64,000 bases of DNA. It comes from Acidobacteriota bacterium. GTDB taxonomy: Bacteria; Acidobacteriota; Blastocatellia; UBA7656. The stretch spans positions 62,001-126,000 of the forward strand of contig JBBPIG010000011.1 of the NCBI GenBank assembly GCA_038040445.1, written 5' to 3'. Positions 1 through 64,000 of the stretch are shown piece by piece. The stretch's first letter is position 1, and each line of letters begins with the position of its first letter. The notes under the pieces were generated by a model, which worked only from the letters and a program-made list of their open reading frames with translations, did no database searches and was not told the DNA's origin. Made by a program: the position numbers and the translations under genes.

Positions 1-1054
1 AAGTCGGCTTCGCTCGACGCGTCAGTTCTTCTTGAAGCGGAGACACGACTGCTCCGTATCCGCGATTAGTAGGATAGGAGTCCGCATACTGCTTCTGCAG
101 GTTGGCGGCGATCGTGCTCAGATCAGCCTGAGCCTGAGCGACCGGGACATCGCGTTTGAGACGGCCGAACACGCTCATCATTCGCGCGTTCCGATTAGCC
201 ATGAACTGTTCGGAGGAGCGAGTCGGACACTGCGACGTGGGCATGTAGACGTCTTCCTCTACAGGGTACTGCGGTATTGGCGGCAGAACTCCGATAACGG
301 TATGCGGGCGATTGTTCATCTGGAAAACCCTGCCCACGATTCCCGGATCGCCGCCGTGACTCTGTTGCCAGTACTTGTGGCTGAGCACCAAAACGGCGTC
401 AGAGCCGTGCTCTTCATCACCGGGAACAAACGTCCTACCGACAATGGGAATCACGCCCAACACATCGAAGAAGTTTGCCGATACGACGCCGGTCTGGACG
501 CGTTGCGGTTCGATGCCACCGAGAAGCGTAAAGCTCATCGTGTGGTGCTCAACAACCGCATCGAGTGTCTGATTCTGCTCGCGGTAATCGAGCACTTCCT
601 TGACGGAGAATGGCAACTTAAGGACACCGGCAAGCGGAGCCTGCTGCTGGACGATCACAAGCTGGGTCCCATCCTTGTAAGGCAACGGCCGCATCAGCAC
701 GCCGTAGATCACACTGAAGATAGCGGTGTTCGCGCCGATGCCGAGTGCCAGGGTTAAAACGGCAACTACAGTGAACCCGGGGTTGCGCAGCAAAATGCGC
801 GCGCCGTAACGAGTGTCCTGCATGAGCGACTCGATTGAGCCGCCGCTGCGCACATCCCGACACTCCTCTTTGAATTTTTCGACGCCGCCGAAGCTGCGCA
901 AGGCCTCACGGCGAGCCGCGGCGTGGCTCATTCCACGCGCGACGTTTTTTTCGATCTCCATTTCGAGGTGGAAACGCAGTTCTGCGTCCATGTCGCGCTC
1001 CACTTCGTCCTTTGAGAAAAGCGAGCGCAGGGCGTCTGAGATCTTTCGGAACAT
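1..1054 (-). CDS. ADOP-type MacB-like ABC permease, N-terminal part (runs off window)
   Basis: Reading the minus strand from an ATG at 1054 gives 351 uninterrupted codons that leave the window at its left edge. The first 80 residues form the soluble N-terminal region typical of ADOP permeases (start [19 protein letters not shown]). A first membrane segment follows ([20 protein letters not shown]), and then the periplasmic MacB_PCD region (for example [16 protein letters not shown]). A GGAGGATG Shine-Dalgarno sequence lies 6-8 bases before the ATG. Family knowledge: ADOPs are duplicated FtsX/MacB-type permeases common in Acidobacteria and often paired with a PadR regulator, as here. The substrate is unknown. 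The C-terminal half, including the second FtsX domain, is outside the window. Confidence 0.9.
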
Positions 1055-1095
1055 AAGAACCATCCTCCGGCTTACCAGCACACAACGAGTAGCGA

Positions 1096-1134
1096 GAGTC
1101 AACTCAGTGGCCGCCCCGTCCGTTGAGTTGACTC
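1096..1134. promoter_or_regulatory. 11-bp inverted repeat between padR-like gene and ADOP gene
   Basis: GAGTCAACTCA (1096-1106) is repeated exactly in inverted form at 1124-1134 with 17 bases between the arms. It sits in the 91-base gap between the PadR stop codon and the ADOP start. It could be an RNA hairpin that modulates read-through, or a second regulator site. There is no T-run, so a simple intrinsic terminator is unlikely. Confidence 0.45.
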
Positions 1135-1145
1135 AGAACTTGCGA

Positions 1146-1475
1146 CTAGGTCGTTTGCAAGATGCGATCGACAGCCGCCGATAACCGTTCCCAGTTTTCA
1201 GTCTCCTCGGCAAGCTGCTTTTTTCCCGTGCGGGTAAGCTCGTAGTATTTCGCCTGCCTGTTGTTTTCAGAGCTTCCCCATTCGGCCTTTATCAAGCCCT
1301 GTTGCTCGAGCCGGTAAAGCGCCGGATACAGTGAGCCCTGGTTGATGACCAGCACTTCTTCCGAAACCTGCTGGATGCGCTGAGAAATGCCCCAGCCGTG
1401 CATCGGCCCAAGAGCCAGCGTCTTCAGGACGAGCATGTCGAGCGTGCCCTGTAAAAGGTCGGTTGCCTTTGCCAT
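1146..1475 (-). CDS. PadR family transcriptional regulator
   Basis: This 109-residue protein has the standard length and opening of a short PadR regulator: [19 protein letters not shown], then a winged helix ([25 protein letters not shown]), the wing ([19 protein letters not shown]) and a C-terminal dimerisation helix. A strong AGGAGG site lies before the ATG. It is transcribed toward the ADOP permease gene 91 bases downstream and very probably controls it. The promoter upstream contains a dyad that could be its own operator. PadR proteins are usually repressors that release DNA on ligand binding; the ligand here is not evident. Confidence 0.93.
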
Positions 1476-1493
1476 CGCGAGCCTCCTAGATAA

Positions 1494-1536
1494 TCTACAG
1501 GACGGGATAATACGGGCCTCTCCTGTAGACTGTCAA
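1494..1536 (-). promoter_or_regulatory. padR-like gene promoter with overlapping dyad operator
   Basis: On the minus strand there is a TTGACA (1531-1536), an 18-base spacer and TATTAT (1507-1512), a near-consensus sigma70 promoter for the PadR gene. TCCTGTAGA at 1521-1529 and TCTACAGGA at 1494-1502 form a perfect 9-bp dyad centred on the -10 element. This arrangement fits autorepression by PadR and is inferred from position only. Confidence 0.6.
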
Positions 1537-1690
1537 GGGGAAAGTTTTATTGAGGCCTCCCGTCACGCCGCGCCGTTTTGAAACGAGGGCTGGACGGCCG
1601 GTTCAAACTTGCATTATTGTCTCCCAGACCAGTGGATGGAGTTACCTTCGCAACAGACTCTTAACAGCCTCGCGATGTAGATCATTCAAT

Positions 1691-1747
1691 ACCGGGCAAT
1701 ACCGGGCAATACCGGGCAATACCGGGCAATACCGGGCAATACCGGGA
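1691..1747 (+). repeat. 10-bp tandem repeat (ACCGGGCAAT), five copies plus a partial sixth
   Basis: Five exact copies of ACCGGGCAAT occupy 1691-1740 and a partial copy (ACCGGGA) follows. The array ends three bases before the GAGGAG ribosome-binding site of the S9 peptidase gene, so it lies in its promoter or 5' leader. A 10-bp unit changes DNA length by about one helical turn per copy. Confidence 0.9.
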
Positions 1748-1763
1748 TTGAGGAGTGATTCTT

Positions 1764-4724
1764 ATGAACACTGATTCACGGCTTCGCACAAATCGCATCG
1801 ACATCCGGAAGTATCTAACAGCGCTATTCATCCTCGCGCTCTTGATCTCAAGTTCAGCGGTTGCGCAGCAAAGCGAGTCGAAGCGGCCTCTGACGCATAA
1901 CGACTACGATGGTTGGCGCGCGATTCAAGGTCAGTCCCTATCTCGCGACGGCAAGTTCGTAGTCTACGCGCTGGTGCCGCAGGACGGCGACGGCGAGGTA
2001 GTCGTGCGCAACCTGGCAACCGGAGCCGAGTGGCGGCATACGCGAGGCGCGCAGCCGGTGAATCCTCCGCAGCGGTCGCCTGAAGCCGAGCCCGCAGCCG
2101 GACCACCGCCGTTTGGCGGCCGTCCTGTTTTCACTGCCGACAGCCGCTTCGTTGCGTTCCAGATCCAACCGGCCAAAGCAGAGACCGAAAAGGCAAAGAA
2201 GGAAAAGAAGAAGCCTGAAGAGATGCCCAAGAACGCGATGGGCATTATGGATCTCCGCACCGGAGAGGTGACTCGCATCGATCGAGTGAAGAGTTTCCAG
2301 GTGCCCGAAGAAGGCGCGGGCGTTATGGCTTATCTGCTCGAAACGAAGCCCGAAGAGAAAAAGCCCGACGACAAAAAGCCTGACGCAGCGTCGGCTCCTC
2401 CGGCGAACAGAACGAGGAGAGACAATAAGAAGAAGGAATATGGTAGCGATCTCGTGCTTCGCATCTTGACCGACAAGAGCGAGCGGACCTTCTCCGATGT
2501 TCTCGAATACACGATAAGCAAGGATGCCAGGAACGTCGCCTTCACCGTATCGTCAAGAAAAGAAGAGACCAACGGCGCTTACGCAGTTGCGGCGGCTTCG
2601 ACCGATGCGCCGGTCGCGCTGCTGATGGGCAAGGGTAAGTACTCAAAGCTCTCATGGGACGACAAGCAAACGCAGCTCGCCTTTCTCAGCGACCGCGATG
2701 ACGCCGCCTCAGTTCAACCTCGACCGAAACTTTATCTTTGGGACCGCAAGAGCGCCGCTGCCGCCGAATTGGTTTCGACGGCAACTCCGAACTTCAGAGC
2801 CAACTACGTTATCAGCGACAAAGGCCAGATCAACTTCTCTCTCGACGGCGGCCGGGTCTTCTTTGGTGTAGCTCCAACAGTGGAGCCGGAGAAGGACGAG
2901 ACCGAAGACGCGCCGGCCGACGACAAGGTCTCCGTAGACCTTTGGCACTGGAAAGATGACTACATCCAGCCCATGCAGAAGGTGCGCGCCGAACAAGAAA
3001 GGAACCGTTCATACCGCGCGGTATTCCACATCGGCGATAAGAAGTATGTTCAGTTGGGCGATGAAACTATGCCAGGCGTCAATCCGGCGAGTGACGGGCG
3101 ATGGGCGTTGGGCTCCGACGATCGCCCATATCGCATCCTGGTTGGGTACGATGACGATGCTAATGCCGCGGACGTGTTTATCCTGAACACTGCCGACGGA
3201 AGCCGCAAGCCGATCATGAAGAAACACAGCCGGGGGTTCACCTGGTCCCCAGCCGGACGGTACGCGCTGTTTTACGACGGCAAGGACTGGAACACGCTCT
3301 CAATCCCCGACGGCAAGGTCGTTAACTTGACGCGAAACCTCGGCGTGAAGTTCTGGCGCGAAAACCACGACTCGCCAAGCACTCCGCCATCATATGGCAG
3401 CGCGGGTTGGACCTCCGATGACAAATACGTTCTGCTCTACGATCAGTACGACATCTGGCAGATTGCGCCCGACGGATCCGGCGCAAAGAACCTCACCGAC
3501 GGCGCCGGCCGAAAGGAGAAGATTCAGTTTCGTTACGTCAAGCTCGATCCCCAGGAGAAGGGCATCGACTCGACGAAGCCGCTGCTGCTTAGAGCCGAGA
3601 ATGAGTGGACGCGAGACTCGGGCTTCTACAGGGACAAGATCGATGGAGGAATGCCTGAGAAGTTGATGATGGCGGCGAAGAGTTTCAGCCCGCCTTCGAA
3701 AGCCAAAGATGCCGATGTGTATTTGCTCACTGCGTCAACTTTCAATGAGTTTCCCGACCTGTTGGTCACCTCGCCCAGCTTCAAGGAGTTAAAGAAGGTC
3801 AGCGACGCGAATCCGCAGAAGGCTCAGTTGCGATGGGGCAATTCGGAACTGGTCCGATTCAAGAACCTCGACGGCGTTCCGCTCTCAGCGATGCTGATTA
3901 AGCCTCCGAACTTCGACCCGAACAAGAAGTATCCGATGATGGTCTATATCTACGAAACGCTGTCGGAGAACGTCCATCGCTTCGTGGATCCGCGGCCCGG
4001 CCACAGCATCAATCCAGCGTTCTACGCGAGCAACGGCTATCTTGTGCTCGAGCCTGACATCGTCTACACGATCGGGCATCCCGGACAGAGCGCGCTCAAC
4101 TGCGTGCTGCCGGCGATTCAATCCGTCGTCGATAAGGGCTTCGTCGACGAGAAGGCGATCGGCATCCAGGGCCACAGTTGGGGCGGTTACCAGATCGCTT
4201 ATATGATCACCCAGACGACGCGTTTCAAAGCGGCTTCGGCAGGAGCGCCCGTCGCTAACATGACCAGCGCGTATAGTGGAATCCGATGGGGCACGGGGCT
4301 GCCGCGGCAGTTCCAATATGAACACACCCAGAGCCGTATCGGCGGAAACCTGTGGGAAGCGCCGATGCTGTACCTGGAGAACTCGCCGGTGTTCAAAGCC
4401 AATCGCGTGCAAACGCCGCTGCTGATGATTCACAACGACGCAGACGACGCTGTGCCCTGGTATCAAGGCATCGAGTACTATCTGGCGCTGCGGCGGCTGG
4501 GCAAAGAAGCGTATCTGTTCACCTACAACGGCGAACCTCACGGCTTGCGCAAGCGGCAAAACCAGAAAGACTACACGATGCGGTTGCAGCAGTTCTTCGA
4601 TCACTTCTTGAAGGGGGCACCCGCGCCCGAATGGATGGTCAAGGGGATACCGTACCTTCAGAAAGACAAAGAGAAGGAGAAGTACAAAACGTCGGCGGAC
4701 ATGAAAGAGAGGGCGGGGAAGTGA
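1764..4724 (+). CDS. Secreted S9 family prolyl oligopeptidase-like peptidase
   Basis: The protein of 986 residues begins with a cleavable signal peptide (hydrophobic FILALLISSSAVAQQ). A long beta-propeller-like region rich in WSPAG/GWTSDDKYVL strands follows, then a C-terminal alpha/beta hydrolase domain. The catalytic serine is in GHSWGG (Ser about 805), an acidic residue in ADDAVPW serves as Asp, and His about 926 is in GEPHGL. A lysine/glutamate-rich stretch at about 130-220 looks disordered. The ATG at 1764 is preferred because GAGGAG lies 8 bases upstream; an in-frame GTG at 1755 overlaps that site. Family members are periplasmic or exported acylaminoacyl- or dipeptidyl-peptidases. The 10-bp repeat array immediately upstream may affect expression. 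Confidence 0.9.
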   Translation: MNTDSRLRTNRIDIRKYLTALFILALLISSSAVAQQSESKRPLTHNDYDGWRAIQGQSLSRDGKFVVYALVPQDGDGEVVVRNLATGAEWRHTRGAQPVNPPQRSPEAEPAAGPPPFGGRPVFTADSRFVAFQIQPAKAETEKAKKEKKKPEEMPKNAMGIMDLRTGEVTRIDRVKSFQVPEEGAGVMAYLLETKPEEKKPDDKKPDAASAPPANRTRRDNKKKEYGSDLVLRILTDKSERTFSDVLEYTISKDARNVAFTVSSRKEETNGAYAVAAASTDAPVALLMGKGKYSKLSWDDKQTQLAFLSDRDDAASVQPRPKLYLWDRKSAAAAELVSTATPNFRANYVISDKGQINFSLDGGRVFFGVAPTVEPEKDETEDAPADDKVSVDLWHWKDDYIQPMQKVRAEQERNRSYRAVFHIGDKKYVQLGDETMPGVNPASDGRWALGSDDRPYRILVGYDDDANAADVFILNTADGSRKPIMKKHSRGFTWSPAGRYALFYDGKDWNTLSIPDGKVVNLTRNLGVKFWRENHDSPSTPPSYGSAGWTSDDKYVLLYDQYDIWQIAPDGSGAKNLTDGAGRKEKIQFRYVKLDPQEKGIDSTKPLLLRAENEWTRDSGFYRDKIDGGMPEKLMMAAKSFSPPSKAKDADVYLLTASTFNEFPDLLVTSPSFKELKKVSDANPQKAQLRWGNSELVRFKNLDGVPLSAMLIKPPNFDPNKKYPMMVYIYETLSENVHRFVDPRPGHSINPAFYASNGYLVLEPDIVYTIGHPGQSALNCVLPAIQSVVDKGFVDEKAIGIQGHSWGGYQIAYMITQTTRFKAASAGAPVANMTSAYSGIRWGTGLPRQFQYEHTQSRIGGNLWEAPMLYLENSPVFKANRVQTPLLMIHNDADDAVPWYQGIEYYLALRRLGKEAYLFTYNGEPHGLRKRQNQKDYTMRLQQFFDHFLKGAPAPEWMVKGIPYLQKDKEKEKYKTSADMKERAGK

Positions 4725-4817
4725 AGCGGCAGTTTGCGATCTCCGTAAACTGCATTGAATCGCGCTGTATCTGGTGCTAGATTCAGCGCAGGATCTGATC
4801 AAGGAGTTTAAGCGACC

Positions 4818-5102
4818 ATGGCAATAAGTCTAACTGAAGACATTCGCTCAGTAACTGACCTGAAGCGGAATGCACAGAAGATTCTCGACCACATGCACAA
4901 GACCGGCCGGCCCGTCATCCTGACGAAGAACGGTAAGGCGGATGCTGTCCTGCTCGATGCGAAGACCTTTGAGAAGCATCTGAAGGCGAGCAATCTGGCG
5001 AGACTGCTTGCTCCCGCTGAGGAAGACATCGCCGCCGGTCGCGAGAGTGAAATGGGGCAGTTTTTGCAAGAGTTCAAGCATGCCCACGGAATTCCAATAT
5101 AA
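4818..5102 (+). CDS. Phd/YefM family antitoxin, no toxin partner seen
   Basis: This 94-residue protein has the Phd/YefM N-terminal DNA-binding pattern: an opening ISLTEDIRSVTDLKRN, then RPVILTKNGKADAVLLDA. The C-terminal tail is short and charged. AAGGAG precedes the ATG. Antitoxins of this family bind their own operator and neutralise a RelE/ParE or Doc/Fic type toxin encoded next door. Here the following 98 bases carry no toxin and the next gene is a methyltransferase. It is therefore an orphan antitoxin, either acting on a distant toxin or left behind after toxin loss. Confidence 0.85.
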   Translation: MAISLTEDIRSVTDLKRNAQKILDHMHKTGRPVILTKNGKADAVLLDAKTFEKHLKASNLARLLAPAEEDIAAGRESEMGQFLQEFKHAHGIPI

Positions 5103-5200
5103 GGGTAATCCACGGATCGCGCTTGCTGGATATTACGTCGCTTGACCTTTGATTCACTTGCACACGTTTACCAAACGAAGCACTCACCGGAGAGAATACC

Positions 5201-5839
5201 GTGGTTAGTTTCATAGACGAAGCCGTCGAGCAATTCGCTCACGATCACACCAAGCCTGAATCTGATTTGTACGTTCGTTTGCGCGAAGAAACGTATCGCG
5301 ACATGAACTGTCCGCAGATGCAGGTCGGCCGCATCGAAGGCCAATTCCTCAAGATGCTTGTGCGCTTGACTGGCGCGCGGCGGATTCTGGAGATCGGAAT
5401 GTTCACCGGCTACAGCGCGCTGATGATGGCCGAGGGTCTCCCCGATGACGGACACCTGATCACTTGCGACGTCGACCCGAAGGCTGAAGCCATCGCGCGG
5501 CGCTACTTCAATGAGAGCCCTCACGGTCACAAGATCGAGATCCGAATAGGACCCGCGCTCGAGACGATAAAGACCTTGAGCGGTCCAATCGATATGGTCT
5601 TCATCGATGCCGACAAGGGCAACTACTCGAGCTACTACGAGGCGTGTCTTCCTTTGGTGAAGCCGGGCGGGTTGATTGTGGCCGACAATGTACTGTGGAG
5701 CGGACGCGTGCTTAATCCCGAAAGCGTCGACGATCATGCCATCGTCGCGTTCGACAAGCTCGTGCAATCGGACCCGCGAGTCGAGAATGTCTGCCTGACG
5801 GTGCGCGACGGGATGATGCTGGCGTGGAAGCGCCCTTAG
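5201..5839 (+). CDS. SAM-dependent O-methyltransferase (family 3, CCoAOMT-like)
   Basis: The 212-residue length and motifs match class I O-methyltransferases of the caffeoyl-CoA/catechol type. The SAM-binding motif I is ILEIGMFTGYSALMMA, the acidic strand is CDVDPKAE, and the metal-binding aspartates lie in MVFIDADKGNY and in IVADNVLWSG. The start is a GTG at 5201 with GGAGAG just upstream. The enzyme would methylate a hydroxyl group of a small aromatic or similar acceptor using a divalent cation. The neighbourhood gives no hint of the substrate. The gene stands alone. Confidence 0.9.
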   Translation: MVSFIDEAVEQFAHDHTKPESDLYVRLREETYRDMNCPQMQVGRIEGQFLKMLVRLTGARRILEIGMFTGYSALMMAEGLPDDGHLITCDVDPKAEAIARRYFNESPHGHKIEIRIGPALETIKTLSGPIDMVFIDADKGNYSSYYEACLPLVKPGGLIVADNVLWSGRVLNPESVDDHAIVAFDKLVQSDPRVENVCLTVRDGMMLAWKRP

Positions 5840-5959
5840 CATTTGGACGATGGCGAAGACATGGGTCTTGAAATCTCGCGACACTCACTATGACGATTGA
5901 AGCATCGCGCCTAAAACGATGCTTACAAAGGACGCACATCTCTCACATCGGTTGCCGAT

Positions 5960-6237
5960 AATCCCACCAACGCAGTTGGTGGTGCGTTCATACTCGGCCT
6001 ACAAAAGGACTGGCGCGCGCCCTTCGGAATCCCACCAACGCAGTTGGTCGCCACCAACGCAGTTGGTGGTGCGTTCATACCTAGCCTACAATGGCGGCGC
6101 TCACCTCGGTCAGTCCTTTTGTTTAGGCTGAGTATGAACAATCCACCAACTGCGTTGGTGGGATTCGGGGAGCTGCGTCGGCTCCAATAGACGTGTAGGC
6201 TGAGTATGAACGCACCACCAACTGCGTTGGTGGGATT
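5960..6237. repeat. Cluster of five palindromic units (CCACCAAC-GCA-GTTGGTGG) in a 600-base intergenic region
   Basis: The gap 5840-6437 holds no convincing gene. Its centre holds five copies of an 8-bp-stem palindrome at 5964-5982, 6032-6048 (arm shortened), 6051-6069, 6143-6161 and 6215-6233. Four copies carry a shared flank of about 20 bases (GTGCGTTCATACTCGGCCTA), so the unit is about 43 bp. The copies before 6090 point one way and those after 6120 point the other, making nested head-to-head pairs. Further partial matches outside the cores (AAAAGGACTG near 6004 and CAGTCCTTTT near 6112) extend the dyad. This resembles REP/BIME-type extragenic elements. Confidence 0.85.
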
Positions 6238-6437
6238 ACCGGAACACTTTATGTGTGCTATCGACTTTTTCAGGAGCCTGCCAATCGGACTACGCCTGTG
6301 TTTCGCCACTTCGTCGTAACCAAACGGCGCTCGCCGGCGTTTTGGCCTACAGCGGAATTCTTATCAGGTTCTATCAGCATTCAGTTTGTAAGTCTCCGCG
6401 AAAAATTCTCAGTACAACCTTAAGGAGAGAGTTGATT

Positions 6438-6944
6438 ATGAAGAGGTCCCTAGTATTTCTGAGCTTGTGTTGTGTTTTGATGGTTGGCTTCTGGTCAGTG
6501 AGCGCAGCGCCGGCGAACTTTGCCGGCACGTGGGCGCTCGATAAAGCCAAGACCGAGGGTTTGCAAGGCCAGATGGCCAGCGTAGACCAAACGTGGGTGG
6601 TCACTCAGGACGCCAAGACGTTCACGGTTGAAAAGACGTTCTCGGGCGGCGAGCAGCCAAGGCCACCGCAAAAGGCAACTTACAATCTGGACGGCAGCGA
6701 AACGACCCAGGAGATGACCGGACGCATGCCTGGCAAAGCTGCCCTGAAAGCAAAGTGGCAGGGTGATGGCAGCATCCTCGAGCTGAGCTCGGTTCTCAAG
6801 ACGAACGTTCAAGGCAACGACGTCACCATAACCACGACCGAACATTGGGAGCTTGCGGACGGCGGGAAGACGCTTAAGGTTCACCGCACACAGGAAACCC
6901 CGCGAGGCACGCAGGAAGCCAAGCTCACTTTCGTTAAGAAGTAG
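6438..6944 (+). CDS. Small secreted protein of unknown function
   Basis: The protein has 168 residues with a clear signal peptide (start MKRSLVFLSLCCVLMVGFW, cleavage near VSAAP). The mature part is about 145 residues and likely all-beta, with strand-turn patterns such as NFAGTWALDKAKTEG and repeated W/T-rich strands, suggesting a small barrel like lipocalin-type secreted proteins. The ATG at 6438 is chosen because of AAGGAGAG a few bases before it; the longer upstream reading frame runs through the repeat region and lacks a signal peptide. The function is not known. Confidence 0.8.
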   Translation: MKRSLVFLSLCCVLMVGFWSVSAAPANFAGTWALDKAKTEGLQGQMASVDQTWVVTQDAKTFTVEKTFSGGEQPRPPQKATYNLDGSETTQEMTGRMPGKAALKAKWQGDGSILELSSVLKTNVQGNDVTITTTEHWELADGGKTLKVHRTQETPRGTQEAKLTFVKK

Positions 6945-6962
6945 CTTGGCCAGAGCCGAGCG

Positions 6963-7751
6963 TCATTGCTCTTTCAACTCTGCGTTTTTGAAACTCGCTT
7001 GAAGCCGCCTCATGCCGCGAAGCCATCGATCGTAATCGGTGGCTTTGCGGCTGAAGTACTCCGCGACTTCAGGGTGAGGCAAGATCAAGAACCGCTCCTC
7101 GTGTAAACCCTTCACCACCGCCTCGGCGACGTCTTCAGGCTCGAGTGCATTCGCTCGAAGAAACTCGCCCGGTCCGCCCGCTGACCTCCTCAGCAAATCG
7201 GTGTTAACGCCTTGAGGGCATAGACAAGAGACTTTGATTCCCGCATCGCCGTGAGTGATCGCTATCCATTCTGCGAACGCGACCGCCGCGTGCTTGGTCA
7301 CCGAGTAGGGTGCCGAGCCGATCTGAGCTAACAAGCCGGCTGCTGATGCTGTCGCCAAAATGTACCCTTCGCCTCGCGCAAGCATGCCCGGCAAAACGTG
7401 ACGAGCAGCGTAGATGTGAGCCATCACGTTCACTTCCCAGATGCGCTGCCAGATCTCGTTTGGTTCATCGATGCCGCCTGGAGTGCCGATGCCTGCGTTT
7501 GAGCAGAACAGATCGATCGCGCCATAAGCTTCGATCGCACGGGCTACAAGATTGACGATGTCAGCTTCGACGGCGACGTTGGTCTTGATCGCCAGTCCGC
7601 CGATCTCCTTCGCGAGCGCCTCTGCGCGCTCGGTGTCGAGGTCCCCGATAACAACGCCTCGCGCGCCTTCCGCGGCAAAGCGTTCGCACAGCGCTCGCCC
7701 GATCCCGTTAGCGCCACCGGTCACGACTGCGACTTTGTCTTTGAGTTTCAT
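6963..7751 (-). CDS. SDR family NAD(P)-dependent oxidoreductase
   Basis: This 262-residue classical short-chain dehydrogenase has the nucleotide-binding glycine motif TGGANGIG near residue 11, an acidic DLDTERAE after the second strand that favours NAD, and NAG at 85-87. The catalytic Ser lies in the ATASAAG strand, and Tyr149 and Lys153 in PYSVTK. It lies downstream of an acyl-CoA dehydrogenase gene on the same strand, separated by about 107 bases containing an inverted repeat. A role in lipid or alcohol oxidation alongside that enzyme is plausible but not shown. Confidence 0.9.
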
Positions 7752-7770
7752 TCGTCTCCAAGATCGGTTA

Positions 7771-7850
7771 GACCACGGATGACACTGATTCGACGGATCA
7801 GCACGGTTCTGATCCGTGATGATCTGTTAAATCTGTCCTATCCGTGGTCT
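7771..7850. repeat. Inverted repeat with GACCACGGAT termini
   Basis: GACCACGGAT (7771-7780) returns inverted as ATCCGTGGTC (7840-7849), with imperfectly paired sequence between. It fills the gap between the acyl-CoA dehydrogenase and SDR genes. Its ends match those of the longer dispersed element at 47154-47280 and 63695-63826, so it looks like a shorter relative. Confidence 0.65.
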
Positions 7851-7858
7851 GTTCTTCG

Positions 7859-9061
7859 CTACTCGTACTTCTTAAGTTCAAGCTTGGCAATTGACTCGCG
7901 ATGAACCTCATCCGGTCCGTCCGCGAGCCTCAACGTGCGAGCGCCCGCCCACGCCGCCGCGAGCTCGAAGTCCTGGCACACGCCGCCGCCGCCGCAAGCT
8001 TGAATCGCTCGGTCAATCACTCGCAAAGCCATGCTCGGCGCGATGACTTTGATCATCGCGATCTCGGCACGCGCGGCTTTGTTGCCGACGGTATCCATCA
8101 TATAAGCCGCCTTCAAAGTCAGCAGCCGCGACTGCTCGATTTCCATGCGCGACGTAGCAATGTCCGCGCGAATGGTCCCCTGCGCCGCGATCGGCTTTCC
8201 GAACGCGACGCGCGAGCGGACTCGCTTGCACATCGTTTCAAGCGCACGCTCCGCCAATCCGACCAATCGCATACAGTGGTGTATGCGGCCCGGCCCCAGC
8301 CGCCCTTGAGCGATCTCAAATCCGCGCCCTTCGCCCAACAGCATGTTCGAAACGGGAACGCGAACGTTTCCGAACGAAACTTCTCCGTGGCCGTGCGGCG
8401 CGTGATCGTAGCCGAACACCGTTAGCATCCGCTGGATCTTCACTCCAGGAGCGTCCATCGGGACGAGAATCATGGATTGTTGTTTGTGCAACGGCGCCGT
8501 GGGATCGGTCTTGCCCATGAAAATCGCGATCTTGCAGCGTGGATCGCCCGCGCCTGAGCTCCACCACTTGAGTCCGTTGATTGCGTAGTGATCTCCGTCG
8601 CGAACGATGCTAGCTTGAATGTTGGTCGCGTCTGATGATGCGACCGCCGGCTCGGTCATCGCGAAGCACGAACGAATCTCACCGTTGAGCAGAGGCTTCA
8701 GCCATTGTTCCTTCTGCTCTTCGCTGCCGTAACGGGCGAGCACTTCCATGTTTCCGGTGTCGGGAGCTGAGCAGTTGAACACCTCGGGCGCCATTGTGGA
8801 TCGGCCCATGATTTCACACAGCGGAGCATACTCCAGGTTGGACAGCCCCTCGCCAAAAGGGTTCTCAGGCAGGAACAGATTCCACAGACCCGCGGCGCGC
8901 GCCTTGGGCTTCAGCTCTTCTATGATTGCGGTCGGCTGCCATCTGTCGCCTTCATTGATCTGTTGATAGAAGACCTTCTCGTTTGGATAAACGTACTCGT
9001 CCATGAATGCGAGAAGCCTCGTCTGAAGCGCTTTGACTTTGTCTGTGTATTCGAAGTGCAT
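7859..9061 (-). CDS. Acyl-CoA dehydrogenase family protein
   Basis: The 400-residue protein carries the ACAD fold: an N-terminal helical domain, the middle FAD/substrate part ([16 protein letters not shown], then [16 protein letters not shown]), and a C-terminal helical bundle ([18 protein letters not shown], ending with [16 protein letters not shown] and [21 protein letters not shown]). The ATG at 9061 (protein start [12 protein letters not shown]) has AAAGGA upstream and matches the family start. The sequence resembles the ACAD10/11-like group, but substrate chain length cannot be read from sequence. It probably acts with the downstream SDR, or with electron-transfer flavoprotein encoded elsewhere. 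Confidence 0.92.
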
Positions 9062-9152
9062 ATGGATTCCTTTCTTGGTTATGAGTGAGAGGCCATCACG
9101 ATAGTTGATGAATGGCGAGAGTTCAACCTTTGGAGCGAAGAGCATGGAGTCC

Positions 9153-9199
9153 GTAGTGAGTAGTCAGTCGTCAGTCGTCAGTCGTCAGTCGTCAGTCGT
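9153..9199. repeat. 7-bp tandem repeat (CAGTCGT)n overlapping the end of the PDO gene
   Basis: After GTAGTGAGTAGT there are about five copies of CAGTCGT. The stop codon and last residues of the minus-strand disulfide oxidoreductase gene (9185 onward) lie inside this array. Other 7-bp arrays in the window are at 29422, 47637, 50509 and 53861. Confidence 0.85.
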
Positions 9200-9883
9200 G
9201 GCCTTTCCGTCTGTTTCCACCGCTGCCCGAACATGGGCCAGATACTGCGCCTCGGGCAGCGCGCCGACGAACTCCGTTGTTTCATTGATCACAATCTTGG
9301 GCACGCCCCTGACACCGTAGCGGCGCGAGAGATCCGGGAACTCCATCGCTTCGATAACATCAGCCGTCACGTGCGCGCTCTCAACCGCCATCTGGTGGGC
9401 CATCCTGGCCGCCGCGGGACAATACGGTCAGGTAGGTGTCGTGAAGACTTTGATGTTCACATCCTCGGTTAGCGTGGACAGATACTCGCGCGTCTCCTCC
9501 GAGAGATCAGTCGTACCCTTGGAGACATCGACCAAATCCTCGATCAATGCGGAGAACTCGTAGCCCGACGGGATTCCGAAGAAGCGCACTCGACCGCGCG
9601 ACGCGCCTTTGAAGACAAACGCCGGCACTCGATCAATGCCCAGCGCGTCCGCTTCTTCCTTTGCCGTCGAGATTTCATGCACCGTCAACTTCAGCTTATC
9701 CGACAACGCCGAGACTTCTTCGAGCAGTTCCTCGGTTTGAGTGCACATCTCGCAAGGCTGCTTGCCGGGAATAATGATCGGCGATTCGCGCTCGGTGAAC
9801 ATCACAATCTCGACGTCGCCGTCGAGACTCTCACTGAAGTGGTTGCGTATTGTCTCTCTGTCGGTTTCAGATATCAGTCCCAT
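9185..9883 (-). CDS. Glutaredoxin/PDO-like two-domain disulfide oxidoreductase with in-frame UGA (probable selenoprotein)
   Basis: Read through one UGA (9428-9430), the frame encodes 232 residues with two tandem thioredoxin folds, the layout of protein disulfide oxidoreductase (PDO). Domain 1 carries KQPCEMC (about residues 41-47) and the cis-Pro signature DRVPAFVF. Domain 2 has FTTPT-UGA-PYCPAAARMA, then GVRGVPKIVINE with its cis-Pro loop. The UGA exactly replaces the first cysteine of the CPYC motif found in PDO relatives, and the frame stays open on both sides. A SECIS-like hairpin follows the UGA. This combination is the classic sign of selenocysteine. If not decoded, the gene is broken after 151 residues. 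It would reduce or isomerise disulfides, or serve as reductant for peroxidases. The start ATG is at 9883. The gene ends inside a 7-bp repeat array. Confidence 0.8.
9394..9413 (-). promoter_or_regulatory. SECIS-like hairpin directly after the UGA codon
   Basis: On the mRNA strand GGCC-AGGAU-GGCC (9398-9410) forms a 4-bp GC stem with a 5-base loop, extended below by a GG/CC pair across a small internal loop. The loop begins 22 nucleotides after the UGA and has G as its second base. Bacterial SECIS elements usually place the apical loop about 16-37 nucleotides after UGA with a G in the first two loop bases, so the fit is good. A stem this short could also occur by chance in GC-rich coding DNA. 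Confidence 0.6.
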
Positions 9884-9904
9884 TGTTTACTCCTATGAAG
9901 AAGG

Positions 9905-9991
9905 TTCGTAGTCCCGCCTTCAGGCGGAAGTTGGTAGCCGCCCTGCCTGAGTGCCAATCCCCCAACTTCCGCCTGAAGGCGGGACTACGAA
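9905..9991. repeat. Perfect 30-bp inverted repeat (TTCGTAGTCCCGCC arms)
   Basis: Arm 9905-9934 is repeated exactly in inverted orientation at 9962-9991, with 27 bases between. Each arm itself contains an internal small palindrome (CCGCCTTCAGGCGG). It lies between the DCoH gene and the PDO gene, both on the minus strand, and its right arm contains the last codon and TAG stop of the DCoH gene. It could act as an mRNA hairpin or terminator as well as being a dispersed repeat. Confidence 0.9.
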
Positions 9992-10299
9992 CTCTCCTCT
10001 GTTTCGATCAGCGCTTCGATCCGCTCAGCCAGGGCGAAGTCGTATTCGGTTACACCGCCCACTGCGTGCGTCCAGTTCCTGACCGTCACCTCATTGTAGT
10101 GAATGACAATGTCCGGGTGATGGTCCGCCGACTCGGCGATGTAAGCAACAGCGTTCACGAACAACATCGCGCGCACAAAGTTCTTGAACTCGTATTTCTT
10201 TTCGATCCAGTTTTCGCCGCGCAACCATCCGTTCAGCCGCGGCAGCCGCTTGCTGATTTCTTCTTCGCTCAGTTTCGGTGTGGCCGCGCTGCAAGTCAT
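9985..10299 (-). CDS. phhB: 4a-hydroxytetrahydrobiopterin dehydratase (pterin-4a-carbinolamine dehydratase)
   Basis: The 104-residue protein shows the complete DCoH/PCD signature ADHHPDIVIHYNEVTVRNW followed by THAVGGVTEYDFALAERI, with the three conserved histidines and the terminal Asp. It dehydrates 4a-hydroxytetrahydrobiopterin formed by aromatic amino acid hydroxylases. The ATG at 10299 is chosen because the family starts shortly before LSEEE; no strong ribosome-binding site is visible. It begins 4 bases after the stop of the lipoprotein gene, so the two are likely cotranscribed. The stop codon TAG lies inside a 30-bp inverted repeat. No aromatic hydroxylase gene is in the window. Confidence 0.93.
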   Translation of the reverse strand: MTCSAATPKLSEEEISKRLPRLNGWLRGENWIEKKYEFKNFVRAMLFVNAVAYIAESADHHPDIVIHYNEVTVRNWTHAVGGVTEYDFALAERIEALIETEESS

Positions 10300-10303
10300 G
10301 TAT

Positions 10304-10666
10304 TCAATGAGTCTGTATCTTCTGAGATTCAGAAAGCGAGTTGAAGCGATGGGTAATAGCGCCGTCTTCAAGTCTGGAAATGGCAAAAGGAGTGTCGCTG
10401 GCGGTCATGCCCTCGGCATATGACTTCACGATTATGTGCCGGTATTCGCTTTTTCGGTTTGCGATCACCGACTCCGCTATCGACTTCACGTTCGACTGTG
10501 TGGCCGGTCCGGACACATTGATTAACAACGTCAGGCTGCTTGCGACCGAATCGGCTTGCTCGGAGATCACCGAGAAAGGCTGCGCGTTGGAGAGCGTCGG
10601 AGCCGGCGCTGTGCCGCAAGAGACGAGAGCCAACAGAAAAAGTGCGATAACAGCGGACTTGAGCAT
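10304..10666 (-). CDS. Putative lipoprotein of unknown function
   Basis: A protein of about 120 residues starts with a lipoprotein signal peptide (LKSAVIALFLLALVSC) with a plausible lipobox LVSC, so it is likely anchored by a lipidated cysteine. The remainder is a single small alpha/beta-like domain (SLTLLINVSGPATQSNVKS, RHIIVKSYAEGM) that I do not recognise. Three consecutive ATG codons are possible starts; 10666 leaves the best spacing from CCGGGGA. The gene is directly upstream of the DCoH gene. Confidence 0.7.
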   Translation of the reverse strand: MLKSAVIALFLLALVSCGTAPAPTLSNAQPFSVISEQADSVASSLTLLINVSGPATQSNVKSIAESVIANRKSEYRHIIVKSYAEGMTASDTPFAISRLEDGAITHRFNSLSESQKIQTH

Positions 10667-10859
10667 CATCATCCCCGGAGAATACCTCAGCAACCATTGT
10701 GTTATCCCGTCCAGCGCGAGTCAACCTCCGCGACCCCGGACCTTCGTGAGAGCACTCGTCAAAGAGAGTTTCAACCTGAGGCTGAAACCTTTCCGGCCAT
10801 GCTGCCACTCACTCGGCGTGACAGTTAGTGAAAACGGTTCGGGAGGAGTTCTACCAGAG

Positions 10860-11603
10860 ATGAACAAGAAACTGATTCGACTATCGATTGCGACAATGGT
10901 GTTCGGATTTGCGCTGGCCGCTACCGTCGACGCGCAGGATTTTCAGAAGTCGTACCGGATTGGCGCGGGTGGCCAGATTCGAATTGGCAACGTATCAGGC
11001 GACGTAATAGTGACCGGCTACGACGGTGATGCGATCATCGTCAAGGGCACGAAGAAAGGCCGGGACCGCGATCAGGTTGAGGTCGAAGACCGCAGCGGCA
11101 GCGGCAACGTCGATGTCGGAGTTCGCTATCCTAAGCACCGCAACTGCGAAGCGAGTATCAAGTTTGAGGTGCAGGTGCCGCGTTCGGTGAACTACGACTT
11201 CGATCACATCGGCTCGGTGAGCGGCGATGTCCGGGTTACCGGAGTGACCGGCCGGTTGCACGCTTCCGCGGTCAGCGGCGACGTTCACATCAACGACGTA
11301 TCCGGGTCTGTCAGCGCCTCAGCGGTCAGCGGCGGCGTCAGCGTCGAGATAAATCGGCTTGACGGCTCCGACGACATGAAGTTCTCTACGGTCAGCGGCG
11401 ACGTTAGCGTGCTGCTTCCAGCCAGCCTCGATGCCGACGTTGACATATCGAGCTTCAGCGGGTCGATCAAGACCGACTTCCCGGTTGAGGTTCGCGCGGA
11501 ACGCTATGGCTCGCGCAACTGGGCCCGCGGCAAACTCGGTGAAGGATCGCGGCGATTGAAGATGTCATCGGTGTCGGGCGATCTCAGCTTGCGACATCCG
11601 TGA
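10860..11603 (+). CDS. Secreted DUF4097-type beta-repeat protein
   Basis: The 247-residue protein has a signal peptide (IATMVFGFALAATVDAQ) followed by a right-handed beta-solenoid-like domain with the phrase V-S-G-D-V recurring about every 19 residues (IGNVSGDVIV, GSVSGDVRV, SAVSGDVHI, STVSGDVSV, SSVSGDLSL). This is the DUF4097 pattern. GGGAGGAG lies 11 bases before the ATG at 10860. Such proteins are common in Acidobacteria and are exported, and their role is unknown. The gene stands alone, divergent from the lipoprotein gene. Confidence 0.88.
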   Translation: MNKKLIRLSIATMVFGFALAATVDAQDFQKSYRIGAGGQIRIGNVSGDVIVTGYDGDAIIVKGTKKGRDRDQVEVEDRSGSGNVDVGVRYPKHRNCEASIKFEVQVPRSVNYDFDHIGSVSGDVRVTGVTGRLHASAVSGDVHINDVSGSVSASAVSGGVSVEINRLDGSDDMKFSTVSGDVSVLLPASLDADVDISSFSGSIKTDFPVEVRAERYGSRNWARGKLGEGSRRLKMSSVSGDLSLRHP

Positions 11604-11656
11604 CGCGATGCGTGACTCGTGATAGGCTCGCGTCACTCTAGCAGGAGAAGAATCAG

Positions 11657-11726
11657 TTCGCGCAAAGACGCAAAGATCGCCAATGTGAATCTTGACGATC
11701 TTTGCGTCTTGGCCGCTCTGCGCGAA
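11657..11726. repeat. Inverted repeat with TTCGCGCAAAGACGCAAAGA arm
   Basis: Arm 11657-11679 and its imperfect inverse 11696-11726 (with an eight-base insertion, TTGGCCGC) form a long hairpin in the 150-base gap after the DUF4097 gene. It may act as a terminator for that gene. A CGCAAAGACGCAAAG motif of this type is known from dispersed repeats in several bacterial genomes; only one copy is in this window. Confidence 0.75.
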
Positions 11727-11750
11727 CCTACGATTGGCTTTTAGGGCTCG

Positions 11751-12200
11751 TTGACGGTAAGTACTGTCGATGATACCCTTCGCACCGTGGCTGCCGAGAA
11801 GGAATCCGAACAACATAATGCCGCGCGAAAGTTTCAGGGCCCGGGAGGCACTCCCGGCGGGCTCGGCATGTTCATCTTTGGCCTCGCGTTGGCAATCGCC
11901 GGCGGCTACTTGATAATGAATCAGGTCCAGGTGACCAGCGGTTACTGGAGTTGGTGGGGCCAGAACACATTTGGGCTGACGCTCATTCCGCTGGTGATAG
12001 GAATTGGGCTTTTATTCTTCAACGGCAGATCGATAGCCGGCTGGGTGCTGGCCGGCGGCGGAGCCGTAATCATCTTCGTAGGCATTCTCGCAAACCTGCA
12101 AATCTACTTTCATCAAACGACGCTATTCAACGTCATCCTGATGCTCACGATGTTTGCAGCCGGGCTTGGGTTGATGGCCCGCGCTCTGAAGAGTTCCTGA
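11751..12200 (+). CDS. Four-helix integral membrane protein, unknown function
   Basis: The protein of about 149 residues has a polar glycine-rich N-terminus (GPGGTPGG) and four hydrophobic segments: LGMFIFGLALAIAGGYLIM, LTLIPLVIGIGLLFF, IAGWVLAGGGAVIIFVGIL and LFNVILMLTMFAAGLGLMA. The start is uncertain: a TTG at 11751 or an in-frame GTG at 11787 (giving MAAEKESEQ) are possible and neither has a strong ribosome-binding site. It ends 3 bases before the beta-lactamase-like gene, so the two are probably cotranscribed. I do not recognise the family. Confidence 0.75.
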   Translation: MTVSTVDDTLRTVAAEKESEQHNAARKFQGPGGTPGGLGMFIFGLALAIAGGYLIMNQVQVTSGYWSWWGQNTFGLTLIPLVIGIGLLFFNGRSIAGWVLAGGGAVIIFVGILANLQIYFHQTTLFNVILMLTMFAAGLGLMARALKSS

Positions 12201-12203
12201 ACG

Positions 12204-13157
12204 ATGCGATACCATCAACCGCCTTACCAGTCTTCAATTCCTATACCCTGCCTTCTCCTTTGCCTCTCCCTTATTGGGATCCTTGTGATTAGCTCGTTTG
12301 GGCTATCGCGCGCGATCACGGTTAGCCCTGCTGCACCCAACGATCTGAATAAGAAAGTCGAAGAACTGATTCGAGCGAGCGGCGCTGAAACAGTCGCCGT
12401 CGCTTACTATGACCTCGCGACTGGCGACGAGCTCCTGATCAATCCTGACGCTACGTTTCACGCGGCGAGCACGATGAAGGTGCCGGTGATGATGGAGATC
12501 TTTCGGCAAGCGGCGGCAGGCAAGCTCTCGCTCGATAGGCGCATCGCGATTAAGAACAGCTTCGCAAGCATCGTCGACGGCAGCCATTACCCGTTAAAGC
12601 CCGAAGACGATTCCGATCAGTCGCTTTACACCAGGGTTGGTCAGACCGCGACGATTCGCGAGCTCATTAGACTGATGATAACGGTGAGCAGCAACCTAGC
12701 TACGAATCTTTTGATCGAGCGCGTCACGCCGGAGAGGGTGATGGACCTGATGCACACGATCGGGGCTAATAACATTCGCGTGTTGCGAGGCGTTGAAGAT
12801 GGCAAAGCGTTTGAGAAAGGCTTGAACAACACGACTACGGCGCGCGATCTGATGATCATCCTGCGCCGCATAGCGGAGCGCCGGGCGGTCTCAGCGAAGG
12901 CTTCGGATGAGATGATCAAGATCATGCTCGATCAGAAATTCAATGAGGGGATTCCTGCAGGCTTGCCGCCCGGCGCGCGCGTCTCACACAAGACAGGATC
13001 GATAACCAAGGTCAATCACGACGGTGCGATTGTTTATCCGCCGGGCCGGAAGCCCTACGTGCTTGTAGTGCTGGAGCGTGGGATTGAAGATGAGAAGCTC
13101 GCGCACAGGTTGATCGCGGACATTTCGCGAGTTGTTTATGAGGCAACCACGAGGTAG
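12204..13157 (+). CDS. Class A beta-lactamase-like serine hydrolase
   Basis: This 317-residue exported protein has a signal/anchor segment at about 13-36 and the class A penicillin-recognising fold: SxxK is AASTMK (Ser89, Lys92), SxN is VSSN, and KTG is HKTGS. It belongs to the Pfam beta-lactamase2 group, which includes true class A enzymes and peptidase-like relatives. The Omega-loop ExxxN motif is not obvious, so beta-lactam hydrolysis cannot be claimed; it may act on peptidoglycan peptides or other amides. The gene lies 3 bases after the membrane protein gene. Its last 22 bases overlap an antisense VapC remnant. Confidence 0.85.
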   Translation: MRYHQPPYQSSIPIPCLLLCLSLIGILVISSFGLSRAITVSPAAPNDLNKKVEELIRASGAETVAVAYYDLATGDELLINPDATFHAASTMKVPVMMEIFRQAAAGKLSLDRRIAIKNSFASIVDGSHYPLKPEDDSDQSLYTRVGQTATIRELIRLMITVSSNLATNLLIERVTPERVMDLMHTIGANNIRVLRGVEDGKAFEKGLNNTTTARDLMIILRRIAERRAVSAKASDEMIKIMLDQKFNEGIPAGLPPGARVSHKTGSITKVNHDGAIVYPPGRKPYVLVVLERGIEDEKLAHRLIADISRVVYEATTR

Positions 13158-13231
13158 TTCAGGGAGTTTTGCGCCAGTTCCCTCACCCTGTAGGCAATGA
13201 TGACTGAGGTGTCAAAGGTATAGACCGCCAT
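13136..13231 (-). pseudogene. Truncated PIN-domain (VapC-like) toxin remnant
   Basis: An ATG at 13231 overlapping the previous stop (TAATG) opens MAVYTFDTSVIIAY, an exact-looking PIN-domain first strand with the catalytic Asp. After about 15 residues the sequence continues as non-homologous RVRELAQNSLN and stops at 13136 inside the neighbouring hydrolase gene. A complete VapC is about 130 residues. This is a 5' fragment left by deletion, and the deletion joined it to the 3' end of the hydrolase gene. Confidence 0.6.
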
Positions 13232-13377
13232 TACGAGCTTTTGGAGTGATGGGCTTCGTAGGCCAGCTCCAAAGCCTTCAATGTAAGCCTCTTGGTCTTC
13301 TCAGGAAGCTTCGGAGCCGCTGGCTTGCGCCGTCGCTTCCGCTTTGCTCCATTGGCTTGTTTTGACTTGTTTGTCAT
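13231..13377 (-). CDS. Small basic protein, likely VapB-type partner of the truncated PIN toxin
   Basis: A 48-residue protein (start MTNKSKQANGAKRKRRRK) is extremely rich in Lys/Arg at the N-terminus and ends with a helix (RLTLKALELAYEAHHSKSS). It overlaps the PIN-domain start by one base, the usual layout of antitoxin-toxin pairs. The role as antitoxin is inferred from position only. The remaining gap up to 13538 (to the HEPN gene) holds two direct copies of ATACGCTAG near 13440 and 13452 and nothing else recognised. Confidence 0.5.
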   Translation of the reverse strand: MTNKSKQANGAKRKRRRKPAAPKLPEKTKRLTLKALELAYEAHHSKSS

Positions 13378-13538
13378 GGTTCTCGTCAAGGTTGTTCTAC
13401 CTTCGTCAAATAACCTGGCTGAAATATATCATTGGTCTATACGCTAGGTTCCATACGCTAGACGAGTGACAACAAAAAGCATAACATCCTGTTTATTTGC
13501 GGAAGCGAGTTTGTACCGTGAGATGAGAGGAAACGCGG

Positions 13539-13934
13539 ATGATCCCAACCGCTGATCTAAAGTCGATCGCGCGTGCTCGACTGAACGATGCGAAGGTCCT
13601 CCTCAAAGGACGTCGGCTCGATGGCGCCGTTTATCTATGCGGTTACGCCGTCGAGATGGCGCTCAAAGCGCGGCTCTGTCGTACGCTCAAATGGAGCGGT
13701 TTCCCCGAGACCGGAGCAGAGTTTCAGGGATTGCAGTCGATCAAGACTCACAATCTGGAGATTCTGCTGCGGCTGTCGGGGGTCGAAGGGAAAATCAGAA
13801 CGCGGTTCACCAGAGAATGGTCTCAGGTTCTCGACTGGGATCCCGAAAAACGCTACCAGACATCCGGCAAGTTTACGGAACAGCAGGCAAAGGATATGAT
13901 TGCAGCGGTGACTAAGCTGCTGGGGGCCCTATGA
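13539..13934 (+). CDS. HEPN domain protein
   Basis: The 131-residue helical protein matches the HEPN domain: ARARLNDAKVLLKGRRLDGAVYLCGYAVEMALKAR is split here into helix 1 (RARLNDAKVLLKGRRLDGA) and helix 2 (VYLCGYAVEMALKARLC). The conserved SIKTHNLEILLRLSG follows. The canonical RNase motif R-x4-6-H of HEPN toxins is not apparent, so nuclease activity is doubtful. It overlaps the next gene by four bases (ATGA), showing translational coupling. HEPN proteins coupled to a small partner are typical of toxin-antitoxin modules (for example MNT-HEPN). Here the partner is not a recognisable nucleotidyltransferase. Confidence 0.85.
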   Translation: MIPTADLKSIARARLNDAKVLLKGRRLDGAVYLCGYAVEMALKARLCRTLKWSGFPETGAEFQGLQSIKTHNLEILLRLSGVEGKIRTRFTREWSQVLDWDPEKRYQTSGKFTEQQAKDMIAAVTKLLGAL

Positions 13935-14302
13935 TCTCAACCAACAAGCTGCGAAAGGCGATGCGAGAGATTGCCGCGGCAAAGGGCGATTTTACTTTTT
14001 TTGGGATCTTCCTGCGGGCTGACGCGCTGGGTACCTGGGACCTGGTTGTCTCGGCCCCGTGGCTGGAAGAACGCCGGTTGAAACCTCTTGGAGAGTTCAT
14101 TGAGTTATTGACGAAGTCGATAGGCAGACAGTCTCTGCGGCAGTTCGCCCGCATTGTAACGTTGAATCCCCGTGACCCTTCGCTTAAGGCGGTGGTTTCC
14201 GCTTATGCAGTGGATGACGGCGAAGTCCGTGTCCAACATTCGAAACTCTTCGGTCTCGATATCGAAGACGCGATCATCATGCGTGCGAAGAAGGCAGCGT
14301 AG
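13931..14302 (+). CDS. Uncharacterised partner of the HEPN protein
   Basis: This 123-residue alpha/beta protein begins ISTNKLRKAMREIAAAKG and contains FFGIFLRADALGTWDLVVSA and then PWLEERRLKPLGEFIELL. The C-terminal part is IVTLNPRDPSLKAVVSAYAV. There is no GSxxxxxxxxxxDxD nucleotidyltransferase motif and no DNA-binding motif I can see. The start ATG overlaps the HEPN stop codon, so the two are made together. I do not recognise the family. Co-translation with HEPN suggests an antitoxin or a stress/defence accessory role. The 175 bases after it hold no recognised element. Confidence 0.8.
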   Translation: MISTNKLRKAMREIAAAKGDFTFFGIFLRADALGTWDLVVSAPWLEERRLKPLGEFIELLTKSIGRQSLRQFARIVTLNPRDPSLKAVVSAYAVDDGEVRVQHSKLFGLDIEDAIIMRAKKAA

Positions 14303-14477
14303 CTTCCCGTTTTTCCCTGGCCGCGAATTCATACAATGAGAACTTTGGATGTGTCTGACGATTTCCATCCGTGACGAACCTTCTGGAGCTAGCACGCGAC
14401 GAAAACGCTATCCTCAGGACATCTGAAGGACGAGAGTTCATTGGTTATCAAGAAGAATAGGAATGGAGGGAACTACA

Positions 14478-14846
14478 GTGCAAAGTGCCTTTGATGGAGA
14501 GAGCCTTAAGAGGCTTATAGATAAGATTCAAGAAAAGTGGATATGTACAACTTACTACGGCGGAGCTACATATTCAGTTAATCTTGTCTCTTGGTTTATT
14601 CAAGACGTCCACACAGAAGTGTTGCACTACGTAGGGCTCGACCGATATGACGGAGCTTTACAATTAGAAGGCCGCTACTTGGATGACAAGCAAGTAGCAG
14701 AAAGCATAGATATGGCGCAGCGTCACTGGTCTAGCAGCTCAGGTATGCCCAGGCACTTGCTTAGTCAAGCAGTGAGAAATGTATTGGAAGATTCCTGGCG
14801 TAAAGGAAAGTTGAAAGATCAGCCGAAGTTAAACTCATTCTACTGA
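14478..14846 (+). CDS. Hypothetical protein in AT-rich accessory stretch
   Basis: The protein has about 122 residues and no recognised family; features are WICTTYYGGATYSVNLVSW and a C-terminal helix (LLSQAVRNVLEDSWRKGKL). The GTG at 14478 is preferred because GGAGGG lies 6 bases upstream; an ATG at 14463 is also in frame. The base composition is clearly AT-richer than the flanking genes and codon use differs, which suggests transfer. The gene is followed 36 bases later by an attC-like sequence. Confidence 0.65.
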   Translation: MQSAFDGESLKRLIDKIQEKWICTTYYGGATYSVNLVSWFIQDVHTEVLHYVGLDRYDGALQLEGRYLDDKQVAESIDMAQRHWSSSSGMPRHLLSQAVRNVLEDSWRKGKLKDQPKLNSFY

Positions 14847-14881
14847 CACGCCAGAAAAGATGATACTGGAAACAAGAATGC

Positions 14882-14960
14882 GTCTATCTTCTCGTCGGCT
14901 TCTGCATAATCCGGCCTACGCCGGTTTTATGCAGCCCCCCCCGTATGATTCATGTTAGAC
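14882..14960 (+). other. attC-like structured sequence (candidate 1)
   Basis: GTCTATC (14882-14888) and GTTAGAC (14954-14960) are near-complementary boxes of the R''/R' type (consensus RYYYAAC and GTTRRRY, one mismatch in the first). They enclose a strong imperfect hairpin at 14902-14934 (CTGCATAA-CCGGC with CTAC loop). It separates two short same-strand genes, as attC sites separate integron cassettes. No integrase is in the window. Confidence 0.3.
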
Positions 14961-15001
14961 CCCTTGACGACAAGCGGCGCAGACCAACTATTGGAGGTTA
15001 T

Positions 15002-15484
15002 ATGGACGGTGTAATACTTCTTGCGATAATTGCCGCAGTCATTCTGATATGGTTTTATGACTCACGCAAGAAGGGTATTGAAAGAAACAAACTCCGAAAA
15101 ACATTTGCTTACCTCTACCAGATGAAGGACTCCTCTCTGTACTCAGCCGCGCTCCACGAACACTTTGAGGAGGTCGTCAAAGCAATCCCTTGGCTTGACC
15201 GAGCAGAGCTTGAAAGAATGCGTGATGACTCTCTCAAGAAAACGGCTGCGTTAGCCGGGGCTGCATACTTACACTTCGAGTCTCAGCATAAATTCATCCG
15301 AACTAATCCTTTTGCAAATGTTGCTCTACAAAAAGAAGATAGGAATTTGGTTGATGCGGTATTTGTTTCTGTTTACGGGCAAGGAGCAGAATTATTAAAC
15401 TCGGAACCGGAGGATGAAGTTTTGAGTCTCATCAGGAACGTTCTGATACAGAAGAAGGCACAAAGGACAGACGTAGGCACCTGA
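15002..15484 (+). CDS. Membrane-anchored hypothetical protein
   Basis: The 160-residue protein has one N-terminal membrane segment (DGVILLAIIAAVILIWFY) followed by a positively charged stop-transfer (DSRKKGIERNK) and a soluble helical cytoplasmic part. The ATG at 15002 has GGAGGTT upstream and places the membrane helix at the very N-terminus; an upstream in-frame ATG at 14945 is less likely. The family is unknown and the stretch is AT-rich. A GTCTAAC box occurs 12 bases after the stop (15496), again resembling an attC end, but no partner box follows. Confidence 0.65.
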   Translation: MDGVILLAIIAAVILIWFYDSRKKGIERNKLRKTFAYLYQMKDSSLYSAALHEHFEEVVKAIPWLDRAELERMRDDSLKKTAALAGAAYLHFESQHKFIRTNPFANVALQKEDRNLVDAVFVSVYGQGAELLNSEPEDEVLSLIRNVLIQKKAQRTDVGT

Positions 15485-15640
15485 CACGAAACAGGGTCTA
15501 ACACAGGCTTGGCGAGGTAGCCTTCAGGCAGAGGGGATCCCACGCCGCCTCTCATCACTTGGATGGGTTGTTCTGCTTATTGTCTTGGCGCTGATCGCTT
15601 GGTTTCTCTTGACCCATCCGGATCGAAACAGGGATGAACA

Positions 15641-16018
15641 ATGTCATTCATTAGACGATTATTGAAGAGCATGTCAGGTAGACCAGACTTTGATGCTGAA
15701 CAGATTGCGGACGATCTCTTTAGCGGCAGGCCAGAGAAGAGACGAATGAAAGAAAGAGAAGAAACTGACAGAATAATACAGAGGGCTCTTCAAAACAGGG
15801 ATGTGCAGAATCTAGTCCGAGACATTGGAATTACGGAGGACCATATCCGTGATGTGTATCGAAGGTTGATGCTCCATGGCGATAAGAAGACGGCGGCGAA
15901 TGCCATAAGCAATGTAGAACTTCTACGATGGTACTATTTCAATGGCGGCAAAGATAAAGTCTTATCCTTCGAACAAGTAGTGCAGCTTTTCACCTTCGCG
16001 AAGAGTGGTCGATTGTGA
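15641..16018 (+). CDS. Hypothetical protein in accessory stretch
   Basis: The protein has 125 residues, is mostly helical and highly charged in the first half (EKRRMKEREETDRIIQRAL), then IGITEDHIRDVYRRLMLHG and a C-terminal aromatic part (NVELLRWYYFNGGKDKVLS). It is predicted soluble and no family is recognised. The start ATG follows CAGGGATGAACA. It lies in the same AT-rich, same-strand row of small unknown genes. Confidence 0.6.
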   Translation: MSFIRRLLKSMSGRPDFDAEQIADDLFSGRPEKRRMKEREETDRIIQRALQNRDVQNLVRDIGITEDHIRDVYRRLMLHGDKKTAANAISNVELLRWYYFNGGKDKVLSFEQVVQLFTFAKSGRL

Positions 16019-16202
16019 TTGACTCCCCCAACTCTCCGCTTGAACCAAGTCGCAAAGAGCGCGGCTGGTTGAGGTTCATCGCTCGGCGTCATAACCAAAG
16101 AACGGTTCTTGCGGGGAGCTTCCTTCCCCAAGATCCTTCGCTCTAATGAGCCGTTACTACCGGGGATTCAGATGGTGTAGAGAGTGTCAATTACTATAAT
16201 GT

Positions 16203-16268
16203 GCACAACGCCGAACTCGGCGATGCACGCGAGCGCAAAAAGCGCGCCGCGTGATCCCTACGTTAAAC
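16203..16268 (+). other. attC-like structured sequence (candidate 2)
   Basis: GCACAAC (16203-16209, one mismatch to RYYYAAC) and GTTAAAC (16262-16268) flank an imperfect inverted repeat at 16223-16255. Its arms pair around an AAAAA loop with one extra unpaired G, a feature typical of attC hairpins. It lies 28 bases before the next gene. The identity is uncertain. Confidence 0.3.
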
Positions 16269-16295
16269 GCCTGCTTAAAGAGGAGAATGTCGTTA

Positions 16296-16933
16296 ATGGA
16301 TGGAGATGAGACTAAGGAAGAGGACCGAATAAACATTGACGGGCCAAGCCAAGAATCTATTTTTTATCAGTTAAGAACGTTTTATCTCCATTCTCCCGAT
16401 ATTGATGATCTGATCTCGCGAATCAGTTCAGAGTTGCACCATATACAAAGCTTCAGAGATGAGCGATTACTCGTTTTGGTAGGAACATTAGTGGCCGAGA
16501 ATGCCATCGACACAGTTCTAACAGCGTCATGCCTGGGTTCAAGACGCTCAGAGACAAGAGGGATGTTACTCTTTCTATTCGAATTGAAATATTGAGAGCT
16601 TTGAGACTCATTCCGAATCGTTTGCTCGTTTGTGCCGATTTAATTCGCTCGATAAGGAATGACTTTGCTCACAATCTTGCAACGTCAACGTTTAGTGCTC
16701 TTTCACAAAGTAAGTTAAGATCAATCGAGGATCGAGTTCGTGAGTATAATAAGAAAGCTCTGGTGGGGAAAGATCAGGCGGAAATTTTTGCCATGCTCGT
16801 GCAGTTTACAGCAATGGGGCTTTACTTTTATGCTCGCCAAGTTGAAACACTCCATAAGCTTCTGCGAAACGAGGATTCCAAATCAACTATTCTCAGCTAT
16901 CTCGAAAGCCATTTTCAACAAGACACGAAGTGA
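16296..16933 (+). pseudogene. Frameshifted gene, DUF4145/MltR-like helical protein
   Basis: Two overlapping frames together read as one protein. Frame 1 from the ATG at 16296 (AGAGGAG 10 bases upstream) runs through RLLVLVGTLVAENAIDTVLT and is lost near 16530. Frame 2 continues from about 16529 with GFKTLRDKRDVTLSIRIEIL, LIPNRLLVCADLIRSIRND and FAHNL. The combined order matches proteins with the IRNDFAHNL motif (mannitol-repressor/DUF4145-like helical domains). A single-base shift between 16520 and 16540 breaks it. This may be a true pseudogene or an assembly error. The gene is AT-rich and in the accessory stretch. Confidence 0.6.
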
Positions 16934-16963
16934 AAGATTAAGAGAATATTGCTTTAATACGGC

Positions 16964-17055
16964 GTCTAACAACCGCAGGCAGCGGAGCGCGGCGGGCGAG
17001 TCTTGCTGGTTCCCTGAGTGTTACGCGACACGCCCACTGATAAGAGGCGTTAGCA
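16964..17055 (+). other. attC-like structured sequence (candidate 3)
   Basis: GTCTAAC (16964-16970) followed by AACCGCAGGCAGCGGA, and ending GGCGTTAGCA (17046-17055), has the composition and spacing of attC sites seen in environmental integrons. The last box deviates from GTTRRRY. It follows the frameshifted gene by 31 bases and marks the right edge of the AT-rich stretch. Confidence 0.35.
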
Positions 17056-17075
17056 ATGCAAGAGACTATCGTACG

Positions 17076-19532
17076 CTATTCCCCGGGCTCTGAGAGCTTC
17101 TCCCACCTTGCCTTGAGATCTTCCAGAATCTCCTTGAATCTCGGTTCATCACGCAGGCCTTCCCAGTTCGGGCTCCCTGAGATCCACGGGTAATTTTCGT
17201 TTCCCATCGAGATCGAACACTCCAGCCATTCGATGGCTTCGTTGTTCCTGCCCGACAGCGCGTAAGCCGTAGCCAACCGATAAGCGACGTCTTGATCAGC
17301 GCGGGCGATCTCGATGACTCGATCGTCGATCATCTCAAACGCGCGTTCGCGTTCGCCGCGCGCGAGGTAGCAGTAAGCGAGGAATATTTTCTGCGAGTGC
17401 AGGTCGGGATTCTTCGCCAGGATGTCTTCCATCACCATCGTCGCCTTCTCGATCTCCCCGCGATAGTAGTCAATCACCGCTGTGTATGTACGCAGCAACG
17501 GATGATGCGGCTCAAAAGCCAATCCCTTCGCAAGCTCCGCCTCTGCTTTGTCGTAGTCGTGCTGATAGATGAAAATTCGCGCGCGGTTCGAGCTTGCGTA
17601 CACGATGTCGGTCGGCGAAATCTTCAGCAGCCGGTCCCACGCCGCAAGCGCGCGATCATACTGGCCCGATACGCGATACACATAAGCCGCCACCGAATGG
17701 ACCGACGGCTCGTTGGGCGCGCGGCGCATAAGCCGGCGGATCTGCTGGCGCGCTTCTTCCGATCGTCCCGCAATCAAGTCGATGTAGATCATTCTGACGC
17801 GCGGCTCGACCAGGTTCTTGTCTATTTCGAGCGCGCGGTCGAAGCTCTCTTTCGCCTTGTGGAGATGCTCGACGCCGCCCATACCTTTCAGCACATAGTT
17901 GACCTGGCACACGCCAAGCCCGCTGTGAGCAAGCGCAAACCCCGCATCTCGCTCGATGGCTTCCGTGAATAGATCGATCGCCGACTCGAGGTCCGCAACG
18001 TCGAGCGTCTGAGTGACGAACTTGTAAAGCAACGTGCGCGCTTTGAGATAGCATTCATAAGCTTCGGCGCTTTCGGTCGGCGTTTTGACCAGACGTTCCT
18101 GCTCCTTGGGGCTTGTCTTTACGCGCAGCCCTTCGACGATCTGGCGCGAGATGGTGTCCTGAACGGTGATTATGTCTTTCGACTCGACGTCGATCTTCTC
18201 GCTCCACACGATCTCCCCGGAAGCCGTGTCTACCAACTGCGGGGTCAATCGGAAGCGATCTCCCGACTTCAGGTAGCCGCCTATCAACACCGCGTCCACG
18301 GCCAATGTGACTCCGACCGCGCGCGGGTCCACGTCCTTGTTTTGATACTGGGCTACGAAAGACGAAGGCCGGACGATCAGGTCGTGCAACTGGGCGAGCT
18401 CGGTGATTACGCTGTCAGCGAGGCTGAATCCATAGAAGTCATTCTCCGGGGCCCCCGACAGGTTTTTGAACGGAAGTATCGCGATCGCCTTCTTGTCACG
18501 CGACTGCCACATCGACGGTGTGACGTCGGGAGTCGCCGACGTGGAGGGGGAGCTTGATTCCTCCCTGGCCGGCGCCGTCATGTTGAATGCACGTTGAGCC
18601 CACGATGAAATGCGATCGAGAAGTCCCCCGCTCTTTTGCGGTTGCTTCGAAGCGCGCAGTGACGCTGTTTTGTCCGCAGGGACGATGCCGCTCTGGGCAT
18701 AATGGCTGCGAACCAGCGAGCGGAGATCTTCGAGCAGCACCTCGGTCGATTGATAGCGTGCCGCTTCGCCTTTTGCCAGCGCCTTGGAGACGATTTCCTG
18801 AAGGCGCGGCGGCACACCTTCCCCAAGCGCCGCGGGCTCGTCGTGCATCACCGCGTGCATCACATCGACCGAGGTCTTTCCCTTGAAGGGCAGGCGTCCG
18901 GTGATCATTTCATACATTACAACGCCGAGCGAAAATATGTCCGAGCGCGCGTCGGCCCGATCGCCCCTCGCCTGTTCGGGAGACATATAGCTTGCAGTGC
19001 CGAAGGGTGTTCCGAGCGCAGTCAGCTCGGCTGTGGGATGAGCTCCGGAACCGTCGCCCGGCTGCATGAGTTTTGCCAAACCGAAGTCGAGAATCTTCGG
19101 TTGGTTTCGCTCGTTGAGCATGATGTTCGAGGACTTGATGTCGCGGTGAAGGACGTTGCGCCGATGTGCTTCGGCGACTGCGTCGGCAATCTCGAGCGAG
19201 AACTCCAGCGCTTGATCGAGGGGAAGCGGCCGGCCGCCGATGAACTTCTTGAGCGTCTTGCCGTCGACGTACTGCATGACGAAGAACAGAAGGTCTTCGA
19301 CTTCATTGACTTCATAGACGATGCAGATGTTCGGGTGATCGATGGCTGAGGCGGCGCGGGCTTCGCGCAAGAAGCGCGTGCGGGCTTTCTCGTCTCCGAC
19401 GAGGTCTGCGGAAAGCGCTTTGATGGCGACCGTGCGGTGAAGTTTTGTGTCCTCTGCTTTGTAGACCACACCCATACCGCCTTTTCCAATCTCTTTCAAT
19501 ATGCGGTAGTGGAGTATGGTTTTTCCAACCAT
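17076..19532 (-). CDS. Serine/threonine protein kinase with TolB-like and TPR regions
   Basis: This 818-residue protein opens with a complete Hanks-type kinase domain (about 8-270): glycine loop GKGGMGVVYKAED, catalytic loop LHRDIKSSN, DFG in LDFGLAKL, and the activation-segment phrase SYMSPEQARG. A linker of about 60 residues without an evident membrane helix follows. Then comes a TolB/FlgO-like alpha/beta region (AIAILPFKNLSGAPENDFYG) and at least five TPR units to the C-terminus (for example ALAHSGLGVCQVNYVL, LAYCYLARGERERAFEM). Family knowledge: such kinase-TPR proteins are expanded in Acidobacteria and act as cytoplasmic sensors or scaffolds; targets are unknown. It is a single gene facing the accessory stretch. 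Confidence 0.93.
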   Translation of the reverse strand: MVGKTILHYRILKEIGKGGMGVVYKAEDTKLHRTVAIKALSADLVGDEKARTRFLREARAASAIDHPNICIVYEVNEVEDLLFFVMQYVDGKTLKKFIGGRPLPLDQALEFSLEIADAVAEAHRRNVLHRDIKSSNIMLNERNQPKILDFGLAKLMQPGDGSGAHPTAELTALGTPFGTASYMSPEQARGDRADARSDIFSLGVVMYEMITGRLPFKGKTSVDVMHAVMHDEPAALGEGVPPRLQEIVSKALAKGEAARYQSTEVLLEDLRSLVRSHYAQSGIVPADKTASLRASKQPQKSGGLLDRISSWAQRAFNMTAPAREESSSPSTSATPDVTPSMWQSRDKKAIAILPFKNLSGAPENDFYGFSLADSVITELAQLHDLIVRPSSFVAQYQNKDVDPRAVGVTLAVDAVLIGGYLKSGDRFRLTPQLVDTASGEIVWSEKIDVESKDIITVQDTISRQIVEGLRVKTSPKEQERLVKTPTESAEAYECYLKARTLLYKFVTQTLDVADLESAIDLFTEAIERDAGFALAHSGLGVCQVNYVLKGMGGVEHLHKAKESFDRALEIDKNLVEPRVRMIYIDLIAGRSEEARQQIRRLMRRAPNEPSVHSVAAYVYRVSGQYDRALAAWDRLLKISPTDIVYASSNRARIFIYQHDYDKAEAELAKGLAFEPHHPLLRTYTAVIDYYRGEIEKATMVMEDILAKNPDLHSQKIFLAYCYLARGERERAFEMIDDRVIEIARADQDVAYRLATAYALSGRNNEAIEWLECSISMGNENYPWISGSPNWEGLRDEPRFKEILEDLKARWEKLSEPGE

Positions 19533-19999
19533 CGACTTGAACCCGAGCGTGACCTCGACGCTTGCGTTCGATTATACACTCGGGAGGATGAGGGGCAATA
19601 GCAGTGTAGTGAGTCCCTCCGCGCGTTCCTGGTAGCGCTGGCCTCCCTGCCCGCGTGGCGTTGTGCGAGAAGGAGAATTGACGCTAGCGGAAAGAGGCAG
19701 GCAGGAATGCCCGCGCTCCCGGGTGCAATTCAAAAGTGGGACTCAGGTCCTTACTAGGAAAACCCCCAACTTCAGTTGGGGGAAGTTTAAGTTCAGCCTA
19801 ATGGGGAAACGAGGCGTTTTCTTTCTCGTTGGTGGTATTTCCAAACAAGTCCAACCGTAAATTGCACCACGCGCTCCCGAACCCTGTTCGGATAATTGAC
19901 GTCTACATGCTTACAGACTAGAATCACCGGGAACCGTGAGCGATCTGTTGCTTTGCCCCCAAACGGCTTTTCGCCCAGGCGCTTCTCAATGCCTACATC
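19533..19999. other. Intergenic region with one terminator-like hairpin
   Basis: No coding region is supported. CCCCCAAC-TTCA-GTTGGGGG (19763-19782) is a perfect 8-bp hairpin flanked by AA/TT pairs, similar in core to the CCACCAAC palindromes at 5960-6237. The region separates the divergent kinase and hybrid histidine kinase genes and must contain both promoters, but none is clear. Confidence 0.6.
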
Positions 20000-22900
20000 A
20001 TGCCTACATCTAGGGAAAACCGAATAAGCCAGATTCTTGACGAAGTCGGCCGAGGCTCGAGTCTGACTCAGGCGCTCGGTTTGATTGCCGACCAGCTCGC
20101 CGCGGACATCGGCGCGCCGACTTGCAAAATCTGGGTCGTCAAGCGCGGCGACATTTGCGATCATTGCCCGCTCGCTGACTCGTGCGCAAACCGGCAGATG
20201 TGCATGCATCTGATCGCCGCCAGCGGCGCAGTTGTTGATCGCGAGTACCCTCGAATACCGCTTTCGGTTTTCACCGCGCCGCTGATAACCCGCGGTGGTA
20301 CTGCCGGGTTCGGCGATGCGCCGGACGCGGGCGACAAGCTATTCGGCCTCCAACGCAGCACGCCAGGTCAAAGTTCAGATTCGTACGCGCTGTATCCGTT
20401 GCGGGGCCCGTCGGGCACGGTCGGCTTGATCGGAGTGTTCAACCACAGGCAATTCCGCCGGGAAGAACTGCGGATGATCGAGCACCTGGCGCCCGCCGCA
20501 GTCGCCGCCATTCGCGTAGCCGAACTTCAATCGCGATGCACTGCGCTGCGAACAAAACTCGAGAAGGACAGCGCGGCGCCGGCGGCCGTTCAGCAAGCGC
20601 CGACCCATCGCGAGAGCGAGCTCGAAGACGCAGTCGCTCAGCTCACCCGCCAGGTCGCGCAGCTTCAAGTCGAGCGCGAATCATCCATCAGAAGCGCGGC
20701 GCAGCTTGAAAAGCAGAATCGCGAGCTTCTAGCCCGCCTCGACTTGCTCATCGTTGCTCATCAACAGAGCGGGCAAGAGGCCTCTGCGATGGCTTACGAG
20801 GTCGAAGCCTCCCGCCGCGGGTTAGAAGAAGAGAACGCCAAACTCAAAGACCGCGTTGCCGCTCTTGACGCAAGCGCGAGCGATCTTAGTCGAGGCCGCG
20901 AGCAACTGATCGACGAAGTGACTCAGCGCACCCATCAAGTCGAGCAGCTCAAGGTCCACCTCAACGCGCTTCAGGACCGCAACTCCGCGCTTGAGGTCAC
21001 CAACGTGATGCTGCGCGGAGAGAATGCTTCAGTCGCCGACGGCGCCAAGGACCTCGAGCATTCGTTGCGCATGGCCGAGGACGCGCGATCGCGATTGGAG
21101 CAAGCGAACCTGGCGCTCGACCAAAGAGTCAGCGGCCTGATCGAAGAGCTCGAGCGCTTGCGGATCGAGAGCAACAGGACCGGCGGGGAGAATGAGCAAC
21201 TGGTTGCCGAAACCGAGCGGCTGAACAAGGAGATCGCCCGTCTTCAAGGCGGCGGGACTCGCATCAGCGAAGACAACGCGCGGCTTCTTGTCTTGAACGC
21301 CGAGCTGACTCAGGCTCAGTCTCGCGCCGAGAGCCGCGCGGCCGGCCTCGAGAGAGACCACGCCGAGCTGCGCAAAAAACTCGAAGAGGCTCATACGCTT
21401 GTCGGGGGAAGACTGGTGGAGCTCGAGCAGGAGAACGCGATTCTCATCCAGACTCGCACCCAGCTCGAAGGCGAAGCTGCGCGTCTGAAGTCTCGCGCGG
21501 CAGAGCTTGAACGGGAGAACGAGACGCTCACGCAGGCGCATGCCCAGCTTCAAGATGTAGTCGCGCAGTTCGAGTCGTTGTCGGCGCGGCTGGAAGACAG
21601 CGCGCTCAAGCTGCGCAGCCGCGCGGAAGCGAGCGAGGCGGCACGCGGTGAAATGGAACAACGCAATCGCGTGCTGGCTGAGCAGAACCGCCGTCTGGCA
21701 CTGGACGGCCAGACCAAGGCGCGATTTCTAGCCAACATGTCGCACGAGCTTCGAACGCCGATGAACGCAATCATCGGGTTCACGTCGCTGCTGCTTGACG
21801 ATCGCTCGCTCCAGTTAAACGAGCGCCATCGCCGAAGCCTCGAACGCGTGTCGCGCAACGCGCGCGATCTTCTCGAGCTGATCAACAACGTACTGGATCT
21901 ATCGAAGATCGAAGCCGGACGCATGGATGTCTATTCCGAGCCTGCCGACGCGCGCGATCTGATCGAACGCGCTCTCGCCGTGGTCGAACAGCTCAAGGAA
22001 GGACGTCCTGTCAAACTCAGCTTCAATGTGGAAGACGGGTTGCCGGCGATGCGCACTGATCGAACGAAGCTCCAGCAGATTCTGATCAACCTGCTGTCGA
22101 ACGCGATCAAATTCACACGTGAAGGCGAAGTGAAAGTCACCGCCGAAAGCGTCTCTCCCGAGCGTCTTCGCATAGCGGTGAGCGACACCGGCATCGGGAT
22201 CGCCGAATCCGACATCGCGAGAATCTTTGAAGAGTTTCGGCAGATTGCGACCACCGGACGCGGCGCAAGGACGGGAACCGGTCTTGGCCTCGCGATCACG
22301 CGGCGGTTGGTGGAAATGCTCGGCGGAGAGATAAGCGTATCGAGCCGCGAGGGCGAAGGTTCGGTCTTTGCCGTGACGTTGCCGTTCGAGATAGCAGGCC
22401 GGGTGGCGCCGGCGAGTGAAGCTGAAATCCCGCTAACCGATCCCGAGCGCACCGCTCTTGTGATCGACACCGATCCGGCTTCGCTTTACCTGGCCAAGAA
22501 ATATCTCACCGAAGCGGGCTACTCGGTTGCCGCTACGGACGACCTCGCTCGCGCAGTTGAGATCGCCGGCAAGGCGAAACCCGCGGTCATCACAATCGAT
22601 CTGGACGCGTTTGACGGCGATGCCGGCATCATCGAGCGCATAGCCAACAGTAATAAGGCGAGCGCAATAATCGCTTTCTCAGCCGATGCCGTCGCTGAAA
22701 GCCGCGCGCTGGGCGCAGGAGCGAGAATCTTCTTGCGCAAGCCCGTCGAGCGGTCAGCTTTGATCGCGGTGCTCGAACGAGCGAAGTCGCCCTCGCAGAA
22801 ACGCGTACTGGTGGTTGACGACGATCCGGATGCGCTCGAATTGGTAGTCGCGATGATCGAAGACAGCGGCTACGAGACACAAACGGCGACCACCGGGCGC

Positions 22901-23197
22901 GAGGCTTTGGACGCGATCGAGCGCCATCGACCTGATGCGATTATTCTCGATCTGATGCTGCCGGAAATAGACGGCTTCGAAGTGGTGCATCGCTTAAGCC
23001 TGAATCCCGACTGGCGCACGATACCGGTGATACTCTTGACCGCGCGTGACCTCTCACACGAGGAACGCCGGGCGCTCGACATTGGCACCGCGCGAATAAT
23101 CCAGAAAGGGAGCTTCAGCCGCGACGAGTTGCTGGCAGAGATGAGAGTAGCACTGGGAGCGGAAGAATCGACTTTAGCGCCGAGCGGCGCAGATTAG
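20000..23197 (+). CDS. Hybrid sensor histidine kinase with GAF, long coiled coil and two receiver domains
   Basis: The 1065-residue protein has no membrane segment. An N-terminal GAF-like domain (about 10-175) contains the cysteine cluster CDHCPLADSCANRQMC. A coiled coil of nearly 400 residues follows (about 180-570). Then comes HisKA with the phospho-accepting His582 in MSHELRTPMNAIIGF, and HATPase with NLLSNAIKF, DTGIGI and GTGLGLAI. A first receiver (about 813-930) has its acidic pocket (VIDTDPAS) and DLDAFDG, and looks degenerate. The second receiver (about 933-1050) is intact: VLVVDDDPDA, Asp984 in ILDLMLPE, the Thr of LLTA, and IQKG in place of the usual KP-containing loop. It would relay phosphate internally; a partner regulator is not adjacent. 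The start ATG at 20000 lacks a strong ribosome-binding site. Confidence 0.92.
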   Translation: MPTSRENRISQILDEVGRGSSLTQALGLIADQLAADIGAPTCKIWVVKRGDICDHCPLADSCANRQMCMHLIAASGAVVDREYPRIPLSVFTAPLITRGGTAGFGDAPDAGDKLFGLQRSTPGQSSDSYALYPLRGPSGTVGLIGVFNHRQFRREELRMIEHLAPAAVAAIRVAELQSRCTALRTKLEKDSAAPAAVQQAPTHRESELEDAVAQLTRQVAQLQVERESSIRSAAQLEKQNRELLARLDLLIVAHQQSGQEASAMAYEVEASRRGLEEENAKLKDRVAALDASASDLSRGREQLIDEVTQRTHQVEQLKVHLNALQDRNSALEVTNVMLRGENASVADGAKDLEHSLRMAEDARSRLEQANLALDQRVSGLIEELERLRIESNRTGGENEQLVAETERLNKEIARLQGGGTRISEDNARLLVLNAELTQAQSRAESRAAGLERDHAELRKKLEEAHTLVGGRLVELEQENAILIQTRTQLEGEAARLKSRAAELERENETLTQAHAQLQDVVAQFESLSARLEDSALKLRSRAEASEAARGEMEQRNRVLAEQNRRLALDGQTKARFLANMSHELRTPMNAIIGFTSLLLDDRSLQLNERHRRSLERVSRNARDLLELINNVLDLSKIEAGRMDVYSEPADARDLIERALAVVEQLKEGRPVKLSFNVEDGLPAMRTDRTKLQQILINLLSNAIKFTREGEVKVTAESVSPERLRIAVSDTGIGIAESDIARIFEEFRQIATTGRGARTGTGLGLAITRRLVEMLGGEISVSSREGEGSVFAVTLPFEIAGRVAPASEAEIPLTDPERTALVIDTDPASLYLAKKYLTEAGYSVAATDDLARAVEIAGKAKPAVITIDLDAFDGDAGIIERIANSNKASAIIAFSADAVAESRALGAGARIFLRKPVERSALIAVLERAKSPSQKRVLVVDDDPDALELVVAMIEDSGYETQTATTGREALDAIERHRPDAIILDLMLPEIDGFEVVHRLSLNPDWRTIPVILLTARDLSHEERRALDIGTARIIQKGSFSRDELLAEMRVALGAEESTLAPSGAD

Positions 23198-23222
23198 GAG
23201 CGGGCCATCAGCCACGCAAGAA

Positions 23223-23258
23223 AAAGGTGAAGCACAGACTCGTCCGTGCTTCACCTTT
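23223..23258. terminator. Bidirectional terminator hairpin
   Basis: AAAGGTGAAGCAC (23223-23235) pairs perfectly with GTGCTTCACCTTT (23246-23258) over 13 bp with a 10-base loop, with A/T-rich ends on both sides. It lies between the convergent histidine kinase gene and the small basic protein gene and can serve both. Confidence 0.85.
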
Positions 23259-23279
23259 CTTATTCGAGTCTTATTCGAG

Positions 23280-23603
23280 CTACGGACGTCTCTGACGATC
23301 GTGTTTTTGCCTGTAGACACGCCGGCTGGTTCGATTCTCCCGTCTTTGCAAACGCGCTCTCTCCCTTCGAGTAACTGTACCATCAGATTTCGCCCTGGCT
23401 TCGAGGGCCCGCGTCCTTGCTTGCTGTCTCTCCAGCCTCGCGGCTTCGCGTCTCGTCAATGAGCCGCTTCTTACTCCCTGCCGAATTCGCCCCTGCTGCC
23501 GATGCTGGCGCCGGTCAACGCTCGGCGTTCTTTGCGCCGGCACACTGGCTCCAAGCGCAAGCACAAACATAACCGATATTAAAATGCTAACGAATCTCTT
23601 CAT
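23280..23603 (-). CDS. Small basic secreted protein, copy 1 of a duplicated pair
   Basis: The 107-residue protein has a signal peptide (FVSILISVMFVLALGASVPAQ). The mature part is about 80 residues and extremely rich in Arg and Gln, with the phrases IRQGVRSGSLTRREAARLE, DGTVTRRERARL and RRVYRQKHD. It is clearly paralogous to the protein at 23719-24042 in length and order of motifs. No known family name comes to mind; the charge suggests binding of polyanions or cell-surface material. The ATG has a GAGGA site upstream on the minus strand. Confidence 0.75.
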   Translation of the reverse strand: MKRFVSILISVMFVLALGASVPAQRTPSVDRRQHRQQGRIRQGVRSGSLTRREAARLERQQARTRALEARAKSDGTVTRRERARLQRRENRTSRRVYRQKHDRQRRP

Positions 23604-23661
23604 TTTTCCTCCTGATTTAGTTGGGTTGATAGAACTGCCTGCCTACATAAGGCAAGCAGAC

Positions 23662-23704
23662 GAAATGGTGAAGCGCGAGATCGTTCTCTGCGCTTCACCA
23701 TTTC
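23662..23704 (-). terminator. Terminator hairpin after the second basic secreted protein gene
   Basis: GAAATGGTGAAGCGC (23662-23676) pairs with GCGCTTCACCATTTC (23690-23704), a 15-bp stem. Its core GGTGAAGC is shared with the hairpin after the first copy, so gene and terminator seem to have been duplicated together. Confidence 0.8.
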
Positions 23705-23718
23705 AAGGTTGGGTTACT

Positions 23719-24042
23719 CTACGGATTGCGATCCTGCGCGTCGTGCTTCTGACGGTAGATTGCGCGGCTTTCACGGCTCAACTCGCGCTCCAGGCGAGCG
23801 CGCTCGCGCGGGGTTACGTTGCCATCAGCTCGGGCAAACCTCTCATGAATTCTGATCCTGGCGAGCCCGGCTTGGAGCCGCGCGGCTTCGCGCCGCGTTA
23901 ACTCGCCGCTGCGGATGCCTTGATTAATACGTTGCTGCTCGCGGTACTCGCGCTTGTTGATCCCACGGGAACCGGCCATGGACACTGCGCTCGCGCCAAG
24001 AACAAACGCGGCTGCGAAAAAAAGACTGACTATCTTTCTCAT
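23719..24042 (-). CDS. Small basic secreted protein, copy 2 of a duplicated pair
   Basis: The protein has 107 residues, the same length as its neighbour. After the signal peptide (IVSLFFAAAFVLGASAVSMA) it reads INQGIRSGELTRREAARLQ, ADGNVTPRERARLERELSR and SRAIYRQKHDAQ, matching the first copy position by position. The spacing of the RREAARL and RERARL phrases suggests two helical hairpins. The gene is transcribed toward copy 1 with its own terminator, so the copies can be expressed separately. The function is unknown. Confidence 0.78.
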   Translation of the reverse strand: MRKIVSLFFAAAFVLGASAVSMAGSRGINKREYREQQRINQGIRSGELTRREAARLQAGLARIRIHERFARADGNVTPRERARLERELSRESRAIYRQKHDAQDRNP

Positions 24043-24253
24043 ACTCCGTTACCTCTCTTCATAGAATCGAGGCATCCGTCTGACGTTTGATAAGACGAAG
24101 CAGATGACGCGAAGGGCGGAATATTTTTGGCAGGCTATTTCTCGCGGATCACACCCGAGCGTTACGGCCGAGCCCTTCACCTTGACTTGGAGCCGCATTC
24201 ACGGCAGCCTAGCTGCTCAAGTTTCAATCGTTTCAATCAAGGAGCAATGCACA

Positions 24254-25075
24254 ATGACCGCCGAATACAAGTCGCTCAAGCTTCAAACCAACGAAGGCTT
24301 AACTGAAGTCGCGTTGATCGGTCCGGGCAAGGGCAACGCGATGGGGCCGGACTTCTGGCGCGACATGCCTGAGCTGTTCGCCGCGCTCGACCGCGACGAC
24401 GACACGCGCGCAGTCGTCGTTCGAGGCGAGGGCGACAACTTCAGCTACGGGCTCGACCTCCCGGCGATGATGGGCGGCCTGGGCGACTTCGGCAGAGAGA
24501 ACCTCGCTGCCGAGCGCACGCGCTTGCTCGATCTTGTGGGGGACATGCAAAGAGCCTTCGACAACGTTGCCGTTTGCCGCAAGCCGGTCATCGCAGCCAT
24601 CAGCGGCTGGTGCGTAGGAGGCGGGCTCGACTTGATCGCGGCGTGCGATGTTCGTTTGTGCTCGTCTGATGCGCGCTTCAGCCTGCGCGAGGTGAAGGTC
24701 GCGATAGTCGCGGACCTCGGCAGCCTTCAACGTCTGCCTCAAATCATCGGCCAGGGCGCCACGCGCGAACTCGCCTTCACCGGCAAAGACATCTCTGCTT
24801 CGCGCGCTCTTCAAATCGGGCTTGTGAGCGAGGTGTGCGAAACGCGAGACGAGATGCTGGAAGCCGCGCGCAAACTCGCGCGTGAGATTGCTGACAATCC
24901 GCCGCTCGTTGTGCAAGGTATCAAGCGAGTGATGAATTATTGCGCGGACAAGTCAGTAGCGGACGGGTTAGGTTACGTCGCCGCTTGGAACTCGGCCTTC
25001 TTGCAGTCGGCGGATCTTGCAGAAGCGATGACTGCGTTTCGCGAGCGCCGCGCACCGCATTTCAAGGGCAAGTGA
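24254..25075 (+). CDS. Crotonase family protein, dienoyl-CoA isomerase-like
   Basis: This 273-residue crotonase-fold protein has the oxyanion-hole segments GDNFSYGLDLPAM and ISGWCVGGGLDLIAACDVRL, then SLREVKVAIVADLGSLQRLP and a C-terminal helical region. The ADLGSLQRLP segment resembles the ADVGTLQRLP of delta(3,5)-delta(2,4)-dienoyl-CoA isomerase (ECH1), where an Asp at this place is catalytic, so isomerase rather than hydratase activity is the better guess. The ATG at 24254 is chosen for GGAG 9 bases upstream and for the family start. It probably helps degrade unsaturated fatty acids. Confidence 0.85.
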   Translation: MTAEYKSLKLQTNEGLTEVALIGPGKGNAMGPDFWRDMPELFAALDRDDDTRAVVVRGEGDNFSYGLDLPAMMGGLGDFGRENLAAERTRLLDLVGDMQRAFDNVAVCRKPVIAAISGWCVGGGLDLIAACDVRLCSSDARFSLREVKVAIVADLGSLQRLPQIIGQGATRELAFTGKDISASRALQIGLVSEVCETRDEMLEAARKLAREIADNPPLVVQGIKRVMNYCADKSVADGLGYVAAWNSAFLQSADLAEAMTAFRERRAPHFKGK

Positions 25076-25084
25076 TCCGAAGCT

Positions 25085-25108
25085 CAGAGTTCAAGCTTTA
25101 GCTTGCGG
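25085..25108 (+). repeat. Single arm of the CAGAGTTCAAGCTTTAGC repeat family
   Basis: These 24 bases are identical to 58431-58454, the left part of an inverted repeat. Here the inverse arm is missing. The copy lies just after the crotonase gene. Confidence 0.8.
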
Positions 25109-25163
25109 GCTGAGTACGTGGGCGAGTCAACATTTTGCCTCTAGTCATCGATCGTCGGACCTG

Positions 25164-26219
25164 CTAACGCTTGCGATTGCCCGGCAGCGCGCCTGTGTAT
25201 TTCCCGATGCGCCCGCCCTCTCCAACGGCCCAACCAGCATCAACTCCGGCGAAGCTGACCGCGTGAAAACCGGTCGAGTCAATACTCGCCCAGCTTGCGC
25301 CGTTATCAACCGAGTAGTCGGAACCGCTTGGCCCGACAGCTACAAGCAGCGGGCCGCGGGTTCCAGGCATATAAGCTACCGCTGATCTGAATCCCGCCGG
25401 CCGAGGACCTTTCGCGAGAGTCCAAGTCGCGCCCCCATCGCTTGTCGTCGCCACGTTGTCACTCGCCTCGTTTTCCTTCTGATAGTCGCCGCCGACTATC
25501 ACGCCGGTTCTCGCGTCTTTGAACGCTATCGAGAATATCCCGGACGACGGGTTGCCGGCGGTGATCGGCGTCGAAGCGACCTTCCACGTGCCGCCGCCGT
25601 CCGTAGACCTGAACACCCGAGCCGTAGCTCCGCCGCCCGTGCCAAACCAAACGTTCCTTCTTCCTTGAACAGCTATGCAGGTGCCGCTCGCTGCGAACCC
25701 TCCTTCACCTTCAAGCGCCGGAGGCGAAGTCTCTTGCGGAAGCTCATTCCATGTCGCGCCGCCGCCGGTTGTCTTGATCAAGATGAATCGCCCATCCACC
25801 GGATCGCTCATTGCTATGCCGGTTCGAGCATCCCAAAAAGCGAAAGCATCGAAGAACGCCTTCGGATTCTGATTGGTGAACTGAAGAGTCCAACCACGTC
25901 CGCCATCGGTAGTCTTATAGATCCTCGACGCTTCGCCGGGGCCGATGCTGAGCAAATACGCAGTGTTCGCATCGACGGCTTGCACATCGCGGAAGTCGAG
26001 CTGCGATGCGCCGGGCACGACAGCGCTTTGCCAGGTCGCGCCACTGTCGGTTGTTCGCGCATACGTGCCAATACTGCCACCCGCCCAGGCGACCGCTCGG
26101 CTCGCGGCGCTAACTCCGCGGAAGCGCGCTCGCGTGTCGAAGGGTTGCGTTACCCATTGGGCAGCGGCAGCCGCTGAAAGCAGAATGACTCCTATGAGCA
26201 GCGAGATGATTGTTCTCAT
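25164..26219 (-). CDS. Secreted YCF48/BNR-repeat beta-propeller protein
   Basis: The 351-residue protein has a signal peptide (IISLLIGVILLSAAAAAQ) and about six propeller blades marked by recurring T-x-D-G-G-x-x-W phrases (RTTDSGATWQ, KTTDGGRGWT, KTTGGGATWN, RSTDGGGTWK, TTSDGGATWT, SVDNGASWA). This is the sialidase-like Asp-box/YCF48 (photosystem II stability factor-like) propeller, common in secreted bacterial proteins annotated as oxidoreductase-like. No catalytic site is evident; a binding or assembly role outside the cytoplasm is likely. The gene is single and convergent with the crotonase gene. Confidence 0.88.
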   Translation of the reverse strand: MRTIISLLIGVILLSAAAAAQWVTQPFDTRARFRGVSAASRAVAWAGGSIGTYARTTDSGATWQSAVVPGASQLDFRDVQAVDANTAYLLSIGPGEASRIYKTTDGGRGWTLQFTNQNPKAFFDAFAFWDARTGIAMSDPVDGRFILIKTTGGGATWNELPQETSPPALEGEGGFAASGTCIAVQGRRNVWFGTGGGATARVFRSTDGGGTWKVASTPITAGNPSSGIFSIAFKDARTGVIVGGDYQKENEASDNVATTSDGGATWTLAKGPRPAGFRSAVAYMPGTRGPLLVAVGPSGSDYSVDNGASWASIDSTGFHAVSFAGVDAGWAVGEGGRIGKYTGALPGNRKR

Positions 26220-26346
26220 TGTTCGTGTACTCTACGATGAACATTGCGAGTAGGCAAACGCGCGGCCAACCTTTGCAGTTTGAGCGCAAGAACCGGATAG
26301 ATTCAAATTCGAGCTTTGCTTTAGTATGCTCGTGGAGGTAATTAAG

Positions 26347-27456
26347 GTGAGCCAAGCGATGCCGGTAAACGCGAAACGAAACACTTATGCGGGCGCGCAG
26401 GTTGAAGACGACGAAACGTTCTGGCAAGCAGTGCTCCAGAGAGACCCACGCTTTGACGGGACGATCTTCTTCGCCGTGCGCTCAACCGGGATCTACTGCC
26501 GGCCCTCGTGCCCTGCGCGACGACCGCGCCGCGAACAAGTCGTTTTCTTTCGCGCTCCCGAAGCCGCCGAAAGCGCTGGCTTTCGTTCGTGCCGGCGTTG
26601 CCGTCCTCGCGCCGCCGCAACGACTGACCCTCAAGCCGAGATGGCTCGACGAGCCTGCAGCTACATTGAAAGTCACCTGGACGAGTCACCGACTCTAGAG
26701 GACCTGAGCGCGCACACCGGGGTGAGCCCTTATCATTTGCAGCGCGTCTTCAAACGCATAGTCGGAATCACGCCGCGTCAGTACGCAGGCGCATTCAGGC
26801 TCTCGCGATTCAAAGCGAATGTGAAGAAAGGAGAAACCGTGACTGGAGCGATGTACGATGCCGGCTACGGTTCGAGCAGCCGACTATACGAGCGCGCGCC
26901 CGATCAGCTTGGGATGACGCCCGCCGACTATCGCCGCGGCGGCAAAGGGGTGCGAATCAACTACACGATTGCCGGCTGCTCTTTGGGCCGGCTGCTCGTA
27001 GCGGCAACCGGGAAAGGTGTGTGTGCGATACGTCTCGGAGACTCCGACGCCGCGCTTGAAGCGGACTTCCTAAGCGAGTATCCCGCCGCCGATGTTCACC
27101 GCGACGACGAAACTCTGAGCAAGTGGGTTGCGCAACTCTTGAGTCACATCAATGGTCAATCTCCTCATCTGGATCTTCCTTTGGACGTGCGAGCGACCGC
27201 GTTTCAGTGGCGCGTGTGGGAAAAGCTGCGAGAGATTCCCTACGGAAGTACGCGCTCGTACAGCGACATTGCACGCGCTATGGGCCGTCCAACGGCAACC
27301 CGCGCCGTGGCTCGCGCTTGCGCGACGAATCCGGTCGCGTTGGCGATTCCCTGTCATCGAGTGGTTCGTGAAGATAAGAGCCTCGGCGGATATCGCTGGG
27401 GCATCGAGCGCAAGCAGGCGTTGCTTGAACACGAGCGCTCTGCCGTAGAAGATTGA
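26347..27456 (+). CDS. ada: Bifunctional methylated-DNA repair protein and transcription activator Ada
   Basis: The protein has about 369 residues and all three Ada modules: an N-terminal zinc/methyl-phosphotriester domain (GIYCRPSCPARRP and FRSCRRCRP, four Cys), an AraC helix-turn-helix pair (LEDLSAHTGVSPYHLQRVF), and a C-terminal O6-methylguanine methyltransferase with NPVALAIPCHRVVR (acceptor Cys). It removes methyl groups from DNA and, once methylated, activates the adaptive response. The GTG at 26347 is preferred because GGAGG lies 8 bases before it; the ATG at 26326 lies upstream of that site. No alkA or alkB follows. Confidence 0.94.
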   Translation: MSQAMPVNAKRNTYAGAQVEDDETFWQAVLQRDPRFDGTIFFAVRSTGIYCRPSCPARRPRREQVVFFRAPEAAESAGFRSCRRCRPRAAATTDPQAEMARRACSYIESHLDESPTLEDLSAHTGVSPYHLQRVFKRIVGITPRQYAGAFRLSRFKANVKKGETVTGAMYDAGYGSSSRLYERAPDQLGMTPADYRRGGKGVRINYTIAGCSLGRLLVAATGKGVCAIRLGDSDAALEADFLSEYPAADVHRDDETLSKWVAQLLSHINGQSPHLDLPLDVRATAFQWRVWEKLREIPYGSTRSYSDIARAMGRPTATRAVARACATNPVALAIPCHRVVREDKSLGGYRWGIERKQALLEHERSAVED

Positions 27457-27592
27457 TGCGCGGCAGGACAGAACGACAGGCGTTTTCCGTCTTTCAATTT
27501 AATCTTGGATCTGACCTTTGACGGCTAGCCACGCGAGCGGCCTGTAATATAGCATTACCGTTTGCGTGGACAGCCGGCTAAGGAGATCGAGG

Positions 27593-28618
27593 ATGCCCCC
27601 TAACGCAACTTCCCCTGCGGACGACCGCTTTACGATTCACCGCCTCGCCGAAGGCGGGGACTCGAACGCCTTCGCCAGCGACGTTCGCGCCGGGCTCTCA
27701 GCAAAAGCGAAGTCGCTTTCGCCGAAATACTTTTACGACGAGCTCGGGTCGCGTCTGTTTGAAGCGATCTGCTTTCTGCCCGAGTATTACCTGACAAGAG
27801 CCGAGGGCGAGATTCTGCGGACCAGCGCCGGTGAAATAGTCGCGGCGGTTGACGGACCCGCTCGGCTTCTGGAGTTGGGCAGCGGCAGTGCCGAGAAGAC
27901 CCGATACTTGATCGAAGCGTTGCTGGCAAAGCAGCCGGAGCTTCACTACTTGCCCGTAGACATTTCGGATTCAAGCCTCGAGATCGCAAGCCAGCGGCTG
28001 TTGCGTCTTTATCCGGGGCTTCGCATCACAGCCTTCGCCGCAGATTATTTCACCGCGCTGCAAGCATTGGCGAGGCGGGTGCCGGCGGACCCCAATGGCC
28101 GCACCGTCGCGGTGTTTCTGGGGTCAAACATCGGAAACTTTGGCCGCGACGAGTCGCGCGAATTTCTGCGCGCGGTCCGCAAGCTTCTCCGCCCGCAAGA
28201 CGCGTTGTTGCTTGGCGCTGATTTGAAGAAATCGCCCGAGGTTCTCATACCGGCTTACGACGATGCGCTTGGCGTAACTGCCGCGTTCAATCTCAACTTG
28301 CTCGCGCGAATCAATCGCGAGCTCGAGGGAAACTTCGATGTAAAGAAGTTTCAGCACAGCGCCACCTACAACGACGAACTTGGGCGAATCGAGATACGCC
28401 TGGTAAGCCGCGAGCCGCAAATCGTCCGCATCCGGGCGATCGATCTCGAAGTAACCTTCGACAAGGGCGAGACGATCCGCACCGAGAACTCCTACAAGTT
28501 CGACCTGGAACTGCTCTCGGTCATCGCACGAGACACCGGGTTCTCGCTTGCGAAAACATGGTTCGACAGCGGCCGTCTGTTCAGCTTCAATCTGTTCGTC
28601 GCACAGGAAAATAACTAG
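27593..28618 (+). CDS. egtD: L-histidine N(alpha)-methyltransferase EgtD-like
   Basis: The protein of about 341 residues matches EgtD (DUF2260/SAM methyltransferase): KYFYDELGSRLFEAICFLPE with the YYLTRAE following, SAM motif LLELGSGSAEKTRYLIEAL, the PVDISDSSLEIA segment, FLGSNIGNF, and YNDELGRIEIRLVS with C-terminal ENSYKFDLELL. EgtD trimethylates histidine to hercynine, the first step of ergothioneine synthesis. EgtB and later enzymes are absent from the window. The ATG at 27593 has AAGGAG upstream. The next two genes on the same strand, 12 bases downstream, encode an OpuC/EgtU-like ABC transporter, suggesting that the methylated histidine product or a related betaine is transported. Confidence 0.9.
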   Translation: MPPNATSPADDRFTIHRLAEGGDSNAFASDVRAGLSAKAKSLSPKYFYDELGSRLFEAICFLPEYYLTRAEGEILRTSAGEIVAAVDGPARLLELGSGSAEKTRYLIEALLAKQPELHYLPVDISDSSLEIASQRLLRLYPGLRITAFAADYFTALQALARRVPADPNGRTVAVFLGSNIGNFGRDESREFLRAVRKLLRPQDALLLGADLKKSPEVLIPAYDDALGVTAAFNLNLLARINRELEGNFDVKKFQHSATYNDELGRIEIRLVSREPQIVRIRAIDLEVTFDKGETIRTENSYKFDLELLSVIARDTGFSLAKTWFDSGRLFSFNLFVAQENN

Positions 28619-28630
28619 AAGGATGACGCG

Positions 28631-29419
28631 TTGAGCGAACCTCGCAATCACGACCACCAATCGGCAATCCGAGATTTGAAGTCCTCAACCGAACCCGCCA
28701 TTCAGTTTCGCAAAGTGAGCCTCACTATTCGCGACGGAAAGCCGCTTGTCGAGCAGTTGGGCTTCGACGTCATCCGAGGCGAGACCTTGGTGCTGCTGGG
28801 AAGAAGCGGCTCCGGAAAGACGACTACCCTGAAACTGATAAATCGCTTGCTCGAACCGACCAGCGGCGAGGTTCGAGTCGAAGGCAAGCCGGCCATCGAC
28901 TGGGACCCGATCGAGCTCCGCCGGCATATCGGCTACGTCATTCAAGACACCGGGTTGTTTCCGCACTTCACCGTCGAGCGCAACGTTGCTCTGGTGCCCA
29001 GGCTGAAGGGCTGGCCGGAGCAGAAGACTAACCAGCGCGTCCGCGAGCTTCTTGACCTGGTGGGGCTCGATGCCGAGGTATTCACTCATCGCTATCCGCG
29101 CGAGTTGTCGGGCGGCCAGCGCCAACGCGTGGGCGTCGCGCGAGCACTGGCCGCGGATCCTCCGATCGTGCTGATGGATGAGCCGTTCGGCGCGCTCGAT
29201 CCGCTTACACGTGCCGAGCTGCAGCGCGAGTTTGCGGCGCTTACGAAGAGACTCAACAAGACCATTGTGTTCGTGACGCACGACATCCGCGAAGCGTTTA
29301 CGCTGGCGTCGCGAATTGGGTTGTTCAAGGACGGCCGCTTGATCGAGCTTGCAACACCCGAGCAGTTCGCGGCTTCGACTGATCCCGAAGCAAAGGCGTT
29401 CAACGATTCGATGAAGTGA
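28631..29419 (+). CDS. ABC transporter ATP-binding protein (quaternary amine/EgtV-like)
   Basis: The protein has 262 residues with Walker A LGRSGSGKTT, Q-loop YVIQDTGLFPH, signature LSGGQRQRVGVARAL, Walker B VLMDEPFGALD and the H-loop in VTHDI. It belongs to the glycine betaine/carnitine/choline (OpuCA/ProV) group but lacks the C-terminal CBS domains of OpuCA. The start is a TTG at 28631, because no ATG is in frame nearby and AGAAGGA precedes it. It follows egtD by 12 bases and precedes the fused permease/binding protein, so the three form an operon, interrupted only by a 7-bp repeat array. Confidence 0.92.
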   Translation: MSEPRNHDHQSAIRDLKSSTEPAIQFRKVSLTIRDGKPLVEQLGFDVIRGETLVLLGRSGSGKTTTLKLINRLLEPTSGEVRVEGKPAIDWDPIELRRHIGYVIQDTGLFPHFTVERNVALVPRLKGWPEQKTNQRVRELLDLVGLDAEVFTHRYPRELSGGQRQRVGVARALAADPPIVLMDEPFGALDPLTRAELQREFAALTKRLNKTIVFVTHDIREAFTLASRIGLFKDGRLIELATPEQFAASTDPEAKAFNDSMK

Positions 29420-29421
29420 GA

Positions 29422-29468
29422 AGTGGTCAGTGGTCAGTGGTCAGTGGTCGGTGGTCGGCGGTCGGTGT
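29422..29468. repeat. 7-bp tandem repeat (GTGGTCA)n inside the egtD-transporter operon
   Basis: About six imperfect copies of GTGGTCA/GTGGTCG fill the 55 bases between the ATPase stop and the permease start. The period is 7 bp, as in the other arrays of the window. Confidence 0.85.
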
Positions 29469-29474
29469 TGAAGC

Positions 29475-31016
29475 ATGAGCTTACTGGACTTTTTCATTCG
29501 CAATCGCAGCGAGGTGCTGCAGCTCACCTTCGAGCACCTGCTGCTTGTCCTCGTCGCAACCGGCGCGGCGGCAGTAGTCGGTGTGCCCGTCGGCATCGTG
29601 TTGACTCGCCGAACGTCGCTTGCGAAGCCGGTGCTCGCCATTGCGAACGTGCTTCAAACTATTCCTAGCCTGGCGCTCTTCGGATTTCTGATACCGGTGC
29701 TGGGTTCTTACGGCATCGGGCGAGTGCCTGCAATCATAGCCTTGTTTCTCTATTCGCTGCTTCCAATAATCCGAAACACTTTCACCGGAATCAACGGAGT
29801 AGATCCGGCGGTGCGCGAAGCGGCGCGCGGGATGGGTATGACCGATTGGCAGATGCTGACCCAGGTCGAGCTTCCGCTTGCGATGAACGTGATCGTTGCC
29901 GGCGTGCGGGTGGCGACGGTGATTTCAATCGGAACGGCTACCATCGCGGCTGCAATAGGAGCCGGGGGCCTGGGCACCTACATCTTCCGCGGTCTGCGGA
30001 TGAATGACAACACGCTGATACTTGCGGGCGCGGTCCCTGCCGCGCTAATGGCTCTGGGCGCCGATTTCGCGCTAGGCTGGATCGAGCGCGTGCTTTCCCC
30101 CGGAACTGCCGCCGCTGCCGGCAGAGCCAAAAGGTTGGCGCTGGCAACATGCGCCGGCCTGATCGCCGTCGTCGTGGTCTTCTCTTTGAGCAGAGGATTG
30201 TTTTCTTCGAGTGAGCGGCGCGTGGTGGTCGGATCGAAGGACTTCACTGAACAAGTAATCCTCGGCGAATTGATCGCCCAAACAATCGAAGCGAGGACCG
30301 ATCTCCAAGTCGAGCGTCGATTCGAGCTGGGCGGCGATCTGTGCCATCGCGGGTTGCTTGCTGGAGAGATCGACACATACGTCGAATACACCGGCACGGC
30401 TTTCACGGCTATCCTGAAGCATCCGCCCATCAGCGATCCAGTTGCGGTGTACAATCAGGTCAAACACGACTACGAGTCACGCTTCAACCTGGAATGGCTC
30501 GAGCCGCTCGGTTTCAACAACACATTCGCGATTCTGGTTCGAGGCGAAGACGCTCGCCGATTGAACCTCAAGACGATCTCTGAAGCCGCGAGATATGCGC
30601 CGCGTTGGCGCGCGGGCTTCGGCCAGGATTTCATGTCACGAGAAGACGGCTATCCCGGTTTCGCTCGCACTTATGGATTGAAGTTTTCGGAGCCGCCGCG
30701 CGAGATGGACCTATCGCTCACCTATCGCGCGCTGGCTGGGGGCCAGGTTGATCTGATAGCCGGCAACTCAACGGACGGGGTGATCGATAAGCTCGGGCTT
30801 TATCAGCTCGAAGACGACAGGCGTTACTTCCCGCCCTACGAAGCGGCTGCGGTCGTTCGACGCGAAACGCTTGAGCGCTACCCGCAACTCGGAGAGGCGA
30901 TCAACAGTTTGGCTGGAAAGATCACCAACGAGCAGATGCGCAAGCTGAACTATGCGGTTGACGGCGAGAAGCGCGATGTAAAAGAAGTGGTGCGTGAGTT
31001 CCTGGCGCAGTTGTAA
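29475..31016 (+). CDS. Fused permease and substrate-binding protein of an OpuC/EgtU-type ABC transporter
   Basis: The 513-residue protein joins an N-terminal permease domain (about 1-210; segments LVLVATGAAAVVGVPVGIV, SLALFGFLIPVLGSYGI, EAARGMGMTDWQML as the coupling motif, TIAAAIGAGGLGTYIF) to a last membrane helix (about 215-240). A periplasmic OpuAC-type binding domain follows (VVVGSKDFTEQVILGELI, AGEIDTYVEYTGTAF, GQVDLIAGNSTDG). Family knowledge: this fusion occurs in choline/betaine transporters and in EgtU, the ergothioneine transporter of Streptococcus and Helicobacter. Placement behind egtD favours a histidine-betaine ligand, but the binding residues have not been verified. Confidence 0.9.
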   Translation: MSLLDFFIRNRSEVLQLTFEHLLLVLVATGAAAVVGVPVGIVLTRRTSLAKPVLAIANVLQTIPSLALFGFLIPVLGSYGIGRVPAIIALFLYSLLPIIRNTFTGINGVDPAVREAARGMGMTDWQMLTQVELPLAMNVIVAGVRVATVISIGTATIAAAIGAGGLGTYIFRGLRMNDNTLILAGAVPAALMALGADFALGWIERVLSPGTAAAAGRAKRLALATCAGLIAVVVVFSLSRGLFSSSERRVVVGSKDFTEQVILGELIAQTIEARTDLQVERRFELGGDLCHRGLLAGEIDTYVEYTGTAFTAILKHPPISDPVAVYNQVKHDYESRFNLEWLEPLGFNNTFAILVRGEDARRLNLKTISEAARYAPRWRAGFGQDFMSREDGYPGFARTYGLKFSEPPREMDLSLTYRALAGGQVDLIAGNSTDGVIDKLGLYQLEDDRRYFPPYEAAAVVRRETLERYPQLGEAINSLAGKITNEQMRKLNYAVDGEKRDVKEVVREFLAQL

Positions 31017-31128
31017 CGGGCACACTACACTTAAGTCGGATCCTGAGGCACGTCGACTCTAGCGGTTCAGTGATGAGAAACCTGACGCATATTGATCAAC
31101 CTCTTGCTCACAAACGGAGGCGATGCTC

Positions 31129-32553
31129 GTGACAAAGGTTCACTCCATCATAGTTCTGCTCGTTCTGAGCGCCGGCAGCCTCGCGCAAACGAAGGAAACT
31201 GCGCCCAGGCCATTAGTCTTCACTCACGTGACTATCATCGACGCGACAGGGGCGCGGGCGAAGCCGGACATGACCGTCGTCGTTGTTGGCGATCGTATCG
31301 CCAGTATCAATTCAAGCAAGAGAGTTCGCGTTCCGGAAAACGCTCAGGTTGTGGACGCCACAGCAAAGTTCTTGATCCCCGGGCTGTGGGATATGCACGT
31401 CCACGCATTTGACAAGAATCTGTTCTCTCCCCTGTTCATCGCCAACGGAATCACTGGAATCCGCGATATGTTTAGCCCGCTTGCGGCGATCAACCAATGG
31501 CGGAAGGAAATCAAAGCCGGAACGCTCATCGGCCCGCAAATCGTCGCCGCCGGACCGATCGTCGATGGACCCAAGCCTGTGGTGCCCGGCTCGATCGCCG
31601 TGAGTAACGCAGCCGAAGGTGTCAAAGCCGTGAACACGGTCAAGCAAGGCGGCTCCGATTTCGTAAAAGTCTACAGCCTGCTTCCTCGCGATGCGTACTT
31701 CGCGATTGCCAACGAAGCGAAGCGTCAGGGCATGGGCTTCGCCGGGCACGTGCCTGATTCGATAACCGCAGCCGAAGCATCCGACGCAAGACAAAAGAGC
31801 ATCGAGCACCTTACGGGTGTCTTGCTCGCGTGCTCATTAAAAGAAGACCAGGTTAGACAGGAAGCCGCCGAAAGAAAACTTTCAGGCGCTAATCGAATCA
31901 TAACTTCCTACATTCGAGACCAGGCAGCAGCTCTGGACAGTTTCAGCGAGAAGAAGGCTAATGCGCTGTTTGCTCGCTTCGTCAAAAACGGTACGTGGAT
32001 GACTCCGACACTCACAGTGCTTCGGGCCATCGTGCTTGTAGGCAACGCCGATTTCAGAAATGACCCGCGGCTCAATTACATTCCGGGTTACCTGAGAAAT
32101 ACGATGTGGGGAGCGGATGCCTTCGGGCTCAAGAGCCGAACTTCTGAAGATGATGCAAACGCGAAGCGAGTCTTTCAGAAACTCATCGAGATAGTCGGAG
32201 CCATGAAACGCGCTGGCGTTCCTATAATCGCAGGCACCGACACGCCCAATCCCTACGTGTTTCCCGGATTCAGTTTGCACGACGAGCTTGCTCTTCTTGT
32301 GAAAGCCGGACTGACGCCGATGGAGGCTTTGCAAGCTGCAACCCGCGACGCCGCCATCTATCTCGGTCTGCTCGATTCTCTCGGCACAGTGGAGAAAGGC
32401 AAGCTGGCCGATCTGGTATTGCTCGATGCGAATCCGCTGGCAGACATCGGCAATACCAAAAAGATCAATGCTGTTATCGTCGGCGGCAAGTTGATTGACA
32501 GAGCATCGCTCGATGGGATGCTCGCGAGAGTCGAAGCCGCGAACAAGAATTAG
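31129..32553 (+). CDS. Secreted amidohydrolase family protein
   Basis: The protein of about 474 residues has a signal peptide (VHSIIVLLVLSAGSLAQ) and an imidazolonepropionase/prolidase-like amidohydrolase fold. It shows a beta-sandwich start (LVFTHVTIIDATGARAKPDM), metal site GLWDMHVHAF, carboxylate-lysine/His region VKVYSLL and GFAGHVPDS, SIEHLTG, AGTDTPNPYVFPGFSLHDE, and the closing strand GKLADLVLLDANPLADI. It probably hydrolyses a cyclic amide or dipeptide in the periplasm. The GTG at 31129 has GGAGG 8 bases upstream; an ATG at 31123 is too close to that site. The gene stands alone. Confidence 0.9.
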   Translation: MTKVHSIIVLLVLSAGSLAQTKETAPRPLVFTHVTIIDATGARAKPDMTVVVVGDRIASINSSKRVRVPENAQVVDATAKFLIPGLWDMHVHAFDKNLFSPLFIANGITGIRDMFSPLAAINQWRKEIKAGTLIGPQIVAAGPIVDGPKPVVPGSIAVSNAAEGVKAVNTVKQGGSDFVKVYSLLPRDAYFAIANEAKRQGMGFAGHVPDSITAAEASDARQKSIEHLTGVLLACSLKEDQVRQEAAERKLSGANRIITSYIRDQAAALDSFSEKKANALFARFVKNGTWMTPTLTVLRAIVLVGNADFRNDPRLNYIPGYLRNTMWGADAFGLKSRTSEDDANAKRVFQKLIEIVGAMKRAGVPIIAGTDTPNPYVFPGFSLHDELALLVKAGLTPMEALQAATRDAAIYLGLLDSLGTVEKGKLADLVLLDANPLADIGNTKKINAVIVGGKLIDRASLDGMLARVEAANKN

Positions 32554-32606
32554 GGTGTTGCCGGCAAAGAGGAATGGCTAGCGTGACCGACTGATAGGAT
32601 TACTTG

Positions 32607-33602
32607 TTATCGACTACGGAGTCTGGTTATCGCCGCGCGGATGACAGCGCCATTCCTGGCGTCAGGTTCTGCCTTCAAGTAAGTCTCAAGGTCGCGCGCG
32701 GCAGCTTCTTTGTCACCCCGTTGTTCGTGTATCCGAGCGCGCTGCAGGTAAACAGCGGTCAACCGCTTCCCGCTTGTCTCCCACGCGCGATCCAGTTCCT
32801 TCTCGGCTGCGCTTAGATCTGCCGCGCTCTGTTGCGCGTCGCTTCCTCGAACCGCAAGCTCGATCAGGGCGTACGCGTGATAAAACCGGGAAGCGTAGCT
32901 ATTGGCGTTGAGCTGTGTTGCTTCACGGAACGCGTATTCGGCAACCGCGAACTTTCCTTGCCTCATCATCACCAGACCGAACAGGTAGTAGACGGCATCC
33001 TGACGGTCGTTGATCTGGCGCGCGCGCTCGAGCGCATCGAGGGCTTCCTTGTCTTTCCCGGTGCGGAACAGTTCCGCGCCGAGCGCGAAGTGCGCGTCGA
33101 AGTAGTCATTGAAACTGGCGATCGCTTCTCGAAACGAGGCCACTGCTTCATCGGACTTGCCTTCGCGGAGCCGGGCCACGGCTCTTTCGTAAGCTGCGCG
33201 TGCGGGCCTAGGAACGTCTTGGGCGAAATTTGTTCCGGGAGGGGGGAGCACAAGTTCCTTCTTAGCTCTTATCAATACTTCAATGTTCATCACCGCCGCG
33301 AAACCCATCCGATCGTCGTTATTGAAGCGAGCCACTTGAACTGCCGGCTCGTATCCCGCGATGGTCACCGCCACCTCGTATTCTCCAGCCCTCAGGTTTG
33401 AAAAAGCGAAGTCTCCATCGTTGCGAGTCACCGTCTGACCGATCATTCCTCCCCCGCCAACCGTTAATTCCACTATCGCGTTGTTGACGGTTACGCCGCT
33501 GGTCGAACGAACCTTGCCCCGAAGCGTGTTAGTCTGCGCGAAAGCAGCCGAGTTGAATAGCGACGCGAGCGCGAATGCAATTAGGAATGTTTGCCGCTTC
33601 AT
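32607..33602 (-). CDS. Secreted protein with CarboxypepD_reg-like and TPR domains
   Basis: The 331-residue protein has a signal peptide (QTFLIAFALASLFNSAAFA), a carboxypeptidase-regulatory-like beta-sandwich (about 25-95: LRGKVRSTSGVTVNNAIVEL, LRAGEYEVAVTIAGYEP), a linker, and four to five TPR units (AYERAVARLREGKSDEAVA, HFALGAELFRTGKDKEALD, LFGLVMMRQGKFAVAEYAF, RARIHEQRGDKEAAARDLE). The ATG at 33602 with GGAGGG upstream sets the signal peptide at the N-terminus. This combination is frequent in Acidobacteria and suggests a periplasmic scaffold. No enzyme activity is expected. Confidence 0.85.
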   Translation of the reverse strand: MKRQTFLIAFALASLFNSAAFAQTNTLRGKVRSTSGVTVNNAIVELTVGGGGMIGQTVTRNDGDFAFSNLRAGEYEVAVTIAGYEPAVQVARFNNDDRMGFAAVMNIEVLIRAKKELVLPPPGTNFAQDVPRPARAAYERAVARLREGKSDEAVASFREAIASFNDYFDAHFALGAELFRTGKDKEALDALERARQINDRQDAVYYLFGLVMMRQGKFAVAEYAFREATQLNANSYASRFYHAYALIELAVRGSDAQQSAADLSAAEKELDRAWETSGKRLTAVYLQRARIHEQRGDKEAAARDLETYLKAEPDARNGAVIRAAITRLRSR

Positions 33603-33805
33603 AGGAATGTCCCTCCGCCGGCCCTGGGTGGGGACATTATAAACCAAAATGCCGGAAGTCAGCAGGCGGAAATGTTATTCGCCGCGGGTAGTGCGGGTCG
33701 GTCACCCGCCTCGCGCAAATCACGATTTAAACTTCACGATCTTCACTTGTCACTAATTGCTCCGGTAAGTAGCATAAGCCAGCGCAAGCTTAAACGGAGG
33801 TCACA

Positions 33806-34303
33806 ATGTTCTGCCCAAAATGTGGCGCCGAAGCCGGTACCACCAGATTCTGCAGATCGTGCGGCACTAACCTGGCTGTCGTGTCGAACGCACTCGGGGA
33901 AGGTGAACCATCTCGCCTGCGCACCGTAGCCCTTGGCGGTAGAACGACACTGAATCTGTTTCACTCTTCGAAGCTGTCGAACGAAAGGGACCTCGACGGG
34001 CACACGGCCGTATCAGTTTTCGGCGGCACTAGGCTCGACCTGACCGCCGCGCCTTTCGCAGTCGGCGAGACGAGGATCAGTGTTATTTCAGTTTTCGGCG
34101 GGACAGAGGTGTTTGTTCCGGACGATGTAGCCATTCGCGTCACCGGGGTCTCAGTTTTTGGCGGAGTCAAAGTTCGAGGGCGTGAGTTGAACAACGGGAT
34201 CTTCAGCCTGAACAGCTACGAGACGCCAGATTACGCTAATGCAGCGCGGCGCCTTCACATCGACGCGACGACAGTTTTCGGTGAAGCGAAGATCAAGAGA
34301 TGA
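33806..34303 (+). CDS. Zinc-ribbon protein with LiaF-like C-terminal domain
   Basis: The 165-residue protein opens with a zinc ribbon (MFCPKCGAEAGTTRFCRSCG, two CxxC knuckles). The C-terminal part repeats the phrase SVFGG three times plus TVFGE, at about 20-residue spacing (TAVSVFGGTRLDL, SVISVFGGTEVFV, GVSVFGGVKVRG). This is the pattern of the cell-wall-active antibiotic response domain (LiaF-like, DUF2154/DUF1707 relatives), a small beta-solenoid. GGAGG precedes the ATG. There are no membrane helices. The role is probably regulatory, but it is not established for this architecture. Confidence 0.82.
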   Translation: MFCPKCGAEAGTTRFCRSCGTNLAVVSNALGEGEPSRLRTVALGGRTTLNLFHSSKLSNERDLDGHTAVSVFGGTRLDLTAAPFAVGETRISVISVFGGTEVFVPDDVAIRVTGVSVFGGVKVRGRELNNGIFSLNSYETPDYANAARRLHIDATTVFGEAKIKR

Positions 34304-34339
34304 TCGTGCTTTGTCTCAGTCGCATTGTCAGGGTATTGC

Positions 34340-34369
34340 TTGACACTCTCTTGTTCGGCCCGCTATCCT
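34340..34369 (+). promoter_or_regulatory. Probable rpsT promoter
   Basis: TTGACA (34340-34345), an 18-base spacer and TATCCT (34364-34369) form a good sigma70-type promoter. The transcript would have a leader of about 45 bases before the rpsT start codon. Confidence 0.65.
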
Positions 34370-34420
34370 ACTGGTCTTTTTGAGCAAATCTGGCAGTAGT
34401 AACGAGGAGAGACTGGAAGC

Positions 34421-34687
34421 ATGGCTAACCACAAATCAGCGGAGAAGCGCGCGCGGCAGGCGGACAGACGGAATGAAGCTAATCGCCGCAATCGCAGCCG
34501 GCTCCGCACCGAGATAAAGAAACTTCGCGCCGCAATCGAGGCGGGCAACCAAGAAGAGGCGAAGTCCCTGCTAGGCGGGACCGTATCGCTGATCGACAAG
34601 TCGATTCAAAAGGGGATCATTCACCAGAACGCCGCCGCCAGATACAAATCGCGGCTTACCTCCAGCGTGAACGGGATGTCTGTGTAG
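34421..34687 (+). CDS. rpsT: 30S ribosomal protein S20
   Basis: The protein is 88 residues long with the S20 signature: start MANHKSAEKRARQADRRN, NRSRLRTEIKKLRAAIE, and C-terminal SLIDKSIQKGIIHQNAAAR with YKSRL. The length and basic helical composition are normal. A near-consensus promoter lies about 50 bases upstream. It converges with holA, a neighbour arrangement seen in many bacteria because both are housekeeping genes. Confidence 0.97.
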   Translation: MANHKSAEKRARQADRRNEANRRNRSRLRTEIKKLRAAIEAGNQEEAKSLLGGTVSLIDKSIQKGIIHQNAAARYKSRLTSSVNGMSV

Positions 34688-34780
34688 CCAAGCGCGCGCT
34701 GGCATACGCACCCGCGAATTTCCTGCCGAACTAGAACCTCATTTCGACCAAGCTGCAAACGGCTCACCCGAAAACACACT

Positions 34781-35824
34781 CTACGGCCTCGTGGTGGGGG
34801 GCAAAGTCAGTTCGGCGACCAGATATTGCATCTGGAGCCGAGGCGTCGCCTCGGAGTTCTTTATCGCATTGTCAACTTCGGCGATGCGGCGAAGCCCGTG
34901 GACCAGCTCGGCGCGCGGCGTGCCGCGCAATTTCTTGAAAAAAGCCGGGCTCCATTGCCCCGTGGCTTTTGTTACCTCCTGCGCCGACGCGCCCCGATCG
35001 ATGAGTTCCTTTCCTGTCAGCAGCCTTCGATAAAGACTGGCAAGCGAACCGAGTATGGGAAGCGCATCGCTATCGTCCAGCAAGCGCTCCATAAGCTTGA
35101 ACGCGCGCTTGCGGTCTCGCGCGTTGATTGCGTCCCAGAGCTCCCAGCTCGTGTGTTCGCGGGCACGCGGCACAAGTTCCTGAACCGCTGCGCTGGTGAT
35201 CGCGCCGCCGCCCGCGTAGGCGTAAAGCTTGTCGAGCTCGTTCACCAGCCGGTTTAGCCGGGTGCCTACAAGCCCAAGCAATAGTCGAAGCGCGCCCGGC
35301 TCGATAGTGCATCCGTTCCGCTTCAGGCGGTCTTCGGCCCACCGCGCAGCGCGAGCCTCGTCAAGCAAATCAAACGTTACAACCGCGCAGCTCTTCGTGA
35401 GCGCGGTCGTAAGCTTGCGACGTTTGTCCGGCGAAACGGCTTGAAACACTACTGTCGTTGTGGGCGCCGGATGCTTTAGATAGGTGAGGACCATCTCCTG
35501 CTCGTCCTCTTTGATCCTGTCGAAATCACGAACGACCACTATGCGGCGGGTGGACATCATCGGCATCTGGTTAGCGGTATCGAACGCCATTGCCGCGGTC
35601 GTCTTTGTGCCAGTGCCGTTGTCCGCGCCTATAGAGTATGCCGACAGGTTGAACACCCGGAGCGTTTCGTCAACGGTGTCGTGCAGCAGTCGAAGCGCGC
35701 GCTCCTGAAGGTACTGTTCTTCGCCGACAAACAGGTACAGGGGTTCGATTCGCCCATCTTCAACTTCACGGCGAAGATCTTCGTACGTACGTCCGCTGGT
35801 TTTCTTCCTGGGGCGCCCGCTCAC
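34781..35824 (-). CDS. holA: DNA polymerase III subunit delta
   Basis: The protein of about 347 residues contains the HolA pattern: PLYLFVGEEQYLQERALRLL, FDTANQMPMMSTRRIVVVRD, HPAPTTTVVFQAV, NELDKLYAYAGG and SLASLYRRLL. It opens the sliding clamp as part of the clamp loader. The start is a GTG at 35824 whose last two bases lie in the lptE stop codon (GTGA); GAAGGA precedes it. The longer upstream frame is antiparallel noise inside lptE. The lptE-holA order and overlap indicate one operon. Confidence 0.93.
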   Translation of the reverse strand: MSGRPRKKTSGRTYEDLRREVEDGRIEPLYLFVGEEQYLQERALRLLHDTVDETLRVFNLSAYSIGADNGTGTKTTAAMAFDTANQMPMMSTRRIVVVRDFDRIKEDEQEMVLTYLKHPAPTTTVVFQAVSPDKRRKLTTALTKSCAVVTFDLLDEARAARWAEDRLKRNGCTIEPGALRLLLGLVGTRLNRLVNELDKLYAYAGGGAITSAAVQELVPRAREHTSWELWDAINARDRKRAFKLMERLLDDSDALPILGSLASLYRRLLTGKELIDRGASAQEVTKATGQWSPAFFKKLRGTPRAELVHGLRRIAEVDNAIKNSEATPRLQMQYLVAELTLPPTTRP

Positions 35825-36339
35825 AGTCCTTCCATGATCGTGGAGACGATGGTCTGCGCGAAATCCTTTGCGATGCGGTCGACTGCGGGATTCTCTTCGT
35901 TGAAAAACGATTGTGGATCGTCTGAAAGCTGGTACTCGCCCTCGAAAGCCATGCGAGGGTTCTCGAAAATGATCTTGTGAGTCTTGAGGTCGCGTACTAC
36001 GATGCTGACGACGATTCGAACATCCCACACGCGAGTGCGGCCGCGATCGTCGAGGATCGAACCCACTGCTCGAAAACCGCGAATGTCACCGTTGAGTACG
36101 GCATCCGCATCCTCCTGGTCGTTGACCACGCGAAGGGCGCGGGCGCGCTTCAATATCTCGTCGATCACCGCGTGTGTGAATCGCTGCTCGACGCGATACT
36201 TGAGGCTCGAGTTCTGAAAGACCGGGACGGCAATCGTCTTGATGTTGACTGGCAGGCTCTTGCCCTTGCCGGCCTGCTTGTAGCCGCACACGTCGACAAT
36301 CATACCCAGCGCAAGAGCTAAAACGACCGGCTTGAACAT
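35821..36339 (-). CDS. lptE: LPS assembly lipoprotein LptE
   Basis: The 172-residue protein has a short signal peptide and a lipidation cysteine in VDVCGYKQAG, like the CGY start of mature LptE. The alpha/beta domain follows: IKTIAVPVFQNSSLKYRVE, LTHAVIDEIL-type helix, RALRVVNDQEDADAVLNG, and FDFAQTIVSTIM-type C-terminal helix (here RIAKDFAQTIVSTIMEGL). LptE plugs the LptD outer-membrane channel, so the organism should have LPS and a diderm envelope. The stop codon overlaps the holA start. Confidence 0.88.
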   Translation of the reverse strand: MFKPVVLALALGMIVDVCGYKQAGKGKSLPVNIKTIAVPVFQNSSLKYRVEQRFTHAVIDEILKRARALRVVNDQEDADAVLNGDIRGFRAVGSILDDRGRTRVWDVRIVVSIVVRDLKTHKIIFENPRMAFEGEYQLSDDPQSFFNEENPAVDRIAKDFAQTIVSTIMEGL

Positions 36340-36467
36340 TGCGCCTTGATACTAGCTTTTGTTAAGTGAGTTGGGCAAGCAGGGTGAGTTGAAGAAGCAT
36401 GGTGTCGGGCGCCGGCTTCGCGCCTTTGCGTAAGAACGTCTCGCAAAGGCGCGAAAGCCGCCTGGTA

Positions 36468-38393
36468 TCAGTGAAACGAATCAGAGTCAGGCGCCGGAGA
36501 CATGCTTTCGCTGTTGTCGCCGTTAAGCGCCGCCATCGCCATTGCGCTTGAAGTTGAGGCTGCAAGCATCGATGCAAGGTAGCTGTCTGACAGCAGCACG
36601 CCATCCGACAGCAGTACTCCATCCGAAAGCAGCACCCCGTCCGACAGCAACACTCCATCCGAAAGCAACACTCCATCCGAAAGCAGCACTCCATCCGAAA
36701 GCAGCACGCCGTCCGATAGTAACACCCCGTCGGAAAGCAACACGCCATCCGACAGCAGCACTCCGTCCGACAGCAGCACGCCGTCCGATAGCAACACTCC
36801 CTCGGCGTAGATGCCCTGATATTCGAGCATCAGCTTGGCTCCGGAAACGACGTTCCACCTCTGAATGATTTTGCCGCCCCATTCGAAGCTTGCGTCCGCT
36901 ATCGTGGTCGACTCATTCGGCGCCGCGCCCACAAGCATAGGCGCACCCGACTTCAGCTTCCACAGTTTCGACTTGATGAGCCCCGCCAAACGAACCGCGC
37001 CTTCCACGTTCAATTCACCCGCGCCCTGCTCGAGCATGTTGAATCCGGCAAGCGGCTGTGCGGTGTACTCGAGCGCAGCCTTGACCAGATTGGGAGTGAA
37101 GCTCGGGTTTCGATGTATAAGCAAAGCCGCCGTTCCGGCAACCGCGGGCGTCGCCATCGAGCTGCCGCTCATATACATCATCCCGTGGACGGCTATGCTG
37201 CTTACGTTAGCGCCCAGCGCTGGAGACTGGCTCAGAATTCGGTTGTCGGGAGACTCTGCCTCGATGATCTTGTTGCCTGGAGCTACCAGATCAGGCTTGA
37301 TCAGATTGTCGTGATGCTTGACCCCGGCGTCATCGGTGTAGTATCCGCGCGTCGGCCCGCGAGAACTGTAAGTTGCGACGCCGTCGTCGGCCCGCGCGTC
37401 CGTGCCGAATGTGTTGGCCGCGCCTACGGTGATCGCCGAAGGCTCAATACCCGGCGAGTGTATCGCGCCGTAGACTTTGTTCCCGCCAGCGTCCTTGCCC
37501 GAGTTTCCAGCCGCAACGCATACGACGATTCCGGCATTGAAGGCTCGCCTCACCGCCTTGCACAGGGGATCGTCGACGTAGGAATCGACAGCAACAGCGC
37601 CGAAGCTGAGATTCATAACGCGAATGTTGTAGGCGTCCTTGTTAGCTATGCACCAGTCTATCCCTTCAATCGCCCTCGAGACCGAACCTTGACCCTCGGA
37701 GTTCAGAACTCTGACGTTGATGATCTTCGCACCGGGAGCTATGCCGGTATATGCGCCGCCCGAGACGTGATCGTTGCCTGCCGCAACTGACGCGACGTGG
37801 GTGCCGTGACCGTATGGGTCATCCGTTCTTCCCTCACCGGTAAAGTCAACGCTGGCGACCACTCGACCGCCTTTGAAGGAGTGATGGGATGAATAAATGC
37901 CGGAGTCGAGAATCGCAATTCCAACCCCCGAGCCGGTGATCGCGCGCGGCGACCCGGAGTTTCTGGCTAAAGCAGCGCCAGTCGTGGTTTCGAGATGACC
38001 GGTCACTTGAATCGGTCGATCGAGCGAAATATAGTTAACCGCGCTGTCGGAAGCCAACTGGTCTATGACCGAGGCGGGCACGCGCGCCGCGAGTTGTTGA
38101 TCATTGTTCAAGCTCTTTGGAACAGTCCCGCCTAACTGGCTCACTCTCGCTGAGAGGGTTCTGAACGCCCGACTGGTTCCGTGGGCCTTGGTGTCGATGA
38201 TAACTGAAACCAGTTCATCCGACACTTGGTTGACGGCTTCCCGCACGTCGTCCGATATCCTGCGCGCCCGCCTCTCTTCTTGCGGGCTGGATTCGGCGTG
38301 GACTTTGGGCGTGAGGAGCTGCCCTAACGGAATGCCTGTCATCGTGGGGGACACGAGCAGAACTGCTATCAACCATCTCGTGGGGAATTTCAT
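36468..38393 (-). CDS. Secreted subtilisin-like (S8) peptidase with C-terminal hexapeptide repeats
   Basis: The 641-residue protein has a signal peptide (WLIAVLLVSPTMTGIPLG), an I9-like propeptide region (about 30-130), and an S8 catalytic domain with Asp163 in AILDSGI, His199 in HGTHVAS and Ser412 in SGSSMATP. After a short beta region, residues about 532-603 are twelve copies of GVLLSD, followed by a small-residue-rich tail (ASTSSAMAMAAL). The ATG at 38393 has GGAG 9 bases upstream and places the signal peptide correctly. The repeat may form a beta-solenoid stalk or adhesive region; that is inference. Confidence 0.92.
   Translation of the reverse strand: MKFPTRWLIAVLLVSPTMTGIPLGQLLTPKVHAESSPQEERRARRISDDVREAVNQVSDELVSVIIDTKAHGTSRAFRTLSARVSQLGGTVPKSLNNDQQLAARVPASVIDQLASDSAVNYISLDRPIQVTGHLETTTGAALARNSGSPRAITGSGVGIAILDSGIYSSHHSFKGGRVVASVDFTGEGRTDDPYGHGTHVASVAAGNDHVSGGAYTGIAPGAKIINVRVLNSEGQGSVSRAIEGIDWCIANKDAYNIRVMNLSFGAVAVDSYVDDPLCKAVRRAFNAGIVVCVAAGNSGKDAGGNKVYGAIHSPGIEPSAITVGAANTFGTDARADDGVATYSSRGPTRGYYTDDAGVKHHDNLIKPDLVAPGNKIIEAESPDNRILSQSPALGANVSSIAVHGMMYMSGSSMATPAVAGTAALLIHRNPSFTPNLVKAALEYTAQPLAGFNMLEQGAGELNVEGAVRLAGLIKSKLWKLKSGAPMLVGAAPNESTTIADASFEWGGKIIQRWNVVSGAKLMLEYQGIYAEGVLLSDGVLLSDGVLLSDGVLLSDGVLLSDGVLLSDGVLLSDGVLLSDGVLLSDGVLLSDGVLLSDGVLLSDSYLASMLAASTSSAMAMAALNGDNSESMSPAPDSDSFH
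36585..36800. repeat. 18-bp tandem repeat, 12 copies, inside the S8 peptidase gene
   Basis: Twelve 18-base units cover 216 bases and encode GVLLSD on the minus strand. Units differ mainly at third codon positions (for example GACAGC, GAAAGC, GATAGT), so the repeat has been kept at protein level while drifting at DNA level. This argues against recent slippage for most copies. Confidence 0.95.
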
Positions 38394-39044
38394 TCTGTGG
38401 TCTCCGATACCGCGTTCACTGCTGCTGATCCCAGAGGTATTTGCAATCAGCAAGATTGTCTTTATCAAGACCCGTGCCGGATGAATCGAAGGATCGCCGA
38501 AAGGATTGAACAGACGCTTTGACCGGCTTGGCTAACGCAAGTTGCAGCTAATAAAGGCCCAGCTTTCTCCCACAGAAGCAAACACTTAACCCAGCCTACT
38601 TACGAGGGCGGTAACTCTGCTTTTGACCGGCGACGCGACCGAGATCTTGAGCGCCGTAGAAGGCGTTGAAGATCGTCGCAGTCAGTCTTCGGTCAAACTG
38701 ACTAGATTCATTCGCGTAGTTTAAATGATTGCGGACTTGACCGAACGAGGGGAAAGAGCCGCTGAGTGCGCCGGCACCCCGGATGTGCCGATCGCTTGAG
38801 TCGTCACCGAACTCCATACGAGATCAGATGAGAACTACGTTGAGAGCATCAGATTGCACTCAAACCGGGGAGATGCTATCCTTGCCCCCCTTCTTTTGAA
38901 ATGTGGTTTTTGTCGCGATCTATGAGGCCTTTCTAAAGGACAAAAACGGGCTGCTCCATTTACATTGTCCTTTAGCGTTTTCGTTAAACAAAAGTGAAAT
39001 GAATTCACACCCAATGGCATTAGTGGGTGAAGGAGGAAAAACCG
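38394..39044. other. 650-base intergenic region with a 10-bp dyad near its right end
   Basis: No gene is convincingly supported. A minus-strand frame at 38596-38817 (73 codons) lacks a ribosome-binding site and any recognisable motif. CTAAAGGACA (38933-38942) and its inverse TGTCCTTTAG (38966-38975) form a dyad about 70 bases before the next gene and may be an operator or leader hairpin. A C-run occurs near 38885. Confidence 0.5.
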
Positions 39045-40076
39045 ATGTTTGGTTCAGCGATACTTGACGTTGCCACCGGCATGATCTTCATCTATTTGCT
39101 GTTGGCCTTGATAGTCACTTCGCTCAGCGAGTTGATTGCCGCCTGGTTGAAATGGCGGGCGACGAACCTTGCTGTGGGAGTCCGAAACATCCTCAATGGT
39201 GCGGGTGATCAGGATTTCGCGAAGAAGCTCTACGAGCATCCTCTGGTCAAGAGCCTCTACAAGGGTAAGAAGGGGCCTTCATATATCCCTTCTCGCACGT
39301 TTGTTCTTTCTTTGTTGGACATCATCTGCCCTGTTGATCCCTCAGGCCCCAGAGCCTTAGCCAAGGTTCAGGATGCGATCAATGGGCTGCCCAATGGTGA
39401 CCTCAAGAAAACGCTTGCAGTATTGTTGGACGAGGCTGGGCATGACCTCAAAAAGTTCGAGGAGGCTATCGAAATCTGGTTCAATAACGCGATGGAACGC
39501 GTTTCTGGTTGGTACAAGAGAAAGTCGCAAATAATAACCATCATCCTGGCCGCTCTGGTCACGATACTCGCCAATGCCGATAGCATCCTGATTGGCAAGA
39601 GCCTGTCAAGCGACCCCGCATTGCGCGCTTCAGTTGTCGCCGAAGCGCAGAAATTTGTTGAGGAAAATAAAGCTACGCTTCTGACTCCAAAAGAGCCTAC
39701 GGCAGATTCTGAGGAGGCTAAAGCTAAAAAGAAACTAGACGGGTACAAACAGCAGATACAAAACCTCGGCGTTCCTATCGGCTGGGCTCAGAGGGATCCT
39801 AACCACCCGGATGTCCAGGATCCCCGATATCCGCCACTGGTTAATCCATTTGACTGGGGAGGTTGGCTAAAGAAGCTTCTTGGTCTGCTGCTTACGGCAA
39901 TAGCCGTTTCCCTGGGCGCGCCGTTCTGGTTCGACATGCTCAATAAAGTTATCAATATCCGCTCGGCTGGCAAAGCGCCGGAAGAAGGACAGAAGTCTCC
40001 AAAGCAGACGCAGACGCCTCCTGAGCCCGGAGAAACACCCAGGCAGGCAAGCCAGAGGGAGGACAAGAGCAAGTAG
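39045..40076 (+). CDS. Membrane protein of unknown function
   Basis: The 343-residue protein has three hydrophobic segments: about 9-30 (ATGMIFIYLLLALIVTSLSE), about 168-188 (IITIILAALVTILANADSIL) and about 278-298 (LLGLLLTAIAVSLGAPFWF). The cytoplasmic or periplasmic part between the first two is helical, and the C-terminal tail is Pro/Gln/Lys-rich and likely disordered. AAGGAGG lies 7 bases before the ATG at 39045. I do not recognise the family. The layout (N-terminal anchor, buried helical pair, PAPFWFD-like segment APFWFDMLNK) is unlike common transporters. Confidence 0.8.
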   Translation: MFGSAILDVATGMIFIYLLLALIVTSLSELIAAWLKWRATNLAVGVRNILNGAGDQDFAKKLYEHPLVKSLYKGKKGPSYIPSRTFVLSLLDIICPVDPSGPRALAKVQDAINGLPNGDLKKTLAVLLDEAGHDLKKFEEAIEIWFNNAMERVSGWYKRKSQIITIILAALVTILANADSILIGKSLSSDPALRASVVAEAQKFVEENKATLLTPKEPTADSEEAKAKKKLDGYKQQIQNLGVPIGWAQRDPNHPDVQDPRYPPLVNPFDWGGWLKKLLGLLLTAIAVSLGAPFWFDMLNKVINIRSAGKAPEEGQKSPKQTQTPPEPGETPRQASQREDKSK

Positions 40077-40126
40077 AACTAGCGATGCTCACATCGCTCG
40101 AGTTTCGCGGTTCTGCGACCAATACG

Positions 40127-40175
40127 GCAAGCTCGCCAGGATCCGAGAATCTATTCTGATCTTGGCGAGCTTTGC
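40127..40175. terminator. Bidirectional terminator hairpin before leuS end
   Basis: GCAAGCTCGCCAGGATC (40127-40143) pairs with GATCTTGGCGAGCTTTGC (40158-40175) over about 17 bp with one bulge. It lies between the convergent membrane protein gene and leuS. Confidence 0.75.
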
Positions 40176-40209
40176 AGCCTTCATTCGAAGTAAACATCGT
40201 TCCAGTCGG

Positions 40210-42819
40210 TCACTTGACCACGACATTAACGAGTTTCCGCCGGATCACAATCACTTTCGCAACTTCGCTGCCGGCAGTGGCGGCTTTGATTTTTTCATCG
40301 GCGAGCGCCGCCGCGCGCAACTCGTCTTCGCTGGCGTCCGGGCTTGCGACGATGCGGCTGCGCAGCTTGCCGTTTACTTGCACGGCGACTTCGATCTCTT
40401 CTTCACGCGCAAGCTCGGCGCTGAACTCCGGCCATCTGGCGCGCGACAGGCTCTCAGAATGGCCGAAGCTCTCCCACAGTTCTTCGGATATGTGAGGAGC
40501 GAAAGGCGCCAGCATCGGCATCAAGGCCTCGAATGCTTCACGCGCGACTTGTGCATCCAGTTCGCCCGGCGCGCCGTTCTTTTCGACGGCTTGATCGAAA
40601 GCGTAGATCGCGTTGGTCAGCTCCATCAACGACGAGATGCACGTGTTCAAGTGCAGCCGCTCTTCAAAGTTCTCGGTTATCGAGCGGATGATCTGATGCG
40701 TGCGGCGACGCAGAGCCCGCTGATGCCCGTTAAGCTCGTCAAGCTCGATTTGGTTCGTCGATCCGCCGCTGGCTCCCGCAAAGCGGCTCTGCCACTTGTA
40801 AGCGATTCGCCAGACGCGTTGCAAGTACCTGGAAGCGCCTTCGAATCCGGTGTCAGACCATTCCTTGTCTTTCTCGGGAGGGCCGGCAAACAGCACGAAC
40901 ATGCGCAGCGGGTCCGCGCCGTGAATGTTGATCATCTCGATCGGGTCGACCGCGTTGTTCTTCGACTTTGACATCTTCTCGCTGCGCCCGGCCTCGATCG
41001 GCTTTCCGCAAATCCGGCAAGTTCTCTCCTCGGTCACCTGCTCGGGAAAGAGCCATTCATGCTCGGGGCACTTGAGAGTCTCCTTGCAGATCATCCCCTG
41101 AGTGAGCAGTCTCTTGATCGGCTCATCGAACTTCACCAGCCCCATATCGCGCATCACCTTGCACCAATAACGCGTGTAGATCAGGTGCATCACCGCGTGC
41201 TCGATCCCGCCGATATACTGATCGACCGGCATCCAGTAGTGGACCTTCGCCGGATCGAACGACATCTGGTCGTTGTGCGGATCGCAGTAACGAAAGTAAT
41301 ACCAATTCGAATCGACGAACGTGTCCATCGTATCGGTGTCGCGCTTCGCCGGGCCGCCACACTTCGGGCAGTTCACGTTTACAAAGTCGGGCACGTGATC
41401 AAGCGGCGACCCGCCTTCCACTTTCAGATTGACTCCCTTGGGCAAGACCACTGGAAGCTGCTCGTCCGGCGCCGCAACGATGCCGTCGCGTTCACAGTGA
41501 ATCATCGGCACCGGCGTGCCCCAGTATCGCTGGCGGGAAATTCCCCAGTCGCGCAGCTTGTAGGTGATCGACGCGCGTCCAAACACGTGAGCTTCGGCGT
41601 ACTCGATCATCAAGCGATTCGCTTCCGCTGAAGGCAACCCGCTCCACTCACCGGTGTTCACCGTATTAGTCCACGCCTCGTCGGCCGATTCCATTTCTTC
41701 CGCTGGAATCTCTCGGCCCTCGGCGTTCAGCTTGATCTGGCGAAACGGCAAGTTGTATTTGCGCGAGAACTCGAAATCGCGTTGATCGCCCGACGGCACG
41801 GACATAATCGCGCCCGTTCCGTACTCGATCAGCACGAAGGTCGCGATCCATATCGGTACGCGCTCCTGGTTGAACGGATTGATCGCGTAGCATCCGGTGA
41901 AGATGCCGTGCTTCTCGAGCTCGTCGATGCGGCCGCTGCGTTGCTCTTGCTTGAGTTTCTCGGCGAAGGCCAACACTTCGCCGCGCTGCGGCTTGCCTTC
42001 GAGGATCTTCAACAGCGACGGATGCGCGGGCGCCAGAATGATCGCGTTGGCGCCGAAGATCGTGTCGATGCGTGTCGTGAATACTGTTATCGACTCGTCT
42101 GCGGCATCAACCTCGAAACGAACCTCTGCGCCCAGGCTTTTGCCGATCCAGTTGCGTTGCATGGAGAGCACGCGCTCGGGCCAGCCGCCTTCCAGTTGAT
42201 TCAATCCTTCGAGCAGTTGATCCGCGTAGTCGGTGATTCGCGCGAACCACTGCAACAACTGCTTCTGAATGACCGGCGTGTCGCATCGCCAGCAGACTCC
42301 GCCCGACGCTTGCTCATTCGACAGCGAGATATTTTCCTTGGGGCACCAGTTGACCGGCGCGAGCTTGCGATAGAGCATCCCGCGCTCCCACATTCGAATG
42401 AAGAACCACTGGTTCCACTTGTAGTACTCGGGATCGCAAGTGGCAATCTCGCGCGACCAGTCATAGCTGAGGCCCATGCGCTGAAACTGCCACTTCATGT
42501 AAGCGATCGCGTCGCGAGTGAACTTCTCGGGATCGGTGCCGTCCTTGATTGCCGCGGTTTCAGCAGGCTGGCCGAACGCGTCCCATCCGAACGGGTGAAG
42601 CACGTTGAAGCCGCGCATCCGCTTGTACCAGGCTAGTGCGTCCCCGATCGCAAAGTTTGAGACGTGCCCGATGTGCGCGCGCCCGGAGGTGTAGGCGAGC
42701 ATTTCGAGGCAATAGAACTCTTCACGGCCGGGGTCTTCTTTGACCTCAAAGGTCTTCTCATCGGCCCAGCGCTTCTGCCACTTTTGTTCGATCTCTTGGG
42801 GGAAGTATTTTTCTTTCAT
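40210..42819 (-). CDS. leuS: Leucine--tRNA ligase
   Basis: The 869-residue class I synthetase has HIGH in SGRAHIGHVSNF, the WDAFGQPAE segment, a CP1 editing domain (SVPSGDQRDFEFSRKYNLP), two CxxC zinc-type motifs (VNCPKCGGPAKRDTDTMDTF and CRICGKP), KMSKS in EKMSKSKNN, and a C-terminal anticodon domain. It charges tRNA-Leu. The length is normal for bacterial LeuRS. The ATG at 42819 matches the family start (MKEKYFPQEIEQKWQKRW). It follows the DUF4926-TPR gene by 21 bases on the same strand. Confidence 0.97.
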   Translation of the reverse strand: MKEKYFPQEIEQKWQKRWADEKTFEVKEDPGREEFYCLEMLAYTSGRAHIGHVSNFAIGDALAWYKRMRGFNVLHPFGWDAFGQPAETAAIKDGTDPEKFTRDAIAYMKWQFQRMGLSYDWSREIATCDPEYYKWNQWFFIRMWERGMLYRKLAPVNWCPKENISLSNEQASGGVCWRCDTPVIQKQLLQWFARITDYADQLLEGLNQLEGGWPERVLSMQRNWIGKSLGAEVRFEVDAADESITVFTTRIDTIFGANAIILAPAHPSLLKILEGKPQRGEVLAFAEKLKQEQRSGRIDELEKHGIFTGCYAINPFNQERVPIWIATFVLIEYGTGAIMSVPSGDQRDFEFSRKYNLPFRQIKLNAEGREIPAEEMESADEAWTNTVNTGEWSGLPSAEANRLMIEYAEAHVFGRASITYKLRDWGISRQRYWGTPVPMIHCERDGIVAAPDEQLPVVLPKGVNLKVEGGSPLDHVPDFVNVNCPKCGGPAKRDTDTMDTFVDSNWYYFRYCDPHNDQMSFDPAKVHYWMPVDQYIGGIEHAVMHLIYTRYWCKVMRDMGLVKFDEPIKRLLTQGMICKETLKCPEHEWLFPEQVTEERTCRICGKPIEAGRSEKMSKSKNNAVDPIEMINIHGADPLRMFVLFAGPPEKDKEWSDTGFEGASRYLQRVWRIAYKWQSRFAGASGGSTNQIELDELNGHQRALRRRTHQIIRSITENFEERLHLNTCISSLMELTNAIYAFDQAVEKNGAPGELDAQVAREAFEALMPMLAPFAPHISEELWESFGHSESLSRARWPEFSAELAREEEIEVAVQVNGKLRSRIVASPDASEDELRAAALADEKIKAATAGSEVAKVIVIRRKLVNVVVK

Positions 42820-42840
42820 CCTGCCATAATCAGTCGTCGC

Positions 42841-44076
42841 CTATGCGGCTAATTCATATTGCCGGGTCTGCGCTGCGAGAGTGGGCTCGAACTTCGCTGG
42901 GATGACAGACAAGGTTAACGCGGCTGCCTGTTGGGCTTCTGCTAAACCAAGGTTAGCCTTCACAACTTCGTCGTCTGGCGCCAGCACTAATGCTCTCTCG
43001 AACGTTGCGACAGCCTCAGCAGTCCGCCCTACTCTAGCTAGCGCGACGCCATAATCGTTAAGTGACTCAGGCGCAATGAAACCAGCGTCTTCGGCCCGCT
43101 CAAACTCTTGGATTGCTTTCTCGAATCTGTTTGCTTCAACATCGGAGACGGCCAGCATCGCATGAGCCAATCCAACATTCCGTCTGGTTGCCTCGCCCGG
43201 TCGATACGCACAAGCCCGAAGCATATCTGCAACAGCCTGTTCCAACCTGCCCTGCTCGTACGCCTGAATTCCTAACGACGTGTGAACACACGCTAGGTTT
43301 GTTTGTATCAGTTCTTCAAACCCAGGATCCGGGTTTGGCTGAACAGCAATCGCTTCTAGAAAGATCTCTCCCGCAAACCTTAGGTTCTCCTGGCCTGCTT
43401 GTTCAACACCATACTTGAGGTATGCAATTGCGAGATTATATCGCGCGAGTTCGTAGGTACTATCGATTCTAAGCACGAATCGCATAGCCCAAATGTGACG
43501 CGGCCAATCGGCGGAATCGCTAAGAGTTCTAACGAGGTCGTTGTGCAGAACGCCTATGTAACCTGGGCTTAGCGCGACGGCTTCTCTGAACCTCGACTCC
43601 GCCTCCAGGTGGTTGCCTTGACCGAAAAGAGTTCTACCCGCTTCGAAGACTTCCTTGGCGACTTCCTCTTGCGTCCGGATTTGGTTCGGCCTTACCGAAT
43701 AGGCGAACCTCGACGACGTGCCGGACTCATCGACGAATTCCAGATCGTATGCTTCGTCCGGCTCGCTAAATGCCGTTGTGACAACTGCTCGCTCCCCCTT
43801 CTTGACGGCGTACTCCGGCAAATCCTCAGCGAGTTCTACGACCTCAAGCTCCTGGGCTTTCCTTGGAGTCACCCTCTTGATCTGGCTCGGCGTCACCCAG
43901 TAGGCGAGTCTCGATGACGTTCCCGATGGGTCCACGAACTCCAAGATATACCCTTCCTCAGGCTCATCAAAGACTTCGACTACAACCCCTTGCTCGCCAC
44001 GCGTCACACCGTACTCAGGCAGATCCTCGACCAACTCCACGTTATCCAGCAGATTCGCTGTTCTGGTTTTGAGCAT
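42841..44076 (-). CDS. Tandem DUF4926-like domains fused to TPR repeats
   Basis: This protein of about 411 residues starts with two copies of a small beta-barrel-like domain: VELVEDLPEYGVTRGEQGVV (about 14-70) and VELAEDLPEYAVKKGERAVV (about 80-135), each ending with a YWVTPSQI or YSVRPNQI strand. This is the DUF4926 pattern. The rest is TPR (LFGQGNHLEAESRFREAVA, LNDYGVALARVGRTAEAVA). DUF4926 proteins are usually single-domain and about 75 residues, so duplication plus TPR fusion is unusual. AAAGGAGG precedes the ATG at 44076. It follows a DUF6883 gene by 12 bases, and these two families are often neighbours, suggesting joint function. Confidence 0.8.
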   Translation of the reverse strand: MLKTRTANLLDNVELVEDLPEYGVTRGEQGVVVEVFDEPEEGYILEFVDPSGTSSRLAYWVTPSQIKRVTPRKAQELEVVELAEDLPEYAVKKGERAVVTTAFSEPDEAYDLEFVDESGTSSRFAYSVRPNQIRTQEEVAKEVFEAGRTLFGQGNHLEAESRFREAVALSPGYIGVLHNDLVRTLSDSADWPRHIWAMRFVLRIDSTYELARYNLAIAYLKYGVEQAGQENLRFAGEIFLEAIAVQPNPDPGFEELIQTNLACVHTSLGIQAYEQGRLEQAVADMLRACAYRPGEATRRNVGLAHAMLAVSDVEANRFEKAIQEFERAEDAGFIAPESLNDYGVALARVGRTAEAVATFERALVLAPDDEVVKANLGLAEAQQAAALTLSVIPAKFEPTLAAQTRQYELAA

Positions 44077-44088
44077 GGTCAACCTCCT

Positions 44089-44481
44089 TTATGGGAGTAC
44101 CAACAGGGTAACTAGGCTCGGATCATCCTTACCGTGCCTTACTATCCAAGCCGTCCGCACATTCTTCGTGCTGCCATTTACTCCCAATATCGGCATATCG
44201 ACCCGATACGCCTTCCCCCAGTTTTTCCTCTCAGCCTCAAAAACGGCTTCGTGATATGGTAGCTCATCCAATATGCGTTGCTTCAGGATTTCCCAATTTG
44301 ACTGATCAAATCCAAGCGCAGCCTTGAATACTCTTGCCTTATCCTTGCCACTAGAGCCATCAGGTCGCGCGGCCTCATGATTTGGGTTCAGTGCATAGCC
44401 TTCGAGCTTCTCGCGAGCGATCTCGGCATTCTGGTAATTCGGTAATGCGTGGGGATGTATGTTCCGGCCATCATCTGCCAT
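44089..44481 (-). CDS. DUF6883-like protein, partner of the DUF4926-TPR protein
   Basis: The protein of about 130 residues reads HALPNYQNAEIAREKLEGYA, LNPNHEAARPDGSSGKDKAR, FKAALGFDQSNWEILKQRI, YRVDMPILGVNGSTKNVRT and AWIVRHGKDDPSLVTLLVLP. This is the DUF6883 pattern (a small alpha/beta domain found alone or at the C-terminus of large toxin-like or phage proteins). The ATG at 44481 with GGAG upstream is preferred over an earlier in-frame ATG. It is 12 bases upstream of the DUF4926-TPR gene. A toxin/immunity or toxin/antitoxin-like relationship is possible but unproven. Confidence 0.75.
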   Translation of the reverse strand: MADDGRNIHPHALPNYQNAEIAREKLEGYALNPNHEAARPDGSSGKDKARVFKAALGFDQSNWEILKQRILDELPYHEAVFEAERKNWGKAYRVDMPILGVNGSTKNVRTAWIVRHGKDDPSLVTLLVLP

Positions 44482-44771
44482 CGACGCTCCGCTTAAACCA
44501 GCCAACTTACGCCGTCGTGCAACCTTCCGGTCGTAGCTCGCTCCTTATCCCCAGGAGTCTCTAAGATAAATGGTACACGACGGAACTTCAAGGTACGTGA
44601 AGGTGAAAGGCGTCTTCAAAAACTCCCGTGACCCGGCTGGCCCTGTTCACCGGCTCACCCAGCAGACTCCGGTCGTCTGAACGCGAAAGTTATTGCTCAC
44701 GCTCTTGTGGACGCGCGTGCGAATGCCGATACTACGTTAGCGACGAGACAGGCTTCGACCCAATACGCTCA

Positions 44772-46127
44772 ATGATCAAGCAAACCAATTCGGCATTGTT
44801 GATAGCCACCCTTTTTGCCGGGTCACTCGCTGCGCAGACCGCGCCGCGCCTGGGACCCGGGCGAAAATACACAAGCATCGAACGAATGAAGATCGAGCGA
44901 CTCAGAGCCGTTCACGCCGACCGCACGCGTTTCGCCGCCGAACGCAAACCAGTCTCGCTGGAAACCGGCTACAACGACTATCGCGCCGTCCTGCACGCTC
45001 ACGCCGAGGACTCGACGCACACCGGCGGGACGCGGCCGGAGTTGCTTGCCGCGGCCAGGCGAGCCGGCGTTCACATCGTGATGCTCACCGATCACGTCCG
45101 GCCCGAACGCGACGTTATCAACGACAGTTGGCGGGGTCTTCACGAAGGAGTGCTGTTCATTCCCGGCTCCGAAGACCGTGGTTTCTTGTCGTTCCCGATC
45201 AAGTCGATCAAGGGATTGGAACCCGGTTCACGCGAACAGTATGTCGAACTGGTTCGCAAGGGCGGCGGAAACATCTTTCTGTCTCACGTCGAAGAGCGCG
45301 CCGACTGGCCAACCGATCAACTCGATGGGCTCGAGATCTACAATCATCACACCGATGTGAAGGGCGAGGGCGCATTCAACCTCTGGCTGCAAGGCTCGCT
45401 CACCGATGCGGTGCGGCTGCCGGAGCTTGTCGCCGCGCTCAATGAATACCCGGAAGAAGTCTTCGGCGCGCAGCAGGATTACCTGGCAGACATCATCGCC
45501 AAGTGGGACCGCGATGCGCAGCAGCATAAGCTCACCGGAGTCGCGGCAAACGATTGTCATCACAACCAGGTGTTCACCGTTACCGCGATCGATGAGAACA
45601 CAGTCGAAGTCGGCTACATCACAAGCAAACCGACGACGACTCGCGTGACTGTCGACAAGCTTCCCGGCGTAGCCGCGCTGGTGAAAGGAAGAAAGCCGGG
45701 CGAGTTGATTGCGCGACTAGACTTCGATCCTTACGAGCGCAGCTTGAGCTACGTATCAACTCATATTCTGGCGCGCGAGCTTACGGAACCCGCCGTGCGC
45801 GAGGCGCTCAGGCGCGGTCACGCTTACGTCGCGCACGATTGGCTCTGCGACTCGACCGGCTTCGCGTTCATTGCTCGAACCGGCAAGCAACCCAACTTGA
45901 TAATGGGCGATGAGGTTAAGCTCGGCAGTGAGCTCAAGCTGACCGCGGCAACTCCCGTTGAGTGCACAATGAAGCTGATCCGCAACGGCGAGGTGATTCA
46001 GTCCGCGAAGACAAGCCGCGTCGATTTCGATGTGAAGACGTCCGGCGTGTATCGCATCGAAGCCTGGCTCGAGGTGGACGGCGAGCAGCGCCCGTGGATC
46101 TACTCGAACCCAATCTACATCCGCTGA
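44772..46127 (+). CDS. Secreted PHP-domain metallohydrolase (CehA/McbA-like)
   Basis: The 451-residue protein has a signal peptide (NSALLIATLFAGSLAAQ) and a PHP-type metal site: LHAHAEDSTHTGG, VHIVMLTDHVRPERD, GSEDRGFL, FLSHVEERAD, GLEIYNHHTD and ANDCHHNQ. A C-terminal beta domain of about 130 residues follows (ELKLTAATPVECTMKLIRNG). Family knowledge: CehA/McbA-family enzymes are PHP phosphodiesterases/carbamate hydrolases of broad substrate range. The true substrate is unknown. The ATG at 44772 sets the signal peptide; there is no strong ribosome-binding site. Confidence 0.85.
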   Translation: MIKQTNSALLIATLFAGSLAAQTAPRLGPGRKYTSIERMKIERLRAVHADRTRFAAERKPVSLETGYNDYRAVLHAHAEDSTHTGGTRPELLAAARRAGVHIVMLTDHVRPERDVINDSWRGLHEGVLFIPGSEDRGFLSFPIKSIKGLEPGSREQYVELVRKGGGNIFLSHVEERADWPTDQLDGLEIYNHHTDVKGEGAFNLWLQGSLTDAVRLPELVAALNEYPEEVFGAQQDYLADIIAKWDRDAQQHKLTGVAANDCHHNQVFTVTAIDENTVEVGYITSKPTTTRVTVDKLPGVAALVKGRKPGELIARLDFDPYERSLSYVSTHILARELTEPAVREALRRGHAYVAHDWLCDSTGFAFIARTGKQPNLIMGDEVKLGSELKLTAATPVECTMKLIRNGEVIQSAKTSRVDFDVKTSGVYRIEAWLEVDGEQRPWIYSNPIYIR

Positions 46128-46140
46128 TACTCGAGACTAT

Positions 46141-46228
46141 CAGAAGAGCATGGAGTTCAGGCTTTAGCCTGCTCTTGCTCGGTCAATCAGAACGAACGCA
46201 GGCTAAAGCTGAACTCCATGCTCTTCTG
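46141..46228. repeat. Long inverted repeat (CAGAAGAGCATGGAGTTCAG arms) at the end of nfo
   Basis: Arm 46141-46171 and its inverse 46199-46228 match over 30 positions with one bulged base. The inner part (AGTTCAGGCTTTAGCCTG) resembles the CAGAGTTCAAGCTTTAGC family at 25085 and 58428. The last codons and the TAG stop of nfo lie in the right arm. Confidence 0.9.
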
Positions 46229-47117
46229 CAATTTCGCGAAGGCGAGCGAGATTCCACTCGTAACCTCTCTCCTTGTCGACGGGAGTCTCCAGGATAAAAG
46301 GGATTCCCCGAAGGTTAGCGTTATGCGTCACACGCCGGAACGCATCCGCGCCGATGTGACCGAGCCCGATATGCTGGTGTCGATCGACGCGCGAGCCAAG
46401 CGGAGCCTTTGAGTCATTGCAATGGATGACCTTGATCCGGTCGACTCCAAACGACCGGTCGATTGCCGCGATTGTCGTCTTCAATCCAACACCCGTCGAG
46501 ATGTCGTACCCCGATGCGAATGTGTGCGCGGTATCGAGACATACATCCACCGGCAGATCACCAAGCGCCTCGAGCAAGCTCGCCATTTGATTGAAGTCGC
46601 TGCCGATAGACGTGCCTTGCCCGGCTGTGTTCTCGATCAATATTGTAAGAGCGTTCTTGCGCCCAGCGCCGGCGGCTTTCGGCGCAGCGCCTTTCAACTT
46701 GAGACCCCGCGCCGCCTCGCGGATTGATTCGACGGCGGTTGCGATTCCGATATCGACTGGCGCTACTCCGGGATTGCCCGGATGAACGACCAGGTAATCA
46801 GCCCCGAGCGCCAGCCCACGTTCGAGCTCTTCTCGGAATGCGGCGCGAGACCTTGCCAGCAGCATTGGGTCGGTCGCAGCAAGGTTGATCAGGTAGACCG
46901 AATGAATCACCAGCGGCCACAGGCCGGTTTTCGCGCGCGCATCGCGGAACTCGGTGATCTCGGCATGCGTCAGCTCACGAGCCGCCCAACCTCGGGGATT
47001 GCGAGCGAAGATTTGAAGACAGTCGCAGCCTAGCGCGTCGGCCCGGGTGATCGCGTTCAGCAGGCCTCCGGCTATCGAGGTGTGAACGCCCATTCGCGGA
47101 GTGATGTTCTTGCTCAC
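46203..47117 (-). CDS. nfo: Endonuclease IV (AP endonuclease)
   Basis: The protein of about 304 residues has the Nfo TIM-barrel metal ligands: GVHTSIAGGLLNAI, FARNPRGWAARELT, VIHSVYLINLA, YLVVHPGNPG, LIENTAGQGTSIG, DVCLDTAHTFASGYD, VIHCNDSKAPLGSRVDRHQH and GHIG, ending PFILETPVDKERGYEWNLA. It cuts DNA at abasic sites in base excision repair. The GTG at 47117 is chosen because the longer upstream frame enters a dispersed repeat element at about 47154. The final residues (HGVQL) and stop codon are encoded by an inverted repeat arm. Confidence 0.93.
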   Translation of the reverse strand: MSKNITPRMGVHTSIAGGLLNAITRADALGCDCLQIFARNPRGWAARELTHAEITEFRDARAKTGLWPLVIHSVYLINLAATDPMLLARSRAAFREELERGLALGADYLVVHPGNPGVAPVDIGIATAVESIREAARGLKLKGAAPKAAGAGRKNALTILIENTAGQGTSIGSDFNQMASLLEALGDLPVDVCLDTAHTFASGYDISTGVGLKTTIAAIDRSFGVDRIKVIHCNDSKAPLGSRVDRHQHIGLGHIGADAFRRVTHNANLRGIPFILETPVDKERGYEWNLARLREIAEEHGVQL

Positions 47118-47153
47118 AAGGCACAATTTCAACACAAAGCTACCGGGTCGCAA

Positions 47154-47280
47154 AGCGATCAAAAATCGGCGCGAATCCGTCAAACCCGCGTCATCGGTGG
47201 TCTATGAGTTCGTGAGAATCGCATTGCCAACGCCGAATAGACCACGGATGCCGCTGATTCGCCTGATTTGCGCGGATACG
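47154..47280 (+). repeat. Dispersed repeat element of about 130 bp, copy 1
   Basis: This stretch matches the inverse of 63695-63826 along almost its whole length, including GCGAATCCGTCAAA, GGTGGTCTATGAGTT, GAGAATCGCA, ATAGACCACGGATG and ATTTGCGCGGATAC. Its centre is itself an inverted repeat (GGTCTAT...ATAGACC). It fills the region between the divergent nfo and hydantoinase B genes. Confidence 0.85.
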
Positions 47281-47313
47281 TCTTTGAAGTCTCCGTGGTA
47301 AACTGTCGCTCTA

Positions 47314-49107
47314 ATGAAAGCTGACCCGGTCAAGCTCGAAATCTTCAAATCACTCTATTCCTCCGTCGCCGAAGAGATGGGCGTTAGCCTTCGCCGCTCG
47401 GCCTTCTCGCCCAATATCAAAGAGCGCCGAGACTACTCGTGCGCCGTCTTCAACAGCGAAGGCACGCTCATCGCGCAGGGCGATCACATGCCTGTTCACC
47501 TCGGCTCGATGCCTATGTCCGTGAGGGCCGCGCTTGAGACCGTCGATCTCGGCCCCGGCGATATCGTTGTTCTCAACGACCCATACGCAGGGGGAACTCA
47601 TCTACCCGATGTAACAATGGTGGCCGCGGTGTACGGCGAAAGAAGGCAGAAGGCAGAAAGCAGAAGGCAGAAGGCGGAAGGCAGGAGGCAGGCGAGTAGA
47701 AGCGAACGACTGCCTTCTGACGAACCCCTTCTGCCTTCTGACCGGCCCCTGTTTTACGTGGCCAACAGGGCTCACCACGCGGACATCGGAGGCGCGACGC
47801 CGGGCTCGATGGGTCGCGCGGATGAGATTTATCAAGAGGGTTTGCGGATTCCTCCAGTGCGATTGATGATCGGCGGCCTGGTCAACGACGACGTGATGAG
47901 GCTGATCTCCGCTAACGTTCGAATCCCCGAAGAACGCGAAGGCGATCTGACCGCGCAGCTCGGCGCGATTGCAACCGGCCAAAAGCGGCTGCTCGAAATA
48001 GTAGAGCGCTATGGTTTCAAAGAAGCCGATCTTTACGCGACGCACCTGGTCAACTACACCGCCGAGATGATGCGCCGCGTCATTCGTGACTTGCCCGACG
48101 GCGTTTACGAGGCCGAAGACTTTCTCGACGACGATGGCTATTCGAACGATCCTGTGCGCATAGCGGTTCGCATAGAGATTAAAGGCGATCGCGCCACCGT
48201 CGATTTCACTGGCAGCGCCCCGCAAGTGCGCGGCCCCATCAACGCCGTCGAAGCGATCACCGTTTCGGCGGTCTATTACGTCTTTCGCTGCTTGATCCCG
48301 ATGAACGTTCCCGCGAGTTGGGGCATCCTGCAACCGATCAAGGTAATCGCTCCGATGGGAACGGTGGTCAACGCTCGTCCGCCTGCCGCGGTGGCCGGTG
48401 GGAATGTTGAGACTTCTCAGCGAATAGTAGACACGGTGCTGCTCGCGCTGTCGAAAGCCGGCGCGCCCGTACCCGCGGCGAGCCAGGGAACGATGAACAA
48501 TCTCACGATAGGCGGAACGGACCGGCGCACCGGTAAGCCGTTCGCTTATTACGAAACCGTTGCGGGCGGCCTGGGTGCGCGGCCCGGATTAGATGGCATA
48601 GACGGGATTCATACGCATATGACCAACTCGCTTAACACGCCTGCCGAGGCGATGGAATACGCATACCCGATGCGTGTGCTCCGATATTCGATACGCCGCG
48701 GAAGCGGCGGTGGGGGCCAATTTCGGGGAGGCGACGGAATCGTACGCGAGCTGGAATTGCTAACCGATGCGCGGGTGACGATCCTTTCTGATCGGCGAAA
48801 GACCCGGCCTTATGGTTTGAACGGCGGCGAGCCGGGGGCGCCGGGCCGAACTGTGCTGGTCACCAAGAACGGCGAGCTAGTCCTGGCTGGAAAGGATTCC
48901 GTTCACGCCAACGCGGGCGATCGCATTCGCATCGAGACGCCCGGCGGCGGGGGATGGGGGCAAGAAAGTAAAAAGGCAAAAATAAGAAATAGGGTACCCG
49001 GCACCCCAAGTCGATCAAGTCGACATCCTCCATTCATCCAAGACCGTTTCAATTTTGTCTCTCACTCTGTCGCGCGCAAGCTGCCGATCATCGTGCTTGA
49101 ACAGTAG
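47314..49107 (+). CDS. Hydantoinase B/oxoprolinase family protein with in-frame repeat insertion
   Basis: The 597-residue protein follows the HyuB pattern: EIFKSLYSSVAEEMGVSLRR, DYSCAVFNSEGTLIAQGDHM, PVHLGSMPMSV, NDPYAGGTHLPDV, FYVANRAHHADIGGATPGSM, GGNVETSQRIVD, GGLGARPGLDGIDG and the glycine-rich RRGSGGGGQFRGGDGIVRE. Between the strand ending MVAAVYG and the FYVANRAHH motif there are about 37 extra residues (109-145, starting [18 protein letters not shown]) that come from a 7-bp repeat element. The last 45 or so residues after GGGGWGQ run antisense to the neighbouring gene and look like read-through extension. Hydantoinase B normally works with hydantoinase A; no hyuA is adjacent. Confidence 0.88.
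   Translation: MKADPVKLEIFKSLYSSVAEEMGVSLRRSAFSPNIKERRDYSCAVFNSEGTLIAQGDHMPVHLGSMPMSVRAALETVDLGPGDIVVLNDPYAGGTHLPDVTMVAAVYGERRQKAESRRQKAEGRRQASRSERLPSDEPLLPSDRPLFYVANRAHHADIGGATPGSMGRADEIYQEGLRIPPVRLMIGGLVNDDVMRLISANVRIPEEREGDLTAQLGAIATGQKRLLEIVERYGFKEADLYATHLVNYTAEMMRRVIRDLPDGVYEAEDFLDDDGYSNDPVRIAVRIEIKGDRATVDFTGSAPQVRGPINAVEAITVSAVYYVFRCLIPMNVPASWGILQPIKVIAPMGTVVNARPPAAVAGGNVETSQRIVDTVLLALSKAGAPVPAASQGTMNNLTIGGTDRRTGKPFAYYETVAGGLGARPGLDGIDGIHTHMTNSLNTPAEAMEYAYPMRVLRYSIRRGSGGGGQFRGGDGIVRELELLTDARVTILSDRRKTRPYGLNGGEPGAPGRTVLVTKNGELVLAGKDSVHANAGDRIRIETPGGGGWGQESKKAKIRNRVPGTPSRSSRHPPFIQDRFNFVSHSVARKLPIIVLEQ
47637..47743. repeat. AGAAGGC heptamer repeat with inverted half, inside hydantoinase B gene
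   Basis: Copies of AGAAGGC and close variants run from 47637 to about 47692 and are followed by the inverse (CTGCCTTCTGACG, CTTCTGCCTTCTGACC) up to 47743. The same arrangement, larger, is found in non-coding DNA at 50509-50699. The insertion is about 111 bases, a multiple of three, with no stop in this frame. Confidence 0.9.
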
Positions 49108-49722
49108 CTCATCATAGTCGGTGTACGCGTGCCGCACGTGAGCTCGAACTGCGAGGAACACAGCGTCGGGCTCGAACGACTTTGCCGCAGCGGAACGGCC
49201 GACTCGTCCGCTGTGCTTCAAACAAGCGTGCTCTGCGATCTTGATATCCGCCCCGGAAGGGATGCTTGGAAACTGTTCGCGAATCGCCTGAGCAAACTCG
49301 GCTACGTATTTGCGATCGAGACTCTCACGGCGCACCGCTTCTCTCTCGCGACGCCTGGCGCGCTCTTCGGAGTCGGCCTCCGACTCGGCCAGCGCGCGCT
49401 CGATGGCTTCTGGCTCGGCAAGGATTCCTTGACGCTCATAGCGCTTGCGGCTGCGAGACCACTCGACCACGACAGCCCAGAGCTTTGAATACTTTGTCGA
49501 TCTTCGCGTTATTGCCGCGTCACCTCGCGGCAGGAACTCGAGATGATCCAGATCCGCGCACTCCAAACACAGCGCACCTTTCTCACCTTGAAGCCGGATC
49601 AGATTTCCCTTAAGCAGATCCCTTCCGCACTCCCCGCAGGTTGAGGAGGTGCGGCGCAATATGAACACGACCAGATCTTCGCGCTTTTCGACGCCAGGCA
49701 TGCGGGCATTTTGCACCGACAC
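49015..49722 (-). CDS. DUF2293 family protein
   Basis: The protein of about 235 residues has an N-terminal zinc-like site (TCGECGRDL and ALCLECADLDHLEFLPRGD), then AAITRRSTKYSKLWAVVVEW, a charged coiled-coil region (about 105-150), and a C-terminal domain (IREQFPSIPSGADIKIAEHA, GRVGRSAAAK, HVRHAYTDYDELL). This matches DUF2293. The function is unknown; the zinc site and basic helices suggest nucleic-acid binding. The GTG at 49722 or an ATG at 49701 may be the start, neither with a clear ribosome-binding site. Its 3' end overlaps the end of the hydantoinase B frame by 93 bases. Confidence 0.82.
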   Translation of the reverse strand: MSVQNARMPGVEKREDLVVFILRRTSSTCGECGRDLLKGNLIRLQGEKGALCLECADLDHLEFLPRGDAAITRRSTKYSKLWAVVVEWSRSRKRYERQGILAEPEAIERALAESEADSEERARRREREAVRRESLDRKYVAEFAQAIREQFPSIPSGADIKIAEHACLKHSGRVGRSAAAKSFEPDAVFLAVRAHVRHAYTDYDELLFKHDDRQLARDRVRDKIETVLDEWRMST

Positions 49723-49816
49723 GAAGAGGTTTTCAACATAACTGTGGCTTGGCCCAGTCGCGCCAATGTCAGCTTGCTTGTCACCATCTGACGGCCGCTG
49801 ATAAGATTCCCGCGCA

Positions 49817-50509
49817 ATGTCCGAAGAAATCCGAGAGCGGCTCGCGCGAGTTCGTGATCAGATCGCGCGAGCAGCTGAACGCGCCGGCCGAAGCGCCGAA
49901 GACATAACCCTCATCGCCGTCTCCAAGACATTCGATCCAGCGACCGTGCAGCAGGCGGTGCTTGCAGGCGCGAGCGACCTCGGCGAGAACCGCGTGCAAG
50001 AGGGCATCTCGAAAGCTGCGATGATCAAGGGAGACGTCCGGTGGCATCTAATAGGCCATTTGCAGTCGAACAAGGCCCGGCAAGCAGTTGAGACCTTCGA
50101 TGTGATTCATACGATTGATAGCGGCCAGTTGGCCGAGCGGCTCGACCGAATCGCAGGCGAGATGGGGCTAAGGCCCGTGGTGCTTGCGCAGGTCGATCTC
50201 GCACACGAGTCGACTAAGTCGGGCGCTGACGAAGGCGAGTTGCCGGCAATCATCGAAGCTCTGGATTCAGCTAGTCACCTCGAGTTCCGCGGACTGATGA
50301 CATTGCCGCCTTTTTTCGATTCGCCCGAGCAGACGCGACCTTACTTTCGAAGACTGCGCGAGATAATGGAAGGCATGAACCGGGGTCGCCGGCCGGAGCA
50401 AAGGCTGACCGAACTGTCGATGGGAATGAGCCACGACTTTGAGGAAGCGATCGAGGAAGGCGCGACGATGGTTCGAGTCGGCACTGCGATTTTTGGATCA
50501 CGGGAATGA
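49817..50509 (+). CDS. yggS: YggS family pyridoxal phosphate homeostasis protein
   Basis: The 230-residue protein matches the YggS/PLPBP family: the PLP lysine in [83 protein letters not shown] and [10 protein letters not shown]. It binds PLP and buffers its level without known enzymatic activity. It heads a housekeeping cluster (yggS-yggT-yggU-yebC-ruvC), interrupted by a 190-base heptamer repeat after its stop. Confidence 0.95.
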
Positions 50510-50699
50510 CAGAAGGCAGAAGACAGAAAGCAGAAGGCAGGAGGGAGTAGGCAGGAGGGAGAATGCAGAAGGCAGAAGGCAGAAAGCAGAATGCAGAGGG
50601 CAGAATGCAGTTGCACGCCGCGGGTCGGCAAACTGTCCTCTGCCTTCTGCCTTCTGCCTTCTGCCTTCTGCCTTCTCCCTCCTGCCTTCTGCCTTCTAA
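50509..50699. repeat. Large AGAAGGC heptamer repeat with inverted half, intergenic
   Basis: The left half carries many variants of CAGAAGG (for example GAAGGCAGAAGACAG, AAGCAGAAGGCAGGAGG). The right half (50636-50699) carries the inverse TGCCTTCTGCCTTC in tandem. A non-repetitive core of about 30 bases separates them. It lies between yggS and yggT, directly before the ribosome-binding site of yggT. Confidence 0.92.
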
Positions 50700-50715
50700 C
50701 TACTGAGGAGTGAGA

Positions 50716-51318
50716 TTGAATCTAATCGTACTTGCGTTATACGGTATATCACTGGTTGTCTTCTGGGGGACGATTGCCGTCGCCTCGCTTTTATTCCTGC
50801 GAGTGCTGCTGACATGGCTGGGAGCGAATCCGTTCGGGCGAATCCCTTATCACCTGACGCGCATAACCGAGCCGCTGGTTCGTCCGGCACGGGCTCAATT
50901 CGGCGGCGGCCGCTACCTGCGCTATGATTTGATCCCGCTCGTGATGGGCGTGCTGATTCTAGTCACAGGCTTGTTCATCTCCGGCACGATCGGACAGCTT
51001 GGCAGCATTCTTGGCGCTATCGGAAGGAACACTCAGTTGGGCGCAATAGCGTCGAGCGGGATGGTGGGCGAGCTGATAAGGCTGGTGGGACTCCTCTATG
51101 TTGTGGCGATTTTCTTAAGGTTATTCCTGCCATTCTTCGGCGTTGGCTATAGGAACAAATCGTTTCATTTCCTGTTCGTAATCACCGAACCGTTACTTAA
51201 GCCGCTTCGCCGAATTTTCGTCGCAGGCATGTTTGATTTTTCACCGATCGTAGCTATGTTCCTTGTGCAGATTCTCACCGGCTTCCTGGCAGAGCTGGTA
51301 GGCCGATCAAGTTGGTGA
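50716..51318 (+). CDS. yggT: YggT family membrane protein
   Basis: The protein of about 200 residues has two YggT halves, each with the phrase of two membrane helices around R-x-P/PF sites: LLFLRVLLTWLGANPFGRIP with YHLTRITEPLVRPAR, and FLRLFLPFFGVGYRNKSFH with LFVITEPLLKPLRRI. Extra helices are LIPLVMGVLILVTGLFIS and MFLVQILTGFLAELV. The start is a TTG at 50716, 5 bases after GAGGAG; an upstream GTG overlaps that site. YggT proteins are linked to membrane or divisome functions. The gene is followed 4 bases later by yggU. Confidence 0.9.
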   Translation: MNLIVLALYGISLVVFWGTIAVASLLFLRVLLTWLGANPFGRIPYHLTRITEPLVRPARAQFGGGRYLRYDLIPLVMGVLILVTGLFISGTIGQLGSILGAIGRNTQLGAIASSGMVGELIRLVGLLYVVAIFLRLFLPFFGVGYRNKSFHFLFVITEPLLKPLRRIFVAGMFDFSPIVAMFLVQILTGFLAELVGRSSW

Positions 51319-51322
51319 GACG

Positions 51323-51610
51323 GTGCTCGAACTCAATGAAAAAGATGGCGCGGTCACTATCAAGTTAAGAGTTCAACCTCGCGCGCCACGAACTGAAATA
51401 GCCGGCGAGTACGCCGGCGGGCTAAAGTTGAAGGTCGCGGCGCCGCCCGTCGACGGCAAGGCGAACGAAGAATGCAGACGCTTCCTTGCAAAGCTGCTGA
51501 AGGTGAGCGCAACATCGGTTGAAATCATCTCGGGAGATTCATCGCGCGACAAGGTGATTCGCATTCGCGACATCAGCGCCCGGCGCGTTAATGAGGCGCT
51601 AGGGAGGTAG
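51323..51610 (+). CDS. yggU: DUF167/YggU family protein
   Basis: This 95-residue protein has the DUF167 core: [48 protein letters not shown] and [20 protein letters not shown]. It starts with a GTG at 51323, 4 bases after the yggT stop, and ends 5 bases before yebC, so the genes are cotranscribed. The biochemical function is unknown in any organism as far as I know. Confidence 0.93.
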
Positions 51611-51615
51611 ACTCA

Positions 51616-52359
51616 ATGTCGGGACATTCAAAGTGGAGTTCGATCAAGCATAAGAAGGGAGCGCTTGACGCCAAGCGCGGCAGGGCTTTCTCGAAGCTGA
51701 TAAAGGAATTGACAGTAGCGGCGAGAGGCGGCGGTGATCCTTTTGGCAATCCGCGGCTTCGCAAAGCGATGGACGACGCCAAAGCGCTCAACATGCCCAA
51801 GGACACAATGATGAATGCGGTCAAACGTGGCACCGGCGAGATCGCGGGCGCAGCCATCGAGGACATTACCTATGAGGGCTACGGGCCCGGCGGTGTTGCC
51901 GTCTTTGTCGAGTGCCAGACTGACAATCGCGTTCGCACGGTCGCCGAGGTTCGGCACATCTTCTCGAAGAACGGCGGCAACCTCGGCGAGTCGGGCTCGG
52001 TCGCGTGGATGTTTCAGAAGAAGGGCGCGATCATCATCGAAAAGAACGCGGCCGACGAAGAGAAGATGATGGAACTTGCGCTCGAAGCCGGCGCCGAAGA
52101 TGTTGCGGGCGATGAAGAGGCCTGGGAAGTCATCACCTCGCCTGAGGACTTCAACGCGGTGCTCGATGCTATCAAAGCCGCCGGCCTCGAGCCGATTTCA
52201 TCAGACGTCATGATGCGTCCGGCAAACTCCGTTCAAGTCACCGGCTCCACGGCTCAGCAGGTTCTCCGCTTGATGGAAGCGCTCGAAGACAACGACGATG
52301 TCTCGAACGTTGCAGCCAACTTCGACATACCGGCGGAGGAGATGGAGGCGGCGGGTTGA
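51616..52359 (+). CDS. yebC: YebC/PmpR family protein
   Basis: The 247-residue protein starts [20 protein letters not shown] and continues [60 protein letters not shown] and [11 protein letters not shown], the full YebC pattern. Such proteins have been described as transcriptional regulators and, more recently, as factors relieving ribosome stalling. AGGGAGGTAG precedes the ATG. The gene overlaps or abuts ruvC, the usual neighbour. Confidence 0.96.
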
Positions 52360-52931
52360 CTTCCAATTTCGGCAATGAGCCTGTATCACGACGCTCGTTC
52401 GCGGCAAAGGGAACTCTCCTGCGCGTGATGGGCGTTGATCCCGGGAGCGATACGACGGGCTATGGCGTCATTGAAAGTGACGGGCGCAGCTACGAGCTGA
52501 TTGAATACGCGGGCATACGCGCGCCGGCCAGGCTGGCATTCGCCGAACGGCTGCTGGTCATCAGCGAGAAGCTGGAAGAAGTAATCGCGCGGCTTATGCC
52601 TCAGGCCTGCGCCGTTGAAGAGACGTTCTATGCCGTCAACGTGAATACGGCGCTCAAGCTCGGCCACGTGCGCGGAGTGGTCTTGCTGGCGGCCGCGCGG
52701 GCGGGAGTCGAGGTGTTTGAGTACTCGCCGCTCGAGATAAAGTCGGCTCTTGTCGGCTACGGGCGCGCCGAAAAGCAACAGGTGCAGGAGATGGTGCGCT
52801 TGCTTCTGAAGTTGGAGCAGCCGCCTCGCCCGCTCGACGCGTCCGATGCGCTGGCAACGGCGATCTGCCACGCAAACACGGCTTCGACCGCGGCACGGTT
52901 TAGCCCTATTGAGCGCGGCGCACACCGGTAG
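52356..52931 (+). CDS. ruvC: Crossover junction endodeoxyribonuclease RuvC
   Basis: The RuvC core runs from [18 protein letters not shown] with the first catalytic Asp. [20 protein letters not shown] carries a catalytic Glu pair, then come [19 protein letters not shown] and the last acidic [13 protein letters not shown]. It resolves Holliday junctions. Two starts are possible: a TTG at 52356 overlapping the yebC stop and preceded by GGAGGCGG, giving 191 residues, or a GTG at 52425, giving 168 residues, closer to the family length. The coupling favours the first. Confidence 0.93.
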
Positions 52932-52989
52932 TAATATAAGCTTGTCAACAGGGCCAGGTGGCTTCCCCGAGGCAGGTTGCGAACGGCGA

Positions 52990-53021
52990 GCGCTTTCGGA
53001 ACCATCCAGTTCCTAAAGCGC
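52990..53021. terminator. Hairpin after ruvC
   Basis: GCGCTTT-C-GGAAC pairs with GTTCC-T-AAAGCGC around a CATCCA loop (12 pairs, one mismatch). It lies about 60 bases after the ruvC stop in a 156-base gap and may end the yggS-ruvC transcript. It has no T-tail. Confidence 0.5.
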
Positions 53022-53087
53022 GATCAGTAGCACCGCCGGCAGGCCCTCAAAGGTAGAGCGCCCACTTTATGGATTGATGCTGGAACC

Positions 53088-53858
53088 ATGACGGACCTCT
53101 ACGGCATTCTTGGACTAACTCCTCGCGCGACCTCCGACGAAATCAAGTCGGCTTATCGAAGGCTGGCGCGCAAATATCATCCGGACGTTTCCGCTTCGCC
53201 CGATTCCGCCGCGCGCTTTGTGCGCATCAACCGCGCCTATCAAGTGCTGAGCGATCCGCGGCGGCGCGCGGCTTACGACAGCGGTCAATACTTCGACGCT
53301 CAACGCACTTTCTATGCGTCTCGCCAGGCTGAAGTCGTAGCCATGCAGCGTCACTTTGACCGCCTCGTCGACGAGTGGCTGGCGCGAGAGCGACAAGAAA
53401 CTGCGGCTCGTTCCCACGCGGTGTTGATCGTCGTGCCGCTGTTTCTGTCGGCGTTCTATGTGATGGTTTCGAAAGCGAAGATGATCGAAGAATCGCGGCT
53501 GGTCGGTAGAATGGTAATCCTTGCCTTGGCGCTCTACGGTCTTGTTTACCTTGTGAAGAACCTCGCAGTCGTGCTGTCGCGCTATACCTATCACATCCCT
53601 GATCATCTCACGTCGGTGTTTCGCGAACAGGAAGTGCCGAAGGACAAATCTATCAGCCGGAGAGCCGGGTTGATCTTCCTGGTGTGCGGGTATCTGGTGT
53701 CGATAGGGCTGGGCTACGTCGTGAGCAAGTTCGTGCCGGGACACTACGGCGCAGCGGTGAGCTTGAGCACGCTGCTGGGCGCGTTTGTCTACCCGCCGAT
53801 TGTGGTGCTGATCATTGGAAGTATACGACGTATCGGTGGGCTGCTGGATCGCTCGTGA
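53088..53858 (+). CDS. Membrane-anchored J-domain protein
   Basis: The 256-residue protein starts with a J domain (about 1-68: [32 protein letters not shown] with the HPD motif, [15 protein letters not shown]). After a charged helix it has four hydrophobic segments ([69 protein letters not shown]). It should recruit DnaK to the membrane. It converges with a second J-domain gene (53926-55623). The partner process is unknown. Confidence 0.88.
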
Positions 53859-53860
53859 AG

Positions 53861-53930
53861 GTAGTCCGTAGTCCGTAGTCCGTAGCTCGGAGATGTCAAC
53901 TAAACGACGGACTACGGACTACTGACTACT
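53861..53930. repeat. 7-bp tandem repeat (GTAGTCC)n with inverted half
   Basis: Three copies of GTAGTCC and a partial copy are followed after about 22 bases by the inverse (CGGACTACGGACTAC then TGACTAC). The TAG stop codon of the minus-strand DUF4388 gene is the first repeat-like TAG at the right edge. The array separates two convergent J-domain genes. Confidence 0.88.
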
Positions 53931-55623
53931 TCTTAAAAATCCTCTTCGCGATGCTGCCGACATCCGATTTCCAGATGCTGCCGCCGTTGGCGGCCTTGCT
54001 CTTGGCGGCGCCGGAACCAATCTCGCGCTTCGCCGCCCTGTTATCGGGGTCTAGCTGGAGAGCCTCACGAAAGTAGTTTTCAGCTTTCTTAGACAGGCCC
54101 GCTTCCTTGTATAGCATCCCAAGCTTCACGCGAATCTGCGCATTGTAAGGCTCCAGCTCGGCCGCTCTGGCTAAGTGTTGTTCTGCATCGCGACGGGTCC
54201 GCGGATTGCGAATCAGAGCGATGCCAAGATGATAGTGGTAGGCAGCGCGACTCGAGTCCAGCTTGATTGCTTCACGAAGCAGATGAACTGCTGCGTGGTA
54301 TTCCTTTCTCTCGAAACGCGCTCGTCCTTGCTGGTAGTAGAACTCGGCCCTTTGTGCGGGAGGAAGCTGAGGACCACCGCCCAGATTAGGAATCGGCTCG
54401 GCCGCGGCCGATTCACCATGAGTTTTCGGTGGGAGAGTCTTAGCTGAGGAATCGGTGCTGCCCGGTTGCCCGTTCGACGGCTTGAGGTCGCCGCTCTGAG
54501 CGCGCTCTTCATCAGACGCGCGAGGCTCGCTCACGACCGGCTCAGGATTGGACCCAGTCGAAGGCGGAGTTCTGGGCTGACTCTGGGGAAGCGAGGCCGA
54601 TCCTCTTCTTATCTTCTCGTCATAGCCAGCACGCTGCGCCGGCTGGCTCAACGTGTCATAGGCGTGCGTGATTGACGCGAACAGGGCTTCGAGTTTGTTT
54701 CGCAGATCGCCGCTGTCGCGCTGATGATAACGGTCAGGGTGATACTTCTTGGCCAGATGATAGTAAGCGGCCTTGATCTCGGCGGTGGTGGCTTGCCGGG
54801 TCACACCCAGTAGGTCGTAATAGTCGGCCGAAGTTGAAAAGTGAAGCTTGCGAACGACTTCTTCGCGCAAACGTTCCAGCGAATCGTCAGCCTCACGGGC
54901 GGCGGATTGATCTTCGTCTTCTTTGTCGCGATCAAGAAGCTTCAAGAAACCAGCGGCGACCAGCGCGCAAACCGCGCGGTGGGCGTCGGCGTCTCCAAGT
55001 CCGCTCAGCGCCCCCACCTCACTCACCGCCGTGGGGGATTCGATGCGCGAGAGTATGTAGCTCTCCAAAGGGATCAAACTGCCCGTATCGGCACGCGGAC
55101 CACTGGCCTTCGATCTGAGGACTACTGCGTCCTCGGGAACAAGTGCATCAGCAACCTGCGGAATTTCCGCGGCGTGACGCGCGCCTTGAAGCAAGACGTC
55201 CGCGGCGGTCAGCCCGAGCGTCACTTCGTGCGCCGCGCGGATTCGCTCGTCAAACGAGTAGTCTCCCTGCGTCCACTCGAAAACCGACATAATTATTTCC
55301 ATTACCTGCTCGGAGACCAGCTTGCGCATTTGTCCGTCTTCGAGCACCCCCATCTCGACAAGCGCAGGGCCCAGACGGTGAGCCTTGCCGGCAAGCTCTT
55401 TGGCCCGCTCGACCTGTTCTGCGGTCGCAAGCTCTTCCTTCATCAACTTGAAGTCGAGTTGCTCGTTTGTAAGATTGCTGATGGCGAATGTGGGCGCGCC
55501 AGATTCGAAAAAGACTGCTTTGATCGCCTTACCACGCGACAACCGGAGCAATCCGCTTGAGTTCTTCTGGGCTATCTCGCGTATGAGATCGGGAACAAGT
55601 TTTTCGCCTAGTTGTCCTTGCAC
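53926..55623 (-). CDS. DUF4388-DnaJ-TPR fusion protein
   Basis: The 565-residue protein has an N-terminal DUF4388 (PATAN) domain (about 1-150: LVPDLIREIAQKNSSGLLRL, VFFESGAPTFAISN, and the EFIMSVFEW-type segment EIIMSVFEWTQGDYSF) and a central J domain (about 265-330: DYYDLLGVTRQATTAEIKAA, HLAKKYHPDRY with HPD). A Pro/Ser-rich linker and two to three TPRs follow (FYYQQGRARFERKEYHAAVH, LREAIKLDSS). The start is a GTG at 55623 with AGGAAG upstream. It is cytoplasmic. DUF4388 proteins are typical of Acidobacteria, Myxococcota and Deinococcus and may mediate regulated protein contacts. Confidence 0.88.
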   Translation of the reverse strand: MQGQLGEKLVPDLIREIAQKNSSGLLRLSRGKAIKAVFFESGAPTFAISNLTNEQLDFKLMKEELATAEQVERAKELAGKAHRLGPALVEMGVLEDGQMRKLVSEQVMEIIMSVFEWTQGDYSFDERIRAAHEVTLGLTAADVLLQGARHAAEIPQVADALVPEDAVVLRSKASGPRADTGSLIPLESYILSRIESPTAVSEVGALSGLGDADAHRAVCALVAAGFLKLLDRDKEDEDQSAAREADDSLERLREEVVRKLHFSTSADYYDLLGVTRQATTAEIKAAYYHLAKKYHPDRYHQRDSGDLRNKLEALFASITHAYDTLSQPAQRAGYDEKIRRGSASLPQSQPRTPPSTGSNPEPVVSEPRASDEERAQSGDLKPSNGQPGSTDSSAKTLPPKTHGESAAAEPIPNLGGGPQLPPAQRAEFYYQQGRARFERKEYHAAVHLLREAIKLDSSRAAYHYHLGIALIRNPRTRRDAEQHLARAAELEPYNAQIRVKLGMLYKEAGLSKKAENYFREALQLDPDNRAAKREIGSGAAKSKAANGGSIWKSDVGSIAKRIFKK

Positions 55624-55865
55624 CGGAGCTTCCTGTGAGGCGGTGGGCTACGGGAGCGGTAGCCGCGGGTGGAGATATAAGGGCAAGTCGGGAGCGGTAC
55701 TGGCACATTGTAGATGGAATGCATGTGAGAGGCAATAGTCTTCCGTGTCTCGAAAATCTGACGCGCACCCTTGAAACCGGGTGAAACCTTGACATGCCTC
55801 ACTTCAATCGGTTAGCTTGTAACGTTGCTTCGATCGAAAAATTCGCAACAGGAGTAACCACGAAA

Positions 55866-56075
55866 GTGAAGCCCGATATTCATCCAAAATACGTGAACGC
55901 GAACGTGCACTGCGCGTGCGGGGAGACGTGGCAGACTCGCTCGACCAAGTCGGAGATCCGGCTTGAGATATGTTCCAATTGCCACCCGTTTTTCACAGGG
56001 AAACAAAAGCTCATCGATACCGCTGGCAGGGTCGAACGGTTCAATCGCAAGTACGGCCGTAAGACCGAAGCTTAG
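55866..56075 (+). CDS. rpmE: 50S ribosomal protein L31
   Basis: The 69-residue protein has the zinc-binding (C+) L31 form: [40 protein letters not shown] and [20 protein letters not shown]. Four zinc cysteines are present (CACG and CSNC context). The GTG at 55866 with AGGAG 11 bases upstream matches the family start; an upstream frame is an N-terminal artefact. rpmE-DUF1385-prfA is a conserved neighbourhood. Confidence 0.96.
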
Positions 56076-56225
56076 CCGGTCAACAACATCATTTGGTTGC
56101 CGGGGCCGCCCGGTCGCATCCGCGCGTTGACGGTTTCAATCCCGAAACCGTGAGCAAGCCGAATGCGAACAGTCGAAGCGGCAGCCGGCAACCATAGTTT
56201 TTTGCGCGAAGGAAGCGATCCGTTT

Positions 56226-57326
56226 ATGAGAGAAGACCAAATCATAGTTGGCGGACAGGCGGTCATCGAAGGCGTGATGATGCGCGCGCCGCACTCGTAT
56301 GCCGTAGCCGTCCGGCGGCCGGATGGACAGATCGTGGCGAAGTCCGAGCGTTTGCCAGTGCTCGCGGAAAAATATCCGCTGCTAAAACTGCCCGTGCTGC
56401 GCGGGTCGGCGGTGCTGATTCAGTCGATGATACTTGGCATCAAGGCGCTGAACTTTTCAGCGAACGTCGTCTTCCACGAAGCGGAGAACGAGCCTGAGAT
56501 CGAAGAAGTAGAGTTGCAAGCCGCGGGACTAGGCGCGGGAATAATGGCCGTGGCGCCGGTCATGGTCAAAACAGAAACCAGGCCGCCAGCCCCGGTCAAA
56601 GAAGCCAAGGGCAAGTCAACCGCCGGAGCCGTGGGGTCAATTGTCTTTGCCCTTTTCTTCAACGTTCTGCTGTTCATCGTGTTGCCGTTATTGCTGACCA
56701 ACGCTCTGTTCGTTTACTTTGGCGGCGGAACGATCGGCGCACACTCGGAGACCGGCACCTGGTACGCGGACGCGTGGGCATGGATGCGCGCGGCGCTTCA
56801 TCCGATTCGCCCTTCGGTCGCGTTTAACCTCGTAGACGGCATAATTCGGATGGCCTTTTTTCTGATCATGATCACCAGCTTCTCGCTGCTGCGGGACATC
56901 CGCCGCGTGTTTGAGTATCACGGCGCGGAGCACAAGGTCGTGTACACCTGGGAGGCCGACGAAGAGCTGACGGTCGCAAACGCGCGCACAAAGCAGCGAC
57001 AGCATCCGCGTTGCGGCACCAGTTTTCTGATGGTCGTGATGCTGGTTTCGATTGTGGCATTCTCTGTAGTCAAGTTTGATTCCCTCTTCCTGAACTTCCT
57101 CGTGCGAGTGCTACTGATGCCGGTAGTCGCAGGCGTTTCCTACGAAGTAATTCGAGCATCCGCGAGGAGCAGCGCGCAATGGTTTTTCTCGGTGATCACC
57201 AGACCCGGGCTTTGGCTTCAGAACATCACAACGAAAGAGCCTGACGATTCTCAACTCGAGGTGGCGATCTATGCGCTCAAGGAATCGTTGAAGCTTGAAC
57301 CGATCAAATCATGCTCGACAGACTAG
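56226..57326 (+). CDS. DUF1385 (YqhQ-like) membrane protein
   Basis: The protein of about 366 residues shows the DUF1385 pattern: [75 protein letters not shown] and [20 protein letters not shown] (the end of many members). Hydrophobic segments are [50 protein letters not shown] and [16 protein letters not shown]. The role is unknown to me. The ATG at 56226 has AAGGAA upstream. It overlaps prfA by 16 bases. Confidence 0.93.
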
Positions 57327-58390
57327 ATTCAATCGAAGAGAAGTACGAGGAGCTGACGCGGCAGTTGAGTGATCACGAGCTGCTGGCGGATCAGTTGAGG
57401 TATACCAAGATCGCAAGGCACCACAACGAGCTGGAACAGATCGTCGCGAAGTATCGCCAGTTCAAAGCGCTCGATCGCGGCATACGAGAGACAACGGAAC
57501 TGCTCGAAACCGAGGACGACGCCGAGATGGTCAGCCTTGCGCGAACCGAGTTGAGCGAACTCGAGCAACGGCGGGCAAGCATCGAAGCTGAACTGAAAGT
57601 CCTCCTTGTGCCCACCGATCCCAACGACGAGAAGAACGTCATCCTCGAGATTCGCGCCGGCACGGGCGGCGATGAAGCTACGCTGTTCGCGGCCGAGATC
57701 ATGCGCATGTACTCGCGCTACGGCGAGCGACAGGGCTGGCGAGTTCAGGTGCTCGACGCGTCCGAGTCCGGAATCGGCGGAGTCAAAGAAGCCATATTGC
57801 TCATCGAAGGCAATCGGGTCTTCTCCAAGCTCAAACACGAATCAGGTGTCCATCGCGTCCAGCGAGTCCCCCAGACGGAAGCATCGGGCCGCATACACAC
57901 TTCGGCGGTCACAGTCGCGGTGCTTCCCGAAGCGGAAGAGGTTGACATCAAGATTGATCCTAAAGACATTCGCATTGATACGTTCTGTTCGTCGGGACCC
58001 GGCGGACAGTCGGTCAATACTACTTACTCCGCGGTCAGAATCACGCACCTTGCAACCAACACGGTAGTCTCGATGCAAGACGAGAAGTCACAGATAAAAA
58101 ACCGCGAGAAGGCCATGCGAGTCTTGCGTTCTCGGCTTCTGGAAATGGAGCAGGAGAAGCAACACCAGGCGATCGCAAGCGAGCGGCGCTCGATGGTCGG
58201 ATCGGGCGACCGGTCTGAGAAGATCAGGACTTACAACTTCAAGGATAACCGCGTGACCGACCATCGCATCGGATACACTTCTCATCAGTTGAATCTGTTT
58301 ATGGAAGGCGAGATCGGCGACCTGATTGACGCGCTGGCCGCGTACTATGAAGCCGAGAAGCTCAAAGCTGACGCCGAAGCCGCGGCGTAG
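57311..58390 (+). CDS. prfA: Peptide chain release factor 1
   Basis: The 359-residue protein contains the RF1 pattern: a helical N-terminal domain, the PGRVDxGL-type region here [20 protein letters not shown], the catalytic GGQ (231-233) in [20 protein letters not shown], and the recognition PAT-type segment around [20 protein letters not shown]. It ends translation at UAA and UAG. It overlaps the DUF1385 gene, so both are coupled. Its N5-glutamine methyltransferase PrmC is encoded about 1.6 kb downstream at 59967 on the same strand. Confidence 0.97.
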
Positions 58391-58427
58391 ATTAGAGCGC
58401 GCAAAGGGTGAGAACTTATGCCCTGCC

Positions 58428-58489
58428 GTTCAGAGTTCAAGCTTTAGCTTGCGGCTGGCGAAGAGCAACCTAAAGGTTGAACTCTGAAC
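58428..58489. repeat. Inverted repeat of the CAGAGTTCAAGCTTTAGC family
   Basis: Arm 58428-58451 and its inverse 58466-58489 match over 24 bases with two paired (compensating) differences that keep the stem. The left arm core is identical to 25085-25108. It lies after prfA and may stop transcription before the beta-lactamase-like gene. Confidence 0.88.
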
Positions 58490-58603
58490 TTCTCGATGCC
58501 CAAAAGAAGAGCTCCGGCCACTCCATCTAGGCCGCCCGCGCTGTTAGACGCATGCCGTTAGAAGAGATCACTAAGCTCAAAGTAAGAACCAGCAAGGAAC
58601 CGA

Positions 58604-59956
58604 ATGAATCGAAACAACGCGCACGTTTTACCGCTTCTGTTTCTTCTCTTCTTTTCGCTCTCGCCAATCGCAACGGCCCAAACCGACAAAGTAGACGACT
58701 TCATAAAGGCCGAGATGCAGAAGCAAAAGATACCCGGTCTGTCGGTCGCCGTCGTTCGAAGCGGCGAGATAATCAAGGCCAAAGGCTACGGGTTTGCCAA
58801 CGTCGAGTTGAACGTCGCCGCTACTCCCGAGACGATCTATCAATCGGGCTCGGTAGGAAAACAGTTCACCGCAACCGCGGTGATGATGCTGGTCGAAGAA
58901 GGCAAGATCGGTCTTGATGACAAGATCAACAAATACTTCGCCGGCGCGCCCGAGAGCTGGAGCAATATCACGGTGCGGAATCTGCTCACGCACACGGCGG
59001 GCACGACGGATTATCCTAAGGACTTCAACTTCCGTCAGGACTACACCGAGGATGAATTGCTAAAGAAAGCACAGGCGATTCCGCTCGCCTTTGCGTCGGG
59101 AGAAAAGTGGCGCTACAGCAACATCGGGTACGCGACCCTGGGGATACTGATCAGCAAGGTCTCCGGAAAGTTCTACGGAGACTTCCTTCAAGACAGAATC
59201 TTCAAGCCGCTCGGCATGAGCACCGCCCGCATCATAAGCGAAGCTGACATTGTGCCGAATCGCGCGGCCGGCTATCGCATGCCAAAGGGCGAGTTGAAGA
59301 ATCAGGAATGGGTTTCGCCTGCCATGAACACCACTGCCGACGGCAGCCTTTACCTTACCGTGCTCGATATGGCGAAGTGGGACGCCGCGCTATATACCGA
59401 AAAGCTATTAAGGAAATCCAGTCTCGATCAGATGTGGACGCCGGTGAAGCTCAACGACGGAAACACGCGGCCTTATGGCTTCGGTTGGGCGTTCGCTGAA
59501 GTTCGCGGACACAAGATCATCGAACACGGCGGCGCGTGGCAAGGCTTCACCTCGCACATCGCCCGCTACGCAGGCGACAAGCTCACCGTCATTGTTCTGA
59601 CCAATCGCGCCGGCGCTAATCCCGGGAACATCGCCCATGGCGTCGCGGCGCTCTACAATCCAGAGCTTGCGCCGCCCGCGCGCAGGGAGGCGCAGATTGA
59701 TCCGAAGATCTTTGACGACTACGCCGGTCAGTACGAGCTTGCACCCGGCTTCATCTTGAACATCAGCCGGGAAGCCGACTCGTTGTGGTTGCAGGCTGCG
59801 GGCCAGCCAAAAGTGCAGCTCTTCCCGGAATCGCAAACAAAGTTTTTCATCAAGGTCGCGGACGCGCAGGTGACGTTCGTCAGAGATCCCGGCGGAAAGG
59901 TCACTCACGTCATTCTTCATCAGTCAGGAGACCACGAAGCAAAGAAGATCAGATGA
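58604..59956 (+). CDS. Secreted class C beta-lactamase-like serine hydrolase
   Basis: The 450-residue protein has a signal peptide ([19 protein letters not shown]). The serine beta-lactamase fold carries SxxK in [10 protein letters not shown] (Ser83, Lys86), YxN in [11 protein letters not shown], and HxG in [11 protein letters not shown]-terminal beta domain of about 100 residues ([17 protein letters not shown]) matches the DUF3471-like/lipocalin tail of many such enzymes. These proteins are D-aminopeptidases, esterases or transpeptidase relatives; beta-lactam resistance cannot be inferred. The gene stands between prfA and prmC. Confidence 0.9.
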
Positions 59957-59966
59957 CGATTGGGCC

Positions 59967-60878
59967 TTGAACCCAGAGTCTTTGTCAGAAACCATCTTGC
60001 CTACAATAGCTGAAGCCATCGCCGAAGGAGCCGCGCGGCTTCAAGCCGCCGCCGTGGCCGAAGACCGTCGGACGGCAGGGGTTCTGCTCTGTCACGTGCT
60101 AGCCATCGAGCGAACACGCCTGCTTACGAGATCAGAAGACCCGATAACCGAGGAGGATTATGAAACCTTCTTGAGGCTTGTCGCGCGTCGCGCGTCCGGC
60201 GAGCCCCTCCAGTACATAACGGGCCATCAAGAATTCTACGGTCTCGACTTCATCGTCACTCCGGACGTTCTGATCCCCAGACCCGAGACTGAGTTTCTCG
60301 TCGAGCGAGTCATCAAGCTGGCGAGCGATCCGCGGAAAGCAGCTAGCCCATTGATCGTCGACATCGGCACGGGGTCCGGCTGTGTAGCCATCACCCTCGC
60401 CGTTCATCTGCCGCGCGCGCGATTGATCGCAACCGACGTTTCCGCTGCCGCGATCGACGTCGCGCGAGCCAATGCGGCCCGTCACAAAGTGGCTGCGCGC
60501 ATAGGGTTCATCCAGGGAGACGCATTGAAGCCTTTGGCGCAGCTCAAGCTGGAACACTCAGTTGATTTCATCGCGTCCAATCCGCCCTATGTCAGCGAAC
60601 GCGGACCAGAGCTAATTCAGCGCGAGGTGCGCGAATGGGAACCGCACCGGGCTCTGTTCGGTGGAATTGACGGCTTGGATTTCTGTCGCCGGCTGCTCGC
60701 GGATACCGTGCAGTACCTGAAGCCGAGCGGCTATCTCGTCGTCGAAATCGGATACGGTCAGCTCGCTTCAATCAGTGATTTGATCGCCGCATCTTCGTGG
60801 GAACTGGTTGATGTGCTCCGCGATCTCCAGGATATTCCTCGCACGCTCACAGTCATGAAGCCGTCAGAAAATCCGTAG
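59967..60878 (+). CDS. prmC: Release factor glutamine methyltransferase PrmC
   Basis: The protein of about 303 residues has an N-terminal helical domain and a SAM methyltransferase with VDIGTGSGCVAITLAVH, ATDVSAAAIDVARANA and the NPPY motif (FIASNPPYVSERG), which methylates the GGQ glutamine of release factors. LIPRPETEFLVE is the PrmC-specific segment. The start is a TTG at 59967 without a strong ribosome-binding site; other TTG/GTG starts downstream are possible. Confidence 0.93.
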   Translation: MNPESLSETILPTIAEAIAEGAARLQAAAVAEDRRTAGVLLCHVLAIERTRLLTRSEDPITEEDYETFLRLVARRASGEPLQYITGHQEFYGLDFIVTPDVLIPRPETEFLVERVIKLASDPRKAASPLIVDIGTGSGCVAITLAVHLPRARLIATDVSAAAIDVARANAARHKVAARIGFIQGDALKPLAQLKLEHSVDFIASNPPYVSERGPELIQREVREWEPHRALFGGIDGLDFCRRLLADTVQYLKPSGYLVVEIGYGQLASISDLIAASSWELVDVLRDLQDIPRTLTVMKPSENP

Positions 60879-60935
60879 CCCTGGGAGCGCAGGCGCCAGC
60901 TTGCGCAACCATCTTTGCTCTGATAAGGAGAGTTT

Positions 60936-62651
60936 ATGAAACTGAGAATCACCGCGTGCATCATGGTTCTTCTCGCACCAGCGCTGCTGCTCGCGCAACA
61001 GAAGCTTCCACCCGCTGCGCCGTTGCTCTCGCCTTCGCTCTGTGGCAAAGGCGTTTTCTCGTTCTGGCTCGGCGACACGTCTATCGGCCGCGAGGAGTTC
61101 GAGATCAAATGCCTGCCGGACGGCAGCTATGCGTCGAGTGGTCACACGGATTTCAAAGTGCCCGGCGCGTCGATGGATTTGAACACGACACTAGAAGTGG
61201 ACAAATCGGGCGAGCCCTTGTCCTCTACAGCGAAGGGCACGGTGAACGGCCAGCCATTCGATCAGTCCGTTGTTGTGAAAGCCGCGGTCGCCATCGTCAC
61301 AACCAGCGGCGCTTCAAAGGAACTCCCTTTCGCGAAGGGAACGTCCCTTCTGGGCGGAAACATTTTTCACATGTTTCAGTTCCTACTTGCTCGCTATGAC
61401 GCGGCCCGGGGAGGAAGCCAGGAGTTCCAGGTTTTTCCAAACATGAGCGCCAAAGTCGAGCGCGTCGCGCGGGACGAGGTTCAAGCCACCGGCATTGCCG
61501 CTTCGCCGGCGCCTTCGTCTTTCGATCGGTATAGCATCACGGTGGCCATGTCAAACGTCATCGTGTGGGTCGACACGAAAGGCCGCATCGCCACGCTCGC
61601 GGTCCCGTTGCAAAACTTCGCTGCGGTGCTCGAGGAATACTCGAGCTTCATCCCGTCCTTCAAGGCCATTCTCTCAGCCAAGATGAAAGAGGCGGAGGTC
61701 GATTACGCGGCCCCGGCCGGTGCACCGTTCACCGCCGAAGAAATCACGGTCGAGGCGAAGGGCTTCACGCTGGCAGGCACCCTGCTTTTGCCGAAGACCG
61801 GCAAGCAGCCCTATCCCGCGGTCATCACCATAACGGGTTCGGGTCAGCAAACGCGCGATGAATACCTGCCGCTGCCGGGCCTTGAGAAATACAGACCGTT
61901 CCGGCAGATCGCCGAAGCGCTGGCAAGCCGCGGCATAGCCGTGCTGCGCGTCGATGATCGCGGCGTCGGAAAGTCGAAAGGCGGCGAGACGCTCAAGGCC
62001 TCGACCAGCGCCAATTTTGCGGATGACGTTCGCGCGCAGGTTGATTATCTCCGCGAGCGCAGAGACATCGACCCCGATCGCATTGCGTTAGCCGGGCACA
62101 GCGAGGGCGGAATGATCGCGCCGATGGTTGCGGCGAGCGATCCGCGCATCGCGTCCATAGTGCTGCTGGCAGGACCGGGCAAGCGCGGCGACGCGATCAT
62201 CGCTTATCAGGTGAATCAAGGTCTGCGGGGCGACCCAACTCTGACTGAAGAAGCCAGAGCCAAAGCCCGCGCCGAGCAGCAAGAAGCTATGCGCAAGGCA
62301 ATCGAAGGCGACGCGTCGGCGCCTGAAGCAATGCGCGCGACGTGGATGAGATACTTTCTTGCTTACGATCCACTGCCGGCGATTCGAAAGGTCCGTCAGC
62401 CGATATTGATCCTGCAAGGCGAGCTTGATCGGCAGGTGACCGCTGACCAGGCGGAGATGCTTGAGAAGGCGGCGCGCGAAGCAGGCAATCGCGACGTGAC
62501 CGCCCGCGTCTTCGTTGGGCTCAATCATCTGTTTCTTCCGGCGAAGACCGGCGCGCCCAGCGAATACTCTTCGCTTTCCACTAACGCGATCCCCGATGAC
62601 GTGATGAAGCTGTTAAGCGATTGGCTTGCGCAAAAGCTGAAAGTGAAGTGA
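60936..62651 (+). CDS. Secreted alpha/beta hydrolase
   Basis: The 571-residue protein has a signal peptide (RITACIMVLLAPALLLAQ), an N-terminal beta region of about 240 residues, and a C-terminal alpha/beta hydrolase domain (about 270-570). The latter shows PAVITITGSGQQTRDE (oxyanion), LRVDDRGVGKSKGG, nucleophile Ser389 in AGHSEGG, an acid residue in LQGELDRQVTADQ and the base in FVGLNHLFL. It matches serine aminopeptidase S33/dienelactone-hydrolase-like proteins. AAGGAGAG precedes the ATG. The substrate is unknown. It is followed 11 bases after its stop by the TonB-domain gene. Confidence 0.88.
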   Translation: MKLRITACIMVLLAPALLLAQQKLPPAAPLLSPSLCGKGVFSFWLGDTSIGREEFEIKCLPDGSYASSGHTDFKVPGASMDLNTTLEVDKSGEPLSSTAKGTVNGQPFDQSVVVKAAVAIVTTSGASKELPFAKGTSLLGGNIFHMFQFLLARYDAARGGSQEFQVFPNMSAKVERVARDEVQATGIAASPAPSSFDRYSITVAMSNVIVWVDTKGRIATLAVPLQNFAAVLEEYSSFIPSFKAILSAKMKEAEVDYAAPAGAPFTAEEITVEAKGFTLAGTLLLPKTGKQPYPAVITITGSGQQTRDEYLPLPGLEKYRPFRQIAEALASRGIAVLRVDDRGVGKSKGGETLKASTSANFADDVRAQVDYLRERRDIDPDRIALAGHSEGGMIAPMVAASDPRIASIVLLAGPGKRGDAIIAYQVNQGLRGDPTLTEEARAKARAEQQEAMRKAIEGDASAPEAMRATWMRYFLAYDPLPAIRKVRQPILILQGELDRQVTADQAEMLEKAAREAGNRDVTARVFVGLNHLFLPAKTGAPSEYSSLSTNAIPDDVMKLLSDWLAQKLKVK

Positions 62652-62662
62652 CCCTGGATTCC

Positions 62663-63682
62663 ATGAATCGACTCGCTATCGTCGTTGCCGTTCTTTCCCT
62701 GGTCGGGTATCCGCCGGCCCACCTCCGCGCCGCGATGGAACCCATCGCTAAACCTGCGCCGATTGCGCTTCAAACCCCGCTGCGCATCGCGCTCATCGGC
62801 TTCTCTCGCGCAAAGGCAACCGGCGACTCCGTCGCCCTCGACTCCTCGTTTGCCGAAGCTTTCGGCCGCGACTCGCGCGTTGTGTTGATCGATCATTCGA
62901 TGATGCAGCCGGCATTGAGCGGAATCGGCTATGAGGGTTCGATAAACATGAGCAAGGAAGAAGCGAGGAGGCTCGCCGCCGCCATCGGCTGCGACTTTTT
63001 CATTGTAGGCAAAGCTGAAGCGCTCACTCGCAGCGAGGTCAAGAACGAATCCCACGAAGAAGCGTTCGCGGGAGTGATGATTGTTGACGGGAGGACGGGT
63101 TCGCTTGCGGTCTTCTTTTTCGTCTCGGAAAAGGCGGCGACGCGGGAAGGCGCCTTGCGCGCAGTTGCGAGAGCACTGGGTGAACGCGCCCCCGGGTACA
63201 TCGATTCCATGATTCAAATCCGCACGCCGGGTCCGATGCCGGCTCTAAAGGATTCGGGCAACTCTGGTGATGTCATCGAAGATATGCCAGAAGAAGACTC
63301 GCCTCGCGCGGCCGGTTTCAAACCACCGCAGTTCCTCAGCCGAGTTAAGCCCGGTTATACAAGCGAAGCAGAGCAGGCGGATATCACGGCTACCGTGGAG
63401 GTGATGGCTGTCTTTCGTTCGAATGGAGAAGTTGGGGGCGTTGAGATAACTCGATGGGCCGGCTTCGGGTTGGACGAATCGGCAGTCGCGGCCGTACGAC
63501 AACTGAAATACGCGCCCGCGACGCGAGATGGCAATCCCGTTAACATCCGCGCGATGATCCGCTACAACTTCCGTCGAGTGAACGATGTCTCTCAACCTCA
63601 AGAGCAACTCGTTCCAAAGCCGCCGGATAACCCCGAGCGCGACCTGCGACAGCTCTTCAAACCAACCTATCGCCGCCCGTAG
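62663..63682 (+). CDS. Protein with C-terminal TonB domain
   Basis: The protein of about 339 residues has an N-terminal hydrophobic segment (RLAIVVAVLSLVGYPPA), a middle alpha/beta region (IALIGFSRAKATGDS, FGRDSRVVLIDHSMMQPAL, AAAIGCDFFIVGKAEAL) resembling a TolB-like/CsgG-type domain, and a C-terminal TonB domain (ITATVEVMAVFRSNGEVGGV, LDESAVAAVRQLKYAPATRD). Such single TonB-domain proteins are common in Acidobacteria; partner ExbBD genes are not adjacent. The ATG at 62663 is chosen because the upstream frame overlaps the preceding gene. Confidence 0.83.
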   Translation: MNRLAIVVAVLSLVGYPPAHLRAAMEPIAKPAPIALQTPLRIALIGFSRAKATGDSVALDSSFAEAFGRDSRVVLIDHSMMQPALSGIGYEGSINMSKEEARRLAAAIGCDFFIVGKAEALTRSEVKNESHEEAFAGVMIVDGRTGSLAVFFFVSEKAATREGALRAVARALGERAPGYIDSMIQIRTPGPMPALKDSGNSGDVIEDMPEEDSPRAAGFKPPQFLSRVKPGYTSEAEQADITATVEVMAVFRSNGEVGGVEITRWAGFGLDESAVAAVRQLKYAPATRDGNPVNIRAMIRYNFRRVNDVSQPQEQLVPKPPDNPERDLRQLFKPTYRRP

Positions 63683-63694
63683 TTGTGAAGGAGG

Positions 63695-63826
63695 GTATCC
63701 GCGCAAATCCGTCTAATCAGTGTCATCCGTGGTCTATGCGGCGCTGGCAATTGCGATTCTTACAAACTCATAGACCACGGATGACGCGGCTTTGACGGAT
63801 TCGCACTGATTTCGTATTTTGATCGC
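63695..63826 (-). repeat. Dispersed repeat element of about 130 bp, copy 2 (inverse)
   Basis: The inverse of this stretch matches 47154-47280 almost end to end. Its centre repeats ATAGACCACGG and its inverse CCGTGGTCTAT. It occupies the gap between the TonB-domain gene and the final gene fragment. Confidence 0.85.
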
Positions 63827-63871
63827 TAGCGAAACGGCTGTTACAAGTCACTGGTTTATCCCACCGGCTCG

Positions 63872-64000
63872 CTACCTCTTGAACATATCCAAAACCCACT
63901 TCGGCGGATCGGGCTCCTGATCGAGTTTCATCTTCAATCCAAGACTCCCCGTCCATCTGTGCATCCACGACGGTCCATGCAAACCGATATAATCGTCTCT
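63872..64000 (-). CDS. C-terminal fragment of an unidentified protein
   Basis: The minus strand from the right edge reads 42 residues and a TAG stop: DDYIGLHGPSWMHRWTGSLG followed by LKMKLDQEPDPPKWVLDMFK. The tryptophans and prolines look like a real conserved C-terminus. The start is outside the window. The family is not identified. Confidence 0.6.
   Translation of the reverse strand, partial: RDDYIGLHGPSWMHRWTGSLGLKMKLDQEPDPPKWVLDMFKR

Follow-up and report, generated by a model that had tools for sequence, protein, structure and literature searches.

Does the UGA codon in the frame of a thioredoxin-like gene from an Acidobacteriota bacterium (class Blastocatellia) end translation, or is it read as selenocysteine (Sec)? 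The gene lies in the window studied here, i.e. the stretch of 64,000 nucleotides at positions 62,001 to 126,000 of contig JBBPIG010000011.1, and positions without a contig name refer to this window. The read-through frame runs from 9883 to 9185 on the minus strand, with an ATG at 9883..9881, the in-frame TGA at 9430..9428 and a terminal TGA stop codon at 9187..9185. An earlier note on this DNA had placed the gene and the UGA at these coordinates but left the minus strand unsaid, and its count of 77 codons past the UGA has to be raised: the product of 232 residues comprises 151 residues upstream of the UGA and 80 sense codons downstream. From 9883 to 9185 the translation reads MGLISETDRETIR...CEMC...FTTPT-UGA-PYCPAAARMAHQ...RRYGVRGVPKIVINE..., whereas automated annotation under table 11 would give a truncated 151-residue ORF and a separate short ORF. 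We propose, with a probability of about 0.96, that the gene encodes a cytoplasmic protein disulfide oxidoreductase (PDO) of two thioredoxin (Trx) folds, in which UGA152 is decoded as Sec by means of SelB and tRNA-Sec, directed by a downstream hairpin. In other words, selenium is predicted to be incorporated at residue 152.

The read-through product matches the NCBIfam model TIGR02187 (PDO_seleno_TRX) with 266.3 bits over residues 6-220 (profile positions 2-208/209), the curated cut-off of the model being 185 bits. The closest solved structures by sequence are the PDOs of P. horikoshii and P. furiosus (E 7e-49 and 5e-46, respectively), and the AlphaFold model (pLDDT 89.5) has 1j08, 1a8l and 2ayt as its top PDB matches, with TM values of 0.86-0.90. 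Model and matches agree with the two thioredoxin folds described previously. Domain 1 keeps an ordinary CEMC motif (Cys44-Cys47, 9743..9754, minus strand), as had been claimed, with both cysteines invariant in the alignment. In domain 2 the active site is indeed read in frame as FTTPT-UGA-PYCPAAA, i.e. the UGA (9428..9430, minus strand) occupies the first position of a U-P-Y-C motif as predicted Sec152, a position at which each of the 78 homologs examined has either Cys or UGA. The codon of the putative resolving cysteine, Cys155 (UGU, 9419..9421, minus strand), is invariant in the alignment, and so is Pro195 in a GVP motif (9299..9301, minus strand), which we take to be the cis-Pro from what is known of Trx folds. 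By profile and by model the gene is a two-domain PDO of TIGR02187, with a predicted disulfide reductase/isomerase activity. We note that a heptamer tandem repeat, AGTCGTC (5.9 copies, 9159-9199), overlaps the final codons and the stop codon; it encodes part of the C-terminal tail (...ATTDD), and this tail differs in the relatives.

The simplest alternative is a nonsense mutation, which would leave a pseudogene or only a truncated one-domain protein. The UGA does stand in frame and a downstream ATG (9403) could begin a 72-aa ORF, but the codon is kept in separate genomes. A genome of the same genus (G001, PDO 84% identical) and one of the same family (G005, 76% identical) carry the UGA at the same codon and have the same upstream neighbour gene, and a UGA at this codon is also found in two further genomes (G018 and G034) and in a Chloroflexota MAG. 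Selection downstream of the UGA equals that upstream: across the gene and the two relatives dN/dS is 0.056-0.112 after the UGA versus 0.099-0.113 before it. Downstream of the UGA the PDO frame is open, whereas stops interrupt the other two frames in almost every one of the three sequences. Since purifying selection past the UGA matches that before it and the relatives keep the codon, a frame left open by chance is far from likely. The same relatives bear on a sequencing or assembly error, i.e. a UGC or UGU read as UGA. The UGA recurs in independently assembled genomes whose proteins are 76-84% identical, as well as across the phylum, so that a base-calling error is ruled out.

The wider distribution of the codon was surveyed in 396 genomes sampled evenly across the phylum. 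A PDO above the cut-off is present in 71, and 29 of these 71 have an internal TGA. At the 30 places with an internal stop, this codon is always TGA and never TAA or TAG, and each internal TGA, inspected individually, takes the place of the leading residue of the C-x-x-C in domain 2. Every homolog checked that lacks the UGA has TGC or TGT at that codon. The comparison of homologs that the earlier note had proposed thus returned exactly Cys or TGA, and never another stop. SelA was found in 28 of the 29 UGA genomes and in only 18 of the 42 Cys-type genomes (Fisher p about 2e-6, a value that ignores the kinship of the genomes). The remaining UGA genome, G355, has no clear SelA; its SelB is above the cut-off, and SelA is therefore treated as missing from the draft assembly. 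One genome of the phylum, G403, carries two UGA-containing PDO genes (G403:C33 and G403:C41; L106 and L108). A nonsense mutation would be expected neither to exclude TAA and TAG nor to be tied to the presence of Sec genes; we regard it as very improbable, and a sequencing error as more improbable still.

The source genome (6.75 Mb, 72 contigs, 100% complete) contains the complete Sec-decoding machinery, i.e. SelA (575.8 bits), SelB (359.3 bits), SelD (352.2 bits, G000:C21:108415-109344, L039) and a tRNA-Sec with anticodon TCA (UCA; 70.6 bits). The earlier note had called for a search for these genes, and all four are present. The SelD gene has an in-frame TGA of its own, in the active-site motif ...SCAG-U-AAK..., and is itself a predicted selenoprotein gene. 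A general change of the code or a suppressor that makes UGA an ordinary amino acid would also be consistent with the frame, which is open as soon as a residue is assigned to the UGA. Against this, the PDO gene itself terminates in TGA, its neighbours are uninterrupted under table 11, and the genome has the full Sec machinery including tRNA-Sec(UCA), which puts a code change at the same very low level as a sequencing error. All three rival readings (sequencing error, pseudogene, code change) can in effect be dismissed. The proposal that the UGA is a probable Sec codon in a PDO gene is upheld by the conservation of the UGA in relatives, the Sec genes of the genome and the selection past the UGA.

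Decoding as Sec would be directed by a hairpin downstream of the UGA; a bacterial SECIS (bSECIS) is expected immediately 3' of that codon and to have a G in the first two bases of its loop. A candidate bSECIS apical hairpin, GGCC-AGGAU-GGCC, is located at 9398..9410 (minus strand), with a loop that starts 21 nt after the UGA. It is present in both relatives (G001 and G005) as GGCC-AGNNU-GGCC and in the UGA-bearing Chloroflexota homolog as GGCC-AGGAU-GGCU. The AGGAU loop is without the GGUC that is common to many other members and that is also the loop of the E. coli fdhF SECIS, and its offset of 21 nt differs from the 17-18 nt that are usual in the wider family. Folding of the single sequence over 46-64 nt after the UGA gave no unusual stability, and Rfam at the gathering threshold gave no match in the window. 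The stability of this hairpin alone is no better than that of synonymous-codon controls (p 0.77), and for the gene studied here a SECIS function is no more than plausible.

At the level of the family the pattern is clearer. Hairpins 17-21 nt after the UGA are common to the Sec-type members, whereas the Cys-type members are without them. Stability relative to synonymous controls is higher in the Sec group than in the Cys group (Mann-Whitney p 8e-5), and the Ala-Val codons GCG-GUC, which put GGUC in the loop, occur in 19/30 Sec versus 3/28 Cys sequences (p 4e-5); shared ancestry inflates both p values. Moreover, the third positions of a Pro and a Leu codon, each of which can vary freely, change in concert as C-G, G-C and A-U in the Sec rows (p 0.001, versus 0.33 in the Cys rows, again inflated by shared ancestry, and counted in a subset of 18 sequences that share the 17-18 nt loop and were picked after the sequences had been viewed). 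No one stem register suits every Sec member, because the register of the hairpin varies by lineage. On these comparisons, the case for a SECIS is stronger for the family than for the gene itself.

How might the protein work? The relay that we propose is modelled on archaeal PDOs and on the N-terminal domain of AhpF. The catalytic site would be U-P-Y-C in domain 2, with a second site, C-E-M-C, in domain 1. By this analogy Sec152 is most likely the nucleophile that attacks substrate disulfides, Cys155 would resolve the mixed selenenylsulfide, and the CEMC of domain 1 would pass electrons from an NADPH-dependent thioredoxin reductase to the site of domain 2. Peroxiredoxins or oxidised proteins are plausible substrates; electron donor, substrates and the direction of electron flow are all drawn from the analogy and are putative. 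The archaeal and Aquifex PDOs used for comparison (P. furiosus 1a8l, P. horikoshii 1j08, A. aeolicus 2ayt/2ywm) share with the present protein the tandem Trx folds and two CxxC-type sites, at about 35-40% identity and TM values of 0.86-0.90. They have a C-terminal CPYC, whereas here Sec replaces its first Cys, and the host is, as far as known, not a thermophile (its MAG relatives are from soil or permafrost, judged by names only). The N-terminal domain of AhpF (1zyn, 1hyu, 5h29) is likewise built of two such folds (TM 0.69-0.81), with a second site that is redox-active. The present PDO differs from it in that it stands alone, without the flavoprotein part, keeps the CxxC of domain 1 and has predicted Sec in the active site.

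The neighbouring genes do not point to a partner of the PDO. Upstream lies phhB (9985..10299, minus strand; pterin-4a-carbinolamine dehydratase, Pterin_4a 108.9 bits), which keeps this place in three genomes, i.e. the source genome, G001 and G005. Downstream lies an acyl-CoA dehydrogenase gene (7859..9145, minus strand, identified by its Acyl-CoA_dh domains), which is found in this place in G001 as well. No trxB or peroxiredoxin gene was seen beside the PDO gene, so its redox partners are ones that we infer; a single clear thioredoxin reductase (389 bits, G000:C9:142440-143354), of the ordinary type and not adjoining the PDO gene, is encoded in the source genome. Two further repeats were observed in the window. 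Between the PDO start and phhB, at 9904-9992, there is a nearly perfect inverted repeat (TTCGTAGTCCCGCCTTCAGGCGGAAGTTGG and its complement); within the window the motif is present only there, and it may be a small repeat element. At 5923-6309 a repeated stretch encodes NPTNAVGG-like peptides on both strands, in frames that overlap, and resembles copies of an intergenic repeat and not a gene.

The distribution of Sec and Cys was compared with a tree of 75 rows in which the Sec column was masked. The labels need 11 changes on the tree, at least 8 of them forced by well-supported branches, and shuffled labels are expected to need 24.9. Species with Sec and species with Cys alternate within a single genus, g13 (Sec in L029 and L031, Cys in L028 and L030). 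It is possible, at somewhat less than even odds, that the catalytic residue of the Acidobacteriota PDOs has switched repeatedly between Sec and Cys, with SECIS hairpins made anew in different registers (17-18 versus 21 nt).

In the tree, the clade of the source genome is joined by a MAG of the Chloroflexota with the UGA and by a bacterium with Cys (100/98 support). This grouping across phyla suggests a transfer of the PDO gene between phyla, in either direction. The PDO of the Chloroflexota MAG (Centralia_MAG_325, L035 3001-3705) is 52% identical; the UGA occupies the corresponding codon, and the hairpin is almost the same. The gene is located close to ftsA/ftsZ-like genes, and a UGA-containing PDO with a similar hairpin in such surroundings hints at a cross-phylum transfer. 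A single-protein scan of genome contigs gave four loci only, including this one and L036, which has Cys; plasmid records yielded no matches other than AhpF-like or distant PDO ones.

The earlier note had implied that such a protein would be new. This part does not hold, as a Sec-containing 'homolog of AhpF, amino-terminal domain' was reported in 2006 from Carboxydothermus and Symbiobacterium (PMC1794560), and Sec members with a UxxC motif have since been listed under TIGR02187 (PMC9312934; PMC13188914), the latter source placing them also in Asgard archaea. The NCBI model name, PDO_seleno_TRX, already includes 'seleno'. As the family is already listed with Sec and the gene matches the same model, it is a further member, and the idea of a Sec-containing PDO is not new. 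In other words, Sec in TIGR02187 PDOs is already known from other bacteria, and the Sec-type gene described here is soundly supported. With the known Sec PDOs (Symbiobacterium thermophilum, Asgard archaea) it shares the TIGR02187 model and the UxxC motif; it differs in its host (Acidobacteriota, Blastocatellia) and in the candidate SECIS loop of its clade, displaced to 21 nt past the UGA. Among the papers of the library searched, none on Blastocatellia and selenocysteine was found.

Little has been described of the selenoproteome of this phylum, to which the gene contributes a well-supported selenoprotein. Close species pairs that differ in having Sec or Cys allow the two residues to be compared within one enzyme. 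The switching pattern in the Acidobacteriota is the part that is possibly of specialist interest: if true, repeated switching would make the PDO family a natural experiment on the gain and loss of selenocysteine.
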